A DNA stretch of 64,000 bases from Rhodococcus sp. ARC_M6 (GTDB taxonomy: Bacteria > Actinomycetota > Actinomycetes > Mycobacteriales > Mycobacteriaceae), in NCBI RefSeq assembly GCF_022810305.1, contig NZ_JALGQH010000001.1, positions 186,001 through 250,000 of the forward strand. The letters are read 5' to 3'. A program made the position numbers and the translations under genes. Shown piece by piece: positions 1-64,000 of the stretch; within the stretch, counting starts at the first letter, position 1; the number at the start of each line of letters is the position of its first letter. The notes below the pieces were generated by a model. The model did not search any database. It worked only from the letters and a program-made list of their open reading frames with translations, and was not told the DNA's origin.

Positions 1-577
1 GTTCGACATCCGACCGTCGCATGTACGCAGCCAAGGCCAGCGCATCATTGCGACGGAACGCCGCAGCAGTCTGCGGATCGACGGGCCTACCGCGCCTGAT
101 GCCCCAGCCTTCGAGGAAGCCGTCCATACCGGTCCGCTCGAGAGCGTCGACGCAGCCCGGGAAGAACAGAGCGTCGAACGCCCCGGTCATGGGTCGACTA
201 CTGCCGCCGCCGACGGTCAGCGACCGGATCCGCTCGGAATGTTCGATTGCCAGCGACAGTACGGCTCGACCACCGAACGAGTACCCCAAGACATGCGCGG
301 GTTCGAACGGCGATTCGGTATCGAGGATTTCGAGCAGATCCGCGACCACCAGATCCATTGCATAAGAATCGGAATCGTGTGGCTTGTCGCTGCGACCATG
401 ACCACGCATGTCGACCAGGATCAGTCGATACTGCGCTTGCAGGGCTTTGACGTAGCCGAATCCCCTCCAGATCGAGTGGGACAGGGCCGTGCCGTGCACC
501 ATCAGCAGGGGAGTGCCCGTGCCCACAACCTGGTACGCGATACGGGTGCCGTCGACCGGGTTCCTCACGTCCTGCAT
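1..577 (-). CDS. alpha/beta hydrolase fold protein (C-terminus cut by window edge)
   Basis: The reverse strand is open from an ATG at 577 to the left edge, so the C-terminal part is missing. The N-terminus reads MQDVRNPVDGTRIAYQVVG and is followed by a PLLMVHG oxyanion-hole segment typical of alpha/beta hydrolases. Further on come VDMRGHGRS and the nucleophile elbow GYSFGG (GxSxG, Ser nucleophile). The catalytic His would lie in the missing part. This is a soluble serine hydrolase, esterase-like or C-C bond hydrolase-like; the substrate cannot be told. The 35-bp gap to the ABC-F stop upstream allows co-transcription with that gene, in the order ABC-F then hydrolase. Confidence 0.8.
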   Translation of the reverse strand, partial: MQDVRNPVDGTRIAYQVVGTGTPLLMVHGTALSHSIWRGFGYVKALQAQYRLILVDMRGHGRSDKPHDSDSYAMDLVVADLLEILDTESPFEPAHVLGYSFGGRAVLSLAIEHSERIRSLTVGGGSSRPMTGAFDALFFPGCVDALERTGMDGFLEGWGIRRGRPVDPQTAAAFRRNDALALAAYMRRSDVE

Positions 578-612
578 CACCGATTCAGTATGGACGTGAA
601 CGGGGCGGCGGG

Positions 613-2214
613 CTACTCGGGGTCGATTTCTTGAATTCCGTTCTCATCCATACTGATCCAGCGGGTGATTCCGATGTCCCGCAGGAAGGGGAGATCGTGA
701 CTGACAACTACAAGTGCGCCCCGGAAATCTTGTAGGGCTTGCGTCAAGTGGGCGAGGCTCGGCAGATCCAGGTTGTTGGTCGGTTCGTCGAGTAGCAGGA
801 GTTTTGGTGCCGGCTGCGCCAAAAGGATGGTGGCCAGCGCCGCGCGAAGGCGTTCGCCGCCGGACAGGGCTGACGCCAACACATCGGAATCTGTTCCGCG
901 GAAAAGGAATCGAGCGAGCTGTCCGCGAATTTCCTCACTGGTTGCATGCGGGGCAGCCAACGCGACGTTGTCGGCGACCGACAGGTCATTGTCGAATACG
1001 TCCAGCCTCTGAGGCAGGGCGTGGCAGGGAACGAACGGGGCAGACGCCACGACTGCGTCGAGCAGTGTCGTCTTACCGATTCCGTTGCTTCCCACTATCG
1101 CAATGCGTTCGGGTCCGGTGATCTGCAGTGAGATTTGTTGGCCGCTACGCAGGGTCACCTCGTCCAGTGCAGCCACCTGCTGACCTGGAAATACCTCGGT
1201 GGCAGGCAGATTCAGCCGAATTTCGCGGTCGTCCCGAAGCAATTCCTCGGCATCGGTGAGTGCAGACTTGGCGTCGTCGACCTTTCCAGTGTGGCTGACC
1301 GCGAGTTTGCCGGCGGAAACTTCGGCCTTACGCTTGCGCGTCTGCGCCAGAATGGGTGGCAGACGCTTTTCGTCGAGCATCTTCTGTCCGTACCGCTTTC
1401 GGCGGTCCAGCTTGATACGTGTCTCGATCAGTTCGCGGCTCTGTTTTGCCAGATCGGTCTTGGCATCTCGAACAGCGGCCTGGGCGTTTTCCTGTTCGGC
1501 AGCAACTATTTCTTGGTACATCGAGTAGTTGCCGCCGAACACTCGGAGATTGCCGCGCCGCAATTCGACCGTGAACTCCATGCTGTTCAGCAATTCCCGG
1601 TCGTGGCTCACAACCACGACAGTGCCCGGAAACTGTTGCACTGCATCGTGAACCCTGCCACGGGCCTCGCGGTCCAGGTTGTTGGTCGGCTCGTCCAATA
1701 GCAGCACCTGCGGATTTTTCAGTAGTGCCGCAGTGAGGCCGAGTAGTACTGTCTCGCCGCCGGAGAGAGTTCCCACCGTGCGTCCCAAGGCTTGGGTGTC
1801 GGGTACAACGCGCTCGAGGCCAAGGCGATGCAGAGTCGAGATCGCACGTTCCTCGATATCCCAGTTGTTGTCGACCCGGGAGAAATCGGACTCCGTACCG
1901 TCGCCGGTTTCTATGCGGTGCAAAGCCTTTCGCAGATCGTGAATGCCCAGAATGTCATCGACTCGGACGTCAGGATCCAATGTGATGTCTTGGCGCAAAT
2001 ACCCGATCTCGCCGGAGGCATTGACGGAGCCGGCATCCGGTGTCAGTTGGCCTGCAATCAGGCGCAACAGTGTCGACTTTCCGGATCCGTTCAGTCCCAC
2101 CAGACCGACTCGGCCGCTGGGAAACACGAGGTTGAGGCCGGTGAAAACCTGCTCGCCGTCAGGCCAGGTGAAGGTGAGATCGGACAGCGACAGGTATGAA
2201 TGAGAATGGGTCAT
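613..2214 (-). CDS. ABC-F family ATPase (ribosome-associated type)
   Basis: A 533-residue protein with two ATP-binding cassettes and no membrane segment, the ABC-F arrangement. Cassette 1 has Walker [10 protein letters not shown], signature LSGGE and Walker [12 protein letters not shown]. Cassette 2 has Walker [10 protein letters not shown], signature [10 protein letters not shown] and a second [13 protein letters not shown] charged interdomain linker at about residues 230-300 corresponds to the P-site interaction region. ABC-F proteins bind the ribosomal E site and act in translation or in protection from ribosome-targeting antibiotics; which applies here is not shown. The ATG has a TGGAG ribosome-binding site. 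A leader of about 180 bp upstream contains a stable hairpin. Confidence 0.9.
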
Positions 2215-2238
2215 GCGTACTCCAGAGGGTGCGGGGAA

Positions 2239-2270
2239 CCACCCGGCTCAGCCGCGGCTGATGGGTGTGG
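2239..2270 (-). promoter_or_regulatory. hairpin in the ABC-F leader
   Basis: An inverted repeat centred on the self-complementary core CAGCCGCGGCTG, with flanking CCAC.CCC/GGGTGG arms, lies 25-56 bases upstream of the ABC-F start. There is no U-tract. It could be an attenuator or a simple leader structure. Leaders of antibiotic-resistance ABC-F genes are often regulatory, but nothing here proves it. Confidence 0.3.
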
Positions 2271-2396
2271 ATGCCTTCGCGTAATTAACCTCTAGATGAG
2301 CAACGGCCCGTTTCCTGTTCTGCTGGGAATGGTTCGCTGTCAACCGTACTCGATGACCGTCGTGCGCGGCAATTGAATTGTTGCGTGGATCTCCTC

Positions 2397-2951
2397 TCAG
2401 ATTCTTGGGCCTTCCGCTCGCAGGTCTTCCACCTTTGACATCGCGTCCCGGAGTTCCGCGAGCCACTGTTCGCTGTGTTGGCCTGCCAAGCGAACCGTCC
2501 ATTTGAGGGCGTCAGCACGTGATCGAGCGACACCCGCGTCGACCAATGTGTCGAGAACCTTGCGCTCGGGTTGCCGCAACCTCGTCATTACCGGAACTGC
2601 GAGATGTGTGAACAGGACGGTCTTTTCGTCGAGTTTCACTCCCCAAGCGACCTTGCGTCCGTATCGAGCTTCCGCCTCGTCGGCGATACGCATGCGATCG
2701 GCGCGAGTGGTTTCACGGAAGCGAGAGACTCGCCCCTCGGCAGCTGCGTCTCCGCCGTCGACAGGCGGTAGTTCTCCGATGACAACAATTTCCTCGCGGT
2801 CCACCTGAACATCGGCCGGGCCAGTGAACCAGGTGTCGGGGAGTCGGCCGGCAAACCAGTCGGCCGCGTCACCGGCGTCGGGAACGGATGCTTGTTGCCA
2901 ACCACCCGGGCGACCGAATCCGCGCTCGCCGGGGCCGTGTGAATTTTTCAT
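2397..2951 (-). CDS. conserved hypothetical protein
   Basis: A 184-residue soluble protein that I do not recognise. It starts MKNSHGPGERGFGRPGGW, with a CAGGAG ribosome-binding site before the ATG. The N-terminal 45 residues are Gly/Pro rich. The middle contains an acidic/hydrophobic strand region (QVDREEIVVIGELPP) and a basic helical part (RFRETTRADRMRIADEAEARYGR). The C-terminal part is helical with many Arg and Leu. No signal peptide, membrane segment or metal motif is visible. It is read divergently from the penicillin-binding lipoprotein gene across an 87-bp gap. Confidence 0.7.
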   Translation of the reverse strand: MKNSHGPGERGFGRPGGWQQASVPDAGDAADWFAGRLPDTWFTGPADVQVDREEIVVIGELPPVDGGDAAAEGRVSRFRETTRADRMRIADEAEARYGRKVAWGVKLDEKTVLFTHLAVPVMTRLRQPERKVLDTLVDAGVARSRADALKWTVRLAGQHSEQWLAELRDAMSKVEDLRAEGPRI

Positions 2952-2990
2952 GACGTTCTCCTGAGAAGTCGTCTGCAGGGCTTATTGCAC

Positions 2991-3006
2991 TGATTACATG
3001 ATTACA
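2991..3006. repeat. tandem 8-mer in divergent promoter region
   Basis: TGATTACA occurs twice head to tail in the short divergent intergenic region between the hypothetical gene (2951) and the PBP gene (3039). It may be a binding site or chance duplication. Confidence 0.4.
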
Positions 3007-3038
3007 CCGATATTCGAAGCTTCGCCACAAATTCGGGC

Positions 3039-4850
3039 ATGATCGAGAATGTGCGCCAGTCAAGAGTCGATACCCACCGCAGATTGATCCGACGAGCCCT
3101 AGCGTCGGTGGCGCTGGGAGCAGCTGTCGCAGGCAGCGTTGTCGCCTGCAGTAGTGGCCCCGACCAGCCGCGATCAGTGGCCGAGCAGTTTGCATCGGCG
3201 CTCACGGCAGATGATGTTCAGACGGCCGCCAACCTCACTACGGATCCTGCTGCTGCATCTATAGCGATCACAGCCATGATCGACGGGCTGGGGAAGGACG
3301 AGGGCACGTTCACGGTCTCGGATGCCGAAGAATCCAACGACAACGACAACGCCGGCACCTTCACCCTCGACGCATTCTGGAAATTCGCCGAAGGACAGGA
3401 CTGGTCGTACTCGACGCACGGGAGCGCATCGGCAAGCGGCGACAACTGGTTGATTCAATGGGACCCGACGTTGCTCGCCCCGGATCTGACGGCATCGACA
3501 ACCCTTCGATACACGCCCACGACGGGCGCACCGCCCGTCGTTCTCGATTCCGCCCGCCAACCCATCATGGAACAGCAGGTCGTGACCCTGGTGAATCTCG
3601 ATCCCACCGCGGATACCGCTGCCGTAGCGGCACTTCTGTCGCCGATCGCCCCGACGATCACTGCCGATTCCTTGCGCAGTGACTTGGCCAGTGCCGCCGG
3701 CAAACCTGTCACCGCCGTCACCCTTCGCGCGGAAGACCTTGCACCCATTGAAGATCGACTGGTTGCCGTACCTGGTGTGACGCTGGCGCCGCAAGCACGG
3801 CTGCTTTCCGTCGACAAGGCTCTTTCGTCACCGACATTCAGTGGGCTTGCGGATCTGTGGCAGCAAGGTCAGGACAAATCTGCCGGCTGGGCGGTGCAAC
3901 TGGTGAAAGAGAACGGCGCCGCAACAACTCTCGCCGGGCAGGACGGGCCGGTCGCCCCGAACATTGCAACCACGATCGATCGAAACCTTCAGTTGGCCGC
4001 CGAAAACGCACTTGCCGGGGTCACGCAGCCGGGAGTGATCGTTGCATTGCAACCGTCGTCCGGTGCAGTTCTGGCAGTGGCGCAGAATTCGGCTGCAGAT
4101 GCCCAGGGGCCGATTGCTTTGACCGGTCTGTACCCGCCGGGATCGACCTTCAAGACCGTGACGACGTCGGCCGCACTGCAAGCCGGTGTCGCGACTCCTG
4201 ACACGATCCTGCCGTGCCCCGGGACCGAGAACATCGAGGGTCGGCAGATTCCCAACGACGACGAGTTCGACCTCGGCTCGGTTCCGCTGCACACCGCATT
4301 TGCGAAGTCGTGCAACACCACGATGGCGCGGCTCGCAGTCGGACTGCCCGCGGACGCTCTGCATAACGCGGCCCTGCAATTCGGATTGGGCGTCGACTAT
4401 GTCACCCCGGGCCTGACGACGGTGACCGGAAAGGTTCCCGACGCGAACACTCCGGCCGAGCGTGTCGAGTCCGCGATCGGGCAGGGCGCAGTTACGGCCA
4501 CGCCGTTCGGGATGGCGTTGGTCGCGTCTTCGATTGCGAATGGTGCGACACCGGTTCCGATGCTTGTGAAGGGGCAACCAGGCGTCGCCGATCAGACGGT
4601 TGCGCCCGCTCCGTCGGCGGTGACCGAACAGTTGCAGGCGATGATGCGAGAGACCGTCACGGGCGGAACGGCTACCTCGCTCGCGGACATCGACGGACTG
4701 TTGGGCAAGACCGGAACGGCGGAAGTGGACGGGGGATCCGCCCACGGATGGTTTGTCGGGATCAAGGGTGATCTGGCATTTGCGGTGTTCATTGCGGGTG
4801 CCGATAGTTCCACACCTGCTGTGCAGGTAGCCGGTACTTTTCTGCGCTGA
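3039..4850 (+). CDS. penicillin-binding lipoprotein with MecA-type N-terminal domain and active transpeptidase domain
   Basis: A 603-residue lipoprotein; M. tuberculosis Rv2864c is recalled as having a similar length and plan. An Arg-rich n-region and hydrophobic segment end in the lipobox VVAC, so it should be anchored outside the membrane. Residues of about 45-150 look like the NTF2-like MecA_N domain, followed by a PBP dimerisation region. The transpeptidase domain keeps all three motifs: STFK with catalytic Ser369, SCN at 424-426, and KTG at 557-559. It should cross-link peptidoglycan and be acylated by beta-lactams. It is followed after 107 bp by a paralogue that has lost these motifs. 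GTG codons just downstream are alternative starts. Confidence 0.92.
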   Translation: MIENVRQSRVDTHRRLIRRALASVALGAAVAGSVVACSSGPDQPRSVAEQFASALTADDVQTAANLTTDPAAASIAITAMIDGLGKDEGTFTVSDAEESNDNDNAGTFTLDAFWKFAEGQDWSYSTHGSASASGDNWLIQWDPTLLAPDLTASTTLRYTPTTGAPPVVLDSARQPIMEQQVVTLVNLDPTADTAAVAALLSPIAPTITADSLRSDLASAAGKPVTAVTLRAEDLAPIEDRLVAVPGVTLAPQARLLSVDKALSSPTFSGLADLWQQGQDKSAGWAVQLVKENGAATTLAGQDGPVAPNIATTIDRNLQLAAENALAGVTQPGVIVALQPSSGAVLAVAQNSAADAQGPIALTGLYPPGSTFKTVTTSAALQAGVATPDTILPCPGTENIEGRQIPNDDEFDLGSVPLHTAFAKSCNTTMARLAVGLPADALHNAALQFGLGVDYVTPGLTTVTGKVPDANTPAERVESAIGQGAVTATPFGMALVASSIANGATPVPMLVKGQPGVADQTVAPAPSAVTEQLQAMMRETVTGGTATSLADIDGLLGKTGTAEVDGGSAHGWFVGIKGDLAFAVFIAGADSSTPAVQVAGTFLR

Positions 4851-4957
4851 AACGTCATTGCGGTTGCAGTTCGATGACGCCTCCGTGGCTCAACCGTGAC
4901 ACGTTCGTAGGCATCCCGTGCTTGTTACCGGTGTGACTGGAGTGAAGAGTTGCTTCA

Positions 4958-6637
4958 ATGGGGACCGGATCACAGATAAGCCGTCGTGGGAAATACGTCA
5001 TCGCTTCGATAGCTGCTGTCGTTATGACAGTGGCGCTCGCATCGTGCGTCGTCGGGGGCGACAAGAAGACCGACGCCGCTTCGGTGGTCGAAGACTTTGT
5101 CAATGCCCTCAATAATCGTGACATCGACGCCGCCGCCGACCTCACCTCGTACCCCAACGCCGCCCGCGCGTCGATCGCGCAGATGTTTGACGGCCTCGAC
5201 GCGAAGTCGTCGGATTTCGACGTCGCACAGGTTATGGACCTCGGTAGCGACTCCGCATTCTTCACACTCGATGCCGCCTGGAACTTCGGCGAAGGCAAAG
5301 ACTGGACCTACCAGTCGCAAGGCGAAGTCCGCGACCTCTCCGTCGGTTGGCGCTTGTCCTGGGATCCGGCCGTCATCGTCCCCGGGCTCGGCAATGGACG
5401 CACAGTCTCCTACACCCGGACCGATGCGGCGCCGCCCAAAGTCGTCGACGCCGGCGGCACTCTGCTCATGAACGAACAGACCATCAACGCCATCACCCTC
5501 GACCCGGCAACAATGCCCGATCCCGTCGACACCACCACGCGACTCGCGAAAGTCATCGAACCCGTCGCTCCGCTCGTGACGTCGGAATCGATGCTCGCCG
5601 ACCTCGCGGCGAACCCCGGCAAGCCGGTCACCGCAGTACTGCTACGCGACCCCGACTATGCCTATCTCGAAAGCGATTTCGCCATCCCGGGCGTTGTGGT
5701 CGTCAAGACGCCCAAGTTGATCGCGTCGGACCGGCGGATCGGCTCGCCGCTCCTGGATCCGCTCCGCACTGTGTGGCAGGCAAACCGCGACGCCACCGCA
5801 GGATGGGCCGTCAACCTCGTTGATTCGGGCGGTGTGCCGACCAAGCAAGCCGGCGTCCAAGGGCCTCCCGGTCCTGATGTAGCCGCAACTTTGGACTCCC
5901 ACACGCAACTCGCAGCCATCGAGGCTGTCGTCAGTGCCGGAACCCCCGCAGCAATCGTCGCGATCCGACCCTCTGACGGCGCGATTCTTGCTGCAGCACA
6001 AAACAATCAGGCAATCGAACAGGGTCCGATCGCATTTACCGGGCTACGTCCGGCCGGGGGCGCCCTCGACCTCGTCCGGCTTGCCGCCTCCATCCAGAAC
6101 GGCGTCGACCCCAGCGCAGTGTCCCCGGAACAACTGACCGATGCCGCGCATCAACTGGGCCTGGGCAACGGATTCAACATCCCCGGCTTGGAACAGCAGA
6201 CGGCTGTGTTTGCGTCCGACCGCCCGGGTAGCAATCAGTCCGTGAGCAACATTCTGGCGTCGAACAAGACAGCGGGCACCGGCGATCCGCAGGTCACTCC
6301 GTTCGGAATGGCAATGCTCGCAGCATCTATCGCACGCGGCAGTGCTCCGACGCCGATGATGGTGTTCGGTCAGCCGGCCACCGCTGACGCCGTCGGATCC
6401 CCATTGCCGGCCGACGTGAACAACCGTCTGCGTGACTCCATGCGCGGCGCCGGTGGGCTGGTGGGGTACCCCGATCTCATGGCGGCAGGGGCTGCGAGCG
6501 GCGACGATCGCTGGTTCTTCGGATCCCGTGGTGATCTGGCATTTGCAGTGCTCGTCGCTGATGCGGACGGCAACGACCGGGCGCAGCAGATGACGGAGAA
6601 GCTCTTTCAGGAGCTTGCCAAGCCTGCCGACAAGTAG
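4958..6637 (+). CDS. catalytically degenerate penicillin-binding lipoprotein paralogue
   Basis: A 559-residue lipoprotein with signal peptide and lipobox LASC, collinear with the preceding PBP over MecA_N, dimerisation and transpeptidase-fold regions. Flanking blocks are well conserved, for example GPIAFTGL, VTPFGMAMLAASIARG and RGDLAFAVLVADADG. The active site is gone. The STFK position reads GALD (Gly368 for Ser, Asp371 for Lys). A segment of about 40 residues containing SxN is deleted, and the KTG strand reads AAGAASGDD. It is therefore predicted not to be a transpeptidase nor to bind beta-lactams covalently. The reading frame is intact from ATG to stop, which argues for a retained non-enzymatic role rather than a decaying pseudogene. 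Confidence 0.9.
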   Translation: MGTGSQISRRGKYVIASIAAVVMTVALASCVVGGDKKTDAASVVEDFVNALNNRDIDAAADLTSYPNAARASIAQMFDGLDAKSSDFDVAQVMDLGSDSAFFTLDAAWNFGEGKDWTYQSQGEVRDLSVGWRLSWDPAVIVPGLGNGRTVSYTRTDAAPPKVVDAGGTLLMNEQTINAITLDPATMPDPVDTTTRLAKVIEPVAPLVTSESMLADLAANPGKPVTAVLLRDPDYAYLESDFAIPGVVVVKTPKLIASDRRIGSPLLDPLRTVWQANRDATAGWAVNLVDSGGVPTKQAGVQGPPGPDVAATLDSHTQLAAIEAVVSAGTPAAIVAIRPSDGAILAAAQNNQAIEQGPIAFTGLRPAGGALDLVRLAASIQNGVDPSAVSPEQLTDAAHQLGLGNGFNIPGLEQQTAVFASDRPGSNQSVSNILASNKTAGTGDPQVTPFGMAMLAASIARGSAPTPMMVFGQPATADAVGSPLPADVNNRLRDSMRGAGGLVGYPDLMAAGAASGDDRWFFGSRGDLAFAVLVADADGNDRAQQMTEKLFQELAKPADK

Positions 6638-6665
6638 GTACCGGCACCGGGTAGGTTCATGATTC

Positions 6666-7403
6666 GTGAACCTGCTCGATTTCGGATTCCTCGTCGTAGC
6701 GGGATTTTTCAGTGGACTCGTCGGATTTGTCACCGGACTGGCATCCATCGTTTCGTATCCCGCGTTACTCAGTGTCGGGTTGTCACCCGTCAGTGCCAAC
6801 ATGACCAATACTGTTGCGCTGGTTGCCGTCGGTGTCGGAGCGTTGGCGAACTCCTCCCGTGAGGTTGCCGACACCGGGCCCAAACTTGTTCGGTGGGGTG
6901 TCTATTCGGCACTCGGCGGTGTTGTCGGGGCACTGATTCTCATTCTTGCGCCGGAAGGATCCTTCGAATCCGTCGTACCGGCGATGGTTGCTTTCGCGGC
7001 ACTCGCATTGCTACTGCAGCCGAAAATTCGTGAGCTTTCCGGTGGAGGAGAGCGTCCGGGAATCTACTCCGCGGCACTGTTTGCCGTCGCCGTCTACGGC
7101 GGTTACTTCGGTGCCGGCGCAGGCGTGATCTTTCTGGCGGCAACGCTGATCCTCACGTCCGAATCAGTGTGGCGTGCAACGATCCTGAAGAGCTTCTTCC
7201 TCGGTATCGCGAATCTGGTTGCAGCGCTCATCTTTGCGTTCTCCGGACAGGTGCACTGGGTGGCTGCGCTGGCAATGGCTCTCGGCGCGTTGGCCGGTGG
7301 TTGGTGCGGACCTCCCGTCGTCAAGAAAATCCCGCCATCGGTACTGCGCGTGGCAGTGGCAATGGCGGGATTCGCTCTGGCGCTGTGGCTGTGGGTCAAA
7401 TAG
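6666..7403 (+). CDS. TSUP/TauE-SafE family membrane permease
   Basis: A 245-residue polytopic membrane protein starting at GTG (MNLLDFGFLVVAGFFSGLVG). It has about eight hydrophobic segments in the two-repeat pattern of the TauE/SafE (TSUP, DUF81) family, including the Gly-rich segments GFFSGLVGFVTG and GGYFGAGAGVIFL. Members export sulfite, sulfoacetate or related organosulfur anions; the substrate here is unknown. The stop codon abuts the stop of the convergent POT gene (shared TAGCTA), leaving no space for an intergenic terminator. Confidence 0.85.
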   Translation: MNLLDFGFLVVAGFFSGLVGFVTGLASIVSYPALLSVGLSPVSANMTNTVALVAVGVGALANSSREVADTGPKLVRWGVYSALGGVVGALILILAPEGSFESVVPAMVAFAALALLLQPKIRELSGGGERPGIYSAALFAVAVYGGYFGAGAGVIFLAATLILTSESVWRATILKSFFLGIANLVAALIFAFSGQVHWVAALAMALGALAGGWCGPPVVKKIPPSVLRVAVAMAGFALALWLWVK

Positions 7404-8876
7404 CTACTGCACGCCCTGCATCAGTTTCTTGATCCACGGCGACACGACCGCGAGAATGACTCCGATTCCGATCGACGTGAATCCGATGACCAGGAAGAAC
7501 GGCTTGCTGTTGTCGATGTCGAAGTAACCCGCCAAAGTTCCCGCCATCGAAGTGCCCAACGCAACGGACAGGAAGAACAACGCGACCATCTGGGTGTGGA
7601 AATGCTCCGGCGCGAGTTTGGTTGCGAGAGAAAGACCAACGGGGGAGAGGAACAGTTCCGCGAAGGTGAACAGCAGAAGCACTCCCGCCAGTCCGAGGAG
7701 TGGCGCGCTGTTCGGTCCACCGCCGGTGATAGGGATGAAGGCCAGAAATGCCAGGCCCATGATGCCGGTACCGATTGCGAACTTGATGGGCGACGACGGT
7801 TGGCGTGGCCCGAGTTTGGTCCACATCGCTGCAAAGACACCGGCGAAGATGATGATGAACACCGGGTTGATGGATTGCACCCAGGTCGGCGGAAAATCCC
7901 AACCGAAGAGGTTGCGGTCCAACAATTTGTCCGAGATGACAGGCACCGTGGTGAACTGTTGCTGGAACAGCGACCAGAAGGCCGCGCTGGCAATGAACAT
8001 CGGAATGAACGCGAATACTCGACTGCGTTCGACCTTCGTGATGTTCTTGCTGGTCAGCATGAGCAGGAAGTACCCGACCGAAGCAATGATGGTCAAGCCG
8101 ACCACGATGTCGGACATGTTGTCCGCTCGGATCAGCCCGGTGATCGACGCGATGGCCACCACAATGATCGCAACGATGCCGATGCCGATATAGACCGAAC
8201 GCTTCTCCGGGGGGAGTGGATTGCCTGGGACTTCACCGATCCCGCGAAGGTGCTTGCGGCCCAACGTGTACTGGATCAGACCCAGTGCCATACCGACGGC
8301 GGCGAGGGCGAACCCGGCGTGGAATCCCCATTCCTTCTGCACCGCACCGGTCAGTAGCGGACCGACCAACCCGCCGATGTTGATGCCCATGTAGAAAATG
8401 GAGAATCCGGCGTCGCGGCGATCGTCGTTTTCGGAATACAGATCTCCGACCAGTGACGTCGCGTTTGCCTTGAGCCCGCCACTGCCGAATGCGACCATGA
8501 CCAAGCCGATGCCCACACCCCACAAACCGGGGAACACCGCTAGCGCAATGTGGCCGGCCATGATCAGCGAAGCACTGTAGAACAACGTCCGTTCGGAGCC
8601 GAGCAGGCGGTCTGCAACCCAGGCACCCAGAATCGTAGACAGATAGACGGTGCCGCCGTAGGCGCCGACAATGCTGGTCGCGGCGGCCTGGCTGATGCCG
8701 AGGCCGCCGTCGCTGACGCTGTAGTACAAGTAGTAGATCAGGATGCCTTGCATCCCGTAGAAGGAGAATCTCTCCCACATCTCCACACCGAAGAGGTTGG
8801 CCAGCGCAAATGGCTGTCCGAAGAACCCTCGGTCTTCTTTTTCGCTACGTTCGACGGGCTCCGTAGTGTTGCTCAT
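7404..8876 (-). CDS. POT/PTR2 family proton-coupled peptide transporter
   Basis: A 490-residue membrane protein of the MFS superfamily with about 12-14 hydrophobic segments. The first helix carries the POT signature EMWERFSFYGMQG (ExxERFxxYG), the proton-coupling motif of di/tripeptide transporters, and PLLTGAVQKEWGFHAGF resembles the second family signature. It should take up di- and tripeptides using the proton gradient. The start ATG follows a hydrophilic tail with an AGGAC sequence upstream. It is separated by 56 bp from the DUF3054 gene upstream on the same strand. Confidence 0.9.
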   Translation of the reverse strand: MSNTTEPVERSEKEDRGFFGQPFALANLFGVEMWERFSFYGMQGILIYYLYYSVSDGGLGISQAAATSIVGAYGGTVYLSTILGAWVADRLLGSERTLFYSASLIMAGHIALAVFPGLWGVGIGLVMVAFGSGGLKANATSLVGDLYSENDDRRDAGFSIFYMGINIGGLVGPLLTGAVQKEWGFHAGFALAAVGMALGLIQYTLGRKHLRGIGEVPGNPLPPEKRSVYIGIGIVAIIVVAIASITGLIRADNMSDIVVGLTIIASVGYFLLMLTSKNITKVERSRVFAFIPMFIASAAFWSLFQQQFTTVPVISDKLLDRNLFGWDFPPTWVQSINPVFIIIFAGVFAAMWTKLGPRQPSSPIKFAIGTGIMGLAFLAFIPITGGGPNSAPLLGLAGVLLLFTFAELFLSPVGLSLATKLAPEHFHTQMVALFFLSVALGTSMAGTLAGYFDIDNSKPFFLVIGFTSIGIGVILAVVSPWIKKLMQGVQ

Positions 8877-8932
8877 CCGAAAAGTGTCCTACTTCTACGG
8901 ACATTTCGGGTAGTTCGGGACCGTCGACACGG

Positions 8933-9322
8933 TTACGACCTGGCGCGAATTTTTGCGACCACCGGCAGCAGCGCGCGCCAGCCGAGAATGAATGCGCCGA
9001 GGAAGAGCGTGGCGACCACGATGAAACTGAACTCGGTGCCCTGACCGCTGAGCACTCGCAGCACCATGCCGAAGATGACGGTGGAGAGCCACACGACGAC
9101 GCCGGTGGGGATCAGGAGAGTGGCGTCGAACTTGTCGCGGTAGAGCGCGAGCGTGCCGGACCAACCGATGACCAAGCCGGTAAGGAAGGGCCAGACAGTC
9201 ATCATCAACCCGGAGAGGGCGTTCGCTTCGTCATGGGTTCGGCGGCCGATTGCGCAGAACACGATCACGATTACGGCGTCGATCAGGAGGGGGAGCGTGT
9301 GCTTCTTCACGCCGTCAACCAT
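8933..9322 (-). CDS. DUF3054 family membrane protein
   Basis: A 129-residue protein with four hydrophobic segments, matching DUF3054 small actinobacterial membrane proteins (LLIDAVIVIVFCAIGRRTHDE and WPFLTGLVIGWSG are typical). No function is known for the family. The ATG lies five bases from a perfect 44-nt palindrome whose AAAGG is the only plausible Shine-Dalgarno, so translation could depend on opening that hairpin. GTG at residue 5 is an alternative start without a clear ribosome-binding site. Confidence 0.8.
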   Translation of the reverse strand: MVDGVKKHTLPLLIDAVIVIVFCAIGRRTHDEANALSGLMMTVWPFLTGLVIGWSGTLALYRDKFDATLLIPTGVVVWLSTVIFGMVLRVLSGQGTEFSFIVVATLFLGAFILGWRALLPVVAKIRARS

Positions 9323-9326
9323 ACGA

Positions 9327-9370
9327 CTGTGCGCCTTTATTAACCGCGGGCGGTTAATAAAGGCGCACAG
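9327..9370. repeat. perfect 44-nt palindrome (family B, copy 1)
   Basis: Two 21-bp arms (outer part CTGTGCGCCTTT, inner TTAACCGC) separated by GG form a perfect inverted repeat between the YceI stop and the DUF3054 start. A degenerate relative with the same CCCTGTGCRCCTTT outer arm sits inside aftD at 49681-49728. On the minus strand it forms the immediate 5' leader of the DUF3054 gene and contains its ribosome-binding site. Confidence 0.9.
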
Positions 9371-9381
9371 GGGCGAAGGCC

Positions 9382-9933
9382 TTAGGCCTGCAGGCCGGCC
9401 TCGATCTCGATGGTGAGGGTGATCTTGTCGCCGACAACTGCGCCGCCGCCTTCGAGGGGCATGTCGATGGAGATGTCGAAGTCACGGCGGTTGATGACGG
9501 TGGTGGCTTCGAAGCCGGCAACCGGACCGTGGCCCATGCCCGGGTTGACGCCGTTGAACTCGAGGTTGAGCTCGATCGGACGCGTCACACCGTGCAGCGA
9601 GAAGTCGCCGACGAGTACGAAGTCGCTGCCCTTGGCGCGAATCTCCGTGGACTTGAAGGTGGCCTTCGGGAACTTCTCGACGTCGAAGAAGTCAGCGGAC
9701 TTGATGTGGCCGTCGCGCTGCTCGTTCTTGGTGTTGATGGAGTCGACGGAGATCTCGGCCTCGACCGAAGCGGTGCCGTCCTCGCCGACGGTGATGGTGC
9801 CGGAGAACTCGTCGAACGTGCCGCGGACCTTGGAGACAACGAGGTGGCGAACGGAGAAGGCGACGGCCGAGTGGGTGGGGTCGATGACCCAGGTTCCGGC
9901 GGTCAATGCGGGCAAGGTGGTGGCGGTGGTCAT
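9382..9933 (-). CDS. YceI family protein
   Basis: A 183-residue protein of the YceI lipocalin-like family, containing WVIDPTHSAVAFSVRHL and SGTITVGEDG, then alternating beta strands to VGDKITLTIEIEA. YceI proteins bind polyprenoid or amphiphilic molecules in a beta-barrel. No signal peptide is present, so it is likely cytosolic. The chosen ATG at 9933 has AAGGAG six bases upstream; an upstream in-frame ATG at 9981 is less likely. A TTGAA/TTCAA inverted repeat lies directly upstream, suggesting repression by a MarR-type regulator, which is not encoded next door. Confidence 0.9.
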   Translation of the reverse strand: MTTATTLPALTAGTWVIDPTHSAVAFSVRHLVVSKVRGTFDEFSGTITVGEDGTASVEAEISVDSINTKNEQRDGHIKSADFFDVEKFPKATFKSTEIRAKGSDFVLVGDFSLHGVTRPIELNLEFNGVNPGMGHGPVAGFEATTVINRRDFDISIDMPLEGGGAVVGDKITLTIEIEAGLQA

Positions 9934-9953
9934 CGAAACTCCTTGATAAGTAG

Positions 9954-9965
9954 TTGAATGTTCAA
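9954..9965. promoter_or_regulatory. candidate MarR-type operator upstream of yceI
   Basis: TTGAATGTTCAA, arms of 5 bp with a 2-bp centre, lies 21-32 bases upstream of the yceI ATG, with a further GTTCAA half-site nearby. MarR regulators often use TTGAA-type palindromes. Assignment is by pattern only. Confidence 0.4.
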
Positions 9966-10025
9966 TTGCTTGTAGGTTCAACTATGGACCCTAGAGATTT
10001 CTTCCGCAACCCGAAGTGGTCTGCA

Positions 10026-11735
10026 TCACATCATTCGGGTCGTTGCGTAGACCGCGTGAAGTGCCGACGCCGTGACGGATTGATGGAAAGCCACTCCCCA
10101 CCGCTGAACCCCGTTGACCACGCACTCGGTGATCGTCATAGTGGAATGTGCAGTGCCGGACGACGCCGGATTGCCAGGCAGTGAATGCTGCGTGAGGGAG
10201 AGAACTTCAACGGCCGATCCCTGTTCGGTCAAGATCTTGCACAGTGACTCGATCGGTCCGGACGCGCAGGACTCGGCGGTGACCTCATGGCCGTCGCGAT
10301 CCAGAACGACGAACAGGTTGTCTCCGTCCGTAGTGTGCTCCACCGAGTATCGGCGCATTCCTCCGTTGTACCCGTACTCTCGCAGCAGTAGGTTCCACAG
10401 CTGGTCAGCGGTCATTTCCGAGCCGGAACCGTCGGTTTCGCGTTGTACGCGTGACGCGAAGTCGATTTGCAGGCGCCGGGGAAGTTCGACGCCGTATTCG
10501 GACGCCAGCAGGTAAGCGATCCCACCCTTTCCGGACTGGCTGTTGACTCGGATCACCGCTTGGTAGTCACGGCCGAGGTCGGCGGGGTCGATTGGTAGGT
10601 AGGGCACCGCCCACGGCGCGTGCGACGGATCGATGCCGGCGGCGTCTGCGGTTGCGTAGTGATGGGCGAAGCCCTTCTTGATCGCGTCCTGGTGTGTGCC
10701 GGAGAATGCGGTGTAGACCAGGTCGCCGCCGTAGGGGTGTCGTTCGTGAACCGGAATTCTGTTGCAGTACTCCACAGTTCGGCGGATGTTGTCGATATCC
10801 CGGAAGTCAATCTTCGGGTCCACCCCCTGTGCATGCAGATTCAGTCCCAGCGTCACCAGGTCGACGTTGCCGGTGCGTTCGCCGTTGCCGAAGAGGCAAC
10901 CCTCGACGCGTTGAGCGCCGGCCAGTACTGCGAGTTCGGCGCACGCAACCCCGGTCCCGCGATCATTGTGTGGATGTATAGACAGGATCACCGAATCGCG
11001 TCGTCCCAGATTGCTGTGCATGTACTCGATTTGGTCGGCATAGATGTTGGGAGTGGCGATTTCGACTGTGGCAGGCAGGTTATGGATGACCGGGCGGTCC
11101 GGGCTTGCGTCCCAGAGTTCGGTGAGACTGTTGCAGACCTGCAGCACATAGTCGGGTTCGGTCAGATTGAAAACTTCGGGAGAAAACTCGAAACGCCAAC
11201 CATTCTGTCCTTCGCCGCCACGGGCAACGTCCTCGGCGGCACGAAAAATCAGGCCGTGCAGTTCTTCTCGCTCTTTGCCCAGGACGACGTTGCGCCACGT
11301 CGGGGCTGTCGCGGTGTACATGTGAACAACGGCGTTAGGTAAACCCTGGATCGATTCGTACGTCCGGTTGATCAAATCTTTTCGGGCAGCGGTGAATACG
11401 ACGATGGTGACATCATTGGGAACAAGATCGAATCTCACCAGGTCGCGAACGAAATCGAAATCGGTCTGGCTGGCCGAGGGGTAGCCGACCTCGATTTCCT
11501 TGTATCCGACGGCAATCATCAGTTCGAACATCCGGCGTTTGCGTGCGGGGTCCATCGGTTCAGCGAGGGCTTGGTTGCCGTCGCGCAGATCCACGGGTAC
11601 CCACAAGGGGGCCTCGGTGGTCCGATTGCTCGGCCAGGTTCGTTCGAAAGTCGGAATCTCGACGCGATCCCAGGCGGCGCGGTAGCGCTCGGACGGCATG
11701 GGGGAAGGTTTCTGGTTGTTCCAGGTGATGCTCAT
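10026..11735 (-). CDS. leuA: 2-isopropylmalate synthase
   Basis: A 569-residue protein that condenses acetyl-CoA with 2-oxoisovalerate, the first committed step of leucine synthesis. It has the actinobacterial long-form N-terminus ([12 protein letters not shown]), the catalytic-barrel motif [15 protein letters not shown] and the metal-binding [11 protein letters not shown]-terminal LeuA dimer domain for leucine feedback follows (from about residue 430). The start at 11735 gives [12 protein letters not shown], matching family N-termini; the frame stays open upstream to 11840, but that would run through the attenuator. A short leucine-rich leader peptide and hairpin lie upstream, and the FadR-type regulator is divergent. 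Confidence 0.95.
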
Positions 11736-11765
11736 GGGATTTCTCCGTGCTGGTCGAAGTTGAAT

Positions 11766-11803
11766 GACCGGCCACGGCGAAACCCCGCGGAGGGGTGCCG
11801 GTC
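11766..11803 (-). terminator. leuA attenuator hairpin
   Basis: Three nucleotides after the leader-peptide stop, GACCGGC pairs with GCCGGTC and, inside it, ACCCC pairs with GGGGT. A competing pairing exists: GCGGCGGGG at the end of the leader ORF is complementary in 8 of 9 positions to CCCCTCCGC in this hairpin. No strong U-tract follows, so the mechanism may be termination or control of ribosome access. Confidence 0.65.
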
Positions 11804-11805
11804 TT

Positions 11806-11850
11806 TCAGGCCCCGCCGCGGCAGTCGAGAAGAAGTCCACTTTCAGCCAT
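11806..11850 (-). CDS. leuL: leuA leader peptide
   Basis: A 14-codon ORF reading [14 protein letters not shown] with three consecutive Leu codons (CTT CTT CTC), placed immediately before an attenuator hairpin and leuA. This is the classical layout of ribosome-mediated attenuation, described for leuA in actinobacteria. A promoter lies so close upstream that the transcript may begin at or next to the ATG, making the leader leaderless. It has no function as a protein; stalling at the Leu codons would report leucyl-tRNA supply. Confidence 0.8.
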
Positions 11851-11857
11851 GCGGGTT

Positions 11858-11886
11858 ACACTAGAACGAAATCACTTATCAGACAA
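11858..11886 (-). promoter_or_regulatory. leuL-leuA promoter
   Basis: TTGTCT (-35, 11881-11886) and TAGTGT (-10, 11858-11863) are separated by exactly 17 bp, and the leader ATG begins seven bases beyond the -10. This is the best sigma-A-like promoter in the gap. It lies 15 bp from the divergent regulator's GTG, so the regulator could plausibly affect it. Confidence 0.6.
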
Positions 11887-11900
11887 CCTGAGGAGTTTTA

Positions 11901-12581
11901 GTGTCACCGATAGTCGAACGTCGATTGCTCACCGATCAAGCTGCCGAGCTGCTTCGTGAGCGGATCGTCGGCGGTGAATGGGAAGTTGGCGCCAAACTTC
12001 CTGGTGAGACCACTCTTGCAGCCGAATTGGGTATCGGACGATCCACCATCAGGGAAGCGGTCAGGACTCTCGCCGGTCTCGGAATGCTCGAATCGCGGCA
12101 AGGAGCCGGCGTGTTTTTGCGCAGCACGACCCCGCCCGATCAATGGCCACGAGTCCTCGAAGCGGAAGCCATCCTGCACGTCGTCGAGGTGCGCAATGCA
12201 GTCGAGGTCGAAGCAGCCCGACTCGCGGCACGGAGGCGTGATGACTCGGATATCGAAGCGCTGCGGCGGGCTCTCGCGGGGAGAGCAGCGGCCGCCGGCT
12301 CGGATGACGCAACCTTCGTGGACGCAGACATCGCAGTCCACCGAGCCGTGGTCGAAGCCGCGCACAATCCCGTGTTGTCGGAACTCTTCGAGACATTTGT
12401 TCCGCGGCTACGTACCGCACTGATCGAATTGATCGGAGTGCTCGATCTGCATCCACAGAGTCAGCCCGACGCTGACGAACACCGAATGTTGGTCGATGCA
12501 ATCGAAGCTGGTGATGCCGAAGAAGCAGTACGAATCAGCCGCGCACACCTCGACGACATGGCCGCTGCATTGGAGAGCTAG
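11901..12581 (+). CDS. FadR/GntR family transcriptional regulator (FCD domain)
   Basis: A 226-residue regulator starting at GTG. The N-terminal winged helix has the GntR signature (AAELLRERIVGGEWEVGAKLPGE, then LGIGRSTIREAVRTLAGLGML). The C-terminal half is an all-helical FCD ligand domain, with Asp/His residues (DADIAVHRAVVEAAHNPVL) of the type that bind metal and carboxylate ligands. It is divergent from leuA, across a gap containing the leuA promoter. The ligand is unknown; control of leuA is possible but not shown. The stop overlaps the stop of the convergent YbhN gene by four bases (CTAG). Confidence 0.88.
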   Translation: MSPIVERRLLTDQAAELLRERIVGGEWEVGAKLPGETTLAAELGIGRSTIREAVRTLAGLGMLESRQGAGVFLRSTTPPDQWPRVLEAEAILHVVEVRNAVEVEAARLAARRRDDSDIEALRRALAGRAAAAGSDDATFVDADIAVHRAVVEAAHNPVLSELFETFVPRLRTALIELIGVLDLHPQSQPDADEHRMLVDAIEAGDAEEAVRISRAHLDDMAAALES

Positions 12582-13660
12582 ACGCCCGGCTGCTCGCGGC
12601 GCTCGAACTCGACGTCTATGTCCAAATCGTCGTGGTGAGTTGCGCGGAAGGAGACCAGGAAAACCAGCCAGCCGGCCAACACGACGAGAACGAGACTGAC
12701 TATCCGATAAACGAATACCGCTGCGGCAGCCTGTGCCCACGAAGAGCCTGCCATGATGAGAGCCGTGACAAGGACGGGCTCCACAACTCCGAGTCCACCA
12801 GGCATGAGAGGGATACTGCCCACGGCTTTTGCCGCTGTGAAAGCTATGAGAAGGCCGGCGAAACTCGGGTCGGCCCCGACCGCCCAACACGCGAAGCCCA
12901 GACACAGGACGTCGGCTACTCGGTGAACAGTCGACCATCCGAACGCGATTGCCGTGTCGGTACGACTGAGCTCTACGGCGTCTAGTTGCTTCAGAATCTC
13001 GGACCAACGCGCTACTCCACGGTCTGCTGAGTTATCGCGAAAGTTGTTGTATCGGGCTAGAACTCGGTGGCCGATACGCTCGATACTGCCGGGGTTCTGA
13101 GCAATGTATCGCAGCCCGAGGAATAATGCTGCCATACCGACGATCGATATCGTGAGCGTCACCGGGCTCACCTTGGTGCCGAATGCGACTGCGCCGGTAG
13201 CACCGAGGATCGCGAGTGTGGCGGCGGCGATCACACCACACATCGCAAGCTGCCACGACGCGACCACCGGCGTCGCACCCCACTTACGTGTTTGCTTGTA
13301 GGTGAAAGCGGTGGAGAACACTTGGCCCGCAGGCAACGTCAATGCCATTGCGGTACTCGCATAGATGACTGACAGGTTCTTGACATGACCGGCGACCACA
13401 CCTGCAGCGTTCAGAAGGCGTTGTTGAACCGAGGCGTAGCCGCTCAGCGAAACAGCCTGTGCTGCCAGACACGCGGCCACCCATCCCCAATGGATCTCGG
13501 TAAGGGCCTGCCAGTACTCGTTGAGACGGGGCCACAGGATGGTTCCCTCGACGATCAGCAGTGCGACCAAGGCAAACCCGAGGACGATTTTCAGCCACCA
13601 GAAGCGCCCTCTGACCCGGCCGGATGCGGCCTTGGGCGGGGTATTTCCAGGCTGAGCCAT
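12578..13660 (-). CDS. YbhN/UPF0104 family membrane protein (LPG synthase transmembrane-like)
   Basis: A 360-residue integral membrane protein with about eight hydrophobic segments and the pattern of the lysylphosphatidylglycerol synthase transmembrane region/UPF0104 family, including GSIPLMPGGLGVVEP, the family's most conserved motif. No aminoacyl-transfer domain is attached, so it is a stand-alone flippase-like module. It starts nine bases after the adenylate cyclase stop and is probably co-transcribed with it. The role is unknown. Confidence 0.85.
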   Translation of the reverse strand: MAQPGNTPPKAASGRVRGRFWWLKIVLGFALVALLIVEGTILWPRLNEYWQALTEIHWGWVAACLAAQAVSLSGYASVQQRLLNAAGVVAGHVKNLSVIYASTAMALTLPAGQVFSTAFTYKQTRKWGATPVVASWQLAMCGVIAAATLAILGATGAVAFGTKVSPVTLTISIVGMAALFLGLRYIAQNPGSIERIGHRVLARYNNFRDNSADRGVARWSEILKQLDAVELSRTDTAIAFGWSTVHRVADVLCLGFACWAVGADPSFAGLLIAFTAAKAVGSIPLMPGGLGVVEPVLVTALIMAGSSWAQAAAAVFVYRIVSLVLVVLAGWLVFLVSFRATHHDDLDIDVEFERREQPGV

Positions 13661-13669
13661 TGATTCAGA

Positions 13670-15214
13670 CTAGCCAATCGGTTCCGGATCGACCTCAGGA
13701 TACTTTTCGGGCCAGGCCAGATGGGTGAGCCGCCGGCGCCCGCGAAGCTGAACCTGCTCGCCCAGTTCCCACTGGGCCTGTTCTTCCTCGTCCGCGAAGT
13801 ACAGTGCGCTCGTCGACGCGAGGACTCGACTGGGACGGAACTTCGCAAGCTCCGTCAGACGCGAAGCCTCGTTCACCGGATCACCGATAACCGTGTACTC
13901 GAAACGTTCCGCCGCACCGATATTTCCAGCGACGGCCAACCCCGCACTCACACCGATCCCCACGTCCAGGCCGGTGATCTCATCGAGCTTGAAGCGTAGT
14001 TCGCGGGCCGCGGCAAGTGCTGCGGTAGGCGCATCCGGGCGGTCGAGGGGAGCGCCGAAGATGGCGAGCGCCGCATCTCCCATGAACTTGTTCACGAATC
14101 CGTTGTGACGGTCGATGACGTCGACGACAACCCGGAAGAACTCGTTGAGCAATTCGACGACCTCGCCAGGCGGACGCTCGGCCGCAGCACCCGTCGATCC
14201 GACCATGTCGACAAAGAGGACTGCAACAAATCGTGTTTCGCCGCCGAGTTCGGTACCGAACTGCAAAGCGCGTCGAGCAACGTCTTCACCGACATGCTGA
14301 CCGAACAATTGCCGGAGCAGTCGACGCTCGTCGGATTCCTTCATCATCCGGTTGAACCCGACCTGCAGACGCCCGATCTCGCTGCCGTCGAACACCTCCA
14401 CACGAACGTCGGTGGCACCGCGCTGCACCCGCTCGATGGCTCGTCGAAGCTGGCGGATGGGGTCGGAGATCTGACTTGAAGTCAACATGGACAGCGCGAA
14501 CGCCTGCACGATAGCCATGATGGAGATCAACAGGATTGTCCAGGCCAACGAGTCGGGCGCGAAATCGAAGTCGCTGCTCAGCTGAGTGGCGCAGAGCAGG
14601 ATGATGCCGGCGACGGGCATCAGGGTGCCCAGACCCCACGTCATCATCAAGCGGGTGCCGACGCCCGGAGCCATCGTCCGGTCGAACTCGCCTTCACTGA
14701 GGGCTTGGGCAGCGACGGGTCGCAGGATCCGCTCGCCGAGCATGTAGGTGAATCCGAAGGTCGTGGTCGCAGCCATGCACACGGTGACGACCACCGCGAT
14801 AGCCAACCCGGGTACCTCGTTGATCGTCAGCAGCACGAAGATGACGCCGCCGAGGACCCAGAGAACAAGGTGGACGATCGCCTGCCGGAGCGGGGCATGC
14901 AGCGCTGCCATCTGCTCACTGCGTGTCGGCGGACCGCCGCGTAATCGCCACCGAATGACCTTGCGGAGCATCATCGCCGCCGCAGTCAGACTGACAACTC
15001 CGGCAAACGCGAGGTAGATCCCGAATATCGCGAAGTTGCGGACATGATCGGCAACGATCGAGTCGGACTCCTCGATGGGCACGCCGTACCGGACGAAGGC
15101 AAAAACCAGTACTGCACCGAGCAAATTGGCCGCAAGCATCGAAACCATATAGATGGGCCATCGACTGCGGATCGTCACCGCTATCGCTCTGTATGAGGCC
15201 CGCACAGCGTTCAA
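13670..15214 (-). CDS. membrane adenylate/guanylate cyclase with HAMP domain
   Basis: A 514-residue protein with six N-terminal hydrophobic segments, a HAMP linker (SDPIRQLRRAIERVQRGATDVRVEVFDGSEIG) and a C-terminal class III nucleotide cyclase domain. Catalytic features are intact: metal Asp in FVDMVGS, NKFMGDAALAIFG with the second metal Asp, and the transition-state Asn/Arg in NEASRLTELAK. The layout matches M. tuberculosis Rv1318c/Rv3645-type cyclases. It makes a cyclic nucleotide, most likely cAMP. The start shown is TTG; GTG three codons later is an alternative. Confidence 0.9.
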   Translation of the reverse strand: MNAVRASYRAIAVTIRSRWPIYMVSMLAANLLGAVLVFAFVRYGVPIEESDSIVADHVRNFAIFGIYLAFAGVVSLTAAAMMLRKVIRWRLRGGPPTRSEQMAALHAPLRQAIVHLVLWVLGGVIFVLLTINEVPGLAIAVVVTVCMAATTTFGFTYMLGERILRPVAAQALSEGEFDRTMAPGVGTRLMMTWGLGTLMPVAGIILLCATQLSSDFDFAPDSLAWTILLISIMAIVQAFALSMLTSSQISDPIRQLRRAIERVQRGATDVRVEVFDGSEIGRLQVGFNRMMKESDERRLLRQLFGQHVGEDVARRALQFGTELGGETRFVAVLFVDMVGSTGAAAERPPGEVVELLNEFFRVVVDVIDRHNGFVNKFMGDAALAIFGAPLDRPDAPTAALAAARELRFKLDEITGLDVGIGVSAGLAVAGNIGAAERFEYTVIGDPVNEASRLTELAKFRPSRVLASTSALYFADEEEQAQWELGEQVQLRGRRRLTHLAWPEKYPEVDPEPIG

Positions 15215-15360
15215 TTTAGCTGGCGGGGGTCGAACCGTTGGTATGCACGTCCGATTTTGCGTCCGCCCTCGCTTGTCGGCATAGACAGTTAGGCTCCCGA
15301 TGTGAACGCAAACGTGGGGAATGCGGACGGGGATTTCGGTATGAGCGAGTTCGAGCGGGT

Positions 15361-16554
15361 ATGAGAAAGCCCATCAGCGCCGACGCCCAGGCAGTGCATC
15401 CCGGCGTGCGCATCGCCGCCGAATGGTCGTGGCGCCTCATCATGATCTTCGCGGGCTTGGCCGTCCTCGCCTACATCGTGTTGCGCCTCGAGACAGTACT
15501 CATCCCGGTGGGACTGGCGCTCCTGGCGTCGGCGCTGCTGGTGCCGTTGGTGGACCGCTTGCAGGCGTGGGGTGTACCGCGATCCGCGGCGGTAATCCTG
15601 GTACTTCTCGGCGCGATCGGAATCGTCGCCGGAATCTTGGCCTTTGTCGTCGAGCAGTTCATCGACGGACTGCCACAGCTCACCGACCAATTTGCCGCCA
15701 GCGTCACCCAGATCCAGAACTGGTTGACCAGCGGCCCGCTCCATTTCAGTGAAGATCAGATTCGGCAGGCCGGCGATTCCGTCGTGAAGTCGGTGCAGTC
15801 CAATCGTGAAGAACTGACCAGCGGCGCCCTGACCACGGCAACCGTCATCGGTGAGATCTTCACCGGTGCATTCCTGACCCTCTTCACTCTCATCTTCTTC
15901 CTGTACGGCGGCGATCAGATCTGGGGATTCGTCACGAGGATCGTTCCGCGTGATTCCAGACGCCGAGTACGGATCGCCGGGTCCGCCGGCTTCGGCTCGC
16001 TCATCGGATACGTACGAGCGACAGTGGCAGTCGCCGCTGCGGACGCCATTGGAATCGGTTTAGGCCTCGTCATCCTCGGTGTTCCGCTGGCCATGCCCTT
16101 GGCATCACTGGTGTTTGTCGGCGCGTTCATCCCGATTATCGGCGCCTTCCTCACAGGCTTTCTCGCCGTTCTCGTTGCACTGGTCACGAAGGGACTCCTG
16201 ACCGCCCTGATCGTGCTCGGAATCATCATCGGCGTGATGCAACTCGAAGCGCACGTCATGCAGCCATTGCTGCTCGGACGAGCGGTTCGACTGCATCCAT
16301 TGGCAGTTGTTCTCGCGATTACCACAGGCATCGTCCTCGCCGGGATAGTCGGTGGACTCCTCGCGGTACCCATCGTCGCCGTCCTCAACACGGCAATTCG
16401 CTCGTTGCTCGCCGACGACCCCGAGGCTGTGTACGAGCAACTGCACGTCGAAGATCCGGAGACACCCCTCTACCCAGCGCAACCCGACGAAGTACGAACC
16501 GAACCGCGAACCGAGAATCCGATCGCACCGAGCGATGTCACCCCTGATGACTGA
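15361..16554 (+). CDS. AI-2E family transporter (permease)
   Basis: A 397-residue polytopic membrane protein of the AI-2E/PerM/YdiK family. It has an N-terminal pair of helices (LIMIFAGLAVLAYIVLRLETVLIPVGLALL), a soluble insertion of about 100 residues, then the conserved C-terminal helices with VFVGAFIPIIGAFLTG and EAHVMQPLLLGRAVRLHPLAV. The acidic tail is cytosolic. Real substrates of this family are mostly unknown despite the name. The ATG at 15361 is chosen because the hydrophilic upstream extension to 15238 has unusual composition. Its TGA overlaps the kinase ATG, so it is translationally coupled to the two-component system. Confidence 0.85.
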   Translation: MRKPISADAQAVHPGVRIAAEWSWRLIMIFAGLAVLAYIVLRLETVLIPVGLALLASALLVPLVDRLQAWGVPRSAAVILVLLGAIGIVAGILAFVVEQFIDGLPQLTDQFAASVTQIQNWLTSGPLHFSEDQIRQAGDSVVKSVQSNREELTSGALTTATVIGEIFTGAFLTLFTLIFFLYGGDQIWGFVTRIVPRDSRRRVRIAGSAGFGSLIGYVRATVAVAAADAIGIGLGLVILGVPLAMPLASLVFVGAFIPIIGAFLTGFLAVLVALVTKGLLTALIVLGIIIGVMQLEAHVMQPLLLGRAVRLHPLAVVLAITTGIVLAGIVGGLLAVPIVAVLNTAIRSLLADDPEAVYEQLHVEDPETPLYPAQPDEVRTEPRTENPIAPSDVTPDD

Positions 16555-17797
16555 ATCTTCCAGCCGACGGAGATTGCACTACCGACCCACCGTTCGCGCA
16601 GCGTCCGGAGTAGACACCGATCCGGATGCACCGCTGTGGCGGGCTGCGCAGGCATTTCGACTGGTCACTCTGATCTACGCGATCAGCTATCAATTCGCGT
16701 CGGTGTCGAACTACACCAATTCACGTCTCAGCTGGTTTTTTGTTGCGCTTATGGCGGTGTGGTCCGGAGTCTCCGCGGTGATGCTCGCCGGCGGAACGGT
16801 TCCGCATGCCGGCAAGCTCCAACATCAGATCAAGCGGGGACGTCGCCTACGCACCTACATCGTGCTCACCGATCAAGCGGTCGTCATTGCGTTGATGGCG
16901 TCGACGAGACTCGTCTCCGACCACGAGTGGTACCAAAATCACCAGACCTTACCCACCACACTGTGGGCGACCAATGCGGTGATTTCTGCGGCAATTCTCG
17001 GTGGCCCCTGGCTCGGAATCGCGTCGGGAGTTCTCATCTCCTCGGCAAGCGCGATCATTCGAGACCAGATCAATCTCGATCTGTGGCGCGATGCCACAGC
17101 CCCGGTCCTGGTTTCGGTGGGCTTGGCTCTGGGCCTCGCCACCACGACAGCCAGACGCGCCCATCGACAACTCGAACAAGCCGTGCGTCTGATCGCTGTT
17201 ACCGAAGAACGCGAACGGCTCGCCCGAGAAGTTCACGACGGAGTTCTGCAAGTTCTGGCGATGGTTCGAAGGCGAGGTGCGGAACTCGGCGGCGAAGCAG
17301 CAGAACTCGCCGAACTGGCCGGGGAACAGGAAGTCGCGTTGCGGATGCTCATCTCCGAGCAGAGTTCCGGCGTCACCGCCGACGTCGGCGGCCAGAGAGT
17401 GGACCTCGCTCCGCTGCTGACCACTCAGGCAAGCACAACCGTTTCCGTGTCCACTCCCGCCCACCCCGTAGTTCTCGGCCGCGATTGCGCAATCGAACTG
17501 GCCGCAATCGTCGACAACGCCCTGTCCAACACGGCGATCCATGCCGGACCCGGCGCTAAGGCATACGTACTCCTCGAGGATCTACCAGGCGAAGTCATCG
17601 TCAGTATCCGCGACGACGGCGTCGGCATACCGGAAGGTCGATTGGCCGCCGCCGAAGCCGAAGGCCGCATGGGAGTATCGAAGTCGATTCTCGGTCGTGT
17701 CGCGGCGCTTGGAGGCACCGCGACCCTGCACACCGGCCCCGGGGAGGGCACCGAATGGGAGATCAGCGTTCCGAAGGGAAGTAGTGGCAGTGACTGA
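16547..17797 (+). CDS. MacS-type sensor histidine kinase
   Basis: A 416-residue kinase with a membrane sensor region of about five hydrophobic segments (DUF5931-like), then HisKA_3 with phospho-accepting His230 in LAREVHDGVLQ, and a HATPase domain with N-box VDNALSNTAIHAG and G-box DDGVGIPEG. It autophosphorylates and passes phosphate to the NarL-type regulator encoded next, whose GTG lies inside this gene's end. The ATG overlaps the transporter stop; 16535 is an alternative in-frame start. The signal is unknown. Confidence 0.88.
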   Translation: MTESSSRRRLHYRPTVRAASGVDTDPDAPLWRAAQAFRLVTLIYAISYQFASVSNYTNSRLSWFFVALMAVWSGVSAVMLAGGTVPHAGKLQHQIKRGRRLRTYIVLTDQAVVIALMASTRLVSDHEWYQNHQTLPTTLWATNAVISAAILGGPWLGIASGVLISSASAIIRDQINLDLWRDATAPVLVSVGLALGLATTTARRAHRQLEQAVRLIAVTEERERLAREVHDGVLQVLAMVRRRGAELGGEAAELAELAGEQEVALRMLISEQSSGVTADVGGQRVDLAPLLTTQASTTVSVSTPAHPVVLGRDCAIELAAIVDNALSNTAIHAGPGAKAYVLLEDLPGEVIVSIRDDGVGIPEGRLAAAEAEGRMGVSKSILGRVAALGGTATLHTGPGEGTEWEISVPKGSSGSD

Positions 17798-18458
17798 AGA
17801 ACAAACTGCGGCCGGCGTATCGGTGATGGTCGTCGACGATCACCCGATGTGGCGAGACGGAGTGTCCCGTGACCTGGAATCAGCCGGGTTCACCGTCACA
17901 GCCACCGCTGACGGTGTCGAGCGCGCCCGCAGTCGCGCCGCCGCTGTCAGGCCGGACGTCGTGCTCATGGACATGCATCTGACCGACGGAAACGGAGCCG
18001 ATGCCACCACAGCAGTGCTCGAGGTCTCGCCGAACAGCAAGATCCTGGTGCTCTCGGCGTCATCGGAACGCGACGATGTTCTCGACGCGATCAAAGCCGG
18101 AGCATCCGGCTACCTGGTCAAAAGTGCTTCCGTCGCCGAACTACTCGACGCCGTACGAGCCACTTACAACGGGCAGGCAGTATTCACCCCGGGCCTCGCC
18201 GGACTGGTTCTCGGCGAGTACCGACGCATGTCCAGTGCCCCGGCTGACGACCGCGCACCGGAAGTTCCCAGGCTCACCGAACGTGAGACGGAGGTGCTGC
18301 GACTGGTTGCAAAGGGGCTCAGTGCCAAGCAGATTGCGACGCGACTTTCCCTGAGTCATCGAACCGTCGAAAACCATGTACAGGCCACGCTCCGCAAACT
18401 GCAGTTGGCCAACCGGGTGGAATTGACGCGCTACGCAATCGAGCAAGGGCTCGACTAG
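17784..18458 (+). CDS. NarL/LuxR-family response regulator (MacR type)
   Basis: A 224-residue regulator. The receiver domain has VVDDHPMWRDG, the phosphorylated Asp63 in VVLMDMHL, and the SAS..K end (GYLVKSAS). The C-terminal LuxR helix-turn-helix is LTERETEVLRLVAKGLSAKQIATRLS followed by HRTVENHV. It pairs with the kinase encoded just upstream and overlaps its end by 14 bases (GTG at 17790 is an alternative start). The DUF1707 gene 16 bp downstream is a likely co-transcribed partner or target. Confidence 0.9.
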   Translation: MAVTEEQTAAGVSVMVVDDHPMWRDGVSRDLESAGFTVTATADGVERARSRAAAVRPDVVLMDMHLTDGNGADATTAVLEVSPNSKILVLSASSERDDVLDAIKAGASGYLVKSASVAELLDAVRATYNGQAVFTPGLAGLVLGEYRRMSSAPADDRAPEVPRLTERETEVLRLVAKGLSAKQIATRLSLSHRTVENHVQATLRKLQLANRVELTRYAIEQGLD

Positions 18459-18474
18459 CGCTTATCCTGGAGGC

Positions 18475-19197
18475 ATGGAGGCCAGGAATCTACGAGTATC
18501 GGATGCAGAGCGAGAGCACGTCGGCGAATTGCTGCAGAAAGCAGTCGGGCAGGGAATGCTCTCGCTCGGTGAGTTCACCGAACGGATGGACACCGCATTG
18601 GCCGCGAAGACTCGCGGTGAACTGAACGTCGTGCTGGCAGATCTTCCCGGCATCACCTTGATCTCGGATTACGAACCGCCGGCGTATCCCACAGGTCAGC
18701 CTGGCTATCCGTATCCGCAAGCCCAGCACCCGCAACCTCAGCAGGCTCAGTATCCCCAACAGATCCGGTACCCCCAGCCACACCAACCACAGGTCGGTGT
18801 TCCTGCAACCGGGCCGTACGGCGCGGCCAACGCTGCGATCGTTCGTGGACGTATGTCGACGGTGACCCGCAACGGGGCCTGGATTGTTCCGCCGTCGGTG
18901 GTGATTGACACTCGAATGTCCAGTGTCACAATCGATTTCACCCGCGCAGTCATGCAGACACAGATAGTGCACGTCTCGATCAACGACTATGCGAGTTCGA
19001 TTGCACTGATCGTTCCCGAGGAAGCCACCGTCGACATGAACGACGTCGAAGCCATCGGAGGCAGCGCCTCCAACAAGGTGCGCAGCGGGCCGCACATGGG
19101 TCCGTTGCATCTCGTGGTGCACGGCAAGGTCCGCTTCGGCAGCGTCACCGCCAAACATCCTTTCGGGACCACCATCCGAAGGATGCTGGGTTCCTGA
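18475..19197 (+). CDS. DUF1707 protein with C-terminal cell-wall-stress (LiaF-like) domain
   Basis: A 240-residue protein. The first 55 residues are a clear DUF1707 domain (LRVSDAEREHVGELLQKAVGQGMLSLGEFTERM). A Pro/Gln/Tyr-rich linker with repeated PQ and YPQ units follows (residues about 64-108). The C-terminal 110 residues form a beta-rich domain like those of cell-wall-active antibiotic response proteins, but without a membrane segment. It has GGAGG before the ATG. Its position behind a MacRS-type system suggests an envelope-stress role, which is inference. Confidence 0.8.
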   Translation: MEARNLRVSDAEREHVGELLQKAVGQGMLSLGEFTERMDTALAAKTRGELNVVLADLPGITLISDYEPPAYPTGQPGYPYPQAQHPQPQQAQYPQQIRYPQPHQPQVGVPATGPYGAANAAIVRGRMSTVTRNGAWIVPPSVVIDTRMSSVTIDFTRAVMQTQIVHVSINDYASSIALIVPEEATVDMNDVEAIGGSASNKVRSGPHMGPLHLVVHGKVRFGSVTAKHPFGTTIRRMLGS

Positions 19198-19269
19198 TCC
19201 GAGAAGCACCCAGGGCAATCGAGTAGTTCTACTCATCTGAATCCGAGTCTCCGATAGCAGGCTCGGAGT

Positions 19270-21165
19270 ATGACCACACCAAGTTCTCCGGCTGTTGATC
19301 CGCGACTCGTGACGGCCCTGTCGACCGAATGCGAGAGCATCGGTCGAGCGTTGCACCACCTGGGGCAGAACCTATCGATCCTGCAGTCGCAGTTGGTGAG
19401 TGTGCCTGCGCAGATGCCCGTGCGGTTTTCGCCCCCGGCACCTCCGCTTCATGTTCCGCCGCCGCAACAGCAATACGCTCCGCCGCCGCAACAGCAATAC
19501 GCTCCGCCGCCGCCGCCGCCGCCGCCGCAACAGCAATACGCTCCGCAGCAGTATGTCGGTGCGCCGTACGACCGTCGTGAGCCGTGGTGGCAGCGCGACG
19601 GGGTGATCAGCCGGCTACTGGCGATTGCCGGCGTCTCGGTCACTTTGATCGGGGTTGTCATGCTTCTGGTGCTGGCGGCTCAGTCCGGATTCTTCGGGCC
19701 ACCGCTCCGCGTCATCGGTGGCGCCGCGCTGTCCGGTGGACTAATCTTCGCCGGATTTCGGGTGTACGGACGCCCCGGCGGCAGGGTAGGTGCAATTGCT
19801 CTGGTGGCCACCGGGTTTGCCGGCTTCTACCTCGACGTCATGGCCGCTTCGGTTCTGTACGGCTGGCTCGTTGTGCCGGTGGCGATGGTGGTTGCATTCG
19901 GAATTGCCGCTGCCGGAATTGCCGTGGCAGTGAAATGGGATTCCGAACCGCTTACACTGCTGATCGTGCTCGGCGCTGCACTGTTGGCGCCGGTGCTGAC
20001 GGGTGCAATAACGTTGACGCTCATCGGTTTTCTCGTAGCCATCCAATTGGCGGCATTCTCCGCTCAGCTCGGTCGGGAATGGAAGTACCTGGGCTTGGCA
20101 CGAACAGTGCCGGCGGTACTCGCACTTGTCGTCGCTGTTGCTTCGGGGCTGATGTTCGGCGTAACCGACAGTGAAGCAGCTCAATTGGTTGTCTGCGCCA
20201 TTCTTGTCGCTGTGATCGGCTTGGCCTCCTCGTCACTTGTGCAACGCGTCGGTTCGCCGTCACGCGGCGGTGTTGCGGGCGGATGGTCGAGTGCAACCTT
20301 CGTTGTCGCAACACTCCCTCTCATCGCCGTCGGACTGCTCCTCGATCGTCAGATGGCAGCCGTGCTGTACGGCGTCATGGCTGTGCTTCTCCTGTCAGGC
20401 GCTGCAGTGGGTGGGGCTCTATCGGTCCACCTTCGAATGTCCGTTGCCGGCACCGGAGCATTGGCTCTGCTGCTCTGCTGCGCTGCAGGATCTCCTGAAT
20501 CATTGATCGCCGCAGTTCTTCTCGTGGTTGCGATGATCTTCTTCGGTGTTGCATTCTCGGCCGGATCGCGATTCGTGTTCGCCTTGGGATCGATCTTTGC
20601 CGCAGCCGGGCTGATCGGGTTCCTGGTGTCGGTTCCGCCTTCGGCACTGATGACGGCTCGGGCCGCGTCGGCGCACCTCGACGCGATCTCGGCATTGACA
20701 GGCCTCGTTGCAATTGGCGTACTCGTCGCCGGTGCGTGGACGATCCGACAGCTGAAGTTGGTAGACGAGAACAACATTGCCACGATTTGGGCCCTCGCCG
20801 GCCTGGGCGGCCTCTACGGATTGACGTGTGCACTGGTGGCTTCGGGCATCGAGATCTGGGGCGCGACAGGATTTGTGTTCGGCCACAGCGCCGCGACCGT
20901 GGTGTGGATGCTGGCAGCCACATCTGCCCTGGTGTACGGCTTGAACAACCGCCGACAGGCTCACGTGATGCTGGGCACCGGGCTTGCTCTCACCGGCGCC
21001 GCCCTCGCCAAGCTCTTCCTGTTCGATCTCGCAACACTCAGCGGACTGGTGCGTGGCGTTGCATTCCTGATCGTCGGACTGCTGCTCCTGCTTGTCGGGA
21101 CGCGCTACGCACGCGCATTCGGCAAGCAGGAACAGGTCAACGCTGCTTCTTCTGCCTCGCGATGA
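19270..21165 (+). CDS. DUF2339 polytopic membrane protein
   Basis: A 631-residue protein. The N-terminal part has a short helical region, then a Pro/Gln/Tyr segment with repeated PPPQQQYAP units. The remainder is about 18 hydrophobic helices, characteristic of DUF2339 membrane proteins of unknown function. The helix SRLLAIAGVSVTLIGVVMLL begins the membrane region and the end is LFLFDLATLSGLVRGVAFLIVG, a typical family signature. The 3' end overlaps the convergent mmpL3 gene by 29 bp. Confidence 0.82.
   Translation: MTTPSSPAVDPRLVTALSTECESIGRALHHLGQNLSILQSQLVSVPAQMPVRFSPPAPPLHVPPPQQQYAPPPQQQYAPPPPPPPPQQQYAPQQYVGAPYDRREPWWQRDGVISRLLAIAGVSVTLIGVVMLLVLAAQSGFFGPPLRVIGGAALSGGLIFAGFRVYGRPGGRVGAIALVATGFAGFYLDVMAASVLYGWLVVPVAMVVAFGIAAAGIAVAVKWDSEPLTLLIVLGAALLAPVLTGAITLTLIGFLVAIQLAAFSAQLGREWKYLGLARTVPAVLALVVAVASGLMFGVTDSEAAQLVVCAILVAVIGLASSSLVQRVGSPSRGGVAGGWSSATFVVATLPLIAVGLLLDRQMAAVLYGVMAVLLLSGAAVGGALSVHLRMSVAGTGALALLLCCAAGSPESLIAAVLLVVAMIFFGVAFSAGSRFVFALGSIFAAAGLIGFLVSVPPSALMTARAASAHLDAISALTGLVAIGVLVAGAWTIRQLKLVDENNIATIWALAGLGGLYGLTCALVASGIEIWGATGFVFGHSAATVVWMLAATSALVYGLNNRRQAHVMLGTGLALTGAALAKLFLFDLATLSGLVRGVAFLIVGLLLLLVGTRYARAFGKQEQVNAASSASR
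19456..19545 (+). repeat. in-frame CCGCCGCAACAGCAATACGC repeats
   Basis: Three copies of a unit encoding PPQQQYA are separated by variable CCG runs inside the DUF2339 gene. The number of units and of CCG triplets probably varies between strains by slippage without changing frame. Confidence 0.75.
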
Positions 21166-23893
21166 GTTCGCTGACACTGACAGCATTGTTGTCGTCAGGG
21201 CGGTGGCGTCCAGTCGCTACGTCCTCGGCAGTGCTTCCGTTGACTGCAGTGCTTCCGTTGACAGGCGCTTCGGTGGCAGGTTGGACGGCCCCGTTGCTTG
21301 CAGCCCCGTTGCTTGCATTTCCGTTGGTCGCGACGGTTGCTCGGACGCCCGGAAGTGGCCTCGACGCGGGCGGCGTCGCCTCCGAGGTGCGAAGATCCGA
21401 CAACCAGCTTTCGATCGGACGTACTTCGGGGGCGGGGGGAGATGCCGGCGCAGGTTTTACCGCCTTGTACGTCGGGTTGGGAACCGGCGCTTCGATCAGG
21501 TCTTGCGGAGCAGTGACCAGTGGCCGGTCAGTGCTGCGGCGCCGCGGTGTCTCGTCAGGCTTGACCGTCGGGGCCTTGACGGACATTTCACCGAGGGGGA
21601 TGGGTTCGGTGAGGGGGTCTGGTTCACGTTTGCCAGAAGCCGGCGTGATGGGAGGCTGCACCCGCGATGCCGTGGTCTTGGCGAAGCCGGGTCCGGCGAT
21701 CGCGCCGACAGGTACGAGCTGCGGGATGTTGGCGAGTGCAAGCTCACTGTCCAGAATCGGCTCGCCCAGACCGATCTTTTCCTGGATCCGTTTCATCCAG
21801 GCAGGAGCCCACCAGCAGTCGTCGCCGAGCAGTTTCATCGTGGCGGGCACGAGGAACATTCGGATGAGTGTGGCGTCGATGACGAGGGCCGCGATCATGC
21901 CGTACGAGATGTACTTCATCATCACGAGTTCAGACAGGCCGAACGCGCCGGTCACCACGATGAGGATCAGTGCAGCCGCTGTAATGATTCGGCCGGTATG
22001 CGCCGTTCCGATGCGGATGGATTCGGTAGTGCTTGCCCCTTGGGCGCGGGCTTCCACCATCCGGGAGAGCAGGAACACTTCGTAATCGGTGGAGAGTCCG
22101 TAGACGATCGCGATGATCAGGACCAGAACGGGCGACATGATGGGGCCGGGCGTGAAGTTGAGCATCTCGGAGCCGTGCCCGTCGATGAAGATCCACGTCA
22201 GGATTCCGAGTGTCGCTCCCAATCCGAGGGCACTCATCAGCGCTGCCTTGATCGGTAGGACCAACGATCCGAAGGTAAGGAACATGAGCAGCGTCGTGAG
22301 CACCAGGACTGTGACGACCATCAGCGGCAGTCGGTCGAGGAGTGCGTCGACGCTGTCCTGCTCGATGGCAGGGGTGCCGCCGACGAGGACCGCCGTACCT
22401 TCAGGCCATTCAGCGGATCGGAGGTAGTCGACGGTGGGACGTGCCTCGTTGCGCTCGGTCAGACCGGCCTTGAGGACGTTGACGCCGTTCTTTGTCGCCT
22501 GCTCGGGAGTGAACTTCTCGACGAGTCCCGGAGCGTCGTTGGCAGTCTTCATGATCTGGCCGAGAGCTGCATTGTCTGCGCCCTCGATGACCAGCCGGAT
22601 GGGCTCGGTGCGGTTACCCGGGAAGAGTTCGTCGAACTCGGCTTGCGCCACGCGGGTGGGGCTGTTGGGCGGCAGATAGGTCTCGTTGATACCGCCGAAC
22701 TTTATGCCGCTGAGCGGAATGATCATCAGGAGCAAAGCGACGATGATCGGGATCGCGACTTTGAGTGGATGTCGCATCACGAACGAGGTGAGCTTGCCCC
22801 AGAAGCCGTTCTCGATTTCTTCATTGGTCTTGGTCTGACGCAGTCGCTGGAACGTGAGCGCGTCGATCCGCTTGCCGAGAATTCCCAGGATGGCGGGAAG
22901 GATCGTGATGGACGAAATCGCTGCGAGCATGACGGCTGCGATGGCGCCGTAGGCGACGGATTTCAGGAATCCCTGGGGGAAGAGCAGAAGCCCGCCGAGG
23001 CTGACCGCGACCATCGTGGCCGAGAACATGACTGTTCGACCGGCCGTCATGACGGTTCTGCGAACTGCGGACGGGGTGTCGTACCCCTCGGCTATCTCTT
23101 CGCGGAAGCGACTGACGATGAACAGTCCGTAGTCGATGGCAAGACCCAGTCCGACCAGTGAGACCACCGGCGCAACAAATGCGTTGACCTCGGTGAAATT
23201 GGTGATCAGGCGGATGATGCCGTTGGCGCCGATGACGGTGAGTCCACCGATGATCAGAGGCAGTGCCGCAGCGACCACGCCACCGAAGACGAAGAACAAC
23301 AAGACCCCGACGGCCGGAATCGCGAGCATTTCCATGCGCTTGATGTCATTGGCCATCGTGTCGTTCAGCGAGTTCGCCACCGGCTGCAGACCGGCCAACT
23401 GAACGTCGACGCCGTCGATGTAGAAAGCGCTCTCGACGTCGCGGAAGTTGTTGGATACAGCTGTGTCGTTGTCGCCCGCGATGGCGATGCTGGCGACCGC
23501 GTTTTGCTTCGTCGGGTCGGCCAAGGCGGCGACGGAGAGTCCGTCGCCGACCTTGAAGTACGAACCGTTGATCTTCATGATCTGGTCGGGGTGCTCGGCG
23601 ACGAGCCGTTGCAGGCTGTCGATGACTTTCGCCTGGAACTCGGGATCGTCGACGGTCTTGCCTTCCGGCGCTGTATACAGCGCCAAGACGTCGCCCGTTG
23701 TGCTCCGCCCGAATGTGCCGTCAGCGAGTTTGGCAGCCTCGACCGATTGCGATCCCGGATCGTCCCAGCCGCTCTGGCTGAGGTGATCTTGCAGGCTCAG
23801 ACCGTAAGCGGCGAGCCCAAGAAGACCCGCCACCATGACGGCGATGACGGTGAAGCGGGCACGGTAGACGATGCTTCCCCAGCTGGCGAACAC
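21137..23893 (-). CDS. mmpL3: MmpL3-type trehalose monomycolate exporter
   Basis: A 918-residue RND/MMPL transporter starting at GTG behind AGGAG. It has two six-helix halves, each following a large periplasmic domain. The proton-relay Asp-Tyr pairs are present: Asp254-Tyr255 in GLAIDYGLF and Asp603-Tyr604 in LSTDYEVFL, the positions equivalent to the mycobacterial D256/Y257 and D645/Y646. The C-terminal 200 residues are a hydrophilic Pro/Ala/Thr tail. Identity as MmpL3, which moves trehalose monomycolate across the inner membrane, rests on these motifs and on the trmB-Rv0207c-mmpL3 order. It is probably the last gene of that operon. Confidence 0.9.
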   Translation of the reverse strand: MFASWGSIVYRARFTVIAVMVAGLLGLAAYGLSLQDHLSQSGWDDPGSQSVEAAKLADGTFGRSTTGDVLALYTAPEGKTVDDPEFQAKVIDSLQRLVAEHPDQIMKINGSYFKVGDGLSVAALADPTKQNAVASIAIAGDNDTAVSNNFRDVESAFYIDGVDVQLAGLQPVANSLNDTMANDIKRMEMLAIPAVGVLLFFVFGGVVAAALPLIIGGLTVIGANGIIRLITNFTEVNAFVAPVVSLVGLGLAIDYGLFIVSRFREEIAEGYDTPSAVRRTVMTAGRTVMFSATMVAVSLGGLLLFPQGFLKSVAYGAIAAVMLAAISSITILPAILGILGKRIDALTFQRLRQTKTNEEIENGFWGKLTSFVMRHPLKVAIPIIVALLLMIIPLSGIKFGGINETYLPPNSPTRVAQAEFDELFPGNRTEPIRLVIEGADNAALGQIMKTANDAPGLVEKFTPEQATKNGVNVLKAGLTERNEARPTVDYLRSAEWPEGTAVLVGGTPAIEQDSVDALLDRLPLMVVTVLVLTTLLMFLTFGSLVLPIKAALMSALGLGATLGILTWIFIDGHGSEMLNFTPGPIMSPVLVLIIAIVYGLSTDYEVFLLSRMVEARAQGASTTESIRIGTAHTGRIITAAALILIVVTGAFGLSELVMMKYISYGMIAALVIDATLIRMFLVPATMKLLGDDCWWAPAWMKRIQEKIGLGEPILDSELALANIPQLVPVGAIAGPGFAKTTASRVQPPITPASGKREPDPLTEPIPLGEMSVKAPTVKPDETPRRRSTDRPLVTAPQDLIEAPVPNPTYKAVKPAPASPPAPEVRPIESWLSDLRTSEATPPASRPLPGVRATVATNGNASNGAASNGAVQPATEAPVNGSTAVNGSTAEDVATGRHRPDDNNAVSVSELIARQKKQR

Positions 23894-23903
23894 TGATCAA
23901 CTC

Positions 23904-24611
23904 CTATTCGGCAACACTTTTTCGCCCGATGAGCAGGGCGGAAAGCGGTCGGAACGGCTGCAACCAGGCGCCCTCGTCGGGCAGAGTATCCAGGCTTACC
24001 CGCGGCAGAGGCTCGCGGAACACACCGGGGATATCCTCGAGATCGACGAAGTCCAAGATGTCGGACGACACAGCCCAGCTGGCGTGCTCGCGGAATCCGA
24101 GTACTTGAACCGGAATGCCGGTTGCTGCGATGTTCTCCAACGGTTCGCGGAATGCTTGCCCGTCGGCGGACGCGACCATAATTCCGGCCAAGCCCTCGCC
24201 GTACCGCAGAGCGATGTGCTCGAGCATGTCTGAATCGACATCGCTGTCCTCATCGACCTTCGGCTTGGCGAACACCGCAAAACCCACATTACGCAACGCT
24301 TCGACCCAGGGGCGTACAACGTCGGCGCTGCCGGTCGCAATGTTCGTGAAGACTGTCGCTTCGGGCTCGAGAGTGCCATTTTCCCGAGTGGACAGTTCAG
24401 CGGTGCGCGAGAGTAGCCAACGACCGAGAGCGTCGAATCGTGGCCGGTAGGCGGCCGTCGGGCGTCCACCGAGGATCGCACCGAGGCCCATGTCCAGGTT
24501 GGGGGCGTCCCAGACGAGAAGTACCCGCTTGGGGTGGCGGGAGTCACGACCGAGGTCGAGGGGAGATCCTGACGACGTGACGTCCTCAGATAGCTGTTCG
24601 CTGACACTCAT
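23904..24611 (-). CDS. NYN-domain protein (Rv0207c-like)
   Basis: A 235-residue protein with an NYN/PIN-like fold: RVLLVWDAPNLDMGLGAILGG contains the conserved N-terminal acidic strand (VWDAPN), and acidic residues in KPKVDEDSDVDSDMLEHIALRYGEGL and VASADGQAF complete a likely metal site. NYN domains are predicted ribonucleases. The chosen ATG overlaps the trmB TGA (ATGA), indicating translational coupling; ATG 24629 is an alternative. The pairing of a tRNA methyltransferase, a putative RNase and mmpL3 is conserved in mycobacteria. Confidence 0.85.
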   Translation of the reverse strand: MSVSEQLSEDVTSSGSPLDLGRDSRHPKRVLLVWDAPNLDMGLGAILGGRPTAAYRPRFDALGRWLLSRTAELSTRENGTLEPEATVFTNIATGSADVVRPWVEALRNVGFAVFAKPKVDEDSDVDSDMLEHIALRYGEGLAGIMVASADGQAFREPLENIAATGIPVQVLGFREHASWAVSSDILDFVDLEDIPGVFREPLPRVSLDTLPDEGAWLQPFRPLSALLIGRKSVAE

Positions 24612-25366
24612 GCTCTGATCTTCCCCCATATGAACTCGTTGATTGCACTTCCGACTTGATGGGCCTTGTCCTCGAACTTCGTGACAGGCCGCTCATGGGT
24701 CATCGGGGACTCCCAATCGAGTGCCGTCAGCAGAGGCTCCTGGTTACCGATTTCATCGATCCATTCGGCGTAGTCGGCATGGTCTGTGGCGACGTGAAGA
24801 ACTCCGCCAGGCTTGAGGCGGTTGGCGATCAGCGCGAAGGTCGGAGCCTGCAGCAGGCGACGCTTGTGGTGCCGAGCCTTGGGCCACGGGTCCGGGAAGA
24901 ACACGCGAACACCCGTCAGTGATTCGGGGGCGATCATGTTTTCCAGAACGTCCATCGCGTCGCCGCGGAGAACACGAATATTCGGGATTTCTTCGCGTTC
25001 TACCTGCTGGAGCAGCTGCGCGAGCCCGGGGCGATAGACCTCGATAGCGACCAGATTGACGTGCGGCTCTGCCTTGGCCATTGCTGCGGTGGCGGTACCG
25101 GTGCCCGATCCGATCTCGATGATCAGGGGTGCGTCGCGTCCGAACCAGGCGTTCGCGTCGAGGGGGGTATCGGACACGTCGGCGCCGATGAGCGGCCACT
25201 GACGGTCCCACGACTTCTGCTGTGCGTCGGTCAGCGCACCCCGGCGCGAGCGGAAACTTGTCACGCGCGGATGGAGACGGGAACCCTTGGATTCTTCCGT
25301 CTCGCCAGCGTTCGGGGTTGGCAGTGCATGCTGATCGGCTTCGTTCACGCGTCCATTGTCACGCAT
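24608..25366 (-). CDS. trmB: tRNA (guanine-N7-)-methyltransferase
   Basis: A 252-residue class I SAM-dependent methyltransferase forming m7G46 in tRNA. Motif I is IIEIGSGTGTATAAMAKAEP. The TrmB-specific motifs are present: FPDPWPKARHHKRRL and the C-terminal PMTHERPVTKFEDKAHQVG, which carries the substrate-binding TxxE..G-type residues. The start is uncertain: ATG 25366, ATG 25375 or GTG 25348 all fit. It heads the operon with the NYN gene and mmpL3 and is divergent from the G-protein-like pair. Confidence 0.92.
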   Translation of the reverse strand: MRDNGRVNEADQHALPTPNAGETEESKGSRLHPRVTSFRSRRGALTDAQQKSWDRQWPLIGADVSDTPLDANAWFGRDAPLIIEIGSGTGTATAAMAKAEPHVNLVAIEVYRPGLAQLLQQVEREEIPNIRVLRGDAMDVLENMIAPESLTGVRVFFPDPWPKARHHKRRLLQAPTFALIANRLKPGGVLHVATDHADYAEWIDEIGNQEPLLTALDWESPMTHERPVTKFEDKAHQVGSAINEFIWGKIRA

Positions 25367-25538
25367 GAGCGCCATATATCGCAGACGGGTCTGAAGTTCG
25401 ACTTGAGGCTTTCTGTGAAAAGCGCGGAAAACAGGACAGGAAATCTGTGTAGTCGAACACCGGATGACCCGCCGGGAACAGCTCCCGCGAAGTGGACCTG
25501 ACAGAATCTGGCCAGCACGAGGGGAGCGTGGAGTGAGG

Positions 25539-26462
25539 ATGAGAACAGGGGCTCGATTGATGGCCGTGGGGTCGATGGAGGACGCGACCGCGGAACCGAT
25601 GGACGAGCTGAGGCGGCTCGCGTACCGGCTGATGCCGATCGACCAGCGCGCCGCAGAAGCCGTGCATTCGATTGTCGGATCGCTGACAGCGCCGTTGCAG
25701 GTGCTAGTTGCCGGACGAAGCGGAGTGGGGCGCTCTGCAGTGGTCCGGTTGCTCGAAAGTGACGACAGAGCGACGCGTCGCGTCGGCGGTGCTCCAGTAA
25801 TACCGACGGAGACGCGAGCGTTCGATGTGCCGGGGGCAAGTGATCCGGACCTGACCCACCACTGCGTCGTGTACGTGGTTGTCGACGGAGTCCGAGATGT
25901 GGATCGGCGTGCCGCACGGCGGTTGTCCGATCGCGGGTTTGTCGTCGTGAACAAGGCCGACCGCGTGGGCGACGGCTGGGAAGCTGCGGTCGGACGCGCC
26001 GCCGAGATTGCGGATGAGGTCGGGACTGTCACGGTTCCCCTGGTGGCGTTGACCGGAGAAGGCGGTGGCGCCGTTTTCGACGTCCTCGCCCGGATACTCG
26101 AGACCGCGTGGTGGCGCAGAGTCGACGGAATGCGATCAGTACTCGACAGGCTTGCCGCCGTCGCCGACGCAGACGAGGCCGGCGCGCAGGACGAAGTCGA
26201 GCGGTACTTGGCCGACGAGGGCGGGGTGATCTTTGCCGCGACTGCCGTGCTGGTGCGTCCGGAGTTGCAGGCGTTTGTCGCCGCAGCGCCTGCTCGACCG
26301 AATACGGTCGACGAAGCACTGCGGTGTGCAACGTGGTGGGGAGGGCAGGCGCAACGCGAGCACCCTGCGTGGCCGGACGCGATTTCACTCGTTCAGCGTG
26401 CCTACGTCAGAAGGTGGGCGTCGCTCGGTGGCAGACCCGACCGACCCGAGGTCGCTCCGTGA
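25539..26462 (+). CDS. P-loop GTPase-like protein with Arg in place of the Walker A Lys (Rv0209-like)
   Basis: A 307-residue soluble protein. LVAGRSGVGRSAVVRLL is a Walker A/G1 motif in which the usual GK(S/T) reads GRS. Next come VVYVVVDGVRDVD (G3-like region) and VVNKADRVGDGW, a normal NKxD guanine-specificity motif, then LTGEGGG as a G5-like loop. The rest is helical. It overlaps the next gene by GTGA, so the two proteins are probably made together. Loss of the P-loop Lys usually abolishes hydrolysis. GTG 25533 and ATG 25560 are other starts. Function unknown; a dynamin-like or regulatory role is inference. Confidence 0.75.
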   Translation: MRTGARLMAVGSMEDATAEPMDELRRLAYRLMPIDQRAAEAVHSIVGSLTAPLQVLVAGRSGVGRSAVVRLLESDDRATRRVGGAPVIPTETRAFDVPGASDPDLTHHCVVYVVVDGVRDVDRRAARRLSDRGFVVVNKADRVGDGWEAAVGRAAEIADEVGTVTVPLVALTGEGGGAVFDVLARILETAWWRRVDGMRSVLDRLAAVADADEAGAQDEVERYLADEGGVIFAATAVLVRPELQAFVAAAPARPNTVDEALRCATWWGGQAQREHPAWPDAISLVQRAYVRRWASLGGRPDRPEVAP

Positions 26463-27805
26463 CTGACAGTCCGACGGTAGCGTCCGCCGCTATGGGGCCG
26501 GTGGTGGAGCGATGGAATCCGGCCGGGGTGTCGGGGGACGTCGAAGAAGGTGAATTTAACAGTGCTGCAAAGGTTCTTGTCATCGGTCCGCCTCGGTGTG
26601 GGCGCGAAGACGTGGAGCGACTACTTCGGTCGAGCGCTGGATATGTCACTGTCGAGTGCGCGGCCGACGCGATAATCGTGTTATTGGTCATCGACGCCGC
26701 GAGCGTGATCGGAAGTGAAGAACTGGAGTTGCTCGACGAGGCGGGGGTTGGTGGCTTGCCGTTTGCGGTAGTGCTGACCGGTGTGGACGTCTATGAGGAC
26801 TGGGAATCCGTGTGTGCTCGTGGCCTGGGCATTCTTGCTGCGCATCGTGATGTCTACGGCGCTGCCACCGTCGTCGAGTTGTCCGAGCACGGCGGGTCGG
26901 CGTCGTTGTTCGCCGTTGTAGACGGCGTCCGATTACGTGCTGTATCCCAGCCAGGCGGCGGAGTGATCGCCGAAACCCGAAGAATGATCGACTTCGAGAT
27001 CCGAAACCTCCGCGAGAATGCTCCCGGTAGCGAATTACGTTCGGAGCGAGCGCAATTGCTGACCGATCGTGATGGTCGACGCAGTGAACGCCTTGCACAG
27101 ATGCGAAGCCGGCTCCAACGGGCACGCGCTGATCTCACACAGCAGATTGCGGACACCGCCCGTATGACGGTGGCGTCGGCACGCATCTGGATCGACGAGT
27201 CCACCCGAGCTGAACTCCTGAGCTTGCCGGCGCGTATCGAACACGAAGTTGCTAGCAACACAATCATTTTCGATGCCGCGATGTCCACGGCGGTCGGAGC
27301 AGGGGAGGATGGCGGCCAGCTTCCCGTGCCGCGTTTTCCCGACGGACCGGCCGTGCGGACCCAGGGGAACGAAGAGCGAATCACCGTGTTGGTCGGGGCA
27401 TCGGCTGGACTCGGATTGGGTCGGATCGCAGTCACTCCGTTGGAGATGATCCCGGCACTGGACATTGCAAGCATTCCGGTGACCCTCGCACTCGGCGCGG
27501 CAGCAGCGTGGTGGTTGAGCCGCGCGAGAAGCGTTGCCGCAGAACGAGCGCACGCTCGCGCCTGGTTGGTCGAAACGATGTCTACCGTGCGAGCGCAATG
27601 GGAGCAACGCGTACTGAACGGACTTCTCGACGCGGAAGTGGACCTCGCCAACGCGATCATGGCGGAGAGTCGTGAATTGATTGCGTCGGTGCAGGCGCGA
27701 ATCGTGGAGATCGATGCCGAACTCCGGACGCTGGGCCAGGCTCATACCGGACAATTGGCGGCGTGTGAACGAGACCTTGCGATTCTGAACGGATCCGGAA
27801 CCTGA
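26459..27805 (+). CDS. degenerate P-loop protein with coiled coil and C-terminal membrane hairpin (Rv0210-like)
   Basis: A 448-residue protein starting at GTG within the previous gene's stop. It opens with a G-domain-like strand and loop (VLVIGPPRCGREDVERLL, also lacking the GKS Lys) and VVLTGVDVYEDW, where NKxD would be TGVD. A long Arg-rich helical region follows, likely a coiled coil (about 170-270). Two adjacent hydrophobic segments (ITVLVGASAGLGLGRIAV and IPVTLALGAAAAWWL) then form a membrane hairpin, followed by another helical stretch. The order G-domain, helical stalk, membrane hairpin, stalk recalls bacterial dynamin-like proteins, but no family is proven. Confidence 0.72.
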   Translation: MTDSPTVASAAMGPVVERWNPAGVSGDVEEGEFNSAAKVLVIGPPRCGREDVERLLRSSAGYVTVECAADAIIVLLVIDAASVIGSEELELLDEAGVGGLPFAVVLTGVDVYEDWESVCARGLGILAAHRDVYGAATVVELSEHGGSASLFAVVDGVRLRAVSQPGGGVIAETRRMIDFEIRNLRENAPGSELRSERAQLLTDRDGRRSERLAQMRSRLQRARADLTQQIADTARMTVASARIWIDESTRAELLSLPARIEHEVASNTIIFDAAMSTAVGAGEDGGQLPVPRFPDGPAVRTQGNEERITVLVGASAGLGLGRIAVTPLEMIPALDIASIPVTLALGAAAAWWLSRARSVAAERAHARAWLVETMSTVRAQWEQRVLNGLLDAEVDLANAIMAESRELIASVQARIVEIDAELRTLGQAHTGQLAACERDLAILNGSGT

Positions 27806-27930
27806 GCAGGTTGTCCACAGGAACAAACTTTCGAGAGGGAGGAGCTGCCGAAATCTGGTAATACTGATGAGTCTCGTCATTCGGTAGGGGTTGCCGTAGC
27901 GAGGCGCAGGTACCAACTACAGGGGGAACC

Positions 27931-28296
27931 ATGGACAGCTTTCTGATCACGGCAGACAACGTCGACACCGGTCGGTTCGACGTCTGTCACCTGCCCGTCG
28001 CGCATCTGCCGGCCGAGGGCATCGACCCGGCAACGTTCGGACCGGGATCGGGCGCCGTCGACGTCGGAGACCTGACGGTAAATCTCGACGCCTTCGATCT
28101 GGACGGAGACGGAATCGTCGACAGTCGCGTCGTCCATTCCGACGATGCGCTTGTCGTCGTCTCGGATTTCGATCACGACGGCGGCGCGGACCGCGTGACG
28201 ATGGTCGAAGCCGATGGCGACTACTCGGCGTGGGAATGCCACCGCGACGACGAAGGACTGTTGGTCTGGGACCGCATCGACGCCGGGACCTTATGA
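27931..28296 (+). CDS. small acidic protein with EF-hand-like Asp-rich repeats
   Basis: A 121-residue acidic protein with an AGGGGG ribosome-binding site. Two DxDxDG-type loops are visible: DLDGDGIVDSRVV and DFDHDGGADRVT, the calcium-binding loop seen in EF-hand, dockerin and thrombospondin type-3 or VCBS-like repeats. There is no signal peptide or membrane segment, so if it binds Ca2+ it does so in the cytosol or after non-classical export. It lies between the G-protein-like pair and pckA. Similar short proteins are widespread in rhodococci (recalled), without known function. Confidence 0.7.
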   Translation: MDSFLITADNVDTGRFDVCHLPVAHLPAEGIDPATFGPGSGAVDVGDLTVNLDAFDLDGDGIVDSRVVHSDDALVVVSDFDHDGGADRVTMVEADGDYSAWECHRDDEGLLVWDRIDAGTL

Positions 28297-28605
28297 GTGA
28301 AAATCCCGGGACTTTTGGAGCAAAAGTGGCCGTTTGACGCCTTCACCGGCCGGGTACGCCGCCTGAATACACCATCTGAATCGTTTCTGTGACAATTCTG
28401 ACCACACCCGATTACCTGCAGGTGAACAGCCAGCGTTAACCTCACTACATAGGACACCCGGCGTCCGTGGAATTCACGTGAGTGGATGACGCGGCTGGAC
28501 CCCGTCGAGAGGGGGACACCGGGATCAACTGGTATCGGGGCGCTACCTGTGAAGGTGCGTCGTGTGTCAGGAGAACCCGGTTCCGGCTCACCCCAGGAGA
28601 GTTTG
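28297..28605. other. 309-bp non-coding region upstream of pckA
   Basis: No convincing gene is present; the pckA frame stays open upstream to 28486, but the chosen ATG has the better ribosome-binding site and family length. The stretch should contain the pckA promoter. A TTCACGTGAG near-palindrome lies around 28470, and GTTAACCTCACTACATAGG could hold a promoter. I cannot assign a regulator. Confidence 0.5.
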
Positions 28606-30435
28606 ATGACCTCAGCGACCATTCCCGGTCTCAATGGAACTGACGGCACGCCCCCCACGCAGCACAAGGAACTCCTTGCGTGGGTCCAAGAGGTTGCCGA
28701 ACTCACCCAGCCGGCTCGCGTCGTCTTTGCAGACGGCTCGGACGAAGAGTGGGACCGGCTGACCAACAAGCTGGTCGAGGCAGGCACCTTCACACGCCTC
28801 AACGACGAGAAGAAGCCGAACTCGTTCCTCGGCAATTCCGATCCTTCCGATGTGGCACGCGTCGAATCGCGCACCTACATCTGCTCGAAGGAAGAAATCG
28901 ACGCAGGCCCCACCAATAACTGGATGGACCCGTCGGAGATGCGCACCCTCATGGGTGACTTGTACCGCGGTTGCATGCGCGGACGCACCATGTACGTCGT
29001 GCCGTTCTGCATGGGTCCCCTCGGCGCCGAGGATCCCAAGCTGGGCGTCGAGCTCACGGACTCCGAGTACGTCGTCGTCTCCATGCGCGTCATGACTCGC
29101 ATGGGTGCCCAGGTTCTCGAGAAGCTCGGCACCGACGGATTCTTCGTCAAGGCACTGCATTCGTTGGGCGCTCCGCTGGCCGAAGGCCAAGCTGACGTCG
29201 CGTGGCCGTGCAACGACACCAAGTACATCACCCACTTCCCCGAGGATCGTGAGATCTGGAGCTTCGGTTCCGGCTACGGCGGAAACGCTCTCCTGGGCAA
29301 GAAGTGCTTCTCGCTGCGCATCGCTTCGGCAATGGCGCACGACGAGGGCTGGCTGGCCGAGCACATGCTCATCCTCAAGCTCATCTCTCCGGAGGACAAG
29401 GCTTACTACATTGCGGCGGCATTCCCGTCCGCCTGTGGCAAGACCAACCTTGCGATGATCCAGCCCACCATCCCCGGATGGCGTGCCGAGACCCTCGGTG
29501 ACGACATCGCCTGGATGCGTTTCGGTGACGACGGACAGCTCTACGCCGTCAACCCGGAATTCGGTTTCTTCGGCGTGGCACCCGGCACCAACTGGTCCTC
29601 GAACCCCAACGCCATGCGCACCATCGACCAGGGCAACACGGTCTTCACCAACGTTGCACTGACCGACGACGGCGACGTCTGGTGGGAAGGCCTCGAAGGC
29701 GACCCGCAGCACCTGATCGACTGGAAGGGCAACGAGTGGACGCCCGAATCCGGCAACCAGGCTGCTCATCCCAACTCGCGTTACTGCACCCCGATGTCGC
29801 AGTGCCCGATCATGGCTCCCGAGTGGGACGACCCGAATGGCGTGCCGATCTCGGCAATCCTCTTCGGCGGACGTCGCAAGACCACGGTTCCGCTGGTCAC
29901 CGAGGCTCGTGACTGGCAGCACGGCGTCTTCATGGGCGCCACGGTCGGCTCCGAGCAGACCGCAGCCGCAGAAGGCACAGTCGGCACGGTTCGCCGCGAC
30001 CCGATGGCAATGCTGCCGTTCCTCGGCTACAACGTGGGCGACTACTTCCAGCATTGGATCGACCTCGGCAAGGCTGCCGACGAGTCCAAGCTGCCCAAGG
30101 TCTTCTACGTCAACTGGTTCCGCCGCGGCGACGACGGACGTTTCCTGTGGCCAGGCTTCGGTGAGAACTCTCGCGTCCTGAAGTGGATCGTCGAGCGTAT
30201 CGAGCACAAGGCTGCGGGCATCGACACCCCGATCGGCGTCGTTCCCACCGGTGAGGCTCTCGATATCGACGGCCTGGATGTGTCGGCTGCCGACATCACC
30301 GAGGCTCTCGCGGTCAACATCGACGAGTGGAAGGCCGAGATCCCGCTCATCGAGGAGTGGTTCGATTTCGTCGGCGAGAAGCTGCCTACCGGCATTCGCG
30401 ACGAGTTCGAGGCTCTGAAGCAGCGTCTGGGCTGA
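28606..30435 (+). CDS. pckA: phosphoenolpyruvate carboxykinase (GTP)
   Basis: A 609-residue cytosolic enzyme interconverting oxaloacetate and GTP with phosphoenolpyruvate, CO2 and GDP, the entry to gluconeogenesis. The GTP-type P-loop with reactive Cys is [14 protein letters not shown] (about 271-284), and [20 protein letters not shown] and PLVTEARDW are family motifs. Length fits the GTP-dependent family (about 600 residues), not the ATP type. The start ATG follows AGGAGAGTTTG. Its position after the Rv0209/Rv0210-like pair matches M. tuberculosis, where pckA is Rv0211. Confidence 0.96.
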
Positions 30436-30470
30436 AGTCCATTGCGTTTTAGTTCTTCTGCGTGACCCGA

Positions 30471-30507
30471 TGCCGCATCGATTCGATCTAAGCGAATTGA
30501 TGCGGTA
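30471..30507 (+). terminator. pckA 3' hairpin
   Basis: TGCCGCATCGATTCG pairs with CGAATTGATGCGGTA (13 of 15 positions, the rest wobble-type) around a 7-nt loop, 36 bases after the pckA stop. No U-tract follows. It probably ends pckA transcription or stabilises its 3' end. Confidence 0.6.
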
Positions 30508-30653
30508 TTCGGCGTTTGAGGGCATTTTCGTGCTGATTCGGGTCGCTTCTGGTAATTTAACCGGCCCGGTTGAGGCATAGGCCACATCGAATGATGCAAT
30601 ACGTTGTCAGCGAAACGATCCGGTCGACACTGCGACCGCATGGAGGTACGGAA

Positions 30654-31589
30654 ATGGCCGGAATTTACAACGACGTCACCGAGTTGGTCGGGCGCACCCC
30701 GCTGGTGCGACTCAACCGTCTTACCGAGGGTCTCGGCGCACAGGTTGTAGTGAAGCTCGAGTTCTACAACCCGGCAAACAGTGTCAAGGACCGTATCGGC
30801 GTTGCGATCATCGACGCCGCCGAGAAGTCCGGTGAACTCAAGCCCGGCGGCACCATCGTCGAAGGCACCAGTGGTAACACCGGTATCGCCCTCGCCATGG
30901 TCGGCGCTGCACGCGGCTACAAGGTCATCCTGACGATGCCTGAGACCATGTCCACCGAGCGTCGCGTCATGCTGCGCGCCTACGGCGCTGAGATCGTGCT
31001 GACGCCGGGTTCCGAGGGTATGGCCGGTGCTGTGGCCAAGGCCAAGGAAATTGTCGAGCAGACCGAAAATGCCGTCTCGGCAAGCCAGTTCGCGAACCCA
31101 GCGAACCCGGCCATCCACGAGGTCACCACAGGTGAAGAGGTTTGGGCGGACACCGACGGTGCCGTCGACATCTTTGTGGCAGGTATCGGAACCGGCGGCA
31201 CCATCACCGGCGTCGGACGCACACTCAAGAAGTACAAGCCCGAGGTCAAGATCGTGGGCGTCGAACCCCTCGACTCCCCGATCCTCAACGGTGGAGCGCC
31301 CGGACCCCACAAGATTCAGGGCATCGGCGCCAACTTCGTTCCCGAGATCCTCGATCGCGAGATCTACGACGAGATCATCGACGTCACGTTCCCGGACTCC
31401 ATCGAGATCGCCCGTGCGCTCGGTACCCAGGAAGGCATCCTCGGTGGCATCTCATCCGGCGCCATCGTTTGGGCTGCCCTCGAACTGGCCAAGCGTCCCG
31501 AGAACGCCGGCAAGTTGATCGTGGCTGTGGTCTGCGACTTCGGTGAGCGTTACATCTCCACCCCGCTGTTCGAACACATCCGGGACTGA
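30654..31589 (+). CDS. cysK: cysteine synthase A (O-acetylserine sulfhydrylase)
   Basis: A 311-residue PLP enzyme making L-cysteine from O-acetylserine and sulfide. The PLP Lys lies in [11 protein letters not shown], the substrate loop is [12 protein letters not shown], the phosphate-binding loop is [12 protein letters not shown], and the late Ser motif is [10 protein letters not shown]. Start ATG 30654 has GGAGGT eight bases upstream; the frame is open to 30570 but with no ribosome-binding site. It is followed after five bases by cysE, so the two consecutive steps of cysteine synthesis form one operon. Confidence 0.96.
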
Positions 31590-31594
31590 GGTTC

Positions 31595-32173
31595 GTGAGT
31601 ATCCTCGGCACCATTCGCGAGGACCTGCAGGCTGCGCGCGGTCAGGATCCTGCCGCGCGCAGCAATGCGGAGAACGCGCTCGTTTACTCAGGGCTGCACG
31701 CCATCTGGTCGCATCGAGTTGCGCACAGGATGTGGGCAGTGCCAGCACTGCGCGGCCCCGCCCGGGTGCTGTCGCAGCTGACACGTTTTGCCACCGGCAT
31801 CGAGATTCATCCCGGCGCCACCATCGGCCGACGGTTCTTCATCGACCACGGCATGGGCGTTGTGATCGGGGAAACTGCTGAGGTCGGCAACGACGTCATG
31901 CTCTATCACGGGGTCACCCTCGGTGGTCGTTCACTCGAGCAGGTCAAGCGTCACCCGACACTCGAAGACCGCGTCACCGTCGGTGCGGGTGCCAAGATCC
32001 TCGGCCCCGTCGTCATCGGCGAAGGCAGTGCTATCGGCGCCAATGCTGTTGTGACACGGGATGTTCCGGCTGATTCCATTGCAACAGGAATTCCCGCAGT
32101 GGCGCGTCCGCGCACCACCACGGAGAAGTTGGTGGATCCGAACAGTTACATCGATCCGGCGATGTATATCTGA
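31595..32173 (+). CDS. cysE: serine O-acetyltransferase
   Basis: A 192-residue acetyltransferase (GTG start) converting serine and acetyl-CoA to O-acetylserine. The N-terminal helical part is short, as in other actinobacterial CysE. The left-handed beta-helix of hexapeptide repeats carries [25 protein letters not shown] with catalytic His/Asp, LYHGVTLGG and KRHPTLED. The C-terminal tail ends in Ile (PAMYI), consistent with the docking tail that inserts into the CysK active site. A strong hairpin follows. Confidence 0.95.
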
Positions 32174-32186
32174 GCGAGTTTGCCGG

Positions 32187-32219
32187 TGGCCGCCCCTCGT
32201 TTCGACGGTGGGGCGGCCA
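32187..32219 (+). terminator. cysE terminator hairpin
   Basis: TGGCCGCCCC and GGGGCGGCCA pair perfectly (10 bp) around a 13-nt loop, 14 bases after the cysE stop. There is no U-run, as is common for actinobacterial terminators. Confidence 0.7.
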
Positions 32220-32263
32220 TCGGCGTCTGTTCAGACTCGGACAGGTTCGGGACAATTGCTGTG

Positions 32264-32341
32264 AGTGGGCACCCTTTTCATGAAGTGGGCACCCCTTCCG
32301 TCTTGCTGGAAGGGGTGCCCACTGTGCACAAAGGGTGCTCG
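32264..32341. repeat. nested palindromic element, family A copy 1
   Basis: An inner 15-bp stem (GTGGGCACCCCTTCC with its exact complement) is enclosed by an outer CACCCTTT/AAAGGGTG stem. It fills the space between the cysE terminator and the stop of the convergent cation transporter gene. Copies 2 and 3 are at 33338-33415 and 43361-43440. Confidence 0.9.
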
Positions 32342-32342
32342 C

Positions 32343-33296
32343 TCAGGCCGCGATGGACGGTTCTTCCGGCGTCGAAAGCGTCAGGATCGCCCGTACGACG
32401 CGTGGGCTCTGCTCGAGTGTGCGCTCGAGTTCGCGCAAGGTGTGGGCGACTCGTGATTCTGCGTAGTCGCCCACCAGGTCGACACTGGCAACCAGATACA
32501 CCTGCCGCGGACCGAGGTATTCCATGCGCAGGAACGTGATTCGGTTGATGTCGGGAAGCGCGGTGAGTGCTTCAATGCCGGCTGCGCGGAGCGTCGGCGA
32601 TGCTTCTTCGCCGACCAGGAACCGGCGATTGCGATCGATCAGGATCACCGCGATCACGCCCAGCAGGATGCCGACGCAGATGGATCCGAGGGCGTCGGGA
32701 ATCGGTGAGCCAGTGATCTGGTGCAGCAGCACGCCGACAAACGCGATGATCAAACCGATCAGTGCCGCAGCGTCTTCGGCAAACACGGCCCGCGTCGTGG
32801 GGTCGGATGTGTTGAGTGCCTGAGCAAGGACATCGCGGTTGACGGCTGCCGCTTCACCGCGGAGTTGTTTGTACGCCTGACGGAACGAGATGCCCTCGAG
32901 GATGAACGAGACCCCGAGAACTGCGTAGGCAACACCGAAGTCGGTGGCCGGCTCAGAATGGAACAGTTCTTGGATTCCGTGGGTGATCGACACTCCGGCG
33001 CCGAGGGCGAAGAGTCCGAGGGCCGCGAACATCGACCAGATGTAGGCCTCGCGGCCGTATCCGAGTGGATGTTCGCGGTCCGGGACTCGCTTCGATCGCT
33101 TGTTGGCGATGAGGAGCAGCACCTCGTTGCCGGTATCGGCCCACGAGTGGGTGGCTTCGGCGACCATCGACGCCGATCCGGTGATGATCGCGGCAGCTGT
33201 TTTTGCCGCGGCGATCAAAGCGTTTGCGGCAAATGCCAGTACGACGGTGGCGGTGCTTTCGTCTTGTGATGCCTTTGTCTCGGTTTCGGTGCTCAC
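32343..33296 (-). CDS. cation diffusion facilitator family transporter
   Basis: A 317-residue membrane protein (GTG start) of the CDF family, which exports divalent metals such as Zn2+, Mn2+ or Fe2+ in exchange for protons. Six hydrophobic segments are seen. The helix-2 site reads MVAEATHSWADTGNEV, containing the H..xD metal-binding pattern (His and Asp), and the helix-5 site is FAEDAAALIGL with Asp. The C-terminal 90 residues form the cytosolic ferredoxin-like domain. Family A palindromes flank the gene on both sides. Confidence 0.9.
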   Translation of the reverse strand: MSTETETKASQDESTATVVLAFAANALIAAAKTAAAIITGSASMVAEATHSWADTGNEVLLLIANKRSKRVPDREHPLGYGREAYIWSMFAALGLFALGAGVSITHGIQELFHSEPATDFGVAYAVLGVSFILEGISFRQAYKQLRGEAAAVNRDVLAQALNTSDPTTRAVFAEDAAALIGLIIAFVGVLLHQITGSPIPDALGSICVGILLGVIAVILIDRNRRFLVGEEASPTLRAAGIEALTALPDINRITFLRMEYLGPRQVYLVASVDLVGDYAESRVAHTLRELERTLEQSPRVVRAILTLSTPEEPSIAA

Positions 33297-33337
33297 GATT
33301 CTCAGGCTAGGCGGGGGCTGGCGGTTTTGCGCAGGGA

Positions 33338-33415
33338 GTGAGCACCCTTTTCATGAAGTGAGCACCCCTTCCGTAGTGCGGGAAGGGGTGCTCACTGTGC
33401 ACAAAGGGTGCTAGC
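33338..33415. repeat. nested palindromic element, family A copy 2
   Basis: Inner stem GTGAGCACCCCTTCC with its exact 15-bp complement; outer stem AGCACCCTTT/AAAGGGTGCT. Compared with copy 1, the fourth base of the inner arm differs and its partner has changed to keep pairing. It lies between the cation transporter start and the aldehyde dehydrogenase stop. Confidence 0.9.
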
Positions 33416-33426
33416 TCAAGTCAAGA

Positions 33427-34875
<1,449 letters not shown>

Positions 34876-34880
34876 CACAA

Positions 34881-36032
34881 TCATTCCTCGGTGTTGTCGG
34901 TCTGAGGTTCTGGGGCCATATCGGTGAAACTGGTGAAGCCGTAACGCTCGTGGGGTCCGATGGCCGCGACTTCGAAAAGTCCCGTGCCGTCGAAGGTTTG
35001 ACCACCCTCGGTGAGATGGAATTTGCTGAGGTTGTCCACGGGGGAGAACATGCGCTGCATGGGTTCGAATTCGTGGACTTTGTGTCGCAGGCCTTGCACG
35101 ACGAGTTCGCCTTGCCACATTCCGTGACGCCAGTCCTGCTCGAGGCCGTAGCCGGTGCCGATGCCGATGTGGTTGGCCAGCAACAGTTCACAGTCGACGG
35201 TCAGTACCTCACCGTTGGGGCGGTGAAAGGTGAGGGTGGCGCCGGTGACGTCGCGGGTGGCGGGGCAGAAGATCAGGTTGTGCTCGGGTCGGCCGAGCCA
35301 TTCCGTGTCGCGGCCAGGCTCCGGCCACACCCGCATCGCTTCCTCGATGATGCGTCGGCCCTGCGCGTCTTCCTGCATGATGACGGAGATGGTGAAATCG
35401 TCGAATTGCATGACGGAGTAAACCCAGAAGAAGTTCTGGATATCATCGACGGCGCGGCGGCCGGGAGGTTCGGCCTCGCCGACCGGACGCACGCCCCACG
35501 AACGATCACGGTTGCCGCGCCACGTTGTCGGGTCGATCGCGATCTCTTCACCGTCGACGGTGAGATTTCCTGTCCACGTTCCCGTTTGCAAGAAGCGGGA
35601 CGTTTCGAAGGTTACTCGTTCGAGTTGACGACGAAACTGCTTAGGTTCCAAGGCCGCCGGGATGGTGGCGTCGAAGGTGATGTCGAAGGAGAGATCGTAT
35701 TCACTGCTCGGTTCGAGGACAACACGAAGTTTCTGCAGGCCTTCGAGGACCTCGATGCGCAGTGGTCCGACCGTGGTGTCGGTGCGGTCGGCACCGAGAG
35801 CTTTCGACATCCGAGCCACGATGTGATGGTCACCGTGGCGGAGGACCGCAAAACCGTCCATGACACCGAGATTGGGGTACTGGCCCAAGCCGACGATCAG
35901 GAAGGTGTCGTCGCTGTCGGTGGGATAGCAGTTGAAGTAGTAGCGGTCGTAGAAGTTTCGGTCCGAGGTGGCAACGTGGCGGACAGGCTCGGCGATCTGG
36001 TGAATGGGGTAATCGTCCATCGGTGACAACAT
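34881..36032 (-). CDS. conserved protein resembling DUF7064/DUF7065 (lipocalin-like) proteins
   Basis: A 383-residue soluble protein without a signal peptide, starting MLSPMDDYPIHQIAEP. It consists largely of predicted beta strands (LQKLRVVLEPSSEYDLSFDITFDATIP, then GNLTVDGEEIAI and RDRSWGVRPVG), similar to AttH/carotenoid-hydratase-like double-lipocalin proteins. RDRSWGVR is the most family-like motif. The start lies two bases after the phosphotransferase stop and the aldehyde dehydrogenase start is five bases after its stop, so the three genes form a tight operon. The chemical role is not known. Confidence 0.72.
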   Translation of the reverse strand: MLSPMDDYPIHQIAEPVRHVATSDRNFYDRYYFNCYPTDSDDTFLIVGLGQYPNLGVMDGFAVLRHGDHHIVARMSKALGADRTDTTVGPLRIEVLEGLQKLRVVLEPSSEYDLSFDITFDATIPAALEPKQFRRQLERVTFETSRFLQTGTWTGNLTVDGEEIAIDPTTWRGNRDRSWGVRPVGEAEPPGRRAVDDIQNFFWVYSVMQFDDFTISVIMQEDAQGRRIIEEAMRVWPEPGRDTEWLGRPEHNLIFCPATRDVTGATLTFHRPNGEVLTVDCELLLANHIGIGTGYGLEQDWRHGMWQGELVVQGLRHKVHEFEPMQRMFSPVDNLSKFHLTEGGQTFDGTGLFEVAAIGPHERYGFTSFTDMAPEPQTDNTEE

Positions 36033-36034
36033 GC

Positions 36035-37201
36035 TCACTTCACCCCTTCCCAGTAGGTGCCGTCGAGCATCGTGGTGACGGTTGCTCGGTGCATGATCAT
36101 GTCGTCCGGGTCCGCCGGCGTCTCGGCTTGGCCGAACGCTATGGCGCGGGCTTGGACGCGATACATGACCGTGGCGTGCCGGATGGCTGCGTAGGTGGTG
36201 TAGAACTCCAGATCGGTCGGCGTGTATCCGGTGAGATCGGCATAGGTGTCGGCTACGTCCTGGAGCCGAAGGAAATCGGGCAGGCCAGGCAAGTTTGCAA
36301 GGCCGGCAAAGTCTTCGAAGAATCTGTGCTGGAACACCATCCAGCCAAGATCCAGCTCGCGCGGGCCGAGCGTCGCCATTTCCCAGTCGAGCACCGCAGC
36401 GGGTTCGAAGTCCTGGTACATGACGTTCCCGATTCGGGAATCGCCCCAGCTGAGTACTGCGGGGGAGTCGTCGGCGGGGTTGTTGGCTTCGGCCCAATCG
36501 AGGCAACGTTCGATGAGCGGTGACCGTGCTCCGTCCGCGACAGTCCACTCGTAGAATCGACGCTGATCGGCGATGTGAGCGGAGAGTGCTTCTCGGGCAG
36601 TCGAACCCGATCCCGGGAGTTGGAGGAAGTCGAATCGCTCGAGCGGCTTCTCGATGGCGTGCAGGTGGGCGAGAATCTTCACGGAACTGTTCTGAAGTGT
36701 CAGGCGCTGCTCGGGTGTTGCCTCAGTTACCCAGGATCCGAAGGTGTAGGGCATGACGTCTGGCGGAACCTGGCCGGAGATGCGTTCCATCACGAAAAAC
36801 GGTGCGCCGAGAGCGTCGGAACCCGATTCGGACCAGTAGACGGACGGGACCGGAACGTCGGAATGCTCGCGGACCTGCGCCATCGTTCGGAACTGGGCTT
36901 CGAGGTCGTAGGTCGGAAAGATCGGCATGGTGGTCGCCGCCGGTGCAACGCGCGCGACCATCGGGTGGTGTTCGCCGTCCCACGTCGCGTCGAAGAGGAT
37001 GGTTTCGCTGGACATGCCGTTGGCGGCAGGCAAGGTGACGTCGCCGACGGTCACGCTGGATCCGGCCGGTACTTTGGCCGCCATCCACCGCTCGAGGCGC
37101 TCACGCAGGTCTTCGGTGTCACGCTGGGAACTGCTCGGTCGGGCGACCTGAGCGAGATGTTCAGCTTCGTCTGCTGAGACAACGTCGGAACTCATGGTCA
37201 C
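36035..37201 (-). CDS. APH-family phosphotransferase (ACAD10-like)
   Basis: A 388-residue kinase-like protein of the aminoglycoside phosphotransferase/choline kinase superfamily. The Brenner motif reads LSWGDSRIGNVMYQ (Trp in place of the usual His, catalytic Asp and metal Asn kept), followed by the DFG-equivalent VLDWEMATLGPRELDLGW. The N-lobe includes NGMSSETILFDATW and PFFVMERISG. Relatives phosphorylate hydroxyacyl-CoA or similar lipids; drug resistance is unlikely. It is the first gene of the operon, with the KstR-like box 52-65 bases upstream of its ATG. Confidence 0.88.
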   Translation of the reverse strand: MTMSSDVVSADEAEHLAQVARPSSSQRDTEDLRERLERWMAAKVPAGSSVTVGDVTLPAANGMSSETILFDATWDGEHHPMVARVAPAATTMPIFPTYDLEAQFRTMAQVREHSDVPVPSVYWSESGSDALGAPFFVMERISGQVPPDVMPYTFGSWVTEATPEQRLTLQNSSVKILAHLHAIEKPLERFDFLQLPGSGSTAREALSAHIADQRRFYEWTVADGARSPLIERCLDWAEANNPADDSPAVLSWGDSRIGNVMYQDFEPAAVLDWEMATLGPRELDLGWMVFQHRFFEDFAGLANLPGLPDFLRLQDVADTYADLTGYTPTDLEFYTTYAAIRHATVMYRVQARAIAFGQAETPADPDDMIMHRATVTTMLDGTYWEGVK

Positions 37202-37252
37202 CTCCTTCCACTGTTGTCGTGTGCCAAGCCTGCGATGTGTGAGTCAGACCAC

Positions 37253-37266
37253 TAAAACACGTTACA
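37253..37266. promoter_or_regulatory. candidate KstR operator
   Basis: TAAAACACGTTACA fits the 14-bp KstR consensus TNNAACNNGTTNNA at every defined position. It lies in the 131-bp gap upstream of the phosphotransferase-DUF-aldehyde dehydrogenase operon. KstR represses sterol catabolism genes in mycobacteria and rhodococci. No second site was noticed in the window. Confidence 0.65.
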
Positions 37267-37332
37267 GAAATAAGTACCAGATGGCAGCCGTTTACTGGGA
37301 CTTGCGGTGCATGAATTGGGAAAGAACCCGTG

Positions 37333-38238
37333 TCAGATATCGACGTCGAGGGACAGAAGTCCGGCGCCCGTCAAAGTTCCGGCAGTCCCGAGTTGAGCGG
37401 GCAGGATGCTCAGGTCCGAGATGAATGACAATCGGGCATGTCGGGCAGCCGCTTCGAGTAGCGGTTCCCACAGCGGTGGGCCGGCCTGGGAGAATCCGCC
37501 GCCCAAGACGGCGAGGTTCACATCCAGGAGAGCCGCGGCGGACGCGATCGCAATCCCCAAGGCGTGGCCTGCCCGCGCAAGCGCCGCGGTTGCTATGGGA
37601 TCACCACCGCGTGCGGCGTCGGCGAGTTCGAGTCCGGTGCTGCCCGCCCAACCCTGAGTTCTCGCCCATCGGGCCGCCGACGGACCGCTCGCGACGGTCT
37701 CGAGGCAGCCGACGCCACCGCAACTGCAGGGTTCGTCGGCGCCAGGGACAGAGCTGGTGCCGGAGACAGCCATGTGCCCGATGTGGCCGGCGTTGCCGGT
37801 GCGACCGGTAGCAATGCGTCCGCCGAGGACAACGCCGCCGCCGATTCCGGTGGACACGACCAGGCTCAGAAGGTTCGGGATTCCGCGTCCGGCGCCGTGA
37901 TGATGTTCGGCCAGTGCCGCGGCAGCGCCGTCCATCGCAAGCGCTGTTCGGGCACCCGGAAAAAGCGCTTCTATGGCTTCGATCAGCGGGAACCCTCGGG
38001 CCCACTCGCTGATGTTTATGGGTGCTACGACGCCGCCGACGGTATCGACCGGGCCGGCGCAGGCGATCCCGACAGCGTGGATGCTTCTGCCGTCGGCAAC
38101 TCGCCGAAGTAATGCCGCGCAGGTGGCCCAGGTGTCTGCATCAGGGGTTGGCACGGTCTCGACATCGGGGACTCTGCCGTCCTCCCGTACTACGCCGGCA
38201 GCCATCTTGGTGCCACCGATGTCGAGTGCGAGGCGCAC
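37333..38238 (-). CDS. ROK-family sugar kinase or kinase-like protein
   Basis: A 301-residue protein (GTG start) of the ROK family. The phosphate-1 motif is LALDIGGTKMAAGVV, the ROK zinc motif is CSCGGVGCLE, and GHIGHM holds the metal-binding His. The catalytic-Asp region reads AMDGAAAALAEHHHGAG where most glucokinases have NDxNxAALGE, so the sugar specificity may differ. It starts one base after the mtrP stop and is probably co-expressed with it. It may phosphorylate glucose or another hexose. Confidence 0.88.
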   Translation of the reverse strand: MRLALDIGGTKMAAGVVREDGRVPDVETVPTPDADTWATCAALLRRVADGRSIHAVGIACAGPVDTVGGVVAPINISEWARGFPLIEAIEALFPGARTALAMDGAAAALAEHHHGAGRGIPNLLSLVVSTGIGGGVVLGGRIATGRTGNAGHIGHMAVSGTSSVPGADEPCSCGGVGCLETVASGPSAARWARTQGWAGSTGLELADAARGGDPIATAALARAGHALGIAIASAAALLDVNLAVLGGGFSQAGPPLWEPLLEAAARHARLSFISDLSILPAQLGTAGTLTGAGLLSLDVDI

Positions 38239-38239
38239 G

Positions 38240-39010
38240 TTATTTCTTTTCGAGAACCACGACGAGGTTGCTCACCAGAAACTCCCGAAGGCCCGGAACA
38301 CGGACCATCCACCAAGCCCACGATGGGTGATAGCGGGGGATTGCGGCGAGTAGTTCGCCCTGCTGTGTTCCACGGGCCCAGCGTAAGCCGTCGGTGGCGC
38401 CGACTTTGAACAATGACGTGCCGAATTTGTTCTTGGGTTCGCGGCCGGTGGTGCGGAGATAACGCCGGGCCGCGTACTCGCCGCCGAAGGCGTGCCACGG
38501 CCCGGTTTCGTGGCCACCGAACGGCCCCCACCACAGGGTGTACGAGAGGACCATCAGCCCGCCGGGTTTGGTGACGCGCAACATTTCCTCGGCCATCAGC
38601 CACGGTTCGCTCACGTGCTCGGCCACATTCGACGAGAAGCAGATGTCCACGGACGAGTCCCGAAACGGCAAGGCCAGGCCGGATCCGCGTACAGCGCCGC
38701 CGACGGTCAGGCCGGCCGCGTGCATTTCCGACGGATCGGGTTCGACCGGAATGTAGCGGGCGCCGGCGGCTTGGAATACCTCCGCGAAGTAGCCGGGACC
38801 GCCGCCGACGTCGAGGACCGTCAACCCGTCCAAGGATTGACCGGTGTGACCTTCGTGCAGGTCCGAGATCAATTCGACCGAGTCGCGGGCCAGTGCGCCG
38901 TAGAAGATGTCGGGCGCGCTTTGCTCGTGGCGGAAGTCGCTGAGCAACGCGACGGATCGTTTGAGGGTTGCCCGTCGGCCGAAAATGCGGGTCACTGCGG
39001 GCTTGGTCAC
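38240..39010 (-). CDS. mtrP: SAM-dependent methyltransferase, MtrP-like (Rv0224c)
   Basis: A 256-residue class I methyltransferase with motif I LTVLDVGGGPGYFAEVF, acidic VEPDPSEM after strand 2, and CFSSNVAEHVSEPW. It begins with a basic segment (RIFGRRATLKRSVALLSDFRHEQ). By sequence style and position it corresponds to M. tuberculosis Rv0224c; the corynebacterial orthologue MtrP is reported to be needed for efficient trehalose mycolate transport. The start may be GTG 39010 or TTG 39019; neither has a strong ribosome-binding site. The ROK gene follows after one base. Confidence 0.82.
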   Translation of the reverse strand: MTKPAVTRIFGRRATLKRSVALLSDFRHEQSAPDIFYGALARDSVELISDLHEGHTGQSLDGLTVLDVGGGPGYFAEVFQAAGARYIPVEPDPSEMHAAGLTVGGAVRGSGLALPFRDSSVDICFSSNVAEHVSEPWLMAEEMLRVTKPGGLMVLSYTLWWGPFGGHETGPWHAFGGEYAARRYLRTTGREPKNKFGTSLFKVGATDGLRWARGTQQGELLAAIPRYHPSWAWWMVRVPGLREFLVSNLVVVLEKK

Positions 39011-39203
39011 GGAAAGCAACTTTAGCGACTGGTGTGCTCAGTCCACGAATACCGTCGATTCCAGTGTCTGCCGAGTGAGTCAATACGGACGCAGAAGCAG
39101 TTAGGGTGTTCCGCAGGGTTACCGACCGGTCATGGTGGGCATCCCCCGCAAGACCACACGCACCCGCTGCGGTCACAAGGACGAACTCGTAGGAGTAACG
39201 CAC

Positions 39204-40418
39204 GTGCGTGAGGTTCTGTTGCTCTGTTGGCGCGACACCGGGCACCCGCAGGGCGGCGGAAGCGAGCGGTACCTCGAGCAAGTCGGAACCCAGTTGGCCG
39301 CGCGCGGAATCCAGGTGACGTTGCGGACCGCGTCGTATCCCGGTGCTCCAGCGTCCGAGAACCGCGACGGCATCACCATCAGTCGCTCCGGTGGACGCTT
39401 CAGCGTGTACCCGCGGGCACTGGCTGCGATTGCCGCCGGCCGACTCGGATTCGGTTCGCTCAAGGGTATTCGTCCCGACGCCGTCATCGACACGCAGAAC
39501 GGGATCCCATTTTTCTCGAAGATGGTGACCGGTGCACCGGTCACTCTGCTGGTTCATCACTGCCATCGCGAACAGTGGCCGGTTGCGGGCAAGCTCGTCG
39601 GCCGGATCGGTTGGTGGGTGGAATCCCGGTTGTCCCCGCGGACGCATCGGAGCAGTCAGTATCTGACCGTGTCACTGCCTTCGGCCGAAGAGTTGGCGGA
39701 TCTGGGAGTGGATCGCAACCGAATTGCCGTGGTGCGCAACGGGGCTGATCGACTTCCGGTCGGCGTCGACGCGGGTGGTTCGATCACCCGGGCCACCCGC
39801 CCTACCATGTCGGTGCTCTCGCGTCTGGTGCCGCACAAGCAGATTGAGGATGCTCTCGAAGCTGTTGCGGTACTTCGACCTTCGGTTCCGGATGTCCATC
39901 TGGACGTCATCGGTGGCGGCTGGTGGGAGCAGAACCTGCGTGATCGTGCTGCCGAGTTGGGTATCGACGACGCGGTGACGTTCTACGGGCATGTCGACGA
40001 GGCGCGCAAGCATGAACTGTTGGCGCAGTCGTGGATCCACCTCATGCCTTCGCGCAAAGAAGGATGGGGGTTGGCTGTCATCGAAGCCGCGCAGCACGGT
40101 GTGCCGACCATCGGATACCGCAGCTCCAAAGGTTTGACGGATTCGATCGTCGACGGTGTGACCGGCCTTCTGGTGGGCGGCGAAAGCGTCGGTGACGCCG
40201 ACGTGGCAGAACTGACCGAGGCAGCCGGAATTCTGTTGCGCGATCACGAACTTCGAACGGTTCTCGGTGAGAAGGCGCGGGTATGGTCCGGCGAATTCTC
40301 TTGGGAGCAAACCGGAACCGGGGTGTTCGAAGTATTGACCGCCACGGCGGACGGGCGAAGGGTTTCAGGTTTGGTTGCGCCGCGCGAGTCGAACTCTGTT
40401 CTTGTGCAATCCGACTGA
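39204..40418 (+). CDS. GT4-type glycosyltransferase (Rv0225-like)
   Basis: A 404-residue GT-B fold enzyme. The acceptor-domain loop is HPQGGGSERYLEQVG and the donor side has VLSRLVPHKQIEDALEA and the EX7E motif region PSRKEGWGLAVIEAAQHGVP. It probably transfers a sugar from a nucleotide or polyprenyl donor to an envelope lipid or glycan on the cytosolic face. GTG 39204 is chosen because AGGAG lies nine bases upstream. Its end overlaps the convergent membrane-protein gene by 54 bp. Acceptor and donor unknown. Confidence 0.88.
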   Translation: MREVLLLCWRDTGHPQGGGSERYLEQVGTQLAARGIQVTLRTASYPGAPASENRDGITISRSGGRFSVYPRALAAIAAGRLGFGSLKGIRPDAVIDTQNGIPFFSKMVTGAPVTLLVHHCHREQWPVAGKLVGRIGWWVESRLSPRTHRSSQYLTVSLPSAEELADLGVDRNRIAVVRNGADRLPVGVDAGGSITRATRPTMSVLSRLVPHKQIEDALEAVAVLRPSVPDVHLDVIGGGWWEQNLRDRAAELGIDDAVTFYGHVDEARKHELLAQSWIHLMPSRKEGWGLAVIEAAQHGVPTIGYRSSKGLTDSIVDGVTGLLVGGESVGDADVAELTEAAGILLRDHELRTVLGEKARVWSGEFSWEQTGTGVFEVLTATADGRRVSGLVAPRESNSVLVQSD

Positions 40419-42098
40419 CAGCAGCGCAACTGTCCCCATCAGAACCCAGGCCAGGTGCGCAATGATGACGGAGGCGCGCGCGATGCTCGAAGCTTGGTGC
40501 ACGGCAGGTTTTCCGGGGACTCGATAGAGTTCGAGATAGTTGTCGGCGAATACCTTCTCCAGATCGCGGAGTGAAGACTCGTCGAATTGGCCTGGCGTAT
40601 CCCGTTCCACCAATACCCATCCGACGCCGAGTGCGGCCAATTCGGCGTTTCCGCCGCCGGAAAGCAAGAGATCCTCGACCTGGCCGGCGCGAGTTCCTTC
40701 TCCACCGACGGCTCCACCGGCGACTATCAGTTGCCCTGTTTGCAGGACGTCGAGGGGGAGGAAACGCGGCGCCGGATCGAGAACCGGGGCGTCTCCGCTG
40801 TACGTGAAAGCGCGGAACATTCCGGCGGGAAGTATTGCCACATCACCGGATTCGCCTCTCAGCTGCTCGGATACTGTGGTCCAGGCCTGCGGGTAGGTTA
40901 CAGGTTTCAGGGCCCCGCCGACGCCCCAGACCAGATCGGGCAGTGCCAGGATCGTGACGACCACGGCAGCGATCGACCACGTCGGTCTGGGCAGGGGAAA
41001 GCGCTGTTGCGCCCACATCACGGCGGCAGCTGCGGACAATGCGTAGAAGGGCGCCGCCAGAGCCACCCACTTCTGTGAGTCGCGGAGCAGTCCTGCGCCC
41101 GAAAAGGATTCGACGGACCAGCGGCCCACGTCGAGGCCCCACGGCGTCGCACCCAAAGCCGGAGCGAGCACGGCGGCGAGGGCCAGGATTCCCAGAGCGG
41201 CAATAACCGGATTACGACGCCGCCGCCACAGCGCCGGGATGCCGCTGAGAACCAGGATGAGGAGCAGAACCGTCCCGACTACGGCGAAGAGCGTTGCGCG
41301 CGTGGCCGGAACGGCGGCTGAATTCCAGACGCCACCCAAACCAGCGAGGCTGCCCAGAGTTCCGAGCCCGGGTTCCGCGCGGGCGGCAAACGCTGCCACC
41401 CCGGCAGGGTCGGAGCCGTCGCCGACGCCGTCGGCGAGGAGCGTTGCAGTCAGCCACGGCGACGCCGCGATCAGGAAGAGTGCGCCCACACCGCTCAGGC
41501 GTCGCAGCACCGGCGATTGCCCGCCGGGTGACCCAACCACCACCAATGCCGTCGTCAATCCCAGGAGTGCGCCGGTAGGCGTCAGACCCGCAAATGCCAA
41601 AGCTGCTGCCAGGCCCCACCAGGAACCGGGAATCCGGCGTCGTACCCCGATACCGGCGCACACAATCCACGGCAACGCGCCGTAACCCGCCAGCAGGCTC
41701 CAATGTCCTTGCAGCAGACGCTCGGCGACGTACGGGTTCCACAACATGACCGTCGACGCCACCAATTGTGGTCCCAGTCCGGCGCTCGGCAGGAGTACCG
41801 CGACCAGGCGTGCCGCGCCCCAGCCGGCCAGCCAGAGTGCGGCGAGCAACAGGCCTTTCACTACCAGTCCGCCGTCGACGACTGTGCTCAGTGCTGCAAT
41901 GAGAGCGTCCTGAGGAACAGCACGTGCGGCTGCGTCGGTGAGTCCGAGAGCGGAGTCCGTGAGGTATGACCGGGGGGTGCTGACGGCGTCGCGCAGCAAA
42001 AGGTAGCCGGAGCCGAACAGTGGACCGAGGATCAAGGCCGACAGTGCCAGGCTGTACACCGCCGCTACGAAGCTGTCGCGTTTCGGCTGCACTGTCAT
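40365..42098 (-). CDS. polytopic membrane protein, GT-C-like (Rv0226c-like)
   Basis: A 577-residue protein with about 12 hydrophobic helices, a large extracytoplasmic segment near the end (GALKPVTYPQAWTTVSEQLRG, GVGWVLVERDTPG) and a final helix (VIIAHLAWVLMGTVALLSVGLH). The first loop (RDAVSTPRSYLTDSALG) resembles the region of arabinofuranosyltransferases such as AftD, so it may be a polyprenyl-sugar-dependent glycosyltransferase. ATG 42098 is chosen; the frame is open to 42179, overlapping the divergent flippase start. It sits between a glycosyltransferase and a flippase. Confidence 0.75.
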   Translation of the reverse strand: MTVQPKRDSFVAAVYSLALSALILGPLFGSGYLLLRDAVSTPRSYLTDSALGLTDAAARAVPQDALIAALSTVVDGGLVVKGLLLAALWLAGWGAARLVAVLLPSAGLGPQLVASTVMLWNPYVAERLLQGHWSLLAGYGALPWIVCAGIGVRRRIPGSWWGLAAALAFAGLTPTGALLGLTTALVVVGSPGGQSPVLRRLSGVGALFLIAASPWLTATLLADGVGDGSDPAGVAAFAARAEPGLGTLGSLAGLGGVWNSAAVPATRATLFAVVGTVLLLILVLSGIPALWRRRRNPVIAALGILALAAVLAPALGATPWGLDVGRWSVESFSGAGLLRDSQKWVALAAPFYALSAAAAVMWAQQRFPLPRPTWSIAAVVVTILALPDLVWGVGGALKPVTYPQAWTTVSEQLRGESGDVAILPAGMFRAFTYSGDAPVLDPAPRFLPLDVLQTGQLIVAGGAVGGEGTRAGQVEDLLLSGGGNAELAALGVGWVLVERDTPGQFDESSLRDLEKVFADNYLELYRVPGKPAVHQASSIARASVIIAHLAWVLMGTVALLSVGLHKNRVRLARRNQT

Positions 42099-42131
42099 GA
42101 CGCGCACGATACGTGGTGCATCATTGGTCGC

Positions 42132-43364
42132 ATGGCGCGCCAACCCCTCGACCGTTCTGCTGGCACCGAGGACACGCACTACGCCGCGACTGCCGCCGGG
42201 GTCAGCATGGTGATGGCCGGTTCCATGACTGCGAATGTGGCTGCGTACCTGCTTGCGTGGTTGGCGAGTCGATGGTTGGGCCCTGCCGGGTACGGCGAAT
42301 TCGCGAGTCTGCTGGCCGCACAGTTGGTGCTGGCAGTCCCGGCCCTGGCGTTGCAGACAGTGGTCGCCCGTGAGGCCGTACGAGGCAAGAGCACAGAAGC
42401 CTTGCGGTCGTTGGGTTATCGATGCGCGGCGATCGTTGCCGTTCTCGCCGTGGTGCTCACTCCCGCGATGGCCTGGCTTCTCGATACCGGAATCGTGGCA
42501 GCGTTTTCTGCTTTGGTGACAGCTCCGATGCTGGTTTTGCTGGCCACGGAACAGGGATTGTTGCAGGGGCGTGGCCGGTTCGGTGCACTCAGTGCCGTGC
42601 TTGCGGGCGCGGGAGTAATGAAAGTTGTTCCGGCAGTGTTAGTTCTGGCTTTCGGCGGCGCAGCCTCCGGGGCGCTGGTCGCGGGTGCGGCCGGAACGGC
42701 GTTGTTGGTGGCGGCAGTTCGGATTCTCGACCGAACCGCAGTGCCGAGTGCGCATCAGCCCGTCCGTATCGGTGTTGCATCCGTGCTCGCGGCCTCGCAG
42801 GTTCAACTTGCACTGATCGCCTTGTCGTCGCTGGACCTGCTGATCGTCCGCGTGGTGCTGAGCGAATACGACGCCGGTATCTACGCACTGGGCGCGGTGG
42901 CAACCAAAGCGGCGTTCTGGCTGCCCCAAGCGGTCGGGGTCGTCCTGTATCCGAAGATGGCGAATCCTGCGCAGTCGGCTCGCGCTGTGCGGACTGCGTT
43001 GGCTGTGCTCGTCGGGATCGGCGCAACTTTGGTGCTGGGCGCGGCAATTGCGGGTCCGTTGGTGCCGGTGCTGGTGGGCGACGATTACGCCCCCGTGGCG
43101 TCGATGCTGTGGGCTTTTGCTCTGCACGGTGCGGTGCTGGCGGTGTTGCAGTGCGCTCTGCTCGCGGCAATCGCGTCGGAACGCACGAGGGTCGCTGTAC
43201 TCGCGTGGATCGGGCTTCTCGTCGAAGGCACAGTGATGCTGGTGTGGGCCGAGACGCCCGGGGAGTTGATCGGGACTGCGGTGGTAATCGCGTCGGTGAC
43301 GGCGGTTGCCGTGGCGACTGCTGCAGTACGGAGTGCGGACCGTGCGAGTGTCAGCGCGAGCTAG
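42132..43364 (+). CDS. MOP-superfamily oligosaccharide/lipid flippase
   Basis: A 410-residue membrane protein with about 12 hydrophobic helices in the Wzx/MurJ-like polysaccharide-biosynthesis pattern. It includes AAYLLAWLASRWLGPAGYGEFASL near the start, a motif typical of this family, and SSLDLLIVRVVLSEYDAGIYALG at the middle helix pair. It should move a polyprenyl- or lipid-linked glycan to the outer face. It starts 33 bp from the divergent Rv0226c-like gene. I do not recall a counterpart at this point in M. tuberculosis, so it may be a rhodococcal addition to the cluster. Confidence 0.83.
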   Translation: MARQPLDRSAGTEDTHYAATAAGVSMVMAGSMTANVAAYLLAWLASRWLGPAGYGEFASLLAAQLVLAVPALALQTVVAREAVRGKSTEALRSLGYRCAAIVAVLAVVLTPAMAWLLDTGIVAAFSALVTAPMLVLLATEQGLLQGRGRFGALSAVLAGAGVMKVVPAVLVLAFGGAASGALVAGAAGTALLVAAVRILDRTAVPSAHQPVRIGVASVLAASQVQLALIALSSLDLLIVRVVLSEYDAGIYALGAVATKAAFWLPQAVGVVLYPKMANPAQSARAVRTALAVLVGIGATLVLGAAIAGPLVPVLVGDDYAPVASMLWAFALHGAVLAVLQCALLAAIASERTRVAVLAWIGLLVEGTVMLVWAETPGELIGTAVVIASVTAVAVATAAVRSADRASVSAS

Positions 43365-43440
43365 CACCTTCTCAATGAAGTAGGCACCCCTTCCGACGTG
43401 CGGGAAGGGGTGCCTACTTCATACAACGGGTGCCAGCTTC
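43361..43440. repeat. nested palindromic element, family A copy 3
   Basis: Inner stem GTAGGCACCCCTTCC with its exact 15-bp complement; the outer stem (GGGTGCC side) is more diverged. It overlaps the flippase stop codon and ends 14 bases before the stop of the convergent DUF3068 gene. Both differing arm positions are compensated relative to copies 1 and 2. Confidence 0.88.
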
Positions 43441-43454
43441 ACTGGCGAAACTCA

Positions 43455-44585
43455 TCAGTCCTTGCGAAGATCCGGACGCGGGATCACCTGAGTGTCGTCG
43501 GAGGTCCAGTCGTGCTCGCCGGGAGCGGGGCTGGCGGGACGCTGTCCGCTCGGAGCCTGGCCTCCGCCGGCGTGTGCTGCCGCCGGGGTTCCACCCTTGC
43601 CGCCGCGCACACCGAGGAAGATACCGGCGGCCAGTGCGATCAGGCCGAGGATGCCGGCGATGATCGGAACGGTACGACCGACGAGGTTGAGCAGATCCAT
43701 GCCGTCCTTGGCCTGCCCGATCTGGTACTCGATGGTTGCTTCGTCGAAGGGAAGCGTGACGTTCAGGACGTCGACGTCGACCGAGTTCTTGTTGCGGCCG
43801 TAGTACTGATGCAGCTGCTCCTGGCCCTTGACGATGACACCGGTCTTGGGCTCGACCCACAGGTCACGAACGTTGGTGTACCAACGCGTCATCGTGATGG
43901 GGGTTTCGCCACCCGGTACGCCCCAGGTGTCGGCAGGCAGCGTCAGCTTGTTCGTGGGGGAGTTGACGACCTTCGACAGATCGACAGGTTCGACCGTCTG
44001 TGTGAAGTGGTAGACCTTCATGCCGTTGATCTCGGTCTCTTCGACGAAGTCGATGTCCTGAGTCGCGCGAGCATTGAGATCGAAGTACGGGTAGGTCTTC
44101 TTCTCCGTGTTGAACGGGAACTTGTACTGCAATCCGTCGCGGGAGAGTTCCTGTGCAGGCTGACCGGGGTCGGTCTGAATGGTTCCGACCGGGTCGTTGG
44201 TCGGCATGGAGCTGACGCGATCGAGCGTGACGGTGTCGACGGATGCAGTCAAGAGTCCGCTGTCGCCCTGCTTGTCGGTGCGGATGACGGTCTGGCCGGC
44301 TTGGACCGTGATGTCGTCGGCGTTGGAAGGATCCTGCGTCGTGACGTAGCGCTGAGCGACGATCGGTACGTTCTTGTCGACCTGTGCCTTACCGGCGAGC
44401 AGTGCCGCGGAGTTGAGGACACTGCCGTTGCCCGTCGCGATGGTGGTCACCTCGAGGTCGAGCGGCGTCTTCTCCAACTTTCCCACCATGTAGGTAGGAA
44501 TGAGGACGGCGATGGCCAAGAGGAAGGCTCCAAGGCCCACCAGAATGCAAGGAAGTATCCGGCTCGGCCCTGAGCGTTCCGCCAT
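43455..44585 (-). CDS. DUF3068/PorA-family membrane-anchored protein (Rv0227c-like)
   Basis: A 376-residue protein with an N-terminal helix (ILPCILVGLGAFLLAIAVLIPTYM), an extracytoplasmic beta-rich domain of about 270 residues, a C-terminal helix (TVPIIAGILGLIALAAGIFLGV) and a short cytosolic Pro/Gly tail. This is the DUF3068 plan. The database label porin PorA should not be taken as evidence for pore formation. ATG 44585 has AGGAG upstream; the longer frame to 44906 runs into the divergent acyltransferase and is rejected. It is convergent with the flippase. Confidence 0.83.
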   Translation of the reverse strand: MAERSGPSRILPCILVGLGAFLLAIAVLIPTYMVGKLEKTPLDLEVTTIATGNGSVLNSAALLAGKAQVDKNVPIVAQRYVTTQDPSNADDITVQAGQTVIRTDKQGDSGLLTASVDTVTLDRVSSMPTNDPVGTIQTDPGQPAQELSRDGLQYKFPFNTEKKTYPYFDLNARATQDIDFVEETEINGMKVYHFTQTVEPVDLSKVVNSPTNKLTLPADTWGVPGGETPITMTRWYTNVRDLWVEPKTGVIVKGQEQLHQYYGRNKNSVDVDVLNVTLPFDEATIEYQIGQAKDGMDLLNLVGRTVPIIAGILGLIALAAGIFLGVRGGKGGTPAAAHAGGGQAPSGQRPASPAPGEHDWTSDDTQVIPRPDLRKD

Positions 44586-44799
44586 GCTGTGACTCCTACC
44601 CGTTAGTAGTTTTGAGGTTCGGAAACCTGCACGATATGAGCTGCGCAGGTCGTATGGGGTCACCGTAGACACCCTGTGTGGCAGAACACTAACAGTCCAC
44701 CGGCCCGGTTTGTCGCATGAGGTCATGAATTGGCCTGGCATTTTCTTTGAAGTGCCTGGCGGTTTCGGACAATGGGCCTGGAGTGCACAATTATCCGTG

Positions 44800-46020
44800 A
44801 TGATGAGTCCCGTGAAATCTTCTCGAACCGTCCCGCCGCAGGCCCGGGGCTTCATTCCCGCATTGGACGGTATGCGAGGTTTGGCGGCACTCGGCGTTCT
44901 AGTCACTCACGTTGCGTTCCAGACCGGCGAAGCGCAGTCCGGGGCGATCGGACGAGCTTTCGGTCGCCTTGATCTTGCCGTGGCAGTGTTCTTTGCACTG
45001 TCCGGATTTCTGTTGTGGCGTCCGCATGCCGCTGCGGCCCGCGGAATCGGTCGACCACAAGAACCCGTGAAGTATTGGATCTCGCGAGCGACACGTATTC
45101 TCCCCGCGTACTGGGTGGCAGTGACGCTCATACTTCTTTTCCTGCCCGGAGCCGGCGGCGGATACAAGGTGTGGCTCGCGAATCTCAGTTTGGTGCAAGT
45201 CTTCGTACCTTTGACGCTCACCGAGGGTCTCACCCAGATGTGGAGCCTCTCGGTGGAGGTGGCGTTCTATCTGTTGCTCCCTCTTTTTGCGTTTTTGTTG
45301 GTGCGTCTTCGGGGAGGTGCGGCGCGGTGGCGGATTCCGTTGCTGCTCGGGGTTTCGGGGTTGGCGTTGACGTGGTCGTTCCTGCCGGTCCCTGCCCCCG
45401 ATTTCATTCATCATGACAATTGGTTGCCGGGGTATCTGCCGTGGTTCGGGGTGGGCATGGTGCTGGCGGAGTTGGCTGTCGGCCCGTCGACGTGGATGCA
45501 CCGTCTGGCTCATCACCGGTTGTTGTTGGCGGGTGTGGCGCTCGTTGCATTTGTTTTGTCGTGCACTGATCTGGCGGGACCTGAGGGGATGGTGCGTCCG
45601 GAGCCTTGGCAGTTCTCGATGAAGATCCTGCTGGGCGCGATCATCAGCTTTGCGCTGATCGCTCCGTTGGTGCTGCGGGATTTGGCGGAGCACCGGTTTC
45701 TGGCGGAGCACCGGTTTCTGGCGGGTCCGATGGCGTTGGCGATCGGCCGCTGGTCGTACGGACTCTTCATCTGGCATTTGGCGGTACTCAACGCGGTGTT
45801 CCCGGTGTTCGGAATTGTGCCGTTCCAGGGCAGCTTCTTCTACGTTCTGGCGTTGACGTTCGTTCTGAGTGTGGCTGTGGCGTCGGCAAGTTACGCGCTG
45901 GTGGAGGAACCGGCGCGTGTTTTCGTGACCCGTTGGGAAAAGCGTCGCCACATCGGCGAACCTGCAAAGGGCAACGCGGCCAGCCCGGTCACGACCAACG
46001 CCACCAACATCGAGAACTGA
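44800..46020 (+). CDS. tmaT: acyltransferase-3 family protein, TmaT-like (Rv0228)
   Basis: A 406-residue membrane acyltransferase with about ten helices. FIPALDGMRGLAALGVLVTH carries the conserved region before catalytic His, and AVFFALSGFLLWRP the SGF(L/F) motif; WSLSVEVAFYLLLP is the third family motif. By position next to aftD and the mtrP block it matches Rv0228, the counterpart of corynebacterial TmaT, which acetylates trehalose monomycolate before MmpL export. The double ATG at 44800/44803 leaves the exact start open. It has an in-frame 18-bp duplication and overlaps aftD by 130 bp. Confidence 0.8.
   Translation: MMSPVKSSRTVPPQARGFIPALDGMRGLAALGVLVTHVAFQTGEAQSGAIGRAFGRLDLAVAVFFALSGFLLWRPHAAAARGIGRPQEPVKYWISRATRILPAYWVAVTLILLFLPGAGGGYKVWLANLSLVQVFVPLTLTEGLTQMWSLSVEVAFYLLLPLFAFLLVRLRGGAARWRIPLLLGVSGLALTWSFLPVPAPDFIHHDNWLPGYLPWFGVGMVLAELAVGPSTWMHRLAHHRLLLAGVALVAFVLSCTDLAGPEGMVRPEPWQFSMKILLGAIISFALIAPLVLRDLAEHRFLAEHRFLAGPMALAIGRWSYGLFIWHLAVLNAVFPVFGIVPFQGSFFYVLALTFVLSVAVASASYALVEEPARVFVTRWEKRRHIGEPAKGNAASPVTTNATNIEN
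45683..45718 (+). repeat. perfect 18-bp tandem duplication within tmaT
   Basis: TGGCGGAGCACCGGTTTC occurs twice in direct succession, giving LAEHRFLAEHRFLAG in a loop between two membrane helices. The identity of the two copies suggests a recent event. Confidence 0.85.
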
Positions 46021-49000
46021 ATCGGGAACGAATCTCCGACGTATCCGCCGGGTGCCCGCCAGGGTCCGGTGGAGAGCATCGTGATGCCGACCATCGCGGC
46101 GACGCCGGCAGTGCCGACCAGGATGCGGGCGGTGCGGACGGGCCCGATCTTCCGCATCAACGCCAGACCAATCGCGGAGCAGGCGACGACGATGGCCGCT
46201 CCGACTCCGCCGCCGATTACCGTGGCTGCTGCCAAGACGCCTAGCCAGCCCACAGAGACGCTATGCCAGGGCCGCGGCGGTGTCGGGCACCTCGGGGCGC
46301 GTCGAGTCGGGAGAAGAGCAGCTAGCAGTAACGGAATCAGCAGCACCAAACCGCCGAAGATTCCGAGTCGGTACCAGCGGTCACCGGGGAAATCGAGAGT
46401 GATGGTCCCGGAGGTGCCGGCGGGCACGATCCAGCCTTGCTGCCAGCCGTTCACTACGACAGGTGCCAATTCGGAACCGTCTGGCGCGGTGGCGATCCAG
46501 CCGGTACTCGTGCTTTCCGGGTTGACGATCAACTGATCGGTCGCGGAATCGTCGACGATGAGTTCGCGGTGATTCGCTGTCCAAGCCGAAGACGCCAGCG
46601 CGATTTGCTTCAGCGCAGTCAGCGGATCGGAACCGACAGTGGTGAGGTCGAGGATGTCGACCGAGAATGCCGGTCCGGGTTCGACCAACACCTCCGGTTG
46701 ACCGGTAGGAAGGAGTGCAGTCCCGGTGGTTCCGCAGATTATCGCCTCGATCGGCGCCCCGGTGCGGAGTTTCCCGGCCGTAGTGTCGATTGTTGTGGGG
46801 AACTGTTGTCCCGCAATCGTGATCGTCGGTCCGGTGCCGCAGGGTACGTTGATCTGCCGACCGTCGAGGGCGTTGTCGGATTGCGCGCCGGAACCCGCAA
46901 CAGCCGTACCGTCGCTACCGATCACACCTACTTCGGCCAGACCCGTCGGCTGCACCTGAGCAAAGCCGAGGGCGTTCTGATCGAGAACCGGATCCCAGTC
47001 CGCGATACTCAGAACGATCTTGTCGGTGACGAAGGGGGACAGCAACACTCGATTTCCATCGTCAAGTCTGCGCACCTGAGGCCCGTTCCCGAGATTGACG
47101 GCAACGCTGGTCGGCAGCGACGGCAAGACGCCGAGACTGGGCGTGATGTCGAGGGCAGTGACCAGGGTCGGTTCCGGAAGCGTCAGGGTGAGAGTCGGTT
47201 TCGGGCCACTGGGCTCTGCGGTGCTCTGGGACGCGGACCAGGTGGTCCGTGGATCGCCGTCAACGGCGGCAAATGCTGATCCGCGGGTGTCGCCGATATC
47301 GCTCGAACCGGAGGCCGTGATTCGGCCGGGAACGCGTAGGAGCTCTTCCAATGCGTGGCCCTGGCGTGCTCGAACCGTCAGAGCGGCTGTGACAGAAGTA
47401 TTTTCGGGGACATTCAGGGTGCGGCTGAAACGGCTAGGTTCCTCGGGGATCGCCATGAATGCGTTGCTGCATCGCACTCGTTCAGTGCTGTTCGCGCAGG
47501 AATTTCGGCCCGGGAACTCCTGGGTCAGATTCCAGGAAGATACGGAAGAGTTGTTCGGTGTTGCCGGTAGTACCGTGTCGAAGCGGATGGGAACCGGCTT
47601 CGGCGCACTGCGATCGGCGAAGTCCTCGACGACGAGTTCGCTGATACCGAACTGCGTTCCGACCGAGCCATTTTCGGTATGCGTTGCCGTCACCCGGAGC
47701 CACGGCGTGGTACCGGCCGGGATGGAGACGGTAACGGGCTCGCCCGGCCGATCGACCTTGACCGCGGTGCTTCCGTTCGGTGTGGACACCTCGAGCCATT
47801 TGACGGGTGCCCCGATTGCGGCGGCGCTGGTAGTCAGATGGAGCAGGCCACTCGAAATGGGAGTGTCGAAGTCGATCTGCAACCACTGTCCGAGGGCACG
47901 TTCGATTCCGTTGCTGAACCAGCCGGTACCCGGATCGCCGTCGACCGTCGCGGCGGGACTGCTCGACGGCGACGTTCCACCCAGTTGGGTGGCGTCGGAC
48001 GCCGAGCTCGAGACCGTGATCGACGCGCCGCTCCACTGCCCTTCTACCAGCGACGGCCCTTCTCCCAGTCGGGTATCGGTGACGGGGTAGTCGGGAACCA
48101 AGTTGTACGTACGTCGCTGACTCTCGGGTGTCCGCAGCGCGGAGCTGTGATTGTCTACCTGACCGAAATCGGTTTCACGATCACGGGGAGTGTCGGTCAC
48201 GGTGACGGCATCGACAGGCAATCCGGCAGCTGCTGCGTCGGCGGCGAATACGACGGGACCGGTACCGGGGAGCGTGCCGCTTTCATGGAGGCGTGCAACG
48301 GCTTCCGGCCCGCCTTGAACGCGCGGGACTGTATCGAGATCTACCGAATACGGGCCGCTGACAGCGTCACTGCCGTCGGGTGGGGTGACCTGGAAGATTT
48401 CGATCGGCGAGTAGCCGGGGCGCAGATCACTGTCGGCGACAAGGCCTTCGATCGGCTTCGGTGAGGCGTCGTCGCCGAACTCGGCGACCTTGTTGATGCC
48501 GGGGGAGCCTTCGATCGCCTGATGGACCAGGATCGGCCGAGCCGAGCGAGAGGTATCCGCATCCAGATCGTTGCGCATGACGAGGAAGTGAATGCCTTGG
48601 CCGAGAAGCGTTTGCGCGAGTCCGTCGGAGGGACGGCCGTCGGCGATCAGGCGTTGCACGGAGTCGAGGGCACGAATCGCGCCGGGCGGGGTCAACGGGA
48701 CGGAGTCTCGGACCGCCCACGGCGTCGTAGCCAATGCTTGAAGGGGTTCGTCGCGGGTCAGTCCCCACACCTGGCTGCCGAAGGGCGCTCCCGGCACTAT
48801 CAGGGCACGTTCGGCTTCGGAGCCGGGAGAGGTGTTGTCTTCCAGCCATTGTGCGGCGTCGTTCCAGTACGACGGTACCTCGGGGTACGCGCCGCGGGGC
48901 GCCAGCTTGCCGGTCCACGCTAATGCCGTCGAGAGAGTGAGCGCGACCAGGATCAGGGAGGTCAACGCAACCATCGGTTCGCGTTCGGGGTGGATGAATG

Positions 49001-50279
49001 CGCGTCGCCAACGCGCATTCGGAACAGAGCCCGGCAGCGGGACCTTCGCCAGCAGATGGGCGAGTCCGAGTACCAGCGGCAGGCGAACCAGTGGCTCGAG
49101 CTTGTGGACATTGCGCAGGGGTGCACCAGCGGAGTCGAGGAACAGGCGAACTTGATCGGAGATCGGCGAACTGAGCTCACCGACGTACCCGGCAGCCAAA
49201 CCCGTAATGCCGACAAAGAGGATGAGCGTCAGTCGACCGCGGGCAGGCATGGACCGCATGGCGAGTCCGGCGAGTCCGGCCGCCGCAACCAGTCCCGTCG
49301 CGACCACTGCCGCCGGTTGAGTGACGAGAACAGCTCCGGCAATACGTTCCGGCGATACGAACGGTGTCCAACTGTCCGTGCCCCGGAGGATTTCAGCCAG
49401 CGACGTCCACTGCGTCGTGACGCCGGCGGATTCGATGTAGTCGAGGAACGGTGGGCTGACCTTGCCGAGGAGGATCAGCGGAACGATCCACCAGAGCGTG
49501 CCGAGAGCGACGAACAGTGCCCACCACGCGGTGAACGTCAGCCACGCGCGGTTCGGTTTGTACGAGAGCCACCAGATAACAGCGACGAGGCAGGCGGCGG
49601 CGGTAGCAACGGCGTTGATCGAGCCCATGAGGGCAATGGCAAGGCCGGATTGTGCAGCCAATTTCCAATAGGGCCTTCGGCCCTGTGCACCTTTTTGGTA
49701 GTCGGCGCTATCAGAAAGGCGCACAGGGCGGAACGCCACAATTACCGGCAACAACACCCACGGCGCCAACATCATCGGCAAGGTTTCCGACGAAATCGAG
49801 CCGAGAGTCGTGAGTACGCGCGGGGACAGGACAAACGCCACTGCCGCGATAAGACGAGAACTCCGGCTACCGACGCCCAGTGCTTCGGCGACGCGGATGA
49901 TGCCCCAGAATCCGGCGATCAGCAGTAGCGCCCACCAGATGCGCTGTGTCATCCAGGGCGGTATGTGTGCGAGTTCGCCCAACGCAAAGAACGGGCCGTG
50001 CGGGAAGAAGTACCCGTAGGCCTGGTTCTGAACTTGGCCAAGTGGAGCCTGGCTACTCCACTGATGTGAAGCACGTTCGAGGAAGCCGAACGGATTCTGC
50101 GTCAGGTCGTACTTGGTGTCGGCTGTGATCAGCCCGGGTGCCTGAAGAAAAGTGAGAAGAAACGCTACAACGGAGGCGCCGAACAGCCACCGCTTGGACA
50201 GAGGCTCCGCCGACGGCACTGCGTCGGCGGAAGAACGGGAACTCGCGAGGCTTGCGCTCTCAGCGGCTGCCGTACTCAA
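45891..50279 (-). CDS. aftD: alpha-(1->3)-arabinofuranosyltransferase AftD
   Basis: A 1462-residue GT-C glycosyltransferase that adds arabinofuranose from decaprenyl-phosphoarabinose to arabinogalactan/lipoarabinomannan. About 11 N-terminal helices carry the early loop DTKYDLTQNPFGFLERASHQW with candidate catalytic Asp. A long extracytoplasmic region of carbohydrate-binding-like beta domains follows (about 450-1330), then C-terminal helices. The start is TTG 50279, 20 bases inside the DUF2613 gene. A 48-nt family-B palindrome is read in frame at about residues 184-200. The last 43 codons overlap tmaT antisense. The length is near the 1400 residues recalled for M. tuberculosis AftD. Confidence 0.9.
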   Translation of the reverse strand: MSTAAAESASLASSRSSADAVPSAEPLSKRWLFGASVVAFLLTFLQAPGLITADTKYDLTQNPFGFLERASHQWSSQAPLGQVQNQAYGYFFPHGPFFALGELAHIPPWMTQRIWWALLLIAGFWGIIRVAEALGVGSRSSRLIAAVAFVLSPRVLTTLGSISSETLPMMLAPWVLLPVIVAFRPVRLSDSADYQKGAQGRRPYWKLAAQSGLAIALMGSINAVATAAACLVAVIWWLSYKPNRAWLTFTAWWALFVALGTLWWIVPLILLGKVSPPFLDYIESAGVTTQWTSLAEILRGTDSWTPFVSPERIAGAVLVTQPAAVVATGLVAAAGLAGLAMRSMPARGRLTLILFVGITGLAAGYVGELSSPISDQVRLFLDSAGAPLRNVHKLEPLVRLPLVLGLAHLLAKVPLPGSVPNARWRRAFIHPEREPMVALTSLILVALTLSTALAWTGKLAPRGAYPEVPSYWNDAAQWLEDNTSPGSEAERALIVPGAPFGSQVWGLTRDEPLQALATTPWAVRDSVPLTPPGAIRALDSVQRLIADGRPSDGLAQTLLGQGIHFLVMRNDLDADTSRSARPILVHQAIEGSPGINKVAEFGDDASPKPIEGLVADSDLRPGYSPIEIFQVTPPDGSDAVSGPYSVDLDTVPRVQGGPEAVARLHESGTLPGTGPVVFAADAAAAGLPVDAVTVTDTPRDRETDFGQVDNHSSALRTPESQRRTYNLVPDYPVTDTRLGEGPSLVEGQWSGASITVSSSASDATQLGGTSPSSSPAATVDGDPGTGWFSNGIERALGQWLQIDFDTPISSGLLHLTTSAAAIGAPVKWLEVSTPNGSTAVKVDRPGEPVTVSIPAGTTPWLRVTATHTENGSVGTQFGISELVVEDFADRSAPKPVPIRFDTVLPATPNNSSVSSWNLTQEFPGRNSCANSTERVRCSNAFMAIPEEPSRFSRTLNVPENTSVTAALTVRARQGHALEELLRVPGRITASGSSDIGDTRGSAFAAVDGDPRTTWSASQSTAEPSGPKPTLTLTLPEPTLVTALDITPSLGVLPSLPTSVAVNLGNGPQVRRLDDGNRVLLSPFVTDKIVLSIADWDPVLDQNALGFAQVQPTGLAEVGVIGSDGTAVAGSGAQSDNALDGRQINVPCGTGPTITIAGQQFPTTIDTTAGKLRTGAPIEAIICGTTGTALLPTGQPEVLVEPGPAFSVDILDLTTVGSDPLTALKQIALASSAWTANHRELIVDDSATDQLIVNPESTSTGWIATAPDGSELAPVVVNGWQQGWIVPAGTSGTITLDFPGDRWYRLGIFGGLVLLIPLLLAALLPTRRAPRCPTPPRPWHSVSVGWLGVLAAATVIGGGVGAAIVVACSAIGLALMRKIGPVRTARILVGTAGVAAMVGITMLSTGPWRAPGGYVGDSFPIQFSMLVALVVTGLAALPFAGSPMWRRFSQRVTKTRAGSSTSA
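49681..49728. repeat. family B palindrome inside aftD (copy 2)
   Basis: An inverted repeat with 21-nt arms (outer part CCCTGTGC / GCACAGGG, 18 of 21 positions paired) and a 6-nt centre. It shares the CTGTGCRCCTTT arm with the perfect palindrome at 9327-9370. It is translated in frame within AftD as PVRLSDSADYQKGAQG, 16 codons, in a loop between membrane helices. Confidence 0.8.
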
Positions 50280-50433
50280 CCTGGTTCAGGATGGAAGAAT
50301 TTGCGTTTCCGCTGCGGTCGATCTCGGGACGAGTGTTGTCCGAAGCTGCGGCCGTTGCGCCGAATATGGCGGCGGCACCCAGAACGACGCCGGCGACAGC
50401 GCTAACCACGCCGGGGACAAGGAACTTCGTCAT
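50260..50433 (-). CDS. DUF2613 small membrane/secreted protein (Rv0236A-like)
   Basis: A 57-residue protein, MTKFLVPGVVSAVAGVVLGA followed by AAIFGATAAASDNTRPEIDR and a short polar tail ending QVEYGSR. One hydrophobic N-terminal helix (signal anchor) and an exported polar tail are predicted. Length and position directly upstream of aftD match M. tuberculosis Rv0236A (57 residues, recalled). Its stop lies 20 bases inside the aftD frame, implying translational coupling and a role together with AftD. Confidence 0.88.
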   Translation of the reverse strand: MTKFLVPGVVSAVAGVVLGAAAIFGATAAASDNTRPEIDRSGNANSSILNQVEYGSR

Positions 50434-50553
50434 CGCGGATCTCCCAATAGGTCGTGGGTCGGTCGGCCGGAACTTACCGGTCCGTACGAACTGTTCGGGT
50501 CAAGGTATCACCCGTTCTCGAGAATTCGGACGATTGGCCCCAGTACGTGTGGA

Positions 50554-51645
50554 TTAGTTTGTTTTTCGAACACCCAGTGCGGTGAGTAAGGTTCGCAATT
50601 TCGTGGTTGTCTCGTCCAATTCGTCCTGTGGGTCCGATTCAGCGACGATTCCGCCGCCTGCACTAGCCCAGGCAGTGAACCCGTCGGCACTGATCTCGGC
50701 GCAGCGAATCGCAACCACCCAATCGCCGTCGCCGTCGCCGTCGCACCACCCGACAGCGCCGCCGTAGAACCGTCTCGGCTCTTCGATGTCCCGGATGACG
50801 TCCAAGGCGGCATCGGTGGGCGTTCCGCAGAGCGCGGGCGTCGGATGGAGGGCGATCGCAAGGTCGAGTGCGGAGGTGGTGGGGTCCGTCAGTATGCCGC
50901 GAATCGGGCTGGCGAGGTGCCAGACCTCGTGGGTGCTGGTCAGTTCGGGCGTCGTCGGCACCGAAAGGTCGGTGCACAGCGGTTCCAGAATTTCCCGAAT
51001 CCACGCTGTGACAAAGGCATGCTCAGCCAGGTTCTTCGTGGAATGCAGAAGGCTTGTGCCGGCGTCGCGATCAGCCTCGGGTGAGGTGCCTCTGCGGGCA
51101 GTCCCCGCGAGGGGGCGGCATGTCACGACTGTTCCCCGCCGGCTCACCAACACTTCGGGGGTGGCACCCACCAGGCTGTGTCCCACAAAATCGGCTCCCG
51201 CGGCGCTGAGATCAACGGCGAAAGTGGTGGCGGCGGGATTGAGTGCAGACATCCGGGCAGCGAGTGCTGTTGGAGAGATGGAAGATTCGGCAAGAAGTTC
51301 GACGGTCCGGGCCGAGACCACCTTGTCGAGTTCACGGTTGCGTAGGCGATTGATCAGTTTTTCCACCCGCAGAAGGTGCTCCGCCGACGACGGGATTTCA
51401 CGAACCGCCCGCGTGACCGGCAAGTCGCCGCCGGCAGTCGGACTCCACGGACCGTTGGTGACGGTGGCCTGGGCGGGTTCGTACAGGGCAGTAGGTGCCG
51501 ACGGGTCGAAGGGCAGTGCCCCGACGATCAGACGCGCAGAACCGTCCGACAACGCGTCGGCCGCTGCGCGTGCGCCGTCGAAGCTGCGTCGTACGCCGCG
51601 AGTGAGCACACTGTGATCGGGCCGTGAGAGAACAAAACCGTCCAT
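50554..51645 (-). CDS. entC: isochorismate synthase
   Basis: A 363-residue member of the chorismate-utilising family (MenF/EntC), converting chorismate to isochorismate for menaquinone, salicylate or catechol siderophores. The family motifs KVVSARTVEL, LVGATPEVLVSRRG, CRPLAGTARRG, LHPTPALCGTP, then RRFYGGAVGW and ASAGGGIVAESDP are in order, with the Mg2+-binding Glu residues in the last blocks. ATG 51645 is taken; ATG 51657 is an alternative. No siderophore genes are nearby, so the pathway cannot be decided. It lies 34 bp after the universal stress protein gene on the same strand. Confidence 0.9.
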   Translation of the reverse strand: MDGFVLSRPDHSVLTRGVRRSFDGARAAADALSDGSARLIVGALPFDPSAPTALYEPAQATVTNGPWSPTAGGDLPVTRAVREIPSSAEHLLRVEKLINRLRNRELDKVVSARTVELLAESSISPTALAARMSALNPAATTFAVDLSAAGADFVGHSLVGATPEVLVSRRGTVVTCRPLAGTARRGTSPEADRDAGTSLLHSTKNLAEHAFVTAWIREILEPLCTDLSVPTTPELTSTHEVWHLASPIRGILTDPTTSALDLAIALHPTPALCGTPTDAALDVIRDIEEPRRFYGGAVGWCDGDGDGDWVVAIRCAEISADGFTAWASAGGGIVAESDPQDELDETTTKLRTLLTALGVRKTN

Positions 51646-51679
51646 GGTGGCTAACACATTAGTCGGCCACCCGGACGGG

Positions 51680-52147
51680 TTACTTACCTGGAGGGACGAT
51701 CAACACCGGTCGATGACTGTGACGCAGAACATGATCCGCGACGCTGCTCTGCAACAACGACCGCAAACCGGTGGTGCCGCGTGTGCCCGTGACGATGATG
51801 TCGACATCCAACTCGTCAGCAGTTTCGACTATCGCGGACCAGATGGCCGACGTGCATTCCGCGCTGCGACCTTCCACAGTCAAGCCGACTGCCTCAGCCA
51901 ATGCGACGCCCTCTGCCAGCGTGCTCTTGGCATCTGTGTACGCGATGTCCTCGACGTCGTCGTCCGGTATCCACTCGGGTTGCATCACGCCCGAGAGGCC
52001 GGACATGCGGGCCGCTTGGCGAACCATCGGCTCCCACGCGGTGACAAGAATTGCGCGATTAGCGGCAAGAAAACGCCCCGCGTAGGTGATAGCGCGTCGA
52101 GCGTTGTCGGAACCGTCGTACGCGATGAGCATCAATCCTTGTGGCAT
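51680..52147 (-). CDS. universal stress protein (UspA family)
   Basis: A 155-residue single-domain Usp protein. It starts MPQGLMLIAYDGSDNARRAI with the N-terminal Asp and ends with the nucleotide-binding region VTGTRGTTGLRSLLQSSVADHV, where the usual GxxG-x9-G(S/T) has Ser in place of the last Gly. ATP binding is therefore probable but altered. ATG 52147 has GAGGAGG upstream. It is divergent from lpqI across a 100-bp gap and upstream of entC on the same strand. Confidence 0.88.
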   Translation of the reverse strand: MPQGLMLIAYDGSDNARRAITYAGRFLAANRAILVTAWEPMVRQAARMSGLSGVMQPEWIPDDDVEDIAYTDAKSTLAEGVALAEAVGLTVEGRSAECTSAIWSAIVETADELDVDIIVTGTRGTTGLRSLLQSSVADHVLRHSHRPVLIVPPGK

Positions 52148-52247
52148 CACGACCTCCTCGTTGGCGGGGAATCGGTTCACGTCCAGGCTACCGTCCCAAG
52201 GTGCCCGTGAGGGAGTGTATGGGCATCGGGTCCGTTACGGTCGGAGT

Positions 52248-53438
52248 ATGCGGATCAAGTTTGCAAAAACGGCGACAACCCTTGCGCTCTGTGGAGGGTT
52301 GGTAGCGGGATGCTCGATGGACGGCGGAGACGTCGCAGCACCGGCAACATCGGCATCCTCTACCTCGACGACCGCTACATCCGAGATTGCGTCGACGCCG
52401 GTGACTTCCAGTGCGGCGCCGGCGCCGGCCACGTGTGGCAGCGATCTTCTCGCGTCCTTGTCGCTGCGGCAGAAGCTTGCGCAACTTCTCAACGTCGGTG
52501 TCACCGGAACTGACGACGCCTTGGCAATTGTGGAGAGTGAGCAGATTGGCGGCATCTTCGTCGGCAGTTGGACCGATCAGTCGATGTTGACCAACCGTGA
52601 AGTACCGCAAGTGACTTCGGCATCGAAGCTGCCGTTGATGGTCACAATCGACGAGGAGGGCGGACGAGTTTCTCGGGTCGCCGGCATCCTCGGGCCTGAT
52701 CCGTCGGCGCGGGAAACTGCCGAGACGATGACGGTGGAACAGACGTACCAGATGGCGCTCGAGCGTGGTCGCGGACTGAAGGACCTGGGAATCACGGTCA
52801 ACTACGCACCCGACGTCGACGTGAGTTCTCAGCCTGCCGATTCGGTGATCGGCGATCGCTCGTACTCGGACGATCCCGCGACCGTTGTCGCCTATGCCGG
52901 CGCCTACGCGCAGGGTATGCGTGACGCCGGTATTTTCCCGGTGATCAAACACTTCCCGGGCCACGGCAGTGCATCCGGAGATTCGCACACCGGCGCTGTC
53001 ACGACGCCACCAATCGAGGATCTCATCGCGTCGGACCTCATTCCCTTTCGCGAGTTGGCAAACACCGGAGTCGGCGTGATGCTGGGTCATCTGGAGGTTC
53101 CGGGTCTTACCGAACCCGGTGTCCCGGCAAGTATCAGCCCGGCTGCAGTTGCATTCTTACGCGACGGAACCGGTTACGGTGCAGCGCCGTTCACAGGTCC
53201 GGTCTTCACCGATGACCTCAGCGGCATGCAGGCCATCACCGACCGATACGATATTGCCGACGCCGTACAGGCCGCGCTGGTGGCGGGCGTGGACCAGGCT
53301 TTGTGGCTGACAACCACGGACGTACCGCGCGTGCTCGATCATCTCGAAGACGCTGTTGCGTCGGGTGCTCTGACGCAGTCTCGTGTCGACCAGGCAGTGG
53401 TGACGGTGGCGCAGACCAAGGGCGCAGTCACCTGCTGA
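52248..53438 (+). CDS. lpqI: GH3 family beta-N-acetylhexosaminidase lipoprotein
   Basis: A 396-residue lipoprotein (lipobox LVAGC), with a Ser/Thr/Ala-rich linker and then a GH3 NagZ-type barrel. VIKHFPGHGSASGDSHTG is the NagZ catalytic Asp-His loop and PVFTDDLSGMQAI holds the nucleophile Asp. It should cleave GlcNAc-MurNAc muropeptides outside the membrane in cell-wall recycling; the M. tuberculosis counterpart is LpqI (Rv0237). ATG 52248 is chosen for the signal peptide; the open frame continues upstream. The TetR gene follows after 60 bp. Confidence 0.92.
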   Translation: MRIKFAKTATTLALCGGLVAGCSMDGGDVAAPATSASSTSTTATSEIASTPVTSSAAPAPATCGSDLLASLSLRQKLAQLLNVGVTGTDDALAIVESEQIGGIFVGSWTDQSMLTNREVPQVTSASKLPLMVTIDEEGGRVSRVAGILGPDPSARETAETMTVEQTYQMALERGRGLKDLGITVNYAPDVDVSSQPADSVIGDRSYSDDPATVVAYAGAYAQGMRDAGIFPVIKHFPGHGSASGDSHTGAVTTPPIEDLIASDLIPFRELANTGVGVMLGHLEVPGLTEPGVPASISPAAVAFLRDGTGYGAAPFTGPVFTDDLSGMQAITDRYDIADAVQAALVAGVDQALWLTTTDVPRVLDHLEDAVASGALTQSRVDQAVVTVAQTKGAVTC

Positions 53439-53450
53439 GTCGACGGTATA

Positions 53451-53468
53451 TCTTACCGTAGAGTAAGA
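53451..53468. promoter_or_regulatory. TetR operator 1 (tetR promoter)
   Basis: TCTTACCGTAGAGTAAGA has CTTAC/GTAAG arms with a 6-bp centre and lies 31-48 bases upstream of the TetR ATG, overlapping a TAAGAT -10-like box. An almost identical site lies between fabG4 and fadA2. Confidence 0.72.
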
Positions 53469-53498
53469 TCGACATTTACCCCTGTGGTTGGAGGAAGC

Positions 53499-54098
53499 AT
53501 GGCCGGCGGCACAAAGCGACTGCCACGCGCGGTGCGTGAGCAGCAGATGCTCGACGCGGCCGTGGACGTGTTCTCGGACAGGGGATTTCACGAAACATCG
53601 ATGGACGCCATTGCGGCCAAAGCTGAGATTTCGAAGCCGATGCTGTATCTGTACTACGGCTCCAAAGAAGAGCTCTTTGCCGCATGCATCCACCGTGAGG
53701 GTCTGCGGTTCCTCGAGGCACTTGCCCCGGCCGGCGCACCCAATCTGACACCTCGCGAGCAATTGCGTGCTGCCCTCGAAGGGTTTCTCGGATTCGTCGG
53801 GGCAAACCGCAAATCGTGGATGGTGCTCTACCGTCAGGCCGTCGGGCAGCAGGCTTTTGCGGGAACCGTGCAGTCCAGTCGCGACCGGTTGATCGAACTG
53901 ACCGCGCATCTGCTCGAGTCCAGCACCAAGGATCCGGATGCTGCCCACGACTACGGGATCATCGCAATTGCACTCGTCGGGGCCGGTGAGGCTGTTGCCG
54001 ACCGCGTTGCCGGTGGCGAAATCGAAGTGGACGAGGCGGCGGATCTGCTCGAATCCCTGGCGTGGCGCGGTCTGTCGGGCAAGAAAAAGCCCGAATAG
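53499..54098 (+). CDS. TetR family regulator (Rv0238-like)
   Basis: A 199-residue regulator. The N-terminal helix-turn-helix is AAVDVFSDRGFHETSMDAIAAKAEISKPMLYLYYGSKEEL, with the typical LYxYYxSKEEL end. The C-terminal ligand domain is helical with VGANRKSWMVLYRQAVG. GAGGAAGC precedes the ATG. Its own promoter and the fabG4/fadA2 divergent promoter share an inverted repeat, so it probably represses itself and the adjacent lipid genes. The ligand may be an acyl-CoA, by context only. Confidence 0.9.
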   Translation: MAGGTKRLPRAVREQQMLDAAVDVFSDRGFHETSMDAIAAKAEISKPMLYLYYGSKEELFAACIHREGLRFLEALAPAGAPNLTPREQLRAALEGFLGFVGANRKSWMVLYRQAVGQQAFAGTVQSSRDRLIELTAHLLESSTKDPDAAHDYGIIAIALVGAGEAVADRVAGGEIEVDEAADLLESLAWRGLSGKKKPE

Positions 54099-54116
54099 TC
54101 CCACCCCTTCTCCGGG

Positions 54117-54163
54117 GTGAACGTATCGCTCCCCTTGTTGGATAGGGGGAGCGATACGTTCAC
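54117..54163. terminator. long palindrome between convergent tetR and htdX
   Basis: GTGAACGTATCGCTCCCC pairs perfectly with GGGGAGCGATACGTTCAC (18 bp) around an 11-nt loop. A smaller CACCCC/GGGGTG hairpin overlaps its left edge and excludes it. It probably acts as a two-way terminator. Confidence 0.75.
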
Positions 54164-54190
54164 GCGGTCCAGAGTGGGGGGGAAACCAGC

Positions 54191-55057
54191 TCAGCGCAGC
54201 GTCGCAGTGACGTGCGGGTACCCCTTCTTCGGGTGGCGCAGAGCCAGATCCCAGCCGTTGTCGACGCGATCTGCGTAGGCGTTCAGTGTTGCCGGCAAGA
54301 GAATCGGCTTGCCGAAGCGCACGCTGTACGTGACCTTGTCGGCAATGGAACCTTCCACTGTCCGCAAGAGTGCTGCGGCGCTCCACATTCCGTGAGCGAT
54401 GGTCTTCGGAAATCCGAAAGCCTTGGCGCCCAAGGATGAAACGTGGATCGGGTTGCGGTCGCCGGAGACGGCGGCGTACTTGCTGATCATGGTCTGGTCG
54501 ACGCGGATGGTGCTCATCGGCATCGGCGGAACCTCGTCGGCCTTGGGCTCCGGTCGAGCCTCGCCCGACAGCGAGGTCTTCTGCTGGTTGAGGAACGACG
54601 ACGTCTGTCGCCACACCAGTTCACGTCCGACCCGAATTTCGGTGACGACGTCGATCAGCAGGCCCTTGCGATGCTCACGTAGGTTCTGGGCGTGAACCGA
54701 GAGGTCCAGCGGTTCGCTGACCGAGATCGGGCGCAGTGATTCGATGACGTTCTCGGCGTGTACGGAACCGACTGCGGGGAAGGGAAATTCCTTCGACACC
54801 ATCAGTTTCATCACGGTCGGGAATGCCAGCGTGAAGGGGTAGGTGATCGGCAGGGCGTCGCCGAATCGCAGGCCCGTGACACGGCAGTATGCAGCCAGGT
54901 TGTCGGTGTCTACCTTCAGTCCGGTGAGGGTGTAGACGGTCGACGGTACTGAGCGTGAGTCGGATTTGTTCCACGGCATCAGTCCCAGTACAGCTCGGGA
55001 GTAGATGTCGGCGGTCTTGGGCTGCTCGGTCAGGGCAACGGTTTTGGTTGCCATCAT
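54191..55057 (-). CDS. htdX: 3-hydroxyacyl-thioester dehydratase, MaoC-like
   Basis: A 288-residue double hot-dog protein. The catalytic hydratase-2 motif [19 protein letters not shown] with Asp and His is in the C-terminal half, and the N-terminal hot-dog is non-catalytic. It hydrates/dehydrates enoyl/(R)-3-hydroxyacyl thioesters. The start ATGATG overlaps the fabG4 stop (ATGA). The order fabG4-htdX, with fadA2 divergent, matches M. tuberculosis Rv0241c-Rv0243. Confidence 0.9.
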
Positions 55058-56400
55058 GCGCCCAGCAGGCTCTGGCCGCAGACGCGAACAACCTGCGCCG
55101 TAACAGCATTGGAGGCCGGGCTGGCGAAGTAGGCGACTGTTTCCGCGACGTCGACGGTCTGGCCTCCCTGCAGGAGGGAGCTCATGCGACGGCCGGCTTC
55201 GCGGGTGGCGAAGGGAATGGCTGCAGTCATGGCGGTTTCGATGAAGCCCGGTGCGACTGCGTTGATGGTGATGTTCTTTTTCGCCAGGACAGGAGCTTCG
55301 GCGTGGACAAGGCCGATGACGCCGGCCTTGGATGTGCCGTAGTTGGTCTGGCCGCGGTTACCCGCGATGCCGGCGATGGAGGACACGTCGACGACGCGGC
55401 CACCATCCTTGAGGGCGCCCTTCTCGACGAGGTACTCGGTGATCTTCTGCGGTGCAAGAAGATTGACGTTCATGACCATGTTCCAGCGGCCTTCGTCCAT
55501 GTTGGCGAGGGTCTTGTCACGGGTGATGCCGGCGTTGTGGACGATGATGTCTGCTCCGCCGTGACGCTCGAGCAGGTGTGCAGCGAGAACCTCGGCTGCG
55601 TCGGCTGCGGTGACGTCGAGAGCCAACGACGTGCCACCGACCTTGTTGGCCGTGGCCGAAAGTTCTGCTCCCGAAGAGGGAATGTCGGCGCAGATCACGT
55701 GTGCGCCGTCGCGGGCGAGAACCTCGGCGATGGTGGCGCCGATACCGCGGGCTGCGCCGGTGACAACGGCGACCTTGCCGTCGAGCGGCTTGTCCCAGTT
55801 GGCCGGGGCGACTGAATCTTGCGCTCCGACGACGATGACCTGGCCGTCGACAAATGCTGACTTGGCCGAAAGAAGAAAGCGCAGAGTCGATTCGACGCCC
55901 GAGAGGCCGGTGGAAGCCTTGGGGGAGACGTAGACGAGCTGAGCCGTGGAGCCGCGCTTGATTTCCTTGCCGACGCTGCGAGTGAAACCTTCGAGAGCGC
56001 GCTGCGCGACGTGTTCGTCGACGCTGGACGTCTCTTCAGGTGTCGTGCCGAGAACGACGACGCGAGCGGACGGTGCGAGGTTGCGGATCACGGGCTGGAA
56101 GAACTCGAACAGTTGCTCGAGTTCGGTAACCTGTGTGATTCCGGTGGCGTCGAATACCAGTCCGCCGAAGCTGGTGTCATGTGCCTGTGCGGCGGGGTAG
56201 TCGGAGAGCAGGACGCGCAACGGTTCTGCGAGTCGACCCTTGCCGCCGATGAGGACCGGTCCGGCGAGCGGGGGTTCGCCGGCCTTGTAACGGCGCAGGT
56301 TCTCGGGCCTGGGAAGGCCGGCCTTCGACGCGATGAACGCGCCGGGGGCGGACGAGAGGAACTGTGAATAGAGGTCGGGAGCTCCCTTGCTGGCTGCCAC
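55054..56400 (-). CDS. fabG4: 3-oxoacyl-thioester reductase FabG4
   Basis: A 448-residue high-molecular-weight FabG. The N-terminal 200 residues are a flavodoxin-like, degenerate domain. The C-terminal SDR domain has [20 protein letters not shown] for cofactor binding and the catalytic Ser/Tyr/Lys in [17 protein letters not shown]. FabG4 proteins prefer NADH and reduce 3-oxoacyl-CoA. GTG 56400 is selected, behind AGGTAGGA, giving [11 protein letters not shown] and family length (M. tuberculosis about 454). The divergent promoter shared with fadA2 contains the TetR-type operator. Confidence 0.92.
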
Positions 56401-56472
56401 GGTCCTACCTTCTGTTGTGTTTCGGCATGTCGGGCACCGGGCGTTCGAATTGAACGCGGCGATAGACAAGTA

Positions 56473-56490
56473 ACTTACTACTGAGTAAGA
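56473..56490. promoter_or_regulatory. TetR operator 2 (fabG4/fadA2 divergent promoter)
   Basis: ACTTACTACTGAGTAAGA contains CTTACT/AGTAAG perfect arms with a 4-bp centre. It matches the site in front of the TetR gene at CTTAC, GAGTAAGA and spacing. The TAAGAATAG part can be a -10 box for fadA2. It lies 42-59 bases upstream of fadA2 GTG and 73-90 bases upstream of fabG4. Confidence 0.75.
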
Positions 56491-56531
56491 ATAGTCTTCA
56501 ACAGGTAATCGCACCATCCTTGGAGACGCAA

Positions 56532-57896
56532 GTGACCAGCAAAGCCCGTTCAAACGCAAAGCCCCGCGCGACTGGCGCCACAACCGCCACGCCTGCCGCA
56601 ACTGCTGCCAAGTCTGCAGGTCAGCGCCGCCGCGTCGCCATCGTCGGTGGCAATCGCATTCCTTTTGCCCGCTCGGACAGGGCATACGCGCAGGCGTCCA
56701 ACCAAGATATGTTCACGGCCACGCTCGACGGTCTGGTGAGTCGTTTCAACTTGCAGGACGAGCAGCTCGGCCTGGTCGTCGGCGGCGCCGTTCTCAAGCA
56801 CAGTCGTGATTTCAATCTCATCCGCGAGTCAGTTCTCGGTAGCGCGCTGAGCCCGTACACGCCGGCCTACGACCTCCAGCAGGCCTGCGGAACCGGCTTG
56901 CAGTCGATCATCGCCGTCGGCGACGCCATTTCGGCGGGTCGCATCGATTCCGGTATCGGCGGCGGTACCGACACCACGTCGGACGCCCCCATCGGCGTCA
57001 ACGACCAGGCTCGCGAGTTCCTGCTCTCCCTCAACCGGGCAAAGTCGACGGGCGATCGCATCAAGCTCCTCGGCAACGTCCGTGCGGGCATGCTCGGCCT
57101 CGAGATTCCGCGCAACGGCGAGCCTCGCACCGGCAAGTCGATGGGCGATCACGCTGCCATCACGGCCAAGGAATTCGGTGTCAAGCGCGAAGACCAGGAT
57201 GAAATGGCCGCCGCGAGCCACAAGAACATGGCCGCTGCCTACGACCGCGGATTCTTCGACGACCTCGTCACGCCGTTCCTGGGCCTGACCCGCGACGACA
57301 ACTTGCGTCCCGGTTCCACGGTGGAGAAGCTCTCCACCCTCAAGCCGGTATTCGGCACCAAGCTCGGCGACGCCACCATGACGGCCGGCAACTCGACGCC
57401 GCTCACCGACGGTGCGTCGGCGGTACTGCTCTCGACGGACGAGTGGGCCGCGGAACGTAATCTTCCGGTCCTCGCTCACCTGGTCGATTCCGAGACCGCA
57501 GCCGTCGATTACGTCCACGGCAAGGACGGTCTGTTGATGGCGCCGACGTACGCGATCCCGCGTTTGCTGGCGCGCAACGGGCTCACACTGCAGGACTTCG
57601 ATTACTACGAGATCCACGAAGCATTTGCATCGGTAGTTCTCGCAACGTTGCAGGCCTTCGAATCGGACGAGTACTGCAAGGAGCGTCTGGGTCTCGACGG
57701 CGCTCTCGGTTCGATCGATCGCAGCAAACTCAACGTCAACGGTTCGTCGTTGGCTGCAGGTCATCCGTTTGCTGCGACGGGTGGACGGATTGTGGCGTCA
57801 CTCGCAAAGATGCTCGCGGAGAAGGGTTCAGGCCGCGGCCTCATCTCGATCTGCGCAGCCGGCGGACAGGGTGTCACCGCGATCATCGAGCGGTAA
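56532..57896 (+). CDS. fadA2: acetyl-CoA acetyltransferase (thiolase)
   Basis: A 454-residue thiolase. The nucleophile Cys119 is in QQACGTGLQ, the catalytic His in [10 protein letters not shown], and the second Cys (about 441) in [19 protein letters not shown] is also typical. It cleaves or forms 3-oxoacyl-CoA. A basic, Ala/Thr-rich N-terminal extension of about 35 residues precedes the fold. GTG 56532 with GGAG is chosen over TTG 56520. It is divergent from fabG4 and shares its operator. A fadE5 gene, recalled as following in M. tuberculosis, is not present here. Confidence 0.92.
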
Positions 57897-57955
57897 AGCT
57901 TGGGCGTTGAAAACTGTGCTCACCTGCAGTGATCATCGCCAGTGGCGTAGATTTC

Positions 57956-57988
57956 GGGGATCCGGCGGCGAGGGGTGGTCGGATCCCC
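57956..57988 (+). terminator. fadA2 terminator
   Basis: GGGGATCCG pairs perfectly with CGGATCCCC around a 15-nt loop, and a TATTTTTTT run follows about 25 bases later. It lies 60 bases after the fadA2 stop. Confidence 0.7.
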
Positions 57989-58020
57989 GCAATCTTTCAC
58001 AAATATTTTTTTCGCAGATG

Positions 58021-58100
58021 TAACGCTGACGGATAGCTACCGATAATCAAGACAGCCCCGTGCTGCTGCCTGACCCCCGACCTGGCAGCAACGCGGGGCT
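58021..58100 (+). promoter_or_regulatory. promoter-like box and C-rich-loop hairpin upstream of the VanW gene
   Basis: A GATAAT -10-like box (about 58042-58047) is followed at once by a hairpin at 58054-58100. AGCCCCG pairs with CGGGGCT and, inside it, TGCTGCC with GGCAGCA, nearly one continuous 17-bp stem, closed by a loop containing CCCCC. It could be the 5' leader structure of the VanW mRNA or a short RNA ending in its own terminator. Confidence 0.45.
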
Positions 58101-58176
58101 CTCGTATGTCCAGATAGTCTGTAAGGCAGTTGTCGGTATGCGCCGCAGCCCGGTCGATGCAGCGAGGAGTCAACGA

Positions 58177-60177
58177 GTGAGTGACGCAGACGGTTCGCCA
58201 CCCGAAGAAACAGACAGTGTGGACGGATCTGAAACAGGCTCTGACTCAACCGCGGACTCAACCGCGGACTCAACCGCGGACTCAACCGCGGACTCAACCG
58301 CGGACTCAACCGCGGACTCAACCGCGGACTCAACCGCGGACTCCGCGATCGTCTCGGATGAATCGGCCAACGAGATCACGACGGTCATCCCCGCGGTGCC
58401 GGCCTATGTTCAGCAGTTCGAGCCGACTCAGCAGTTCGAGCCGACCCCGCAGTTCGAGCCTGTGGTTCGAGAACCGGAGTCCGTTCCCGAAACGCCGACG
58501 GCGCCCTCACGACCCTGGGTCAAACCGGCACTGATCGTTGCCGGAATCTTCGCGGTCGGTGTGCTTGCTTACGGGGTGGACGTGTTCACGTCTTCCGGAA
58601 ATACGCCCCGGGGAACTCAGGTCGCCGGCATCGATATCGGTAACCTCTCGCCGGCTGATGCCGAGATCGTCCTGCGGTCCGAGCTCGGTCCACGACTCGT
58701 TGAACCGGTCGCGGTCAGTGCCGACGGTTCCGATTCCCAGATCATCCCGGCGTCGGCCGGAATCGACGTGGACTGGTCGGCGACGTTGGCGGGCGTGAAT
58801 GCGCAACCGCTCAATCCGATCACTCGAATCACGTCGTTCTTCACCTCGCGTGAGGTGCCGGTAGTTTCGACGGTTGACGAGGCGGCCTTGGACGCGTCGA
58901 TGGCTGTTGTTGCGGCGAACAGTGACCGGGCTCCGATCGAAGGTGCGATTGTCATCGCCGATGGACAGGCGTCGGGCGTGTCGCCGGTGGTGGGTCGCGC
59001 ACTTGATCTTCCCGGTGCTGCGTCGACTTTCACGAGGGAATGGTCCGACGGCAATATTGTCGTCTTGCCGGTCGACGACATTCCGGTAACCGTGACGCAG
59101 GCCGGAGTTGACAGCGCCCTCAAAGATGTTGCTCAGCCGGCAGTCTCCGGCGAGATCGTGGTCAACGGACGCGACGGCAAGGAAGCGACCATCGGCGTCG
59201 CGCAGATCGGCGAGATCCTGACGTTCACTCCTGACGGCTCGGGAGGCTTGTCGCCGCAGTACAACACGGACGCGGCGATCAAGATCCTGGCGCCGCAACT
59301 GGTGTCGACAGAAGTTCAGCCTAAGAATGCATCGATCACTCTCGCCGGCGGTAAGCCCGCCGTTGTCCCGGGAGTTGTCGGTGATCTGATCAACTGGCCC
59401 GAAACCGTCAAGGACCTTCCGGTTCTTCTGAGTAGTACAGCTTCTCGGGCAACTCCGGCGGTGTACGAGCAGGTTCCGCCGGCTCTCACCACCGAGGCTG
59501 CGGAGGATCTCGGTATCAAGGAAGTCATCAGCGAATACACCACCGGCGGCTTCGAATATGCGTCCGGCGTGAACATCGCGCTGGCCGCATCGGCCATCAA
59601 CGGCGCGATCGTCAAGCCAGGCGAGACTTTCTCGTTCAACGAATTCACGGGTCCGCGCGGAGCAGCCCAGGGATATGTGGAATCGGGCATCATCAACAAC
59701 GGTCGCCCGGACAAGGCTGTCGGCGGTGGTATCAGCCAGCTGGCGACGACGCTCTACAACGCCACCTATTTTGCCGGGATGGACGACATCGCCCACACCG
59801 AGCACAGCTACTACATCTCGCGGTACCCGGCGGCGCGTGAGGCGACGATCTTCGACGGAGCCATCGACCTGCAGTTCCGCAATCCTTCGAAGACTGGCGT
59901 GATGATCGAAACCGTCACGACGTCTTCGCAAGTGACGGTTCGGATCTGGGGAACCAAGACCGTCGACGTGGAGTCGATTACCGGTCCGCGTACGTCACCC
60001 ACGTCACCGAGCACCGTGGTGTTGCCCAAGGGGCCGGGGTGTGTGCCGTCCAGTGGCGCGCCCGGATTCACCACGAGCGATACCCGTGTGATCACCGATC
60101 ACGCCACCGGCGCAGAGATTTCCCGCAACACTCGCACCGTCAAATACGATCCGGTTCCGATCGTGAAGTGCGAGTAG
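58177..60177 (+). CDS. VanW-domain membrane-anchored peptidoglycan-associated protein
   Basis: A 666-residue protein (GTG start, GAGGAG upstream). Order: acidic cytosolic tail with eight DSTA repeats (residues 23-54) and three QFEP units; one membrane helix (about 117-136); two PG_binding_4-like domains in the extracytoplasmic region; and a VanW domain containing VKPGETFSFNEFTGPRG, GYVESGIINNGR and GGGISQLATTLYNATYFAGMDD. VanW-family proteins occur with wall-binding domains, and the catalytic role is unresolved. It is expected to sit on the outer face of the membrane near the cell wall. Confidence 0.88.
   Translation: MSDADGSPPEETDSVDGSETGSDSTADSTADSTADSTADSTADSTADSTADSTADSAIVSDESANEITTVIPAVPAYVQQFEPTQQFEPTPQFEPVVREPESVPETPTAPSRPWVKPALIVAGIFAVGVLAYGVDVFTSSGNTPRGTQVAGIDIGNLSPADAEIVLRSELGPRLVEPVAVSADGSDSQIIPASAGIDVDWSATLAGVNAQPLNPITRITSFFTSREVPVVSTVDEAALDASMAVVAANSDRAPIEGAIVIADGQASGVSPVVGRALDLPGAASTFTREWSDGNIVVLPVDDIPVTVTQAGVDSALKDVAQPAVSGEIVVNGRDGKEATIGVAQIGEILTFTPDGSGGLSPQYNTDAAIKILAPQLVSTEVQPKNASITLAGGKPAVVPGVVGDLINWPETVKDLPVLLSSTASRATPAVYEQVPPALTTEAAEDLGIKEVISEYTTGGFEYASGVNIALAASAINGAIVKPGETFSFNEFTGPRGAAQGYVESGIINNGRPDKAVGGGISQLATTLYNATYFAGMDDIAHTEHSYYISRYPAAREATIFDGAIDLQFRNPSKTGVMIETVTTSSQVTVRIWGTKTVDVESITGPRTSPTSPSTVVLPKGPGCVPSSGAPGFTTSDTRVITDHATGAEISRNTRTVKYDPVPIVKCE
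58243..58338 (+). repeat. eight perfect 12-bp tandem repeats in the VanW gene
   Basis: The unit GACTCAACCGCG is repeated eight times without a mismatch, encoding DSTA eight times in the cytosolic tail. The unit length is a multiple of three, so copy-number change keeps the frame. Confidence 0.95.
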
Positions 60178-60184
60178 GAAACTG

Positions 60185-61168
60185 CTACTTACCCACTAGC
60201 GGCCCGAGCGTGCGGCCCGCGAGGTCCACGATGCCCGGCTCGTCGCCATTGGTGATGAGGTTGATGACGATTCCGTCGATGCCGTGGTCGAGGATGCGCG
60301 TCTGAACCTGCTCGGCAACGTCGTCAGGGCTGCCGACGAAGTGGCGTTCGGTGGCCTTGGCGACTACGTCCGCCGGCGCGGTGGTGATGTCGAGTCCGCG
60401 CTCGGCCATGAATGCAGCCTGCTGCGCGCGGGCCTTGTCGCCGTCCTCGTCGATCATCATGAAGGTCAGGAAGCTGGTTTCGAGGGTGGCGCGGTCGCGT
60501 CCCGCCTCGTCACATCGCGCTGCGAGCGCTTCCATCTTGCGGGGCAACTCGGACGGATCGCAGATGATGTTGAGGTGGTCTGCGAAGCGCGCAGCCAGAC
60601 CGAACGTCTTCTTCTCACCGCCGCCGCCGAGCATAATCGGTAGGTCGTCGCGCACCCGTGGCTCGTTGATTGCTTCCTCGACGTGGTACCACTTGCCGTC
60701 GAAGGTGGGGCGTTGTCCGCGGAGCATCGGTTGAATGATCTGGAGGGCTTCATCGAGTTTCTGGAAGCGTTCGGTAAAGGTGCCGAATTCGTAGCCGAAG
60801 GAGTTGTGCTCGAGTTCGAACCAGCCCGCGCCGATGCCGAGAATTGCACGCCCGCCGCTCACCACGTCGAGAGTGGTCACCGTTTTCGCGAGCATCGGCG
60901 GGTTTCGGTAGGTATTGCCCGTGACCAGCGCGGACAGCTGAATCGTGTCGGTAGCCGTCGCCAATGCGGAGAGGGCTGAGTAGGCCTCGAGCATCGGGGC
61001 GTCGGGGGCACCGATTCCGGGGAGTTGGTAGAAGTGATCCATGACGAAGGCGGTGTCGAAACCTGCGGCTTCGGCTTCGCGGGCCTGCGCTATGACGGTG
61101 GGGAACAGGTCCTTGACCGGGCCGCCGTAGCTGAAGTTGGGCATCTGGTATCCGAGGCGTGTGCTCAC
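60185..61168 (-). CDS. LLM-class F420-dependent oxidoreductase
   Basis: A 327-residue luciferase-like monooxygenase family protein. The N-terminal strand is LGYQMPNFSYGG; AFVMDHFYQLPGIG, SALVTGNTYRNPPMLAKTVTTLDVVSGGRAILGIGAGW and PIMLGGGGEKKT are strongly typical of F420-binding members. Mycobacteriales use F420 widely, which supports this over FMN. The substrate is unknown. GTG 61168 is chosen; another GTG at 61204 would add 12 residues. Confidence 0.88.
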   Translation of the reverse strand: MSTRLGYQMPNFSYGGPVKDLFPTVIAQAREAEAAGFDTAFVMDHFYQLPGIGAPDAPMLEAYSALSALATATDTIQLSALVTGNTYRNPPMLAKTVTTLDVVSGGRAILGIGAGWFELEHNSFGYEFGTFTERFQKLDEALQIIQPMLRGQRPTFDGKWYHVEEAINEPRVRDDLPIMLGGGGEKKTFGLAARFADHLNIICDPSELPRKMEALAARCDEAGRDRATLETSFLTFMMIDEDGDKARAQQAAFMAERGLDITTAPADVVAKATERHFVGSPDDVAEQVQTRILDHGIDGIVINLITNGDEPGIVDLAGRTLGPLVGK

Positions 61169-61252
61169 CGGTTCGACGGTACTCGCGATCCCGTGACCTG
61201 GCACGACTTTACCAACTCTATGGATTCTGTTGTGCCGGGCAAACTTCGGCGG

Positions 61253-61741
61253 TCAGAGAAGTTCTTCGGCCTCTTCGCGTCGCTTTCCACGTTGCTGGTG
61301 AAGCTTGACGCCTGCGATTGCCAGGCCGCCGCCGACGATCCCACCGATCAGCGCACCGACCCAGGTTGATGATTCTTGGTAGGAATCGAACTTCAGCCGT
61401 GCAATGATGCCGACTGCGGCTACGAGATACAGGGCGATGCTGATCACGACTCGTGGGCGGTTGTAGTTGGACAGTAGATATACATCGACGTCGCGACGGT
61501 TCGCGTAGGCAATCGTGATTACCGAGCCCAGTAGGGCGACGATCAACAGTGCCAGTGAAATCCAGGCTCCGGTCCGGCCCGCAACCCAGGGGAGAATCGC
61601 GGCGCTCACAAACGCAGCCCAGAGGATGCTTTGCAGCGCCACCGCGGATGCTTCGTTCCACACATCGCGCTGCCGTTCGTCGCTATAGAACTCGTCATCC
61701 AAATCTCCGACGAATCGCATTGCCTTCATCATGGTGCTCAT
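61253..61741 (-). CDS. small membrane protein (DUF2178-like) paired with XRE regulator
   Basis: A 162-residue protein with four hydrophobic helices, an acidic N-terminus (MKAMRFVGDLDDEFYSDERQRDVWNEA) and a basic/acidic tail (QQRGKRREEAEELL). The pattern DERxxxVxxxA before the first helix is like DUF2178 proteins, which usually sit beside a short XRE regulator, as here. The ATG overlaps the regulator's TGA, so they are translated together. Function unknown. Confidence 0.8.
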   Translation of the reverse strand: MSTMMKAMRFVGDLDDEFYSDERQRDVWNEASAVALQSILWAAFVSAAILPWVAGRTGAWISLALLIVALLGSVITIAYANRRDVDVYLLSNYNRPRVVISIALYLVAAVGIIARLKFDSYQESSTWVGALIGGIVGGGLAIAGVKLHQQRGKRREEAEELL

Positions 61742-61965
61742 GCTGACTCCTCGACATGTTCCGGTAGCGGAAAGAGTGTTTCGACGGTTGTGCCCAGCGC
61801 GGCAGCCAGGCGAAGTGCCAGGTAGACGCTGGGTGCGTAGTCGCCACGTTCGACGGAGACAATGCTTTGCCGACTCACCTGCCCGGCCGTGGCGAGCTGC
61901 GCTTGCGTGAGTCCGACAAGGCGTCGGTGCTCGCGCACTCGGTTGTCTCCGGCTTTTCCAGGCAT
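61738..61965 (-). CDS. short XRE-family transcriptional regulator
   Basis: A 75-residue single-domain helix-turn-helix protein: NRVREHRRLVGLTQAQLATAGQVSRQSIVSVERGDYAPSVYLALRLAAALG, the YozG-like type. A perfect 15-bp palindrome lies five bases upstream of the ATG, suggesting autoregulation. It forms an operon with the overlapping membrane-protein gene. Confidence 0.9.
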   Translation of the reverse strand: MPGKAGDNRVREHRRLVGLTQAQLATAGQVSRQSIVSVERGDYAPSVYLALRLAAALGTTVETLFPLPEHVEESA

Positions 61966-61970
61966 GGAAA

Positions 61971-61985
61971 AAGTAAAGTTTACTT
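61971..61985. promoter_or_regulatory. palindromic operator at the XRE start codon
   Basis: AAGTAAAGTTTACTT, 7-bp perfect arms around a single G, ends five bases upstream of the XRE ATG. It is the likely autoregulatory site; binding there would cover the transcription start or ribosome-binding site. Confidence 0.65.
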
Positions 61986-62008
61986 GTCATCTTTTGTCAA
62001 GGCGGCGT

Positions 62009-62055
62009 GATTGTGAAGGATTTCGCTCGCTGAGCAGACGAAATCCTTCACAATC
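62009..62055. terminator. long palindrome between YhgE/Pip and XRE genes
   Basis: Perfect 17-bp arms (outer GATTGTGAAGG / CCTTCACAATC) around a 13-nt loop, lying between the XRE promoter and the YhgE/Pip gene's 3' end. Likely ends transcription of the YhgE/Pip gene. Confidence 0.7.
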
Positions 62056-62062
62056 GGAACTC

Positions 62063-64000
62063 TTAAACCTCGATCGGCGGGTGCAATCTGTCCATCGTCC
62101 ACTGCCGATTGCGCCGAGCGGCAAGGGAACTGGCTGCCAGGGACGCAACCAGCAGTCCACCTAGTACCGCTATGGACACCCAGAGCCTCGAGTCGATGCC
62201 GCCGACGGTGAGTTGTCGCAATCCGTTGACGGCGTAGGTCATCGGATCGAAGGGGTGGATTATCTGGAACGGTTTTGCGGTTGTTTCTACCGGATAGATG
62301 CCGCCCGCCGAAACGAGTTGCAGCATCAGGAATGCCAGGGTGACGACGCGTCCGACGGACACCCCGAAGATCGCGTTGAATGCTTGGATCAAGGCCATGT
62401 AGGTGGCGGTGATGAGGATCAGGAAGCCGACGGTACCCGCGGTGTGTGTGGGGTGTAACCCCACCCCGAAGTGCACCACCACGTACATGACGAGCACCTG
62501 GCAGATGCCGATCAACAGTGCCGGCCAGTACGACGCGAGGACGACGCGCAGCGCGCCCAACCCGTTGGCGATGGGTCGGTTCTGCAGCGGTTTGAGGAGC
62601 ATCCAGGTGATGATGCCGCCGACGAATAGTGCGAGGGGTAGGAAGAACGGGGCAAAGCCCGTACCGAATGTGCTGGCTCGGTTTTCGTAGGTTTCCTGTA
62701 ATTCGACGGGGCTGGAGAGTGTTTGGGCTGTGGCGGTTCGCTGCTGGTCGGTCCAACTGGGGATTTGTCCGGCGCCTTCGGTCAGCTTGCTTGCCAGTTC
62801 GGCGGAACCGGCTTGCAACTGTTGTGTGCCGCCTGCGAGTGTGGCTGCGCCGGTAGAGAGTTCGATGCTGCCGTCGGTGAGTTGAACCAGGCCGCTGCTG
62901 AGAGTTTGAGCTCCGGCATTGACTTCTTGGCCACCGTCGCGGAGTTGGACGAGGCCATTGCGTAGTTCTCCGCCGCCGCCCACTGCGGCGTTCAAACCGG
63001 CGCGGAAGGTGCTCGACGGATCGCCGAGTTGGTAGGCGAGTTGCTGTGCGCCTCCTTTTAGTTCGGCCAGTTGGCCCATCGTGGCCTCGCCGAAACCTTG
63101 GTTGCGGAGGATGTCCTGCGCGGGAGCCAGGGCATTGGCGATCTGCTGTGATAGCGGATCGGGGTTCATTCGTAGAGCGGCCACCGCTTGGTTCACCAAC
63201 TGGGTCGCCTGAGCTTGTGTGTTGCCCAGAACGCTGAGCTGATCGACAACCTGGGTGACACCACCGCTGAGTTGTGTTGCACCGTCGCCCAGTTGGCCGG
63301 CTCCGAGATTGAGCTGACCCAATCCGTCTGTCAGGGCGAGGATTCCTCCGGTGGCGGTATCGATTCCCGTCGAGAGTTGAGCGGTGCCACCGGCCAGGGT
63401 GGCGGCGCCGTCGCGGGCGGTCACCATGTTGTCGGCCAAAGTCTTGGAGCCACTGGCAAGTTGGCCTGCTCCGTCATTGGCCGTCGTCATTCCGGTCGAG
63501 AGTTGCTGGGCTCCGTCGGCTGCCTGTTTCAACCCGGCACCGGCGTCGGTGAGTCCGAGAAGTACCGTTTCGACAGACTGGGCGCCAATCGTGGCGCCTA
63601 CCTGATTGAGAATCTGCTGGGCAGCATTTTGGCCGATGATGGTGCCGAGATAGTTGTTCACGTCGTTGAATGCGAACTGCAACTGGGCTTTATGCGGATT
63701 CGCGGAAGTCGGAGACCCTACGGCTTCGCTGAAGTTCTCGGGGAGGGTCAGAGAGAAGTAGAAGGTGCCGTCAGAAACGCCGTCTGCTGCTTCCGTCGGT
63801 GAGACGAGATGTAAGTCGAGTTCGCCGGAGTCCATGAGCGCCTGGCTTACCTCGTCGCCGGCGTTGAGTTTCTGACCTTGGACCATGGCGCCGCGGTCGA
63901 TGTTCACCAAGGCGACTGGGACCTTGTTGACCTCACCAAACGGATTCCAGAACGCCCACAAGTACATTGCGCCGTAGAGAAGCGGCATCAGAATGATGGT
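62063..64000 (-). CDS. YhgE/Pip domain membrane protein (N-terminus cut by window edge)
   Basis: At least 645 residues; the frame is open to the right edge, and internal MPLLYGAMYLWAFWNPFG is the typical sequence after the first helix of YhgE/Pip proteins, so the true start lies outside. An N-terminal extracytoplasmic domain (VPVALVNIDRGA) is followed by a long region of GAxxLxxG-like repeats (about 165-400), then five or six C-terminal helices of the ABC-2 type. YhgE relatives include the phage infection protein of Lactococcus; the function in actinobacteria is unknown. A perfect hairpin lies just beyond the stop. Confidence 0.9.
   Translation of the reverse strand, partial: TIILMPLLYGAMYLWAFWNPFGEVNKVPVALVNIDRGAMVQGQKLNAGDEVSQALMDSGELDLHLVSPTEAADGVSDGTFYFSLTLPENFSEAVGSPTSANPHKAQLQFAFNDVNNYLGTIIGQNAAQQILNQVGATIGAQSVETVLLGLTDAGAGLKQAADGAQQLSTGMTTANDGAGQLASGSKTLADNMVTARDGAATLAGGTAQLSTGIDTATGGILALTDGLGQLNLGAGQLGDGATQLSGGVTQVVDQLSVLGNTQAQATQLVNQAVAALRMNPDPLSQQIANALAPAQDILRNQGFGEATMGQLAELKGGAQQLAYQLGDPSSTFRAGLNAAVGGGGELRNGLVQLRDGGQEVNAGAQTLSSGLVQLTDGSIELSTGAATLAGGTQQLQAGSAELASKLTEGAGQIPSWTDQQRTATAQTLSSPVELQETYENRASTFGTGFAPFFLPLALFVGGIITWMLLKPLQNRPIANGLGALRVVLASYWPALLIGICQVLVMYVVVHFGVGLHPTHTAGTVGFLILITATYMALIQAFNAIFGVSVGRVVTLAFLMLQLVSAGGIYPVETTAKPFQIIHPFDPMTYAVNGLRQLTVGGIDSRLWVSIAVLGGLLVASLAASSLAARRNRQWTMDRLHPPIEV

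Follow-up and report, generated by a model that had tools for sequence, protein, structure and literature searches.

A family of dispersed palindromes and a gene encoding an AbiEi-like protein fused to a nuclease domain (AbiEi-nuclease) appear to be the two parts of a selfish or domesticated system, in which the palindromes would be the cis sites and the protein the trans agent; we place the probability of this reading at about 0.7. The system is best read as a convergent analogue of RAYT-REPIN, with a putative hydrolytic, homing-type nuclease as its enzyme. The window analysed, a stretch of 64,000 nucleotides (contig C14, 186001-250000), belongs to a Rhodococcus genome of 6.34 Mb in 134 contigs. 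Three palindromic elements had been reported in it, and re-reading the sequence confirmed them at those positions. The elements, with extents from the covariance model, and the genes that give their context are as follows.

31595..32173, plus strand: hexapeptide acetyltransferase gene, cysE-like; convergent with the efflux gene across element 1
32261..32346, no strand: element 1, symmetric palindrome with four half-sites, spacing 15/20/15 (GCACC at 32269-32273 and 32289-32293; GGTGC at 32314-32318 and 32334-32338)
32343..33296, minus strand: cation-efflux family transporter gene (PF01545), between elements 1 and 2
33334..33419, no strand: element 2, same four-half-site palindrome as element 1 (GCACC at 33342-33346 and 33362-33366; GGTGC at 33387-33391 and 33407-33411)
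33427..34884, minus strand: aldehyde dehydrogenase gene, ending at element 2
42132..43364, plus strand: gene without a Pfam match, ending inside element 3
43356..43441, no strand: element 3, same four-half-site palindrome, between convergent genes (GCACC at 43364-43368 and 43384-43388; GGTGC at 43409-43413 and 43429-43433)
43455..44540, minus strand: PorA-like gene (PF11271), convergent with 42132-43364 across element 3

Each element is one continuous symmetric palindrome, with an equal column sum for all pairs. The perfect inner stem, initially described as 15 bp, is present and longer, with unbroken pairing over 16, 16 and 20 bp in elements 1, 2 and 3, respectively. A second, outer stem was observed in all three; its reported arms, ACCCTTT/AAAGGGT, are exact in elements 1 and 2, and element 3 instead carries ACCTTCT/AACGGGT. 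Elements 1 and 2 do flank the same transporter gene (32343-33296), as had been noted. The stop codon of this gene (TCA on the plus strand, 32343) lies inside the outer arm of element 1, and the TAG stop of gene 42132-43364 is contained in the outer arm of element 3. Element 2 is separated from the start of the efflux gene by 38 bp and from the aldehyde dehydrogenase stop by 8 bp; the end of the latter gene is also the place of an element in the erythropolis clade. No gathering-level Rfam match was found at the three elements. The strict core pattern occurs at 3 places in the whole genome and its reversed control at none, so the likeness of the three copies by chance is excluded.

The initial annotation also described compensatory changes in the inner arms. 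In the three copies they are real, GTGG, GTGA and GTAG being matched by CCAC, TCAC and CTAC, and compensation recurs in the family; across the family the signal is weaker, and it is no proof of selection for RNA pairing. In 14 copies of this genome, 79.5% pairing was observed, far above the 38-46% of slid structures and equal to the 79.5% of column shuffles, so that no excess of covariation was observed. Among 85 orthologous comparisons of the inner stem, double changes kept the pair in 33 cases and broke it in 14; single changes broke it in 67 and gave a wobble in 33. Covariation was considered as proof of RNA pairing and rejected, as it did not exceed the column shuffles. Template switching could also generate compensatory changes.

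The proposal that the elements form a dispersed family was borne out. The genome-wide covariance-model search that had been suggested located about 15 copies in this genome, hence more than three, each of the 15 places being found on both strands because the palindrome is symmetric. Some of these copies form close pairs, and a DNA query likewise finds more than the strict core. When this genome and 60 relatives were searched, the model matched 18 of the 61, each belonging to the same genus, and 21 of 28 genomes of the genus carry matches. In total, 91 Rhodococcus copies were read from 80 loci; they are partly orthologous, falling into 40 groups, and 77 are exactly 86 nt long, the remainder being mostly 84 or 82 nt. 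A pattern of four GCACC half-sites (spacers 13-15/20/13-15) was identified in 32 of 401 genomes of the family and in 7 of 31 genera, with no match for the reversed control. Two Nocardia genomes contain 35 and 38 exact matches. Among the matches listed, the named species include N. brasiliensis, N. wallacei, N. mexicana and N. transvalensis, together with R. rhodnii, R. erythropolis, R. jostii, Antrihabitans and Enemella evansiae. Likely chance matches inside genes are also found among the named pattern matches. The related sites examined hold another hairpin or an open reading frame, and neither clean empty sites nor target-site duplications were found at them.

The aligned copies share the architecture GCACC-15-GCACC-20-GGTGC-15-GGTGC, about 84 bp forming a single symmetric palindrome, and across the family this spacing is far more constant than the sequence. 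The four-half-site arrangement does not appear in the initial annotation. Left and right spacers are mostly equal: of 176 quadruplets, 113 have the spacing 14/20/14 and 33 have 15/20/15, the named loci in this count having been retrieved with spacers of 13-15 and a centre of 20 preset. When the centre was left free (6-35), it was 20 among the matches listed, with exceptions in two genomes, G065 (centre 10 in 9 of 29 copies) and G196 (centre 17 once among 34 listed of 36 matches). This search gave totals of 17 matches for G014 and 36 for G288, centre values being listed for other genomes. An extra outward half-site at 19 bp was observed in 14 cases among 116 copies. Gene-side palindromes found without an assumed half-site showed an internal 19- or 20-bp repeat in 79 of 94 arms; this test is weak as a contrast because control palindromes also favour a period of 19 (16.5 of 34 arms), perhaps through unrecognised family members among them.

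Spacing close to whole helical turns points to a protein on duplex DNA, since a hairpin alone would not need it. Such spacing, with centres of 20 or 10, and the presence of about 15 sites per genome would also suit sites for a nucleoid or segregation protein with helically phased half-sites, to which the nuclease gene would be a hitch-hiker. We regard this explanation as very unlikely, given the patchy distribution of the sites (32 of 401 genomes for the GCACC form), their small number, their bias towards gene ends and the linkage of gene and site in several genera.

Placement at gene 3' ends, as originally noted for the three elements, holds across Rhodococcus. Convergent genes flank 51 of the 91 copies, tandem genes 32 and divergent genes 7; 1 is inside a gene call, and a stop codon is often found within 10 bp. 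For 130 named copies the corresponding figures are 46 convergent, 54 tandem and 7 divergent, with 14 inside genes, probably chance matches, and 9 unplaced. The baseline of 764 neighbouring gene pairs (143 convergent, 488 tandem, 133 divergent) comes from the named, mostly Nocardia loci and was applied to the Rhodococcus copies as well; all orientation counts depend on a codon-usage gene caller made for this analysis. Given this shared baseline and the partial orthology of the copies, p-values calculated for the comparison overstate independence. At convergent copies, a strong hairpin directly follows the stops on both strands, as in intrinsic terminators. At two sites examined, sister clades without the element bear an unrelated strong hairpin at the same gene end, which fits use as a bidirectional terminator. 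Judged by position, the terminator role suggested earlier is plausible, and the 3'-end copies are probably bidirectional terminators or 3' mRNA stabilisers.

These observations, namely 51 of 91 convergent copies, 46 of 107 placed named copies against a baseline of 143 of 764, and unrelated hairpins in the same slots, could in principle be explained without any mobile system. The palindromes would then be ordinary bidirectional terminators, alike through occasional gene conversion, and the nuclease gene would carry two of them as its own terminators. We consider this improbable, although it is the strongest of the rival explanations. A terminator needs no ladder of GCACC half-sites, no symmetric 14/14 or 15/15 spacers and no quantised centre, and features of the nuclease gene described below also speak against it.

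The preferred reading, of palindromes served by a dedicated protein, draws on the genes around them. A total of 858 proteins encoded near palindromes were clustered into families. Several families are always adjacent to a palindrome and are mostly orthologous neighbours (for example, the aldehyde dehydrogenase in 12 of 12). One family, the AbiEi-nuclease, occurs at unrelated places in several genera and is adjacent in 7 of 7 loci. A tblastn search with five family members matched 12 palindrome loci (10 distinct sites) in Rhodococcus, Nocardia and Enemella. Each of them has a palindrome at the gene, and at 7 of the 10 distinct sites palindromes were present at both gene ends. Overall, palindromes were found beside the gene in Enemella as well as in Rhodococcus, Nocardia and further genera of their family. 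The gene of the present genome is located at C14:534760-535710, between palindromes and about 285 kb past the end of the window, and represents the single match at E 1e-25. The palindrome-gene-palindrome units of several genera share their ends with the lone copies, as in MITEs.

Among 30 protein loci from the 401 genomes, a strong palindrome was located within 300 bp of one gene end in 21 and of both ends in 9. In the same test, 26 of 235 control genes and 1 of 23 genes of the window had such a palindrome at one end, and none in either set had one at both ends. Because these loci include sites that had led to the query, a recount was made with palindromes of at least 60 bp, leaving out seven sites known beforehand or near the query; it gave 12 loci with one end and 3 with both ends among 23, against 8 and 0 of 235 for the controls. 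Strong palindromes are located 5' of the nuclease gene about as often as 3' of it (16 and 14 of 30 loci), which is not expected if they are the terminators of the gene. In the erythropolis clade, the gene is found beside the peptidase gene with no palindrome nearby, a second observation that argues against the terminator explanation.

The gene encodes a protein of about 315-350 residues in which an AbiEi-antitoxin-like region is fused to a nuclease domain. Fold prediction supports an AbiEi-like DNA-binding protein (compared with PDB 6y8q and 1zel) and an EDxHD/Vsr-like catalytic domain (compared with PDB 3r3p and 1cw0); the predicted nuclease domain resembles the homing endonuclease I-Bth0305I and Vsr, of the PD-(D/E)XK type. 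The aligned homologues contain active-site-like residues, with invariant D217, E228, D230 and E256, and K234 in 40 of 45; the protein has the motif EFDGxxKYGR, whereas the EDxHD family is named after EDxHD residues. Sequence searches of the PDB gave no match to the protein and NCBIfam nothing meaningful. Pfam gave sub-cut-off matches, among them AbiEi_4, AbiEi_1 and DUF559. No homologue was found in a phage search, and a plasmid search returned four weak matches. Homologues were scored in 305 of the 401 genomes (E 1e-25; at most five candidates per genome). Proteins that begin with an AbiEi-like part and finish with a DUF559-like one are common in actinobacteria. Their annotation is often of the antitoxin type, and to our knowledge no function has been assigned to them. 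One homologue with such an annotation was seen here.

The AbiEi-like region raises the possibility of an autoregulator of the AbiEi type, with the palindromes as its operators and the dispersed copies as its regulon. Palindromes are located upstream of the gene in several genomes, and Rv2827c, the M. tuberculosis homologue, binds its own promoter at four inverted repeats of 23 bp (PMC7319586). Nevertheless, few of the dispersed copies are located in promoter regions between divergent genes (7 of 91 and 7 of 107); they lie at gene 3' ends, and palindromes are found at that of the nuclease gene as well. No AbiEii toxin family was identified among 10 neighbour genes at six loci, and a pure repressor would have no need of the conserved nuclease residues. 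This explanation is therefore slightly less credible to us than ordinary terminators. One of the 10 neighbour genes encodes a cytidylyltransferase-like enzyme (PF01467).

The half-site varies with the lineage of the nuclease, a relationship that terminators do not need. In genera g10 and g43, many gene-linked palindromes have CACAC in place of GCACC, with the spacing kept. The pattern CACAC-14/15-CACAC-20-GTGTG-14/15-GTGTG matched 11 of the same 401 genomes, all from g10 or g43 and none a GCACC genome; its reversed control matched 1 genome. Among the CACAC matches listed, the gene has neighbours on both sides in G107, G195, G089 and G174 and on one side in G036, G123 and G231; those listed for G113, G129, G138 and G222 are away from the gene. 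In R. rhodnii (G014), TTCTGCACC is common to gene-linked and dispersed palindromes. A protein match at E 1e-25 was obtained for each of the 43 genomes that contain one of the two patterns and for 262 of the 358 that contain neither.

The gene is also differently placed in related genomes. In G000, G003 and G004, locus A (DUF2804 and amidohydrolase genes) contains the arrangement palindrome(s)-gene-palindrome, and in G011 the flanks meet at one palindrome that can be aligned to the first and the last of G000. At locus B (S9 peptidase and iron-sulphur reductase genes), the gene is present in G008, G011 and KRD197, and G000, G003 and G004 have a lone palindrome. In the protein tree, nine Rhodococcus genes form one clade (support 100/100), and those of G000, G003 and G004 are nested among the locus-B genes (inner fork 93/85). 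The simplest history suggested by these sequences is that the gene moved from B to A and left a lone palindrome behind; an old duplication with differential loss is a possible alternative. This placement at palindromic sites is compatible with site-specific homing of the gene.

An unseen mobilising enzyme had been anticipated for the elements, specifically a REP-associated tyrosine transposase. A candidate gene acting in trans was indeed found, and its product is an AbiEi-like protein with a Vsr/I-Bth0305I-like nuclease, not a RAYT. If the palindromes were REP/REPIN elements moved by a Y1 HUH (RAYT) transposase whose gene lies at another place, this would account for palindromic, dispersed, intergenic copies, some in close pairs. 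This origin can nearly be discounted: the PF01797 search gave 0 matches in the genome and was positive in 5 of 14 control genomes (E. coli among them), inspection of 14 aligned copies by eye showed neither a GTAG nor a CGTC tag at their ends, and a different gene family is linked to the palindromes.

For the two-part system of palindromes and AbiEi-nuclease, we infer the following cycle. The trans part would be the gene for the AbiEi-like DNA-binding region with its Vsr/I-Bth0305I-like nuclease, one per genome here, and the cis part the palindromes, with two half-sites per arm 19-20 bp apart around a centre of 20 bp (rarely 10). The AbiEi-type domains would bind the four half-sites, and the nuclease domain would nick or cut at the palindrome. 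After hydrolytic cleavage, copying of the element would depend on repair by the host, and a homing model is therefore proposed: repair primed by palindrome homology would copy the palindrome or the whole unit into the break, and the palindrome-gene-palindrome unit could thereby home into lone palindromes. Recombination between the flanking palindromes would yield a lone palindrome again. Retention of copies would favour the 3' ends of genes, above all in convergent pairs, and there the strong symmetric hairpin probably acts as bidirectional terminator or stabiliser.

Several known systems share parts of this arrangement. In RAYT-REPIN, a mostly single-copy, vertically kept enzyme is associated with hairpin repeats (PMC8049555, PMC3116915, PMC8266576). 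REPtrons (REP/REPIN with RAYT/TnpAREP) also feature dispersed intergenic hairpins, enzyme-repeat co-evolution and possible side roles in termination (PMC8049555, PMC3116915, PMC8266576). Here, too, dispersed palindromes were observed, some flanking one dedicated gene, yet the gene is a different one, encoding an AbiEi-like protein with a Vsr/homing-type nuclease and no HUH Y1 transposase. The palindromes also differ in their four half-sites at 19-20 bp with a fixed centre, in lacking a GTAG/CGTC tag and in their low copy number (15 here; 35-38 exact in two Nocardia genomes). REP elements are described as 20-40 bp palindromes with a GTAG or CGTC tag at one end (PMC3733652), compared with about 84 bp for our elements. 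In EDxHD homing endonucleases (I-Bth0305I) and Vsr (PMC3943268), the DNA-binding part is not AbiEi-like as it is here, and the homing endonucleases target a conserved host gene, whereas the apparent target here is the system's own dispersed palindrome. Compared with AbiEi antitoxins, including Rv2827c, the protein has an added nuclease domain and no adjacent AbiEii toxin at the tested loci, and its putative sites are located genome-wide at gene 3' ends instead of in one promoter. The short non-coding copies, with ends common to a gene-bearing unit, resemble MITEs; unlike in MITEs, the whole element is the palindrome. No target-site duplication was found at the related sites examined. We know of no dedicated dispersed palindrome for the Rpn nucleases. 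These YhgA-like recombination-promoting proteins belong to a different protein family and are comparable as a non-classical enzyme family tied to DNA mobility (PMC5350276).

Among the papers listed by searches of the open-access literature, no report of this protein-palindrome pair was found. We see about an even chance that the system represents a mobile element of a new class in prokaryotes. Such a palindrome-homing unit would have as its sole protein an AbiEi-like domain with a Vsr/EDxHD nuclease, which would hydrolyse DNA at the dispersed palindromes of the unit and spread palindromes and gene through host repair, with no DDE, HUH, serine or tyrosine transposase. This same evenly balanced proposal would extend the element across the Rhodococcus/Nocardia family and as far as Propionibacteriaceae, with a half-site that diversifies on a fixed geometry.

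The analysis suggests that at least some AbiEi-like/DUF559-like proteins are mobility enzymes with a cognate palindrome. If so, they would represent a convergently evolved equivalent of RAYT-REPIN that relies on a hydrolytic homing-type nuclease. They would also provide protein-site pairs that can be read in several lineages, and strong hairpins between convergent genes would have a source. Lineage-specific half-sites on a fixed geometry would offer material for learning the recognition code, and the spread and persistence of hairpin repeats without a classical transposase would become directly testable.

At the site of element 1 (window 32261-32346), the palindrome that lies between the cation-efflux gene and the cysE-like gene, what looks like a small ORF, about 100 codons long, separates these two genes in five loci from other Rhodococcus genomes (L306, L308, L310, L311 and L312). 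In Rhodococcus sp. ARC_M6 (G000), only what appear to be the last bases of this putative ORF are left beside the element.

A perfect 44-bp hairpin with 20-bp arms (CTGTGCGCCTTTATTAACCG...) was observed at window 9327-9370, and an identical copy (44/44) was found in genome G011 (L359:1450-1493), with no further similarity detected between the two loci across the 2.1 kb of the window compared. A relative occupies the 3' end of the aldehyde dehydrogenase gene in G005, G020 and G023, where Rhodococcus sp. ARC_M6 has element 2. Perhaps, then, there is a second family of dispersed hairpins.

A further strong hairpin, whose arms are 18 bp long (GTGAACGTATCGCTCCCC...), is located at window 54117-54163. 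Elsewhere in the genome (L343, contig C40, ~67520-67700), a GTGCAGTGACATTGAA-like unit is repeated in a short tandem array beside a hairpin; the array is missing or shorter in G003 and G004. An RNA family match was identified in the window:

58049-58105, + strand, F6 sRNA (Rfam RF01791; 69 bits, gathering score 46)

In G017, of the erythropolis clade, the aligned stretch of the nuclease gene (L404) is interrupted by a stop at residue 36; the gene may be truncated or may start later.

The palindromes themselves vary in length and centre. Among the matches listed for genome G065, nine near-perfect 58-bp palindromes with a 10-bp centre were observed alongside twenty 68-bp forms. Three palindromes lie in series in Nocardia tenerifensis (L187, 2331-3014), and these exhibit additional GGTGC half-sites that continue onward in 19-bp steps, from which it seems that the half-site ladder can lengthen.
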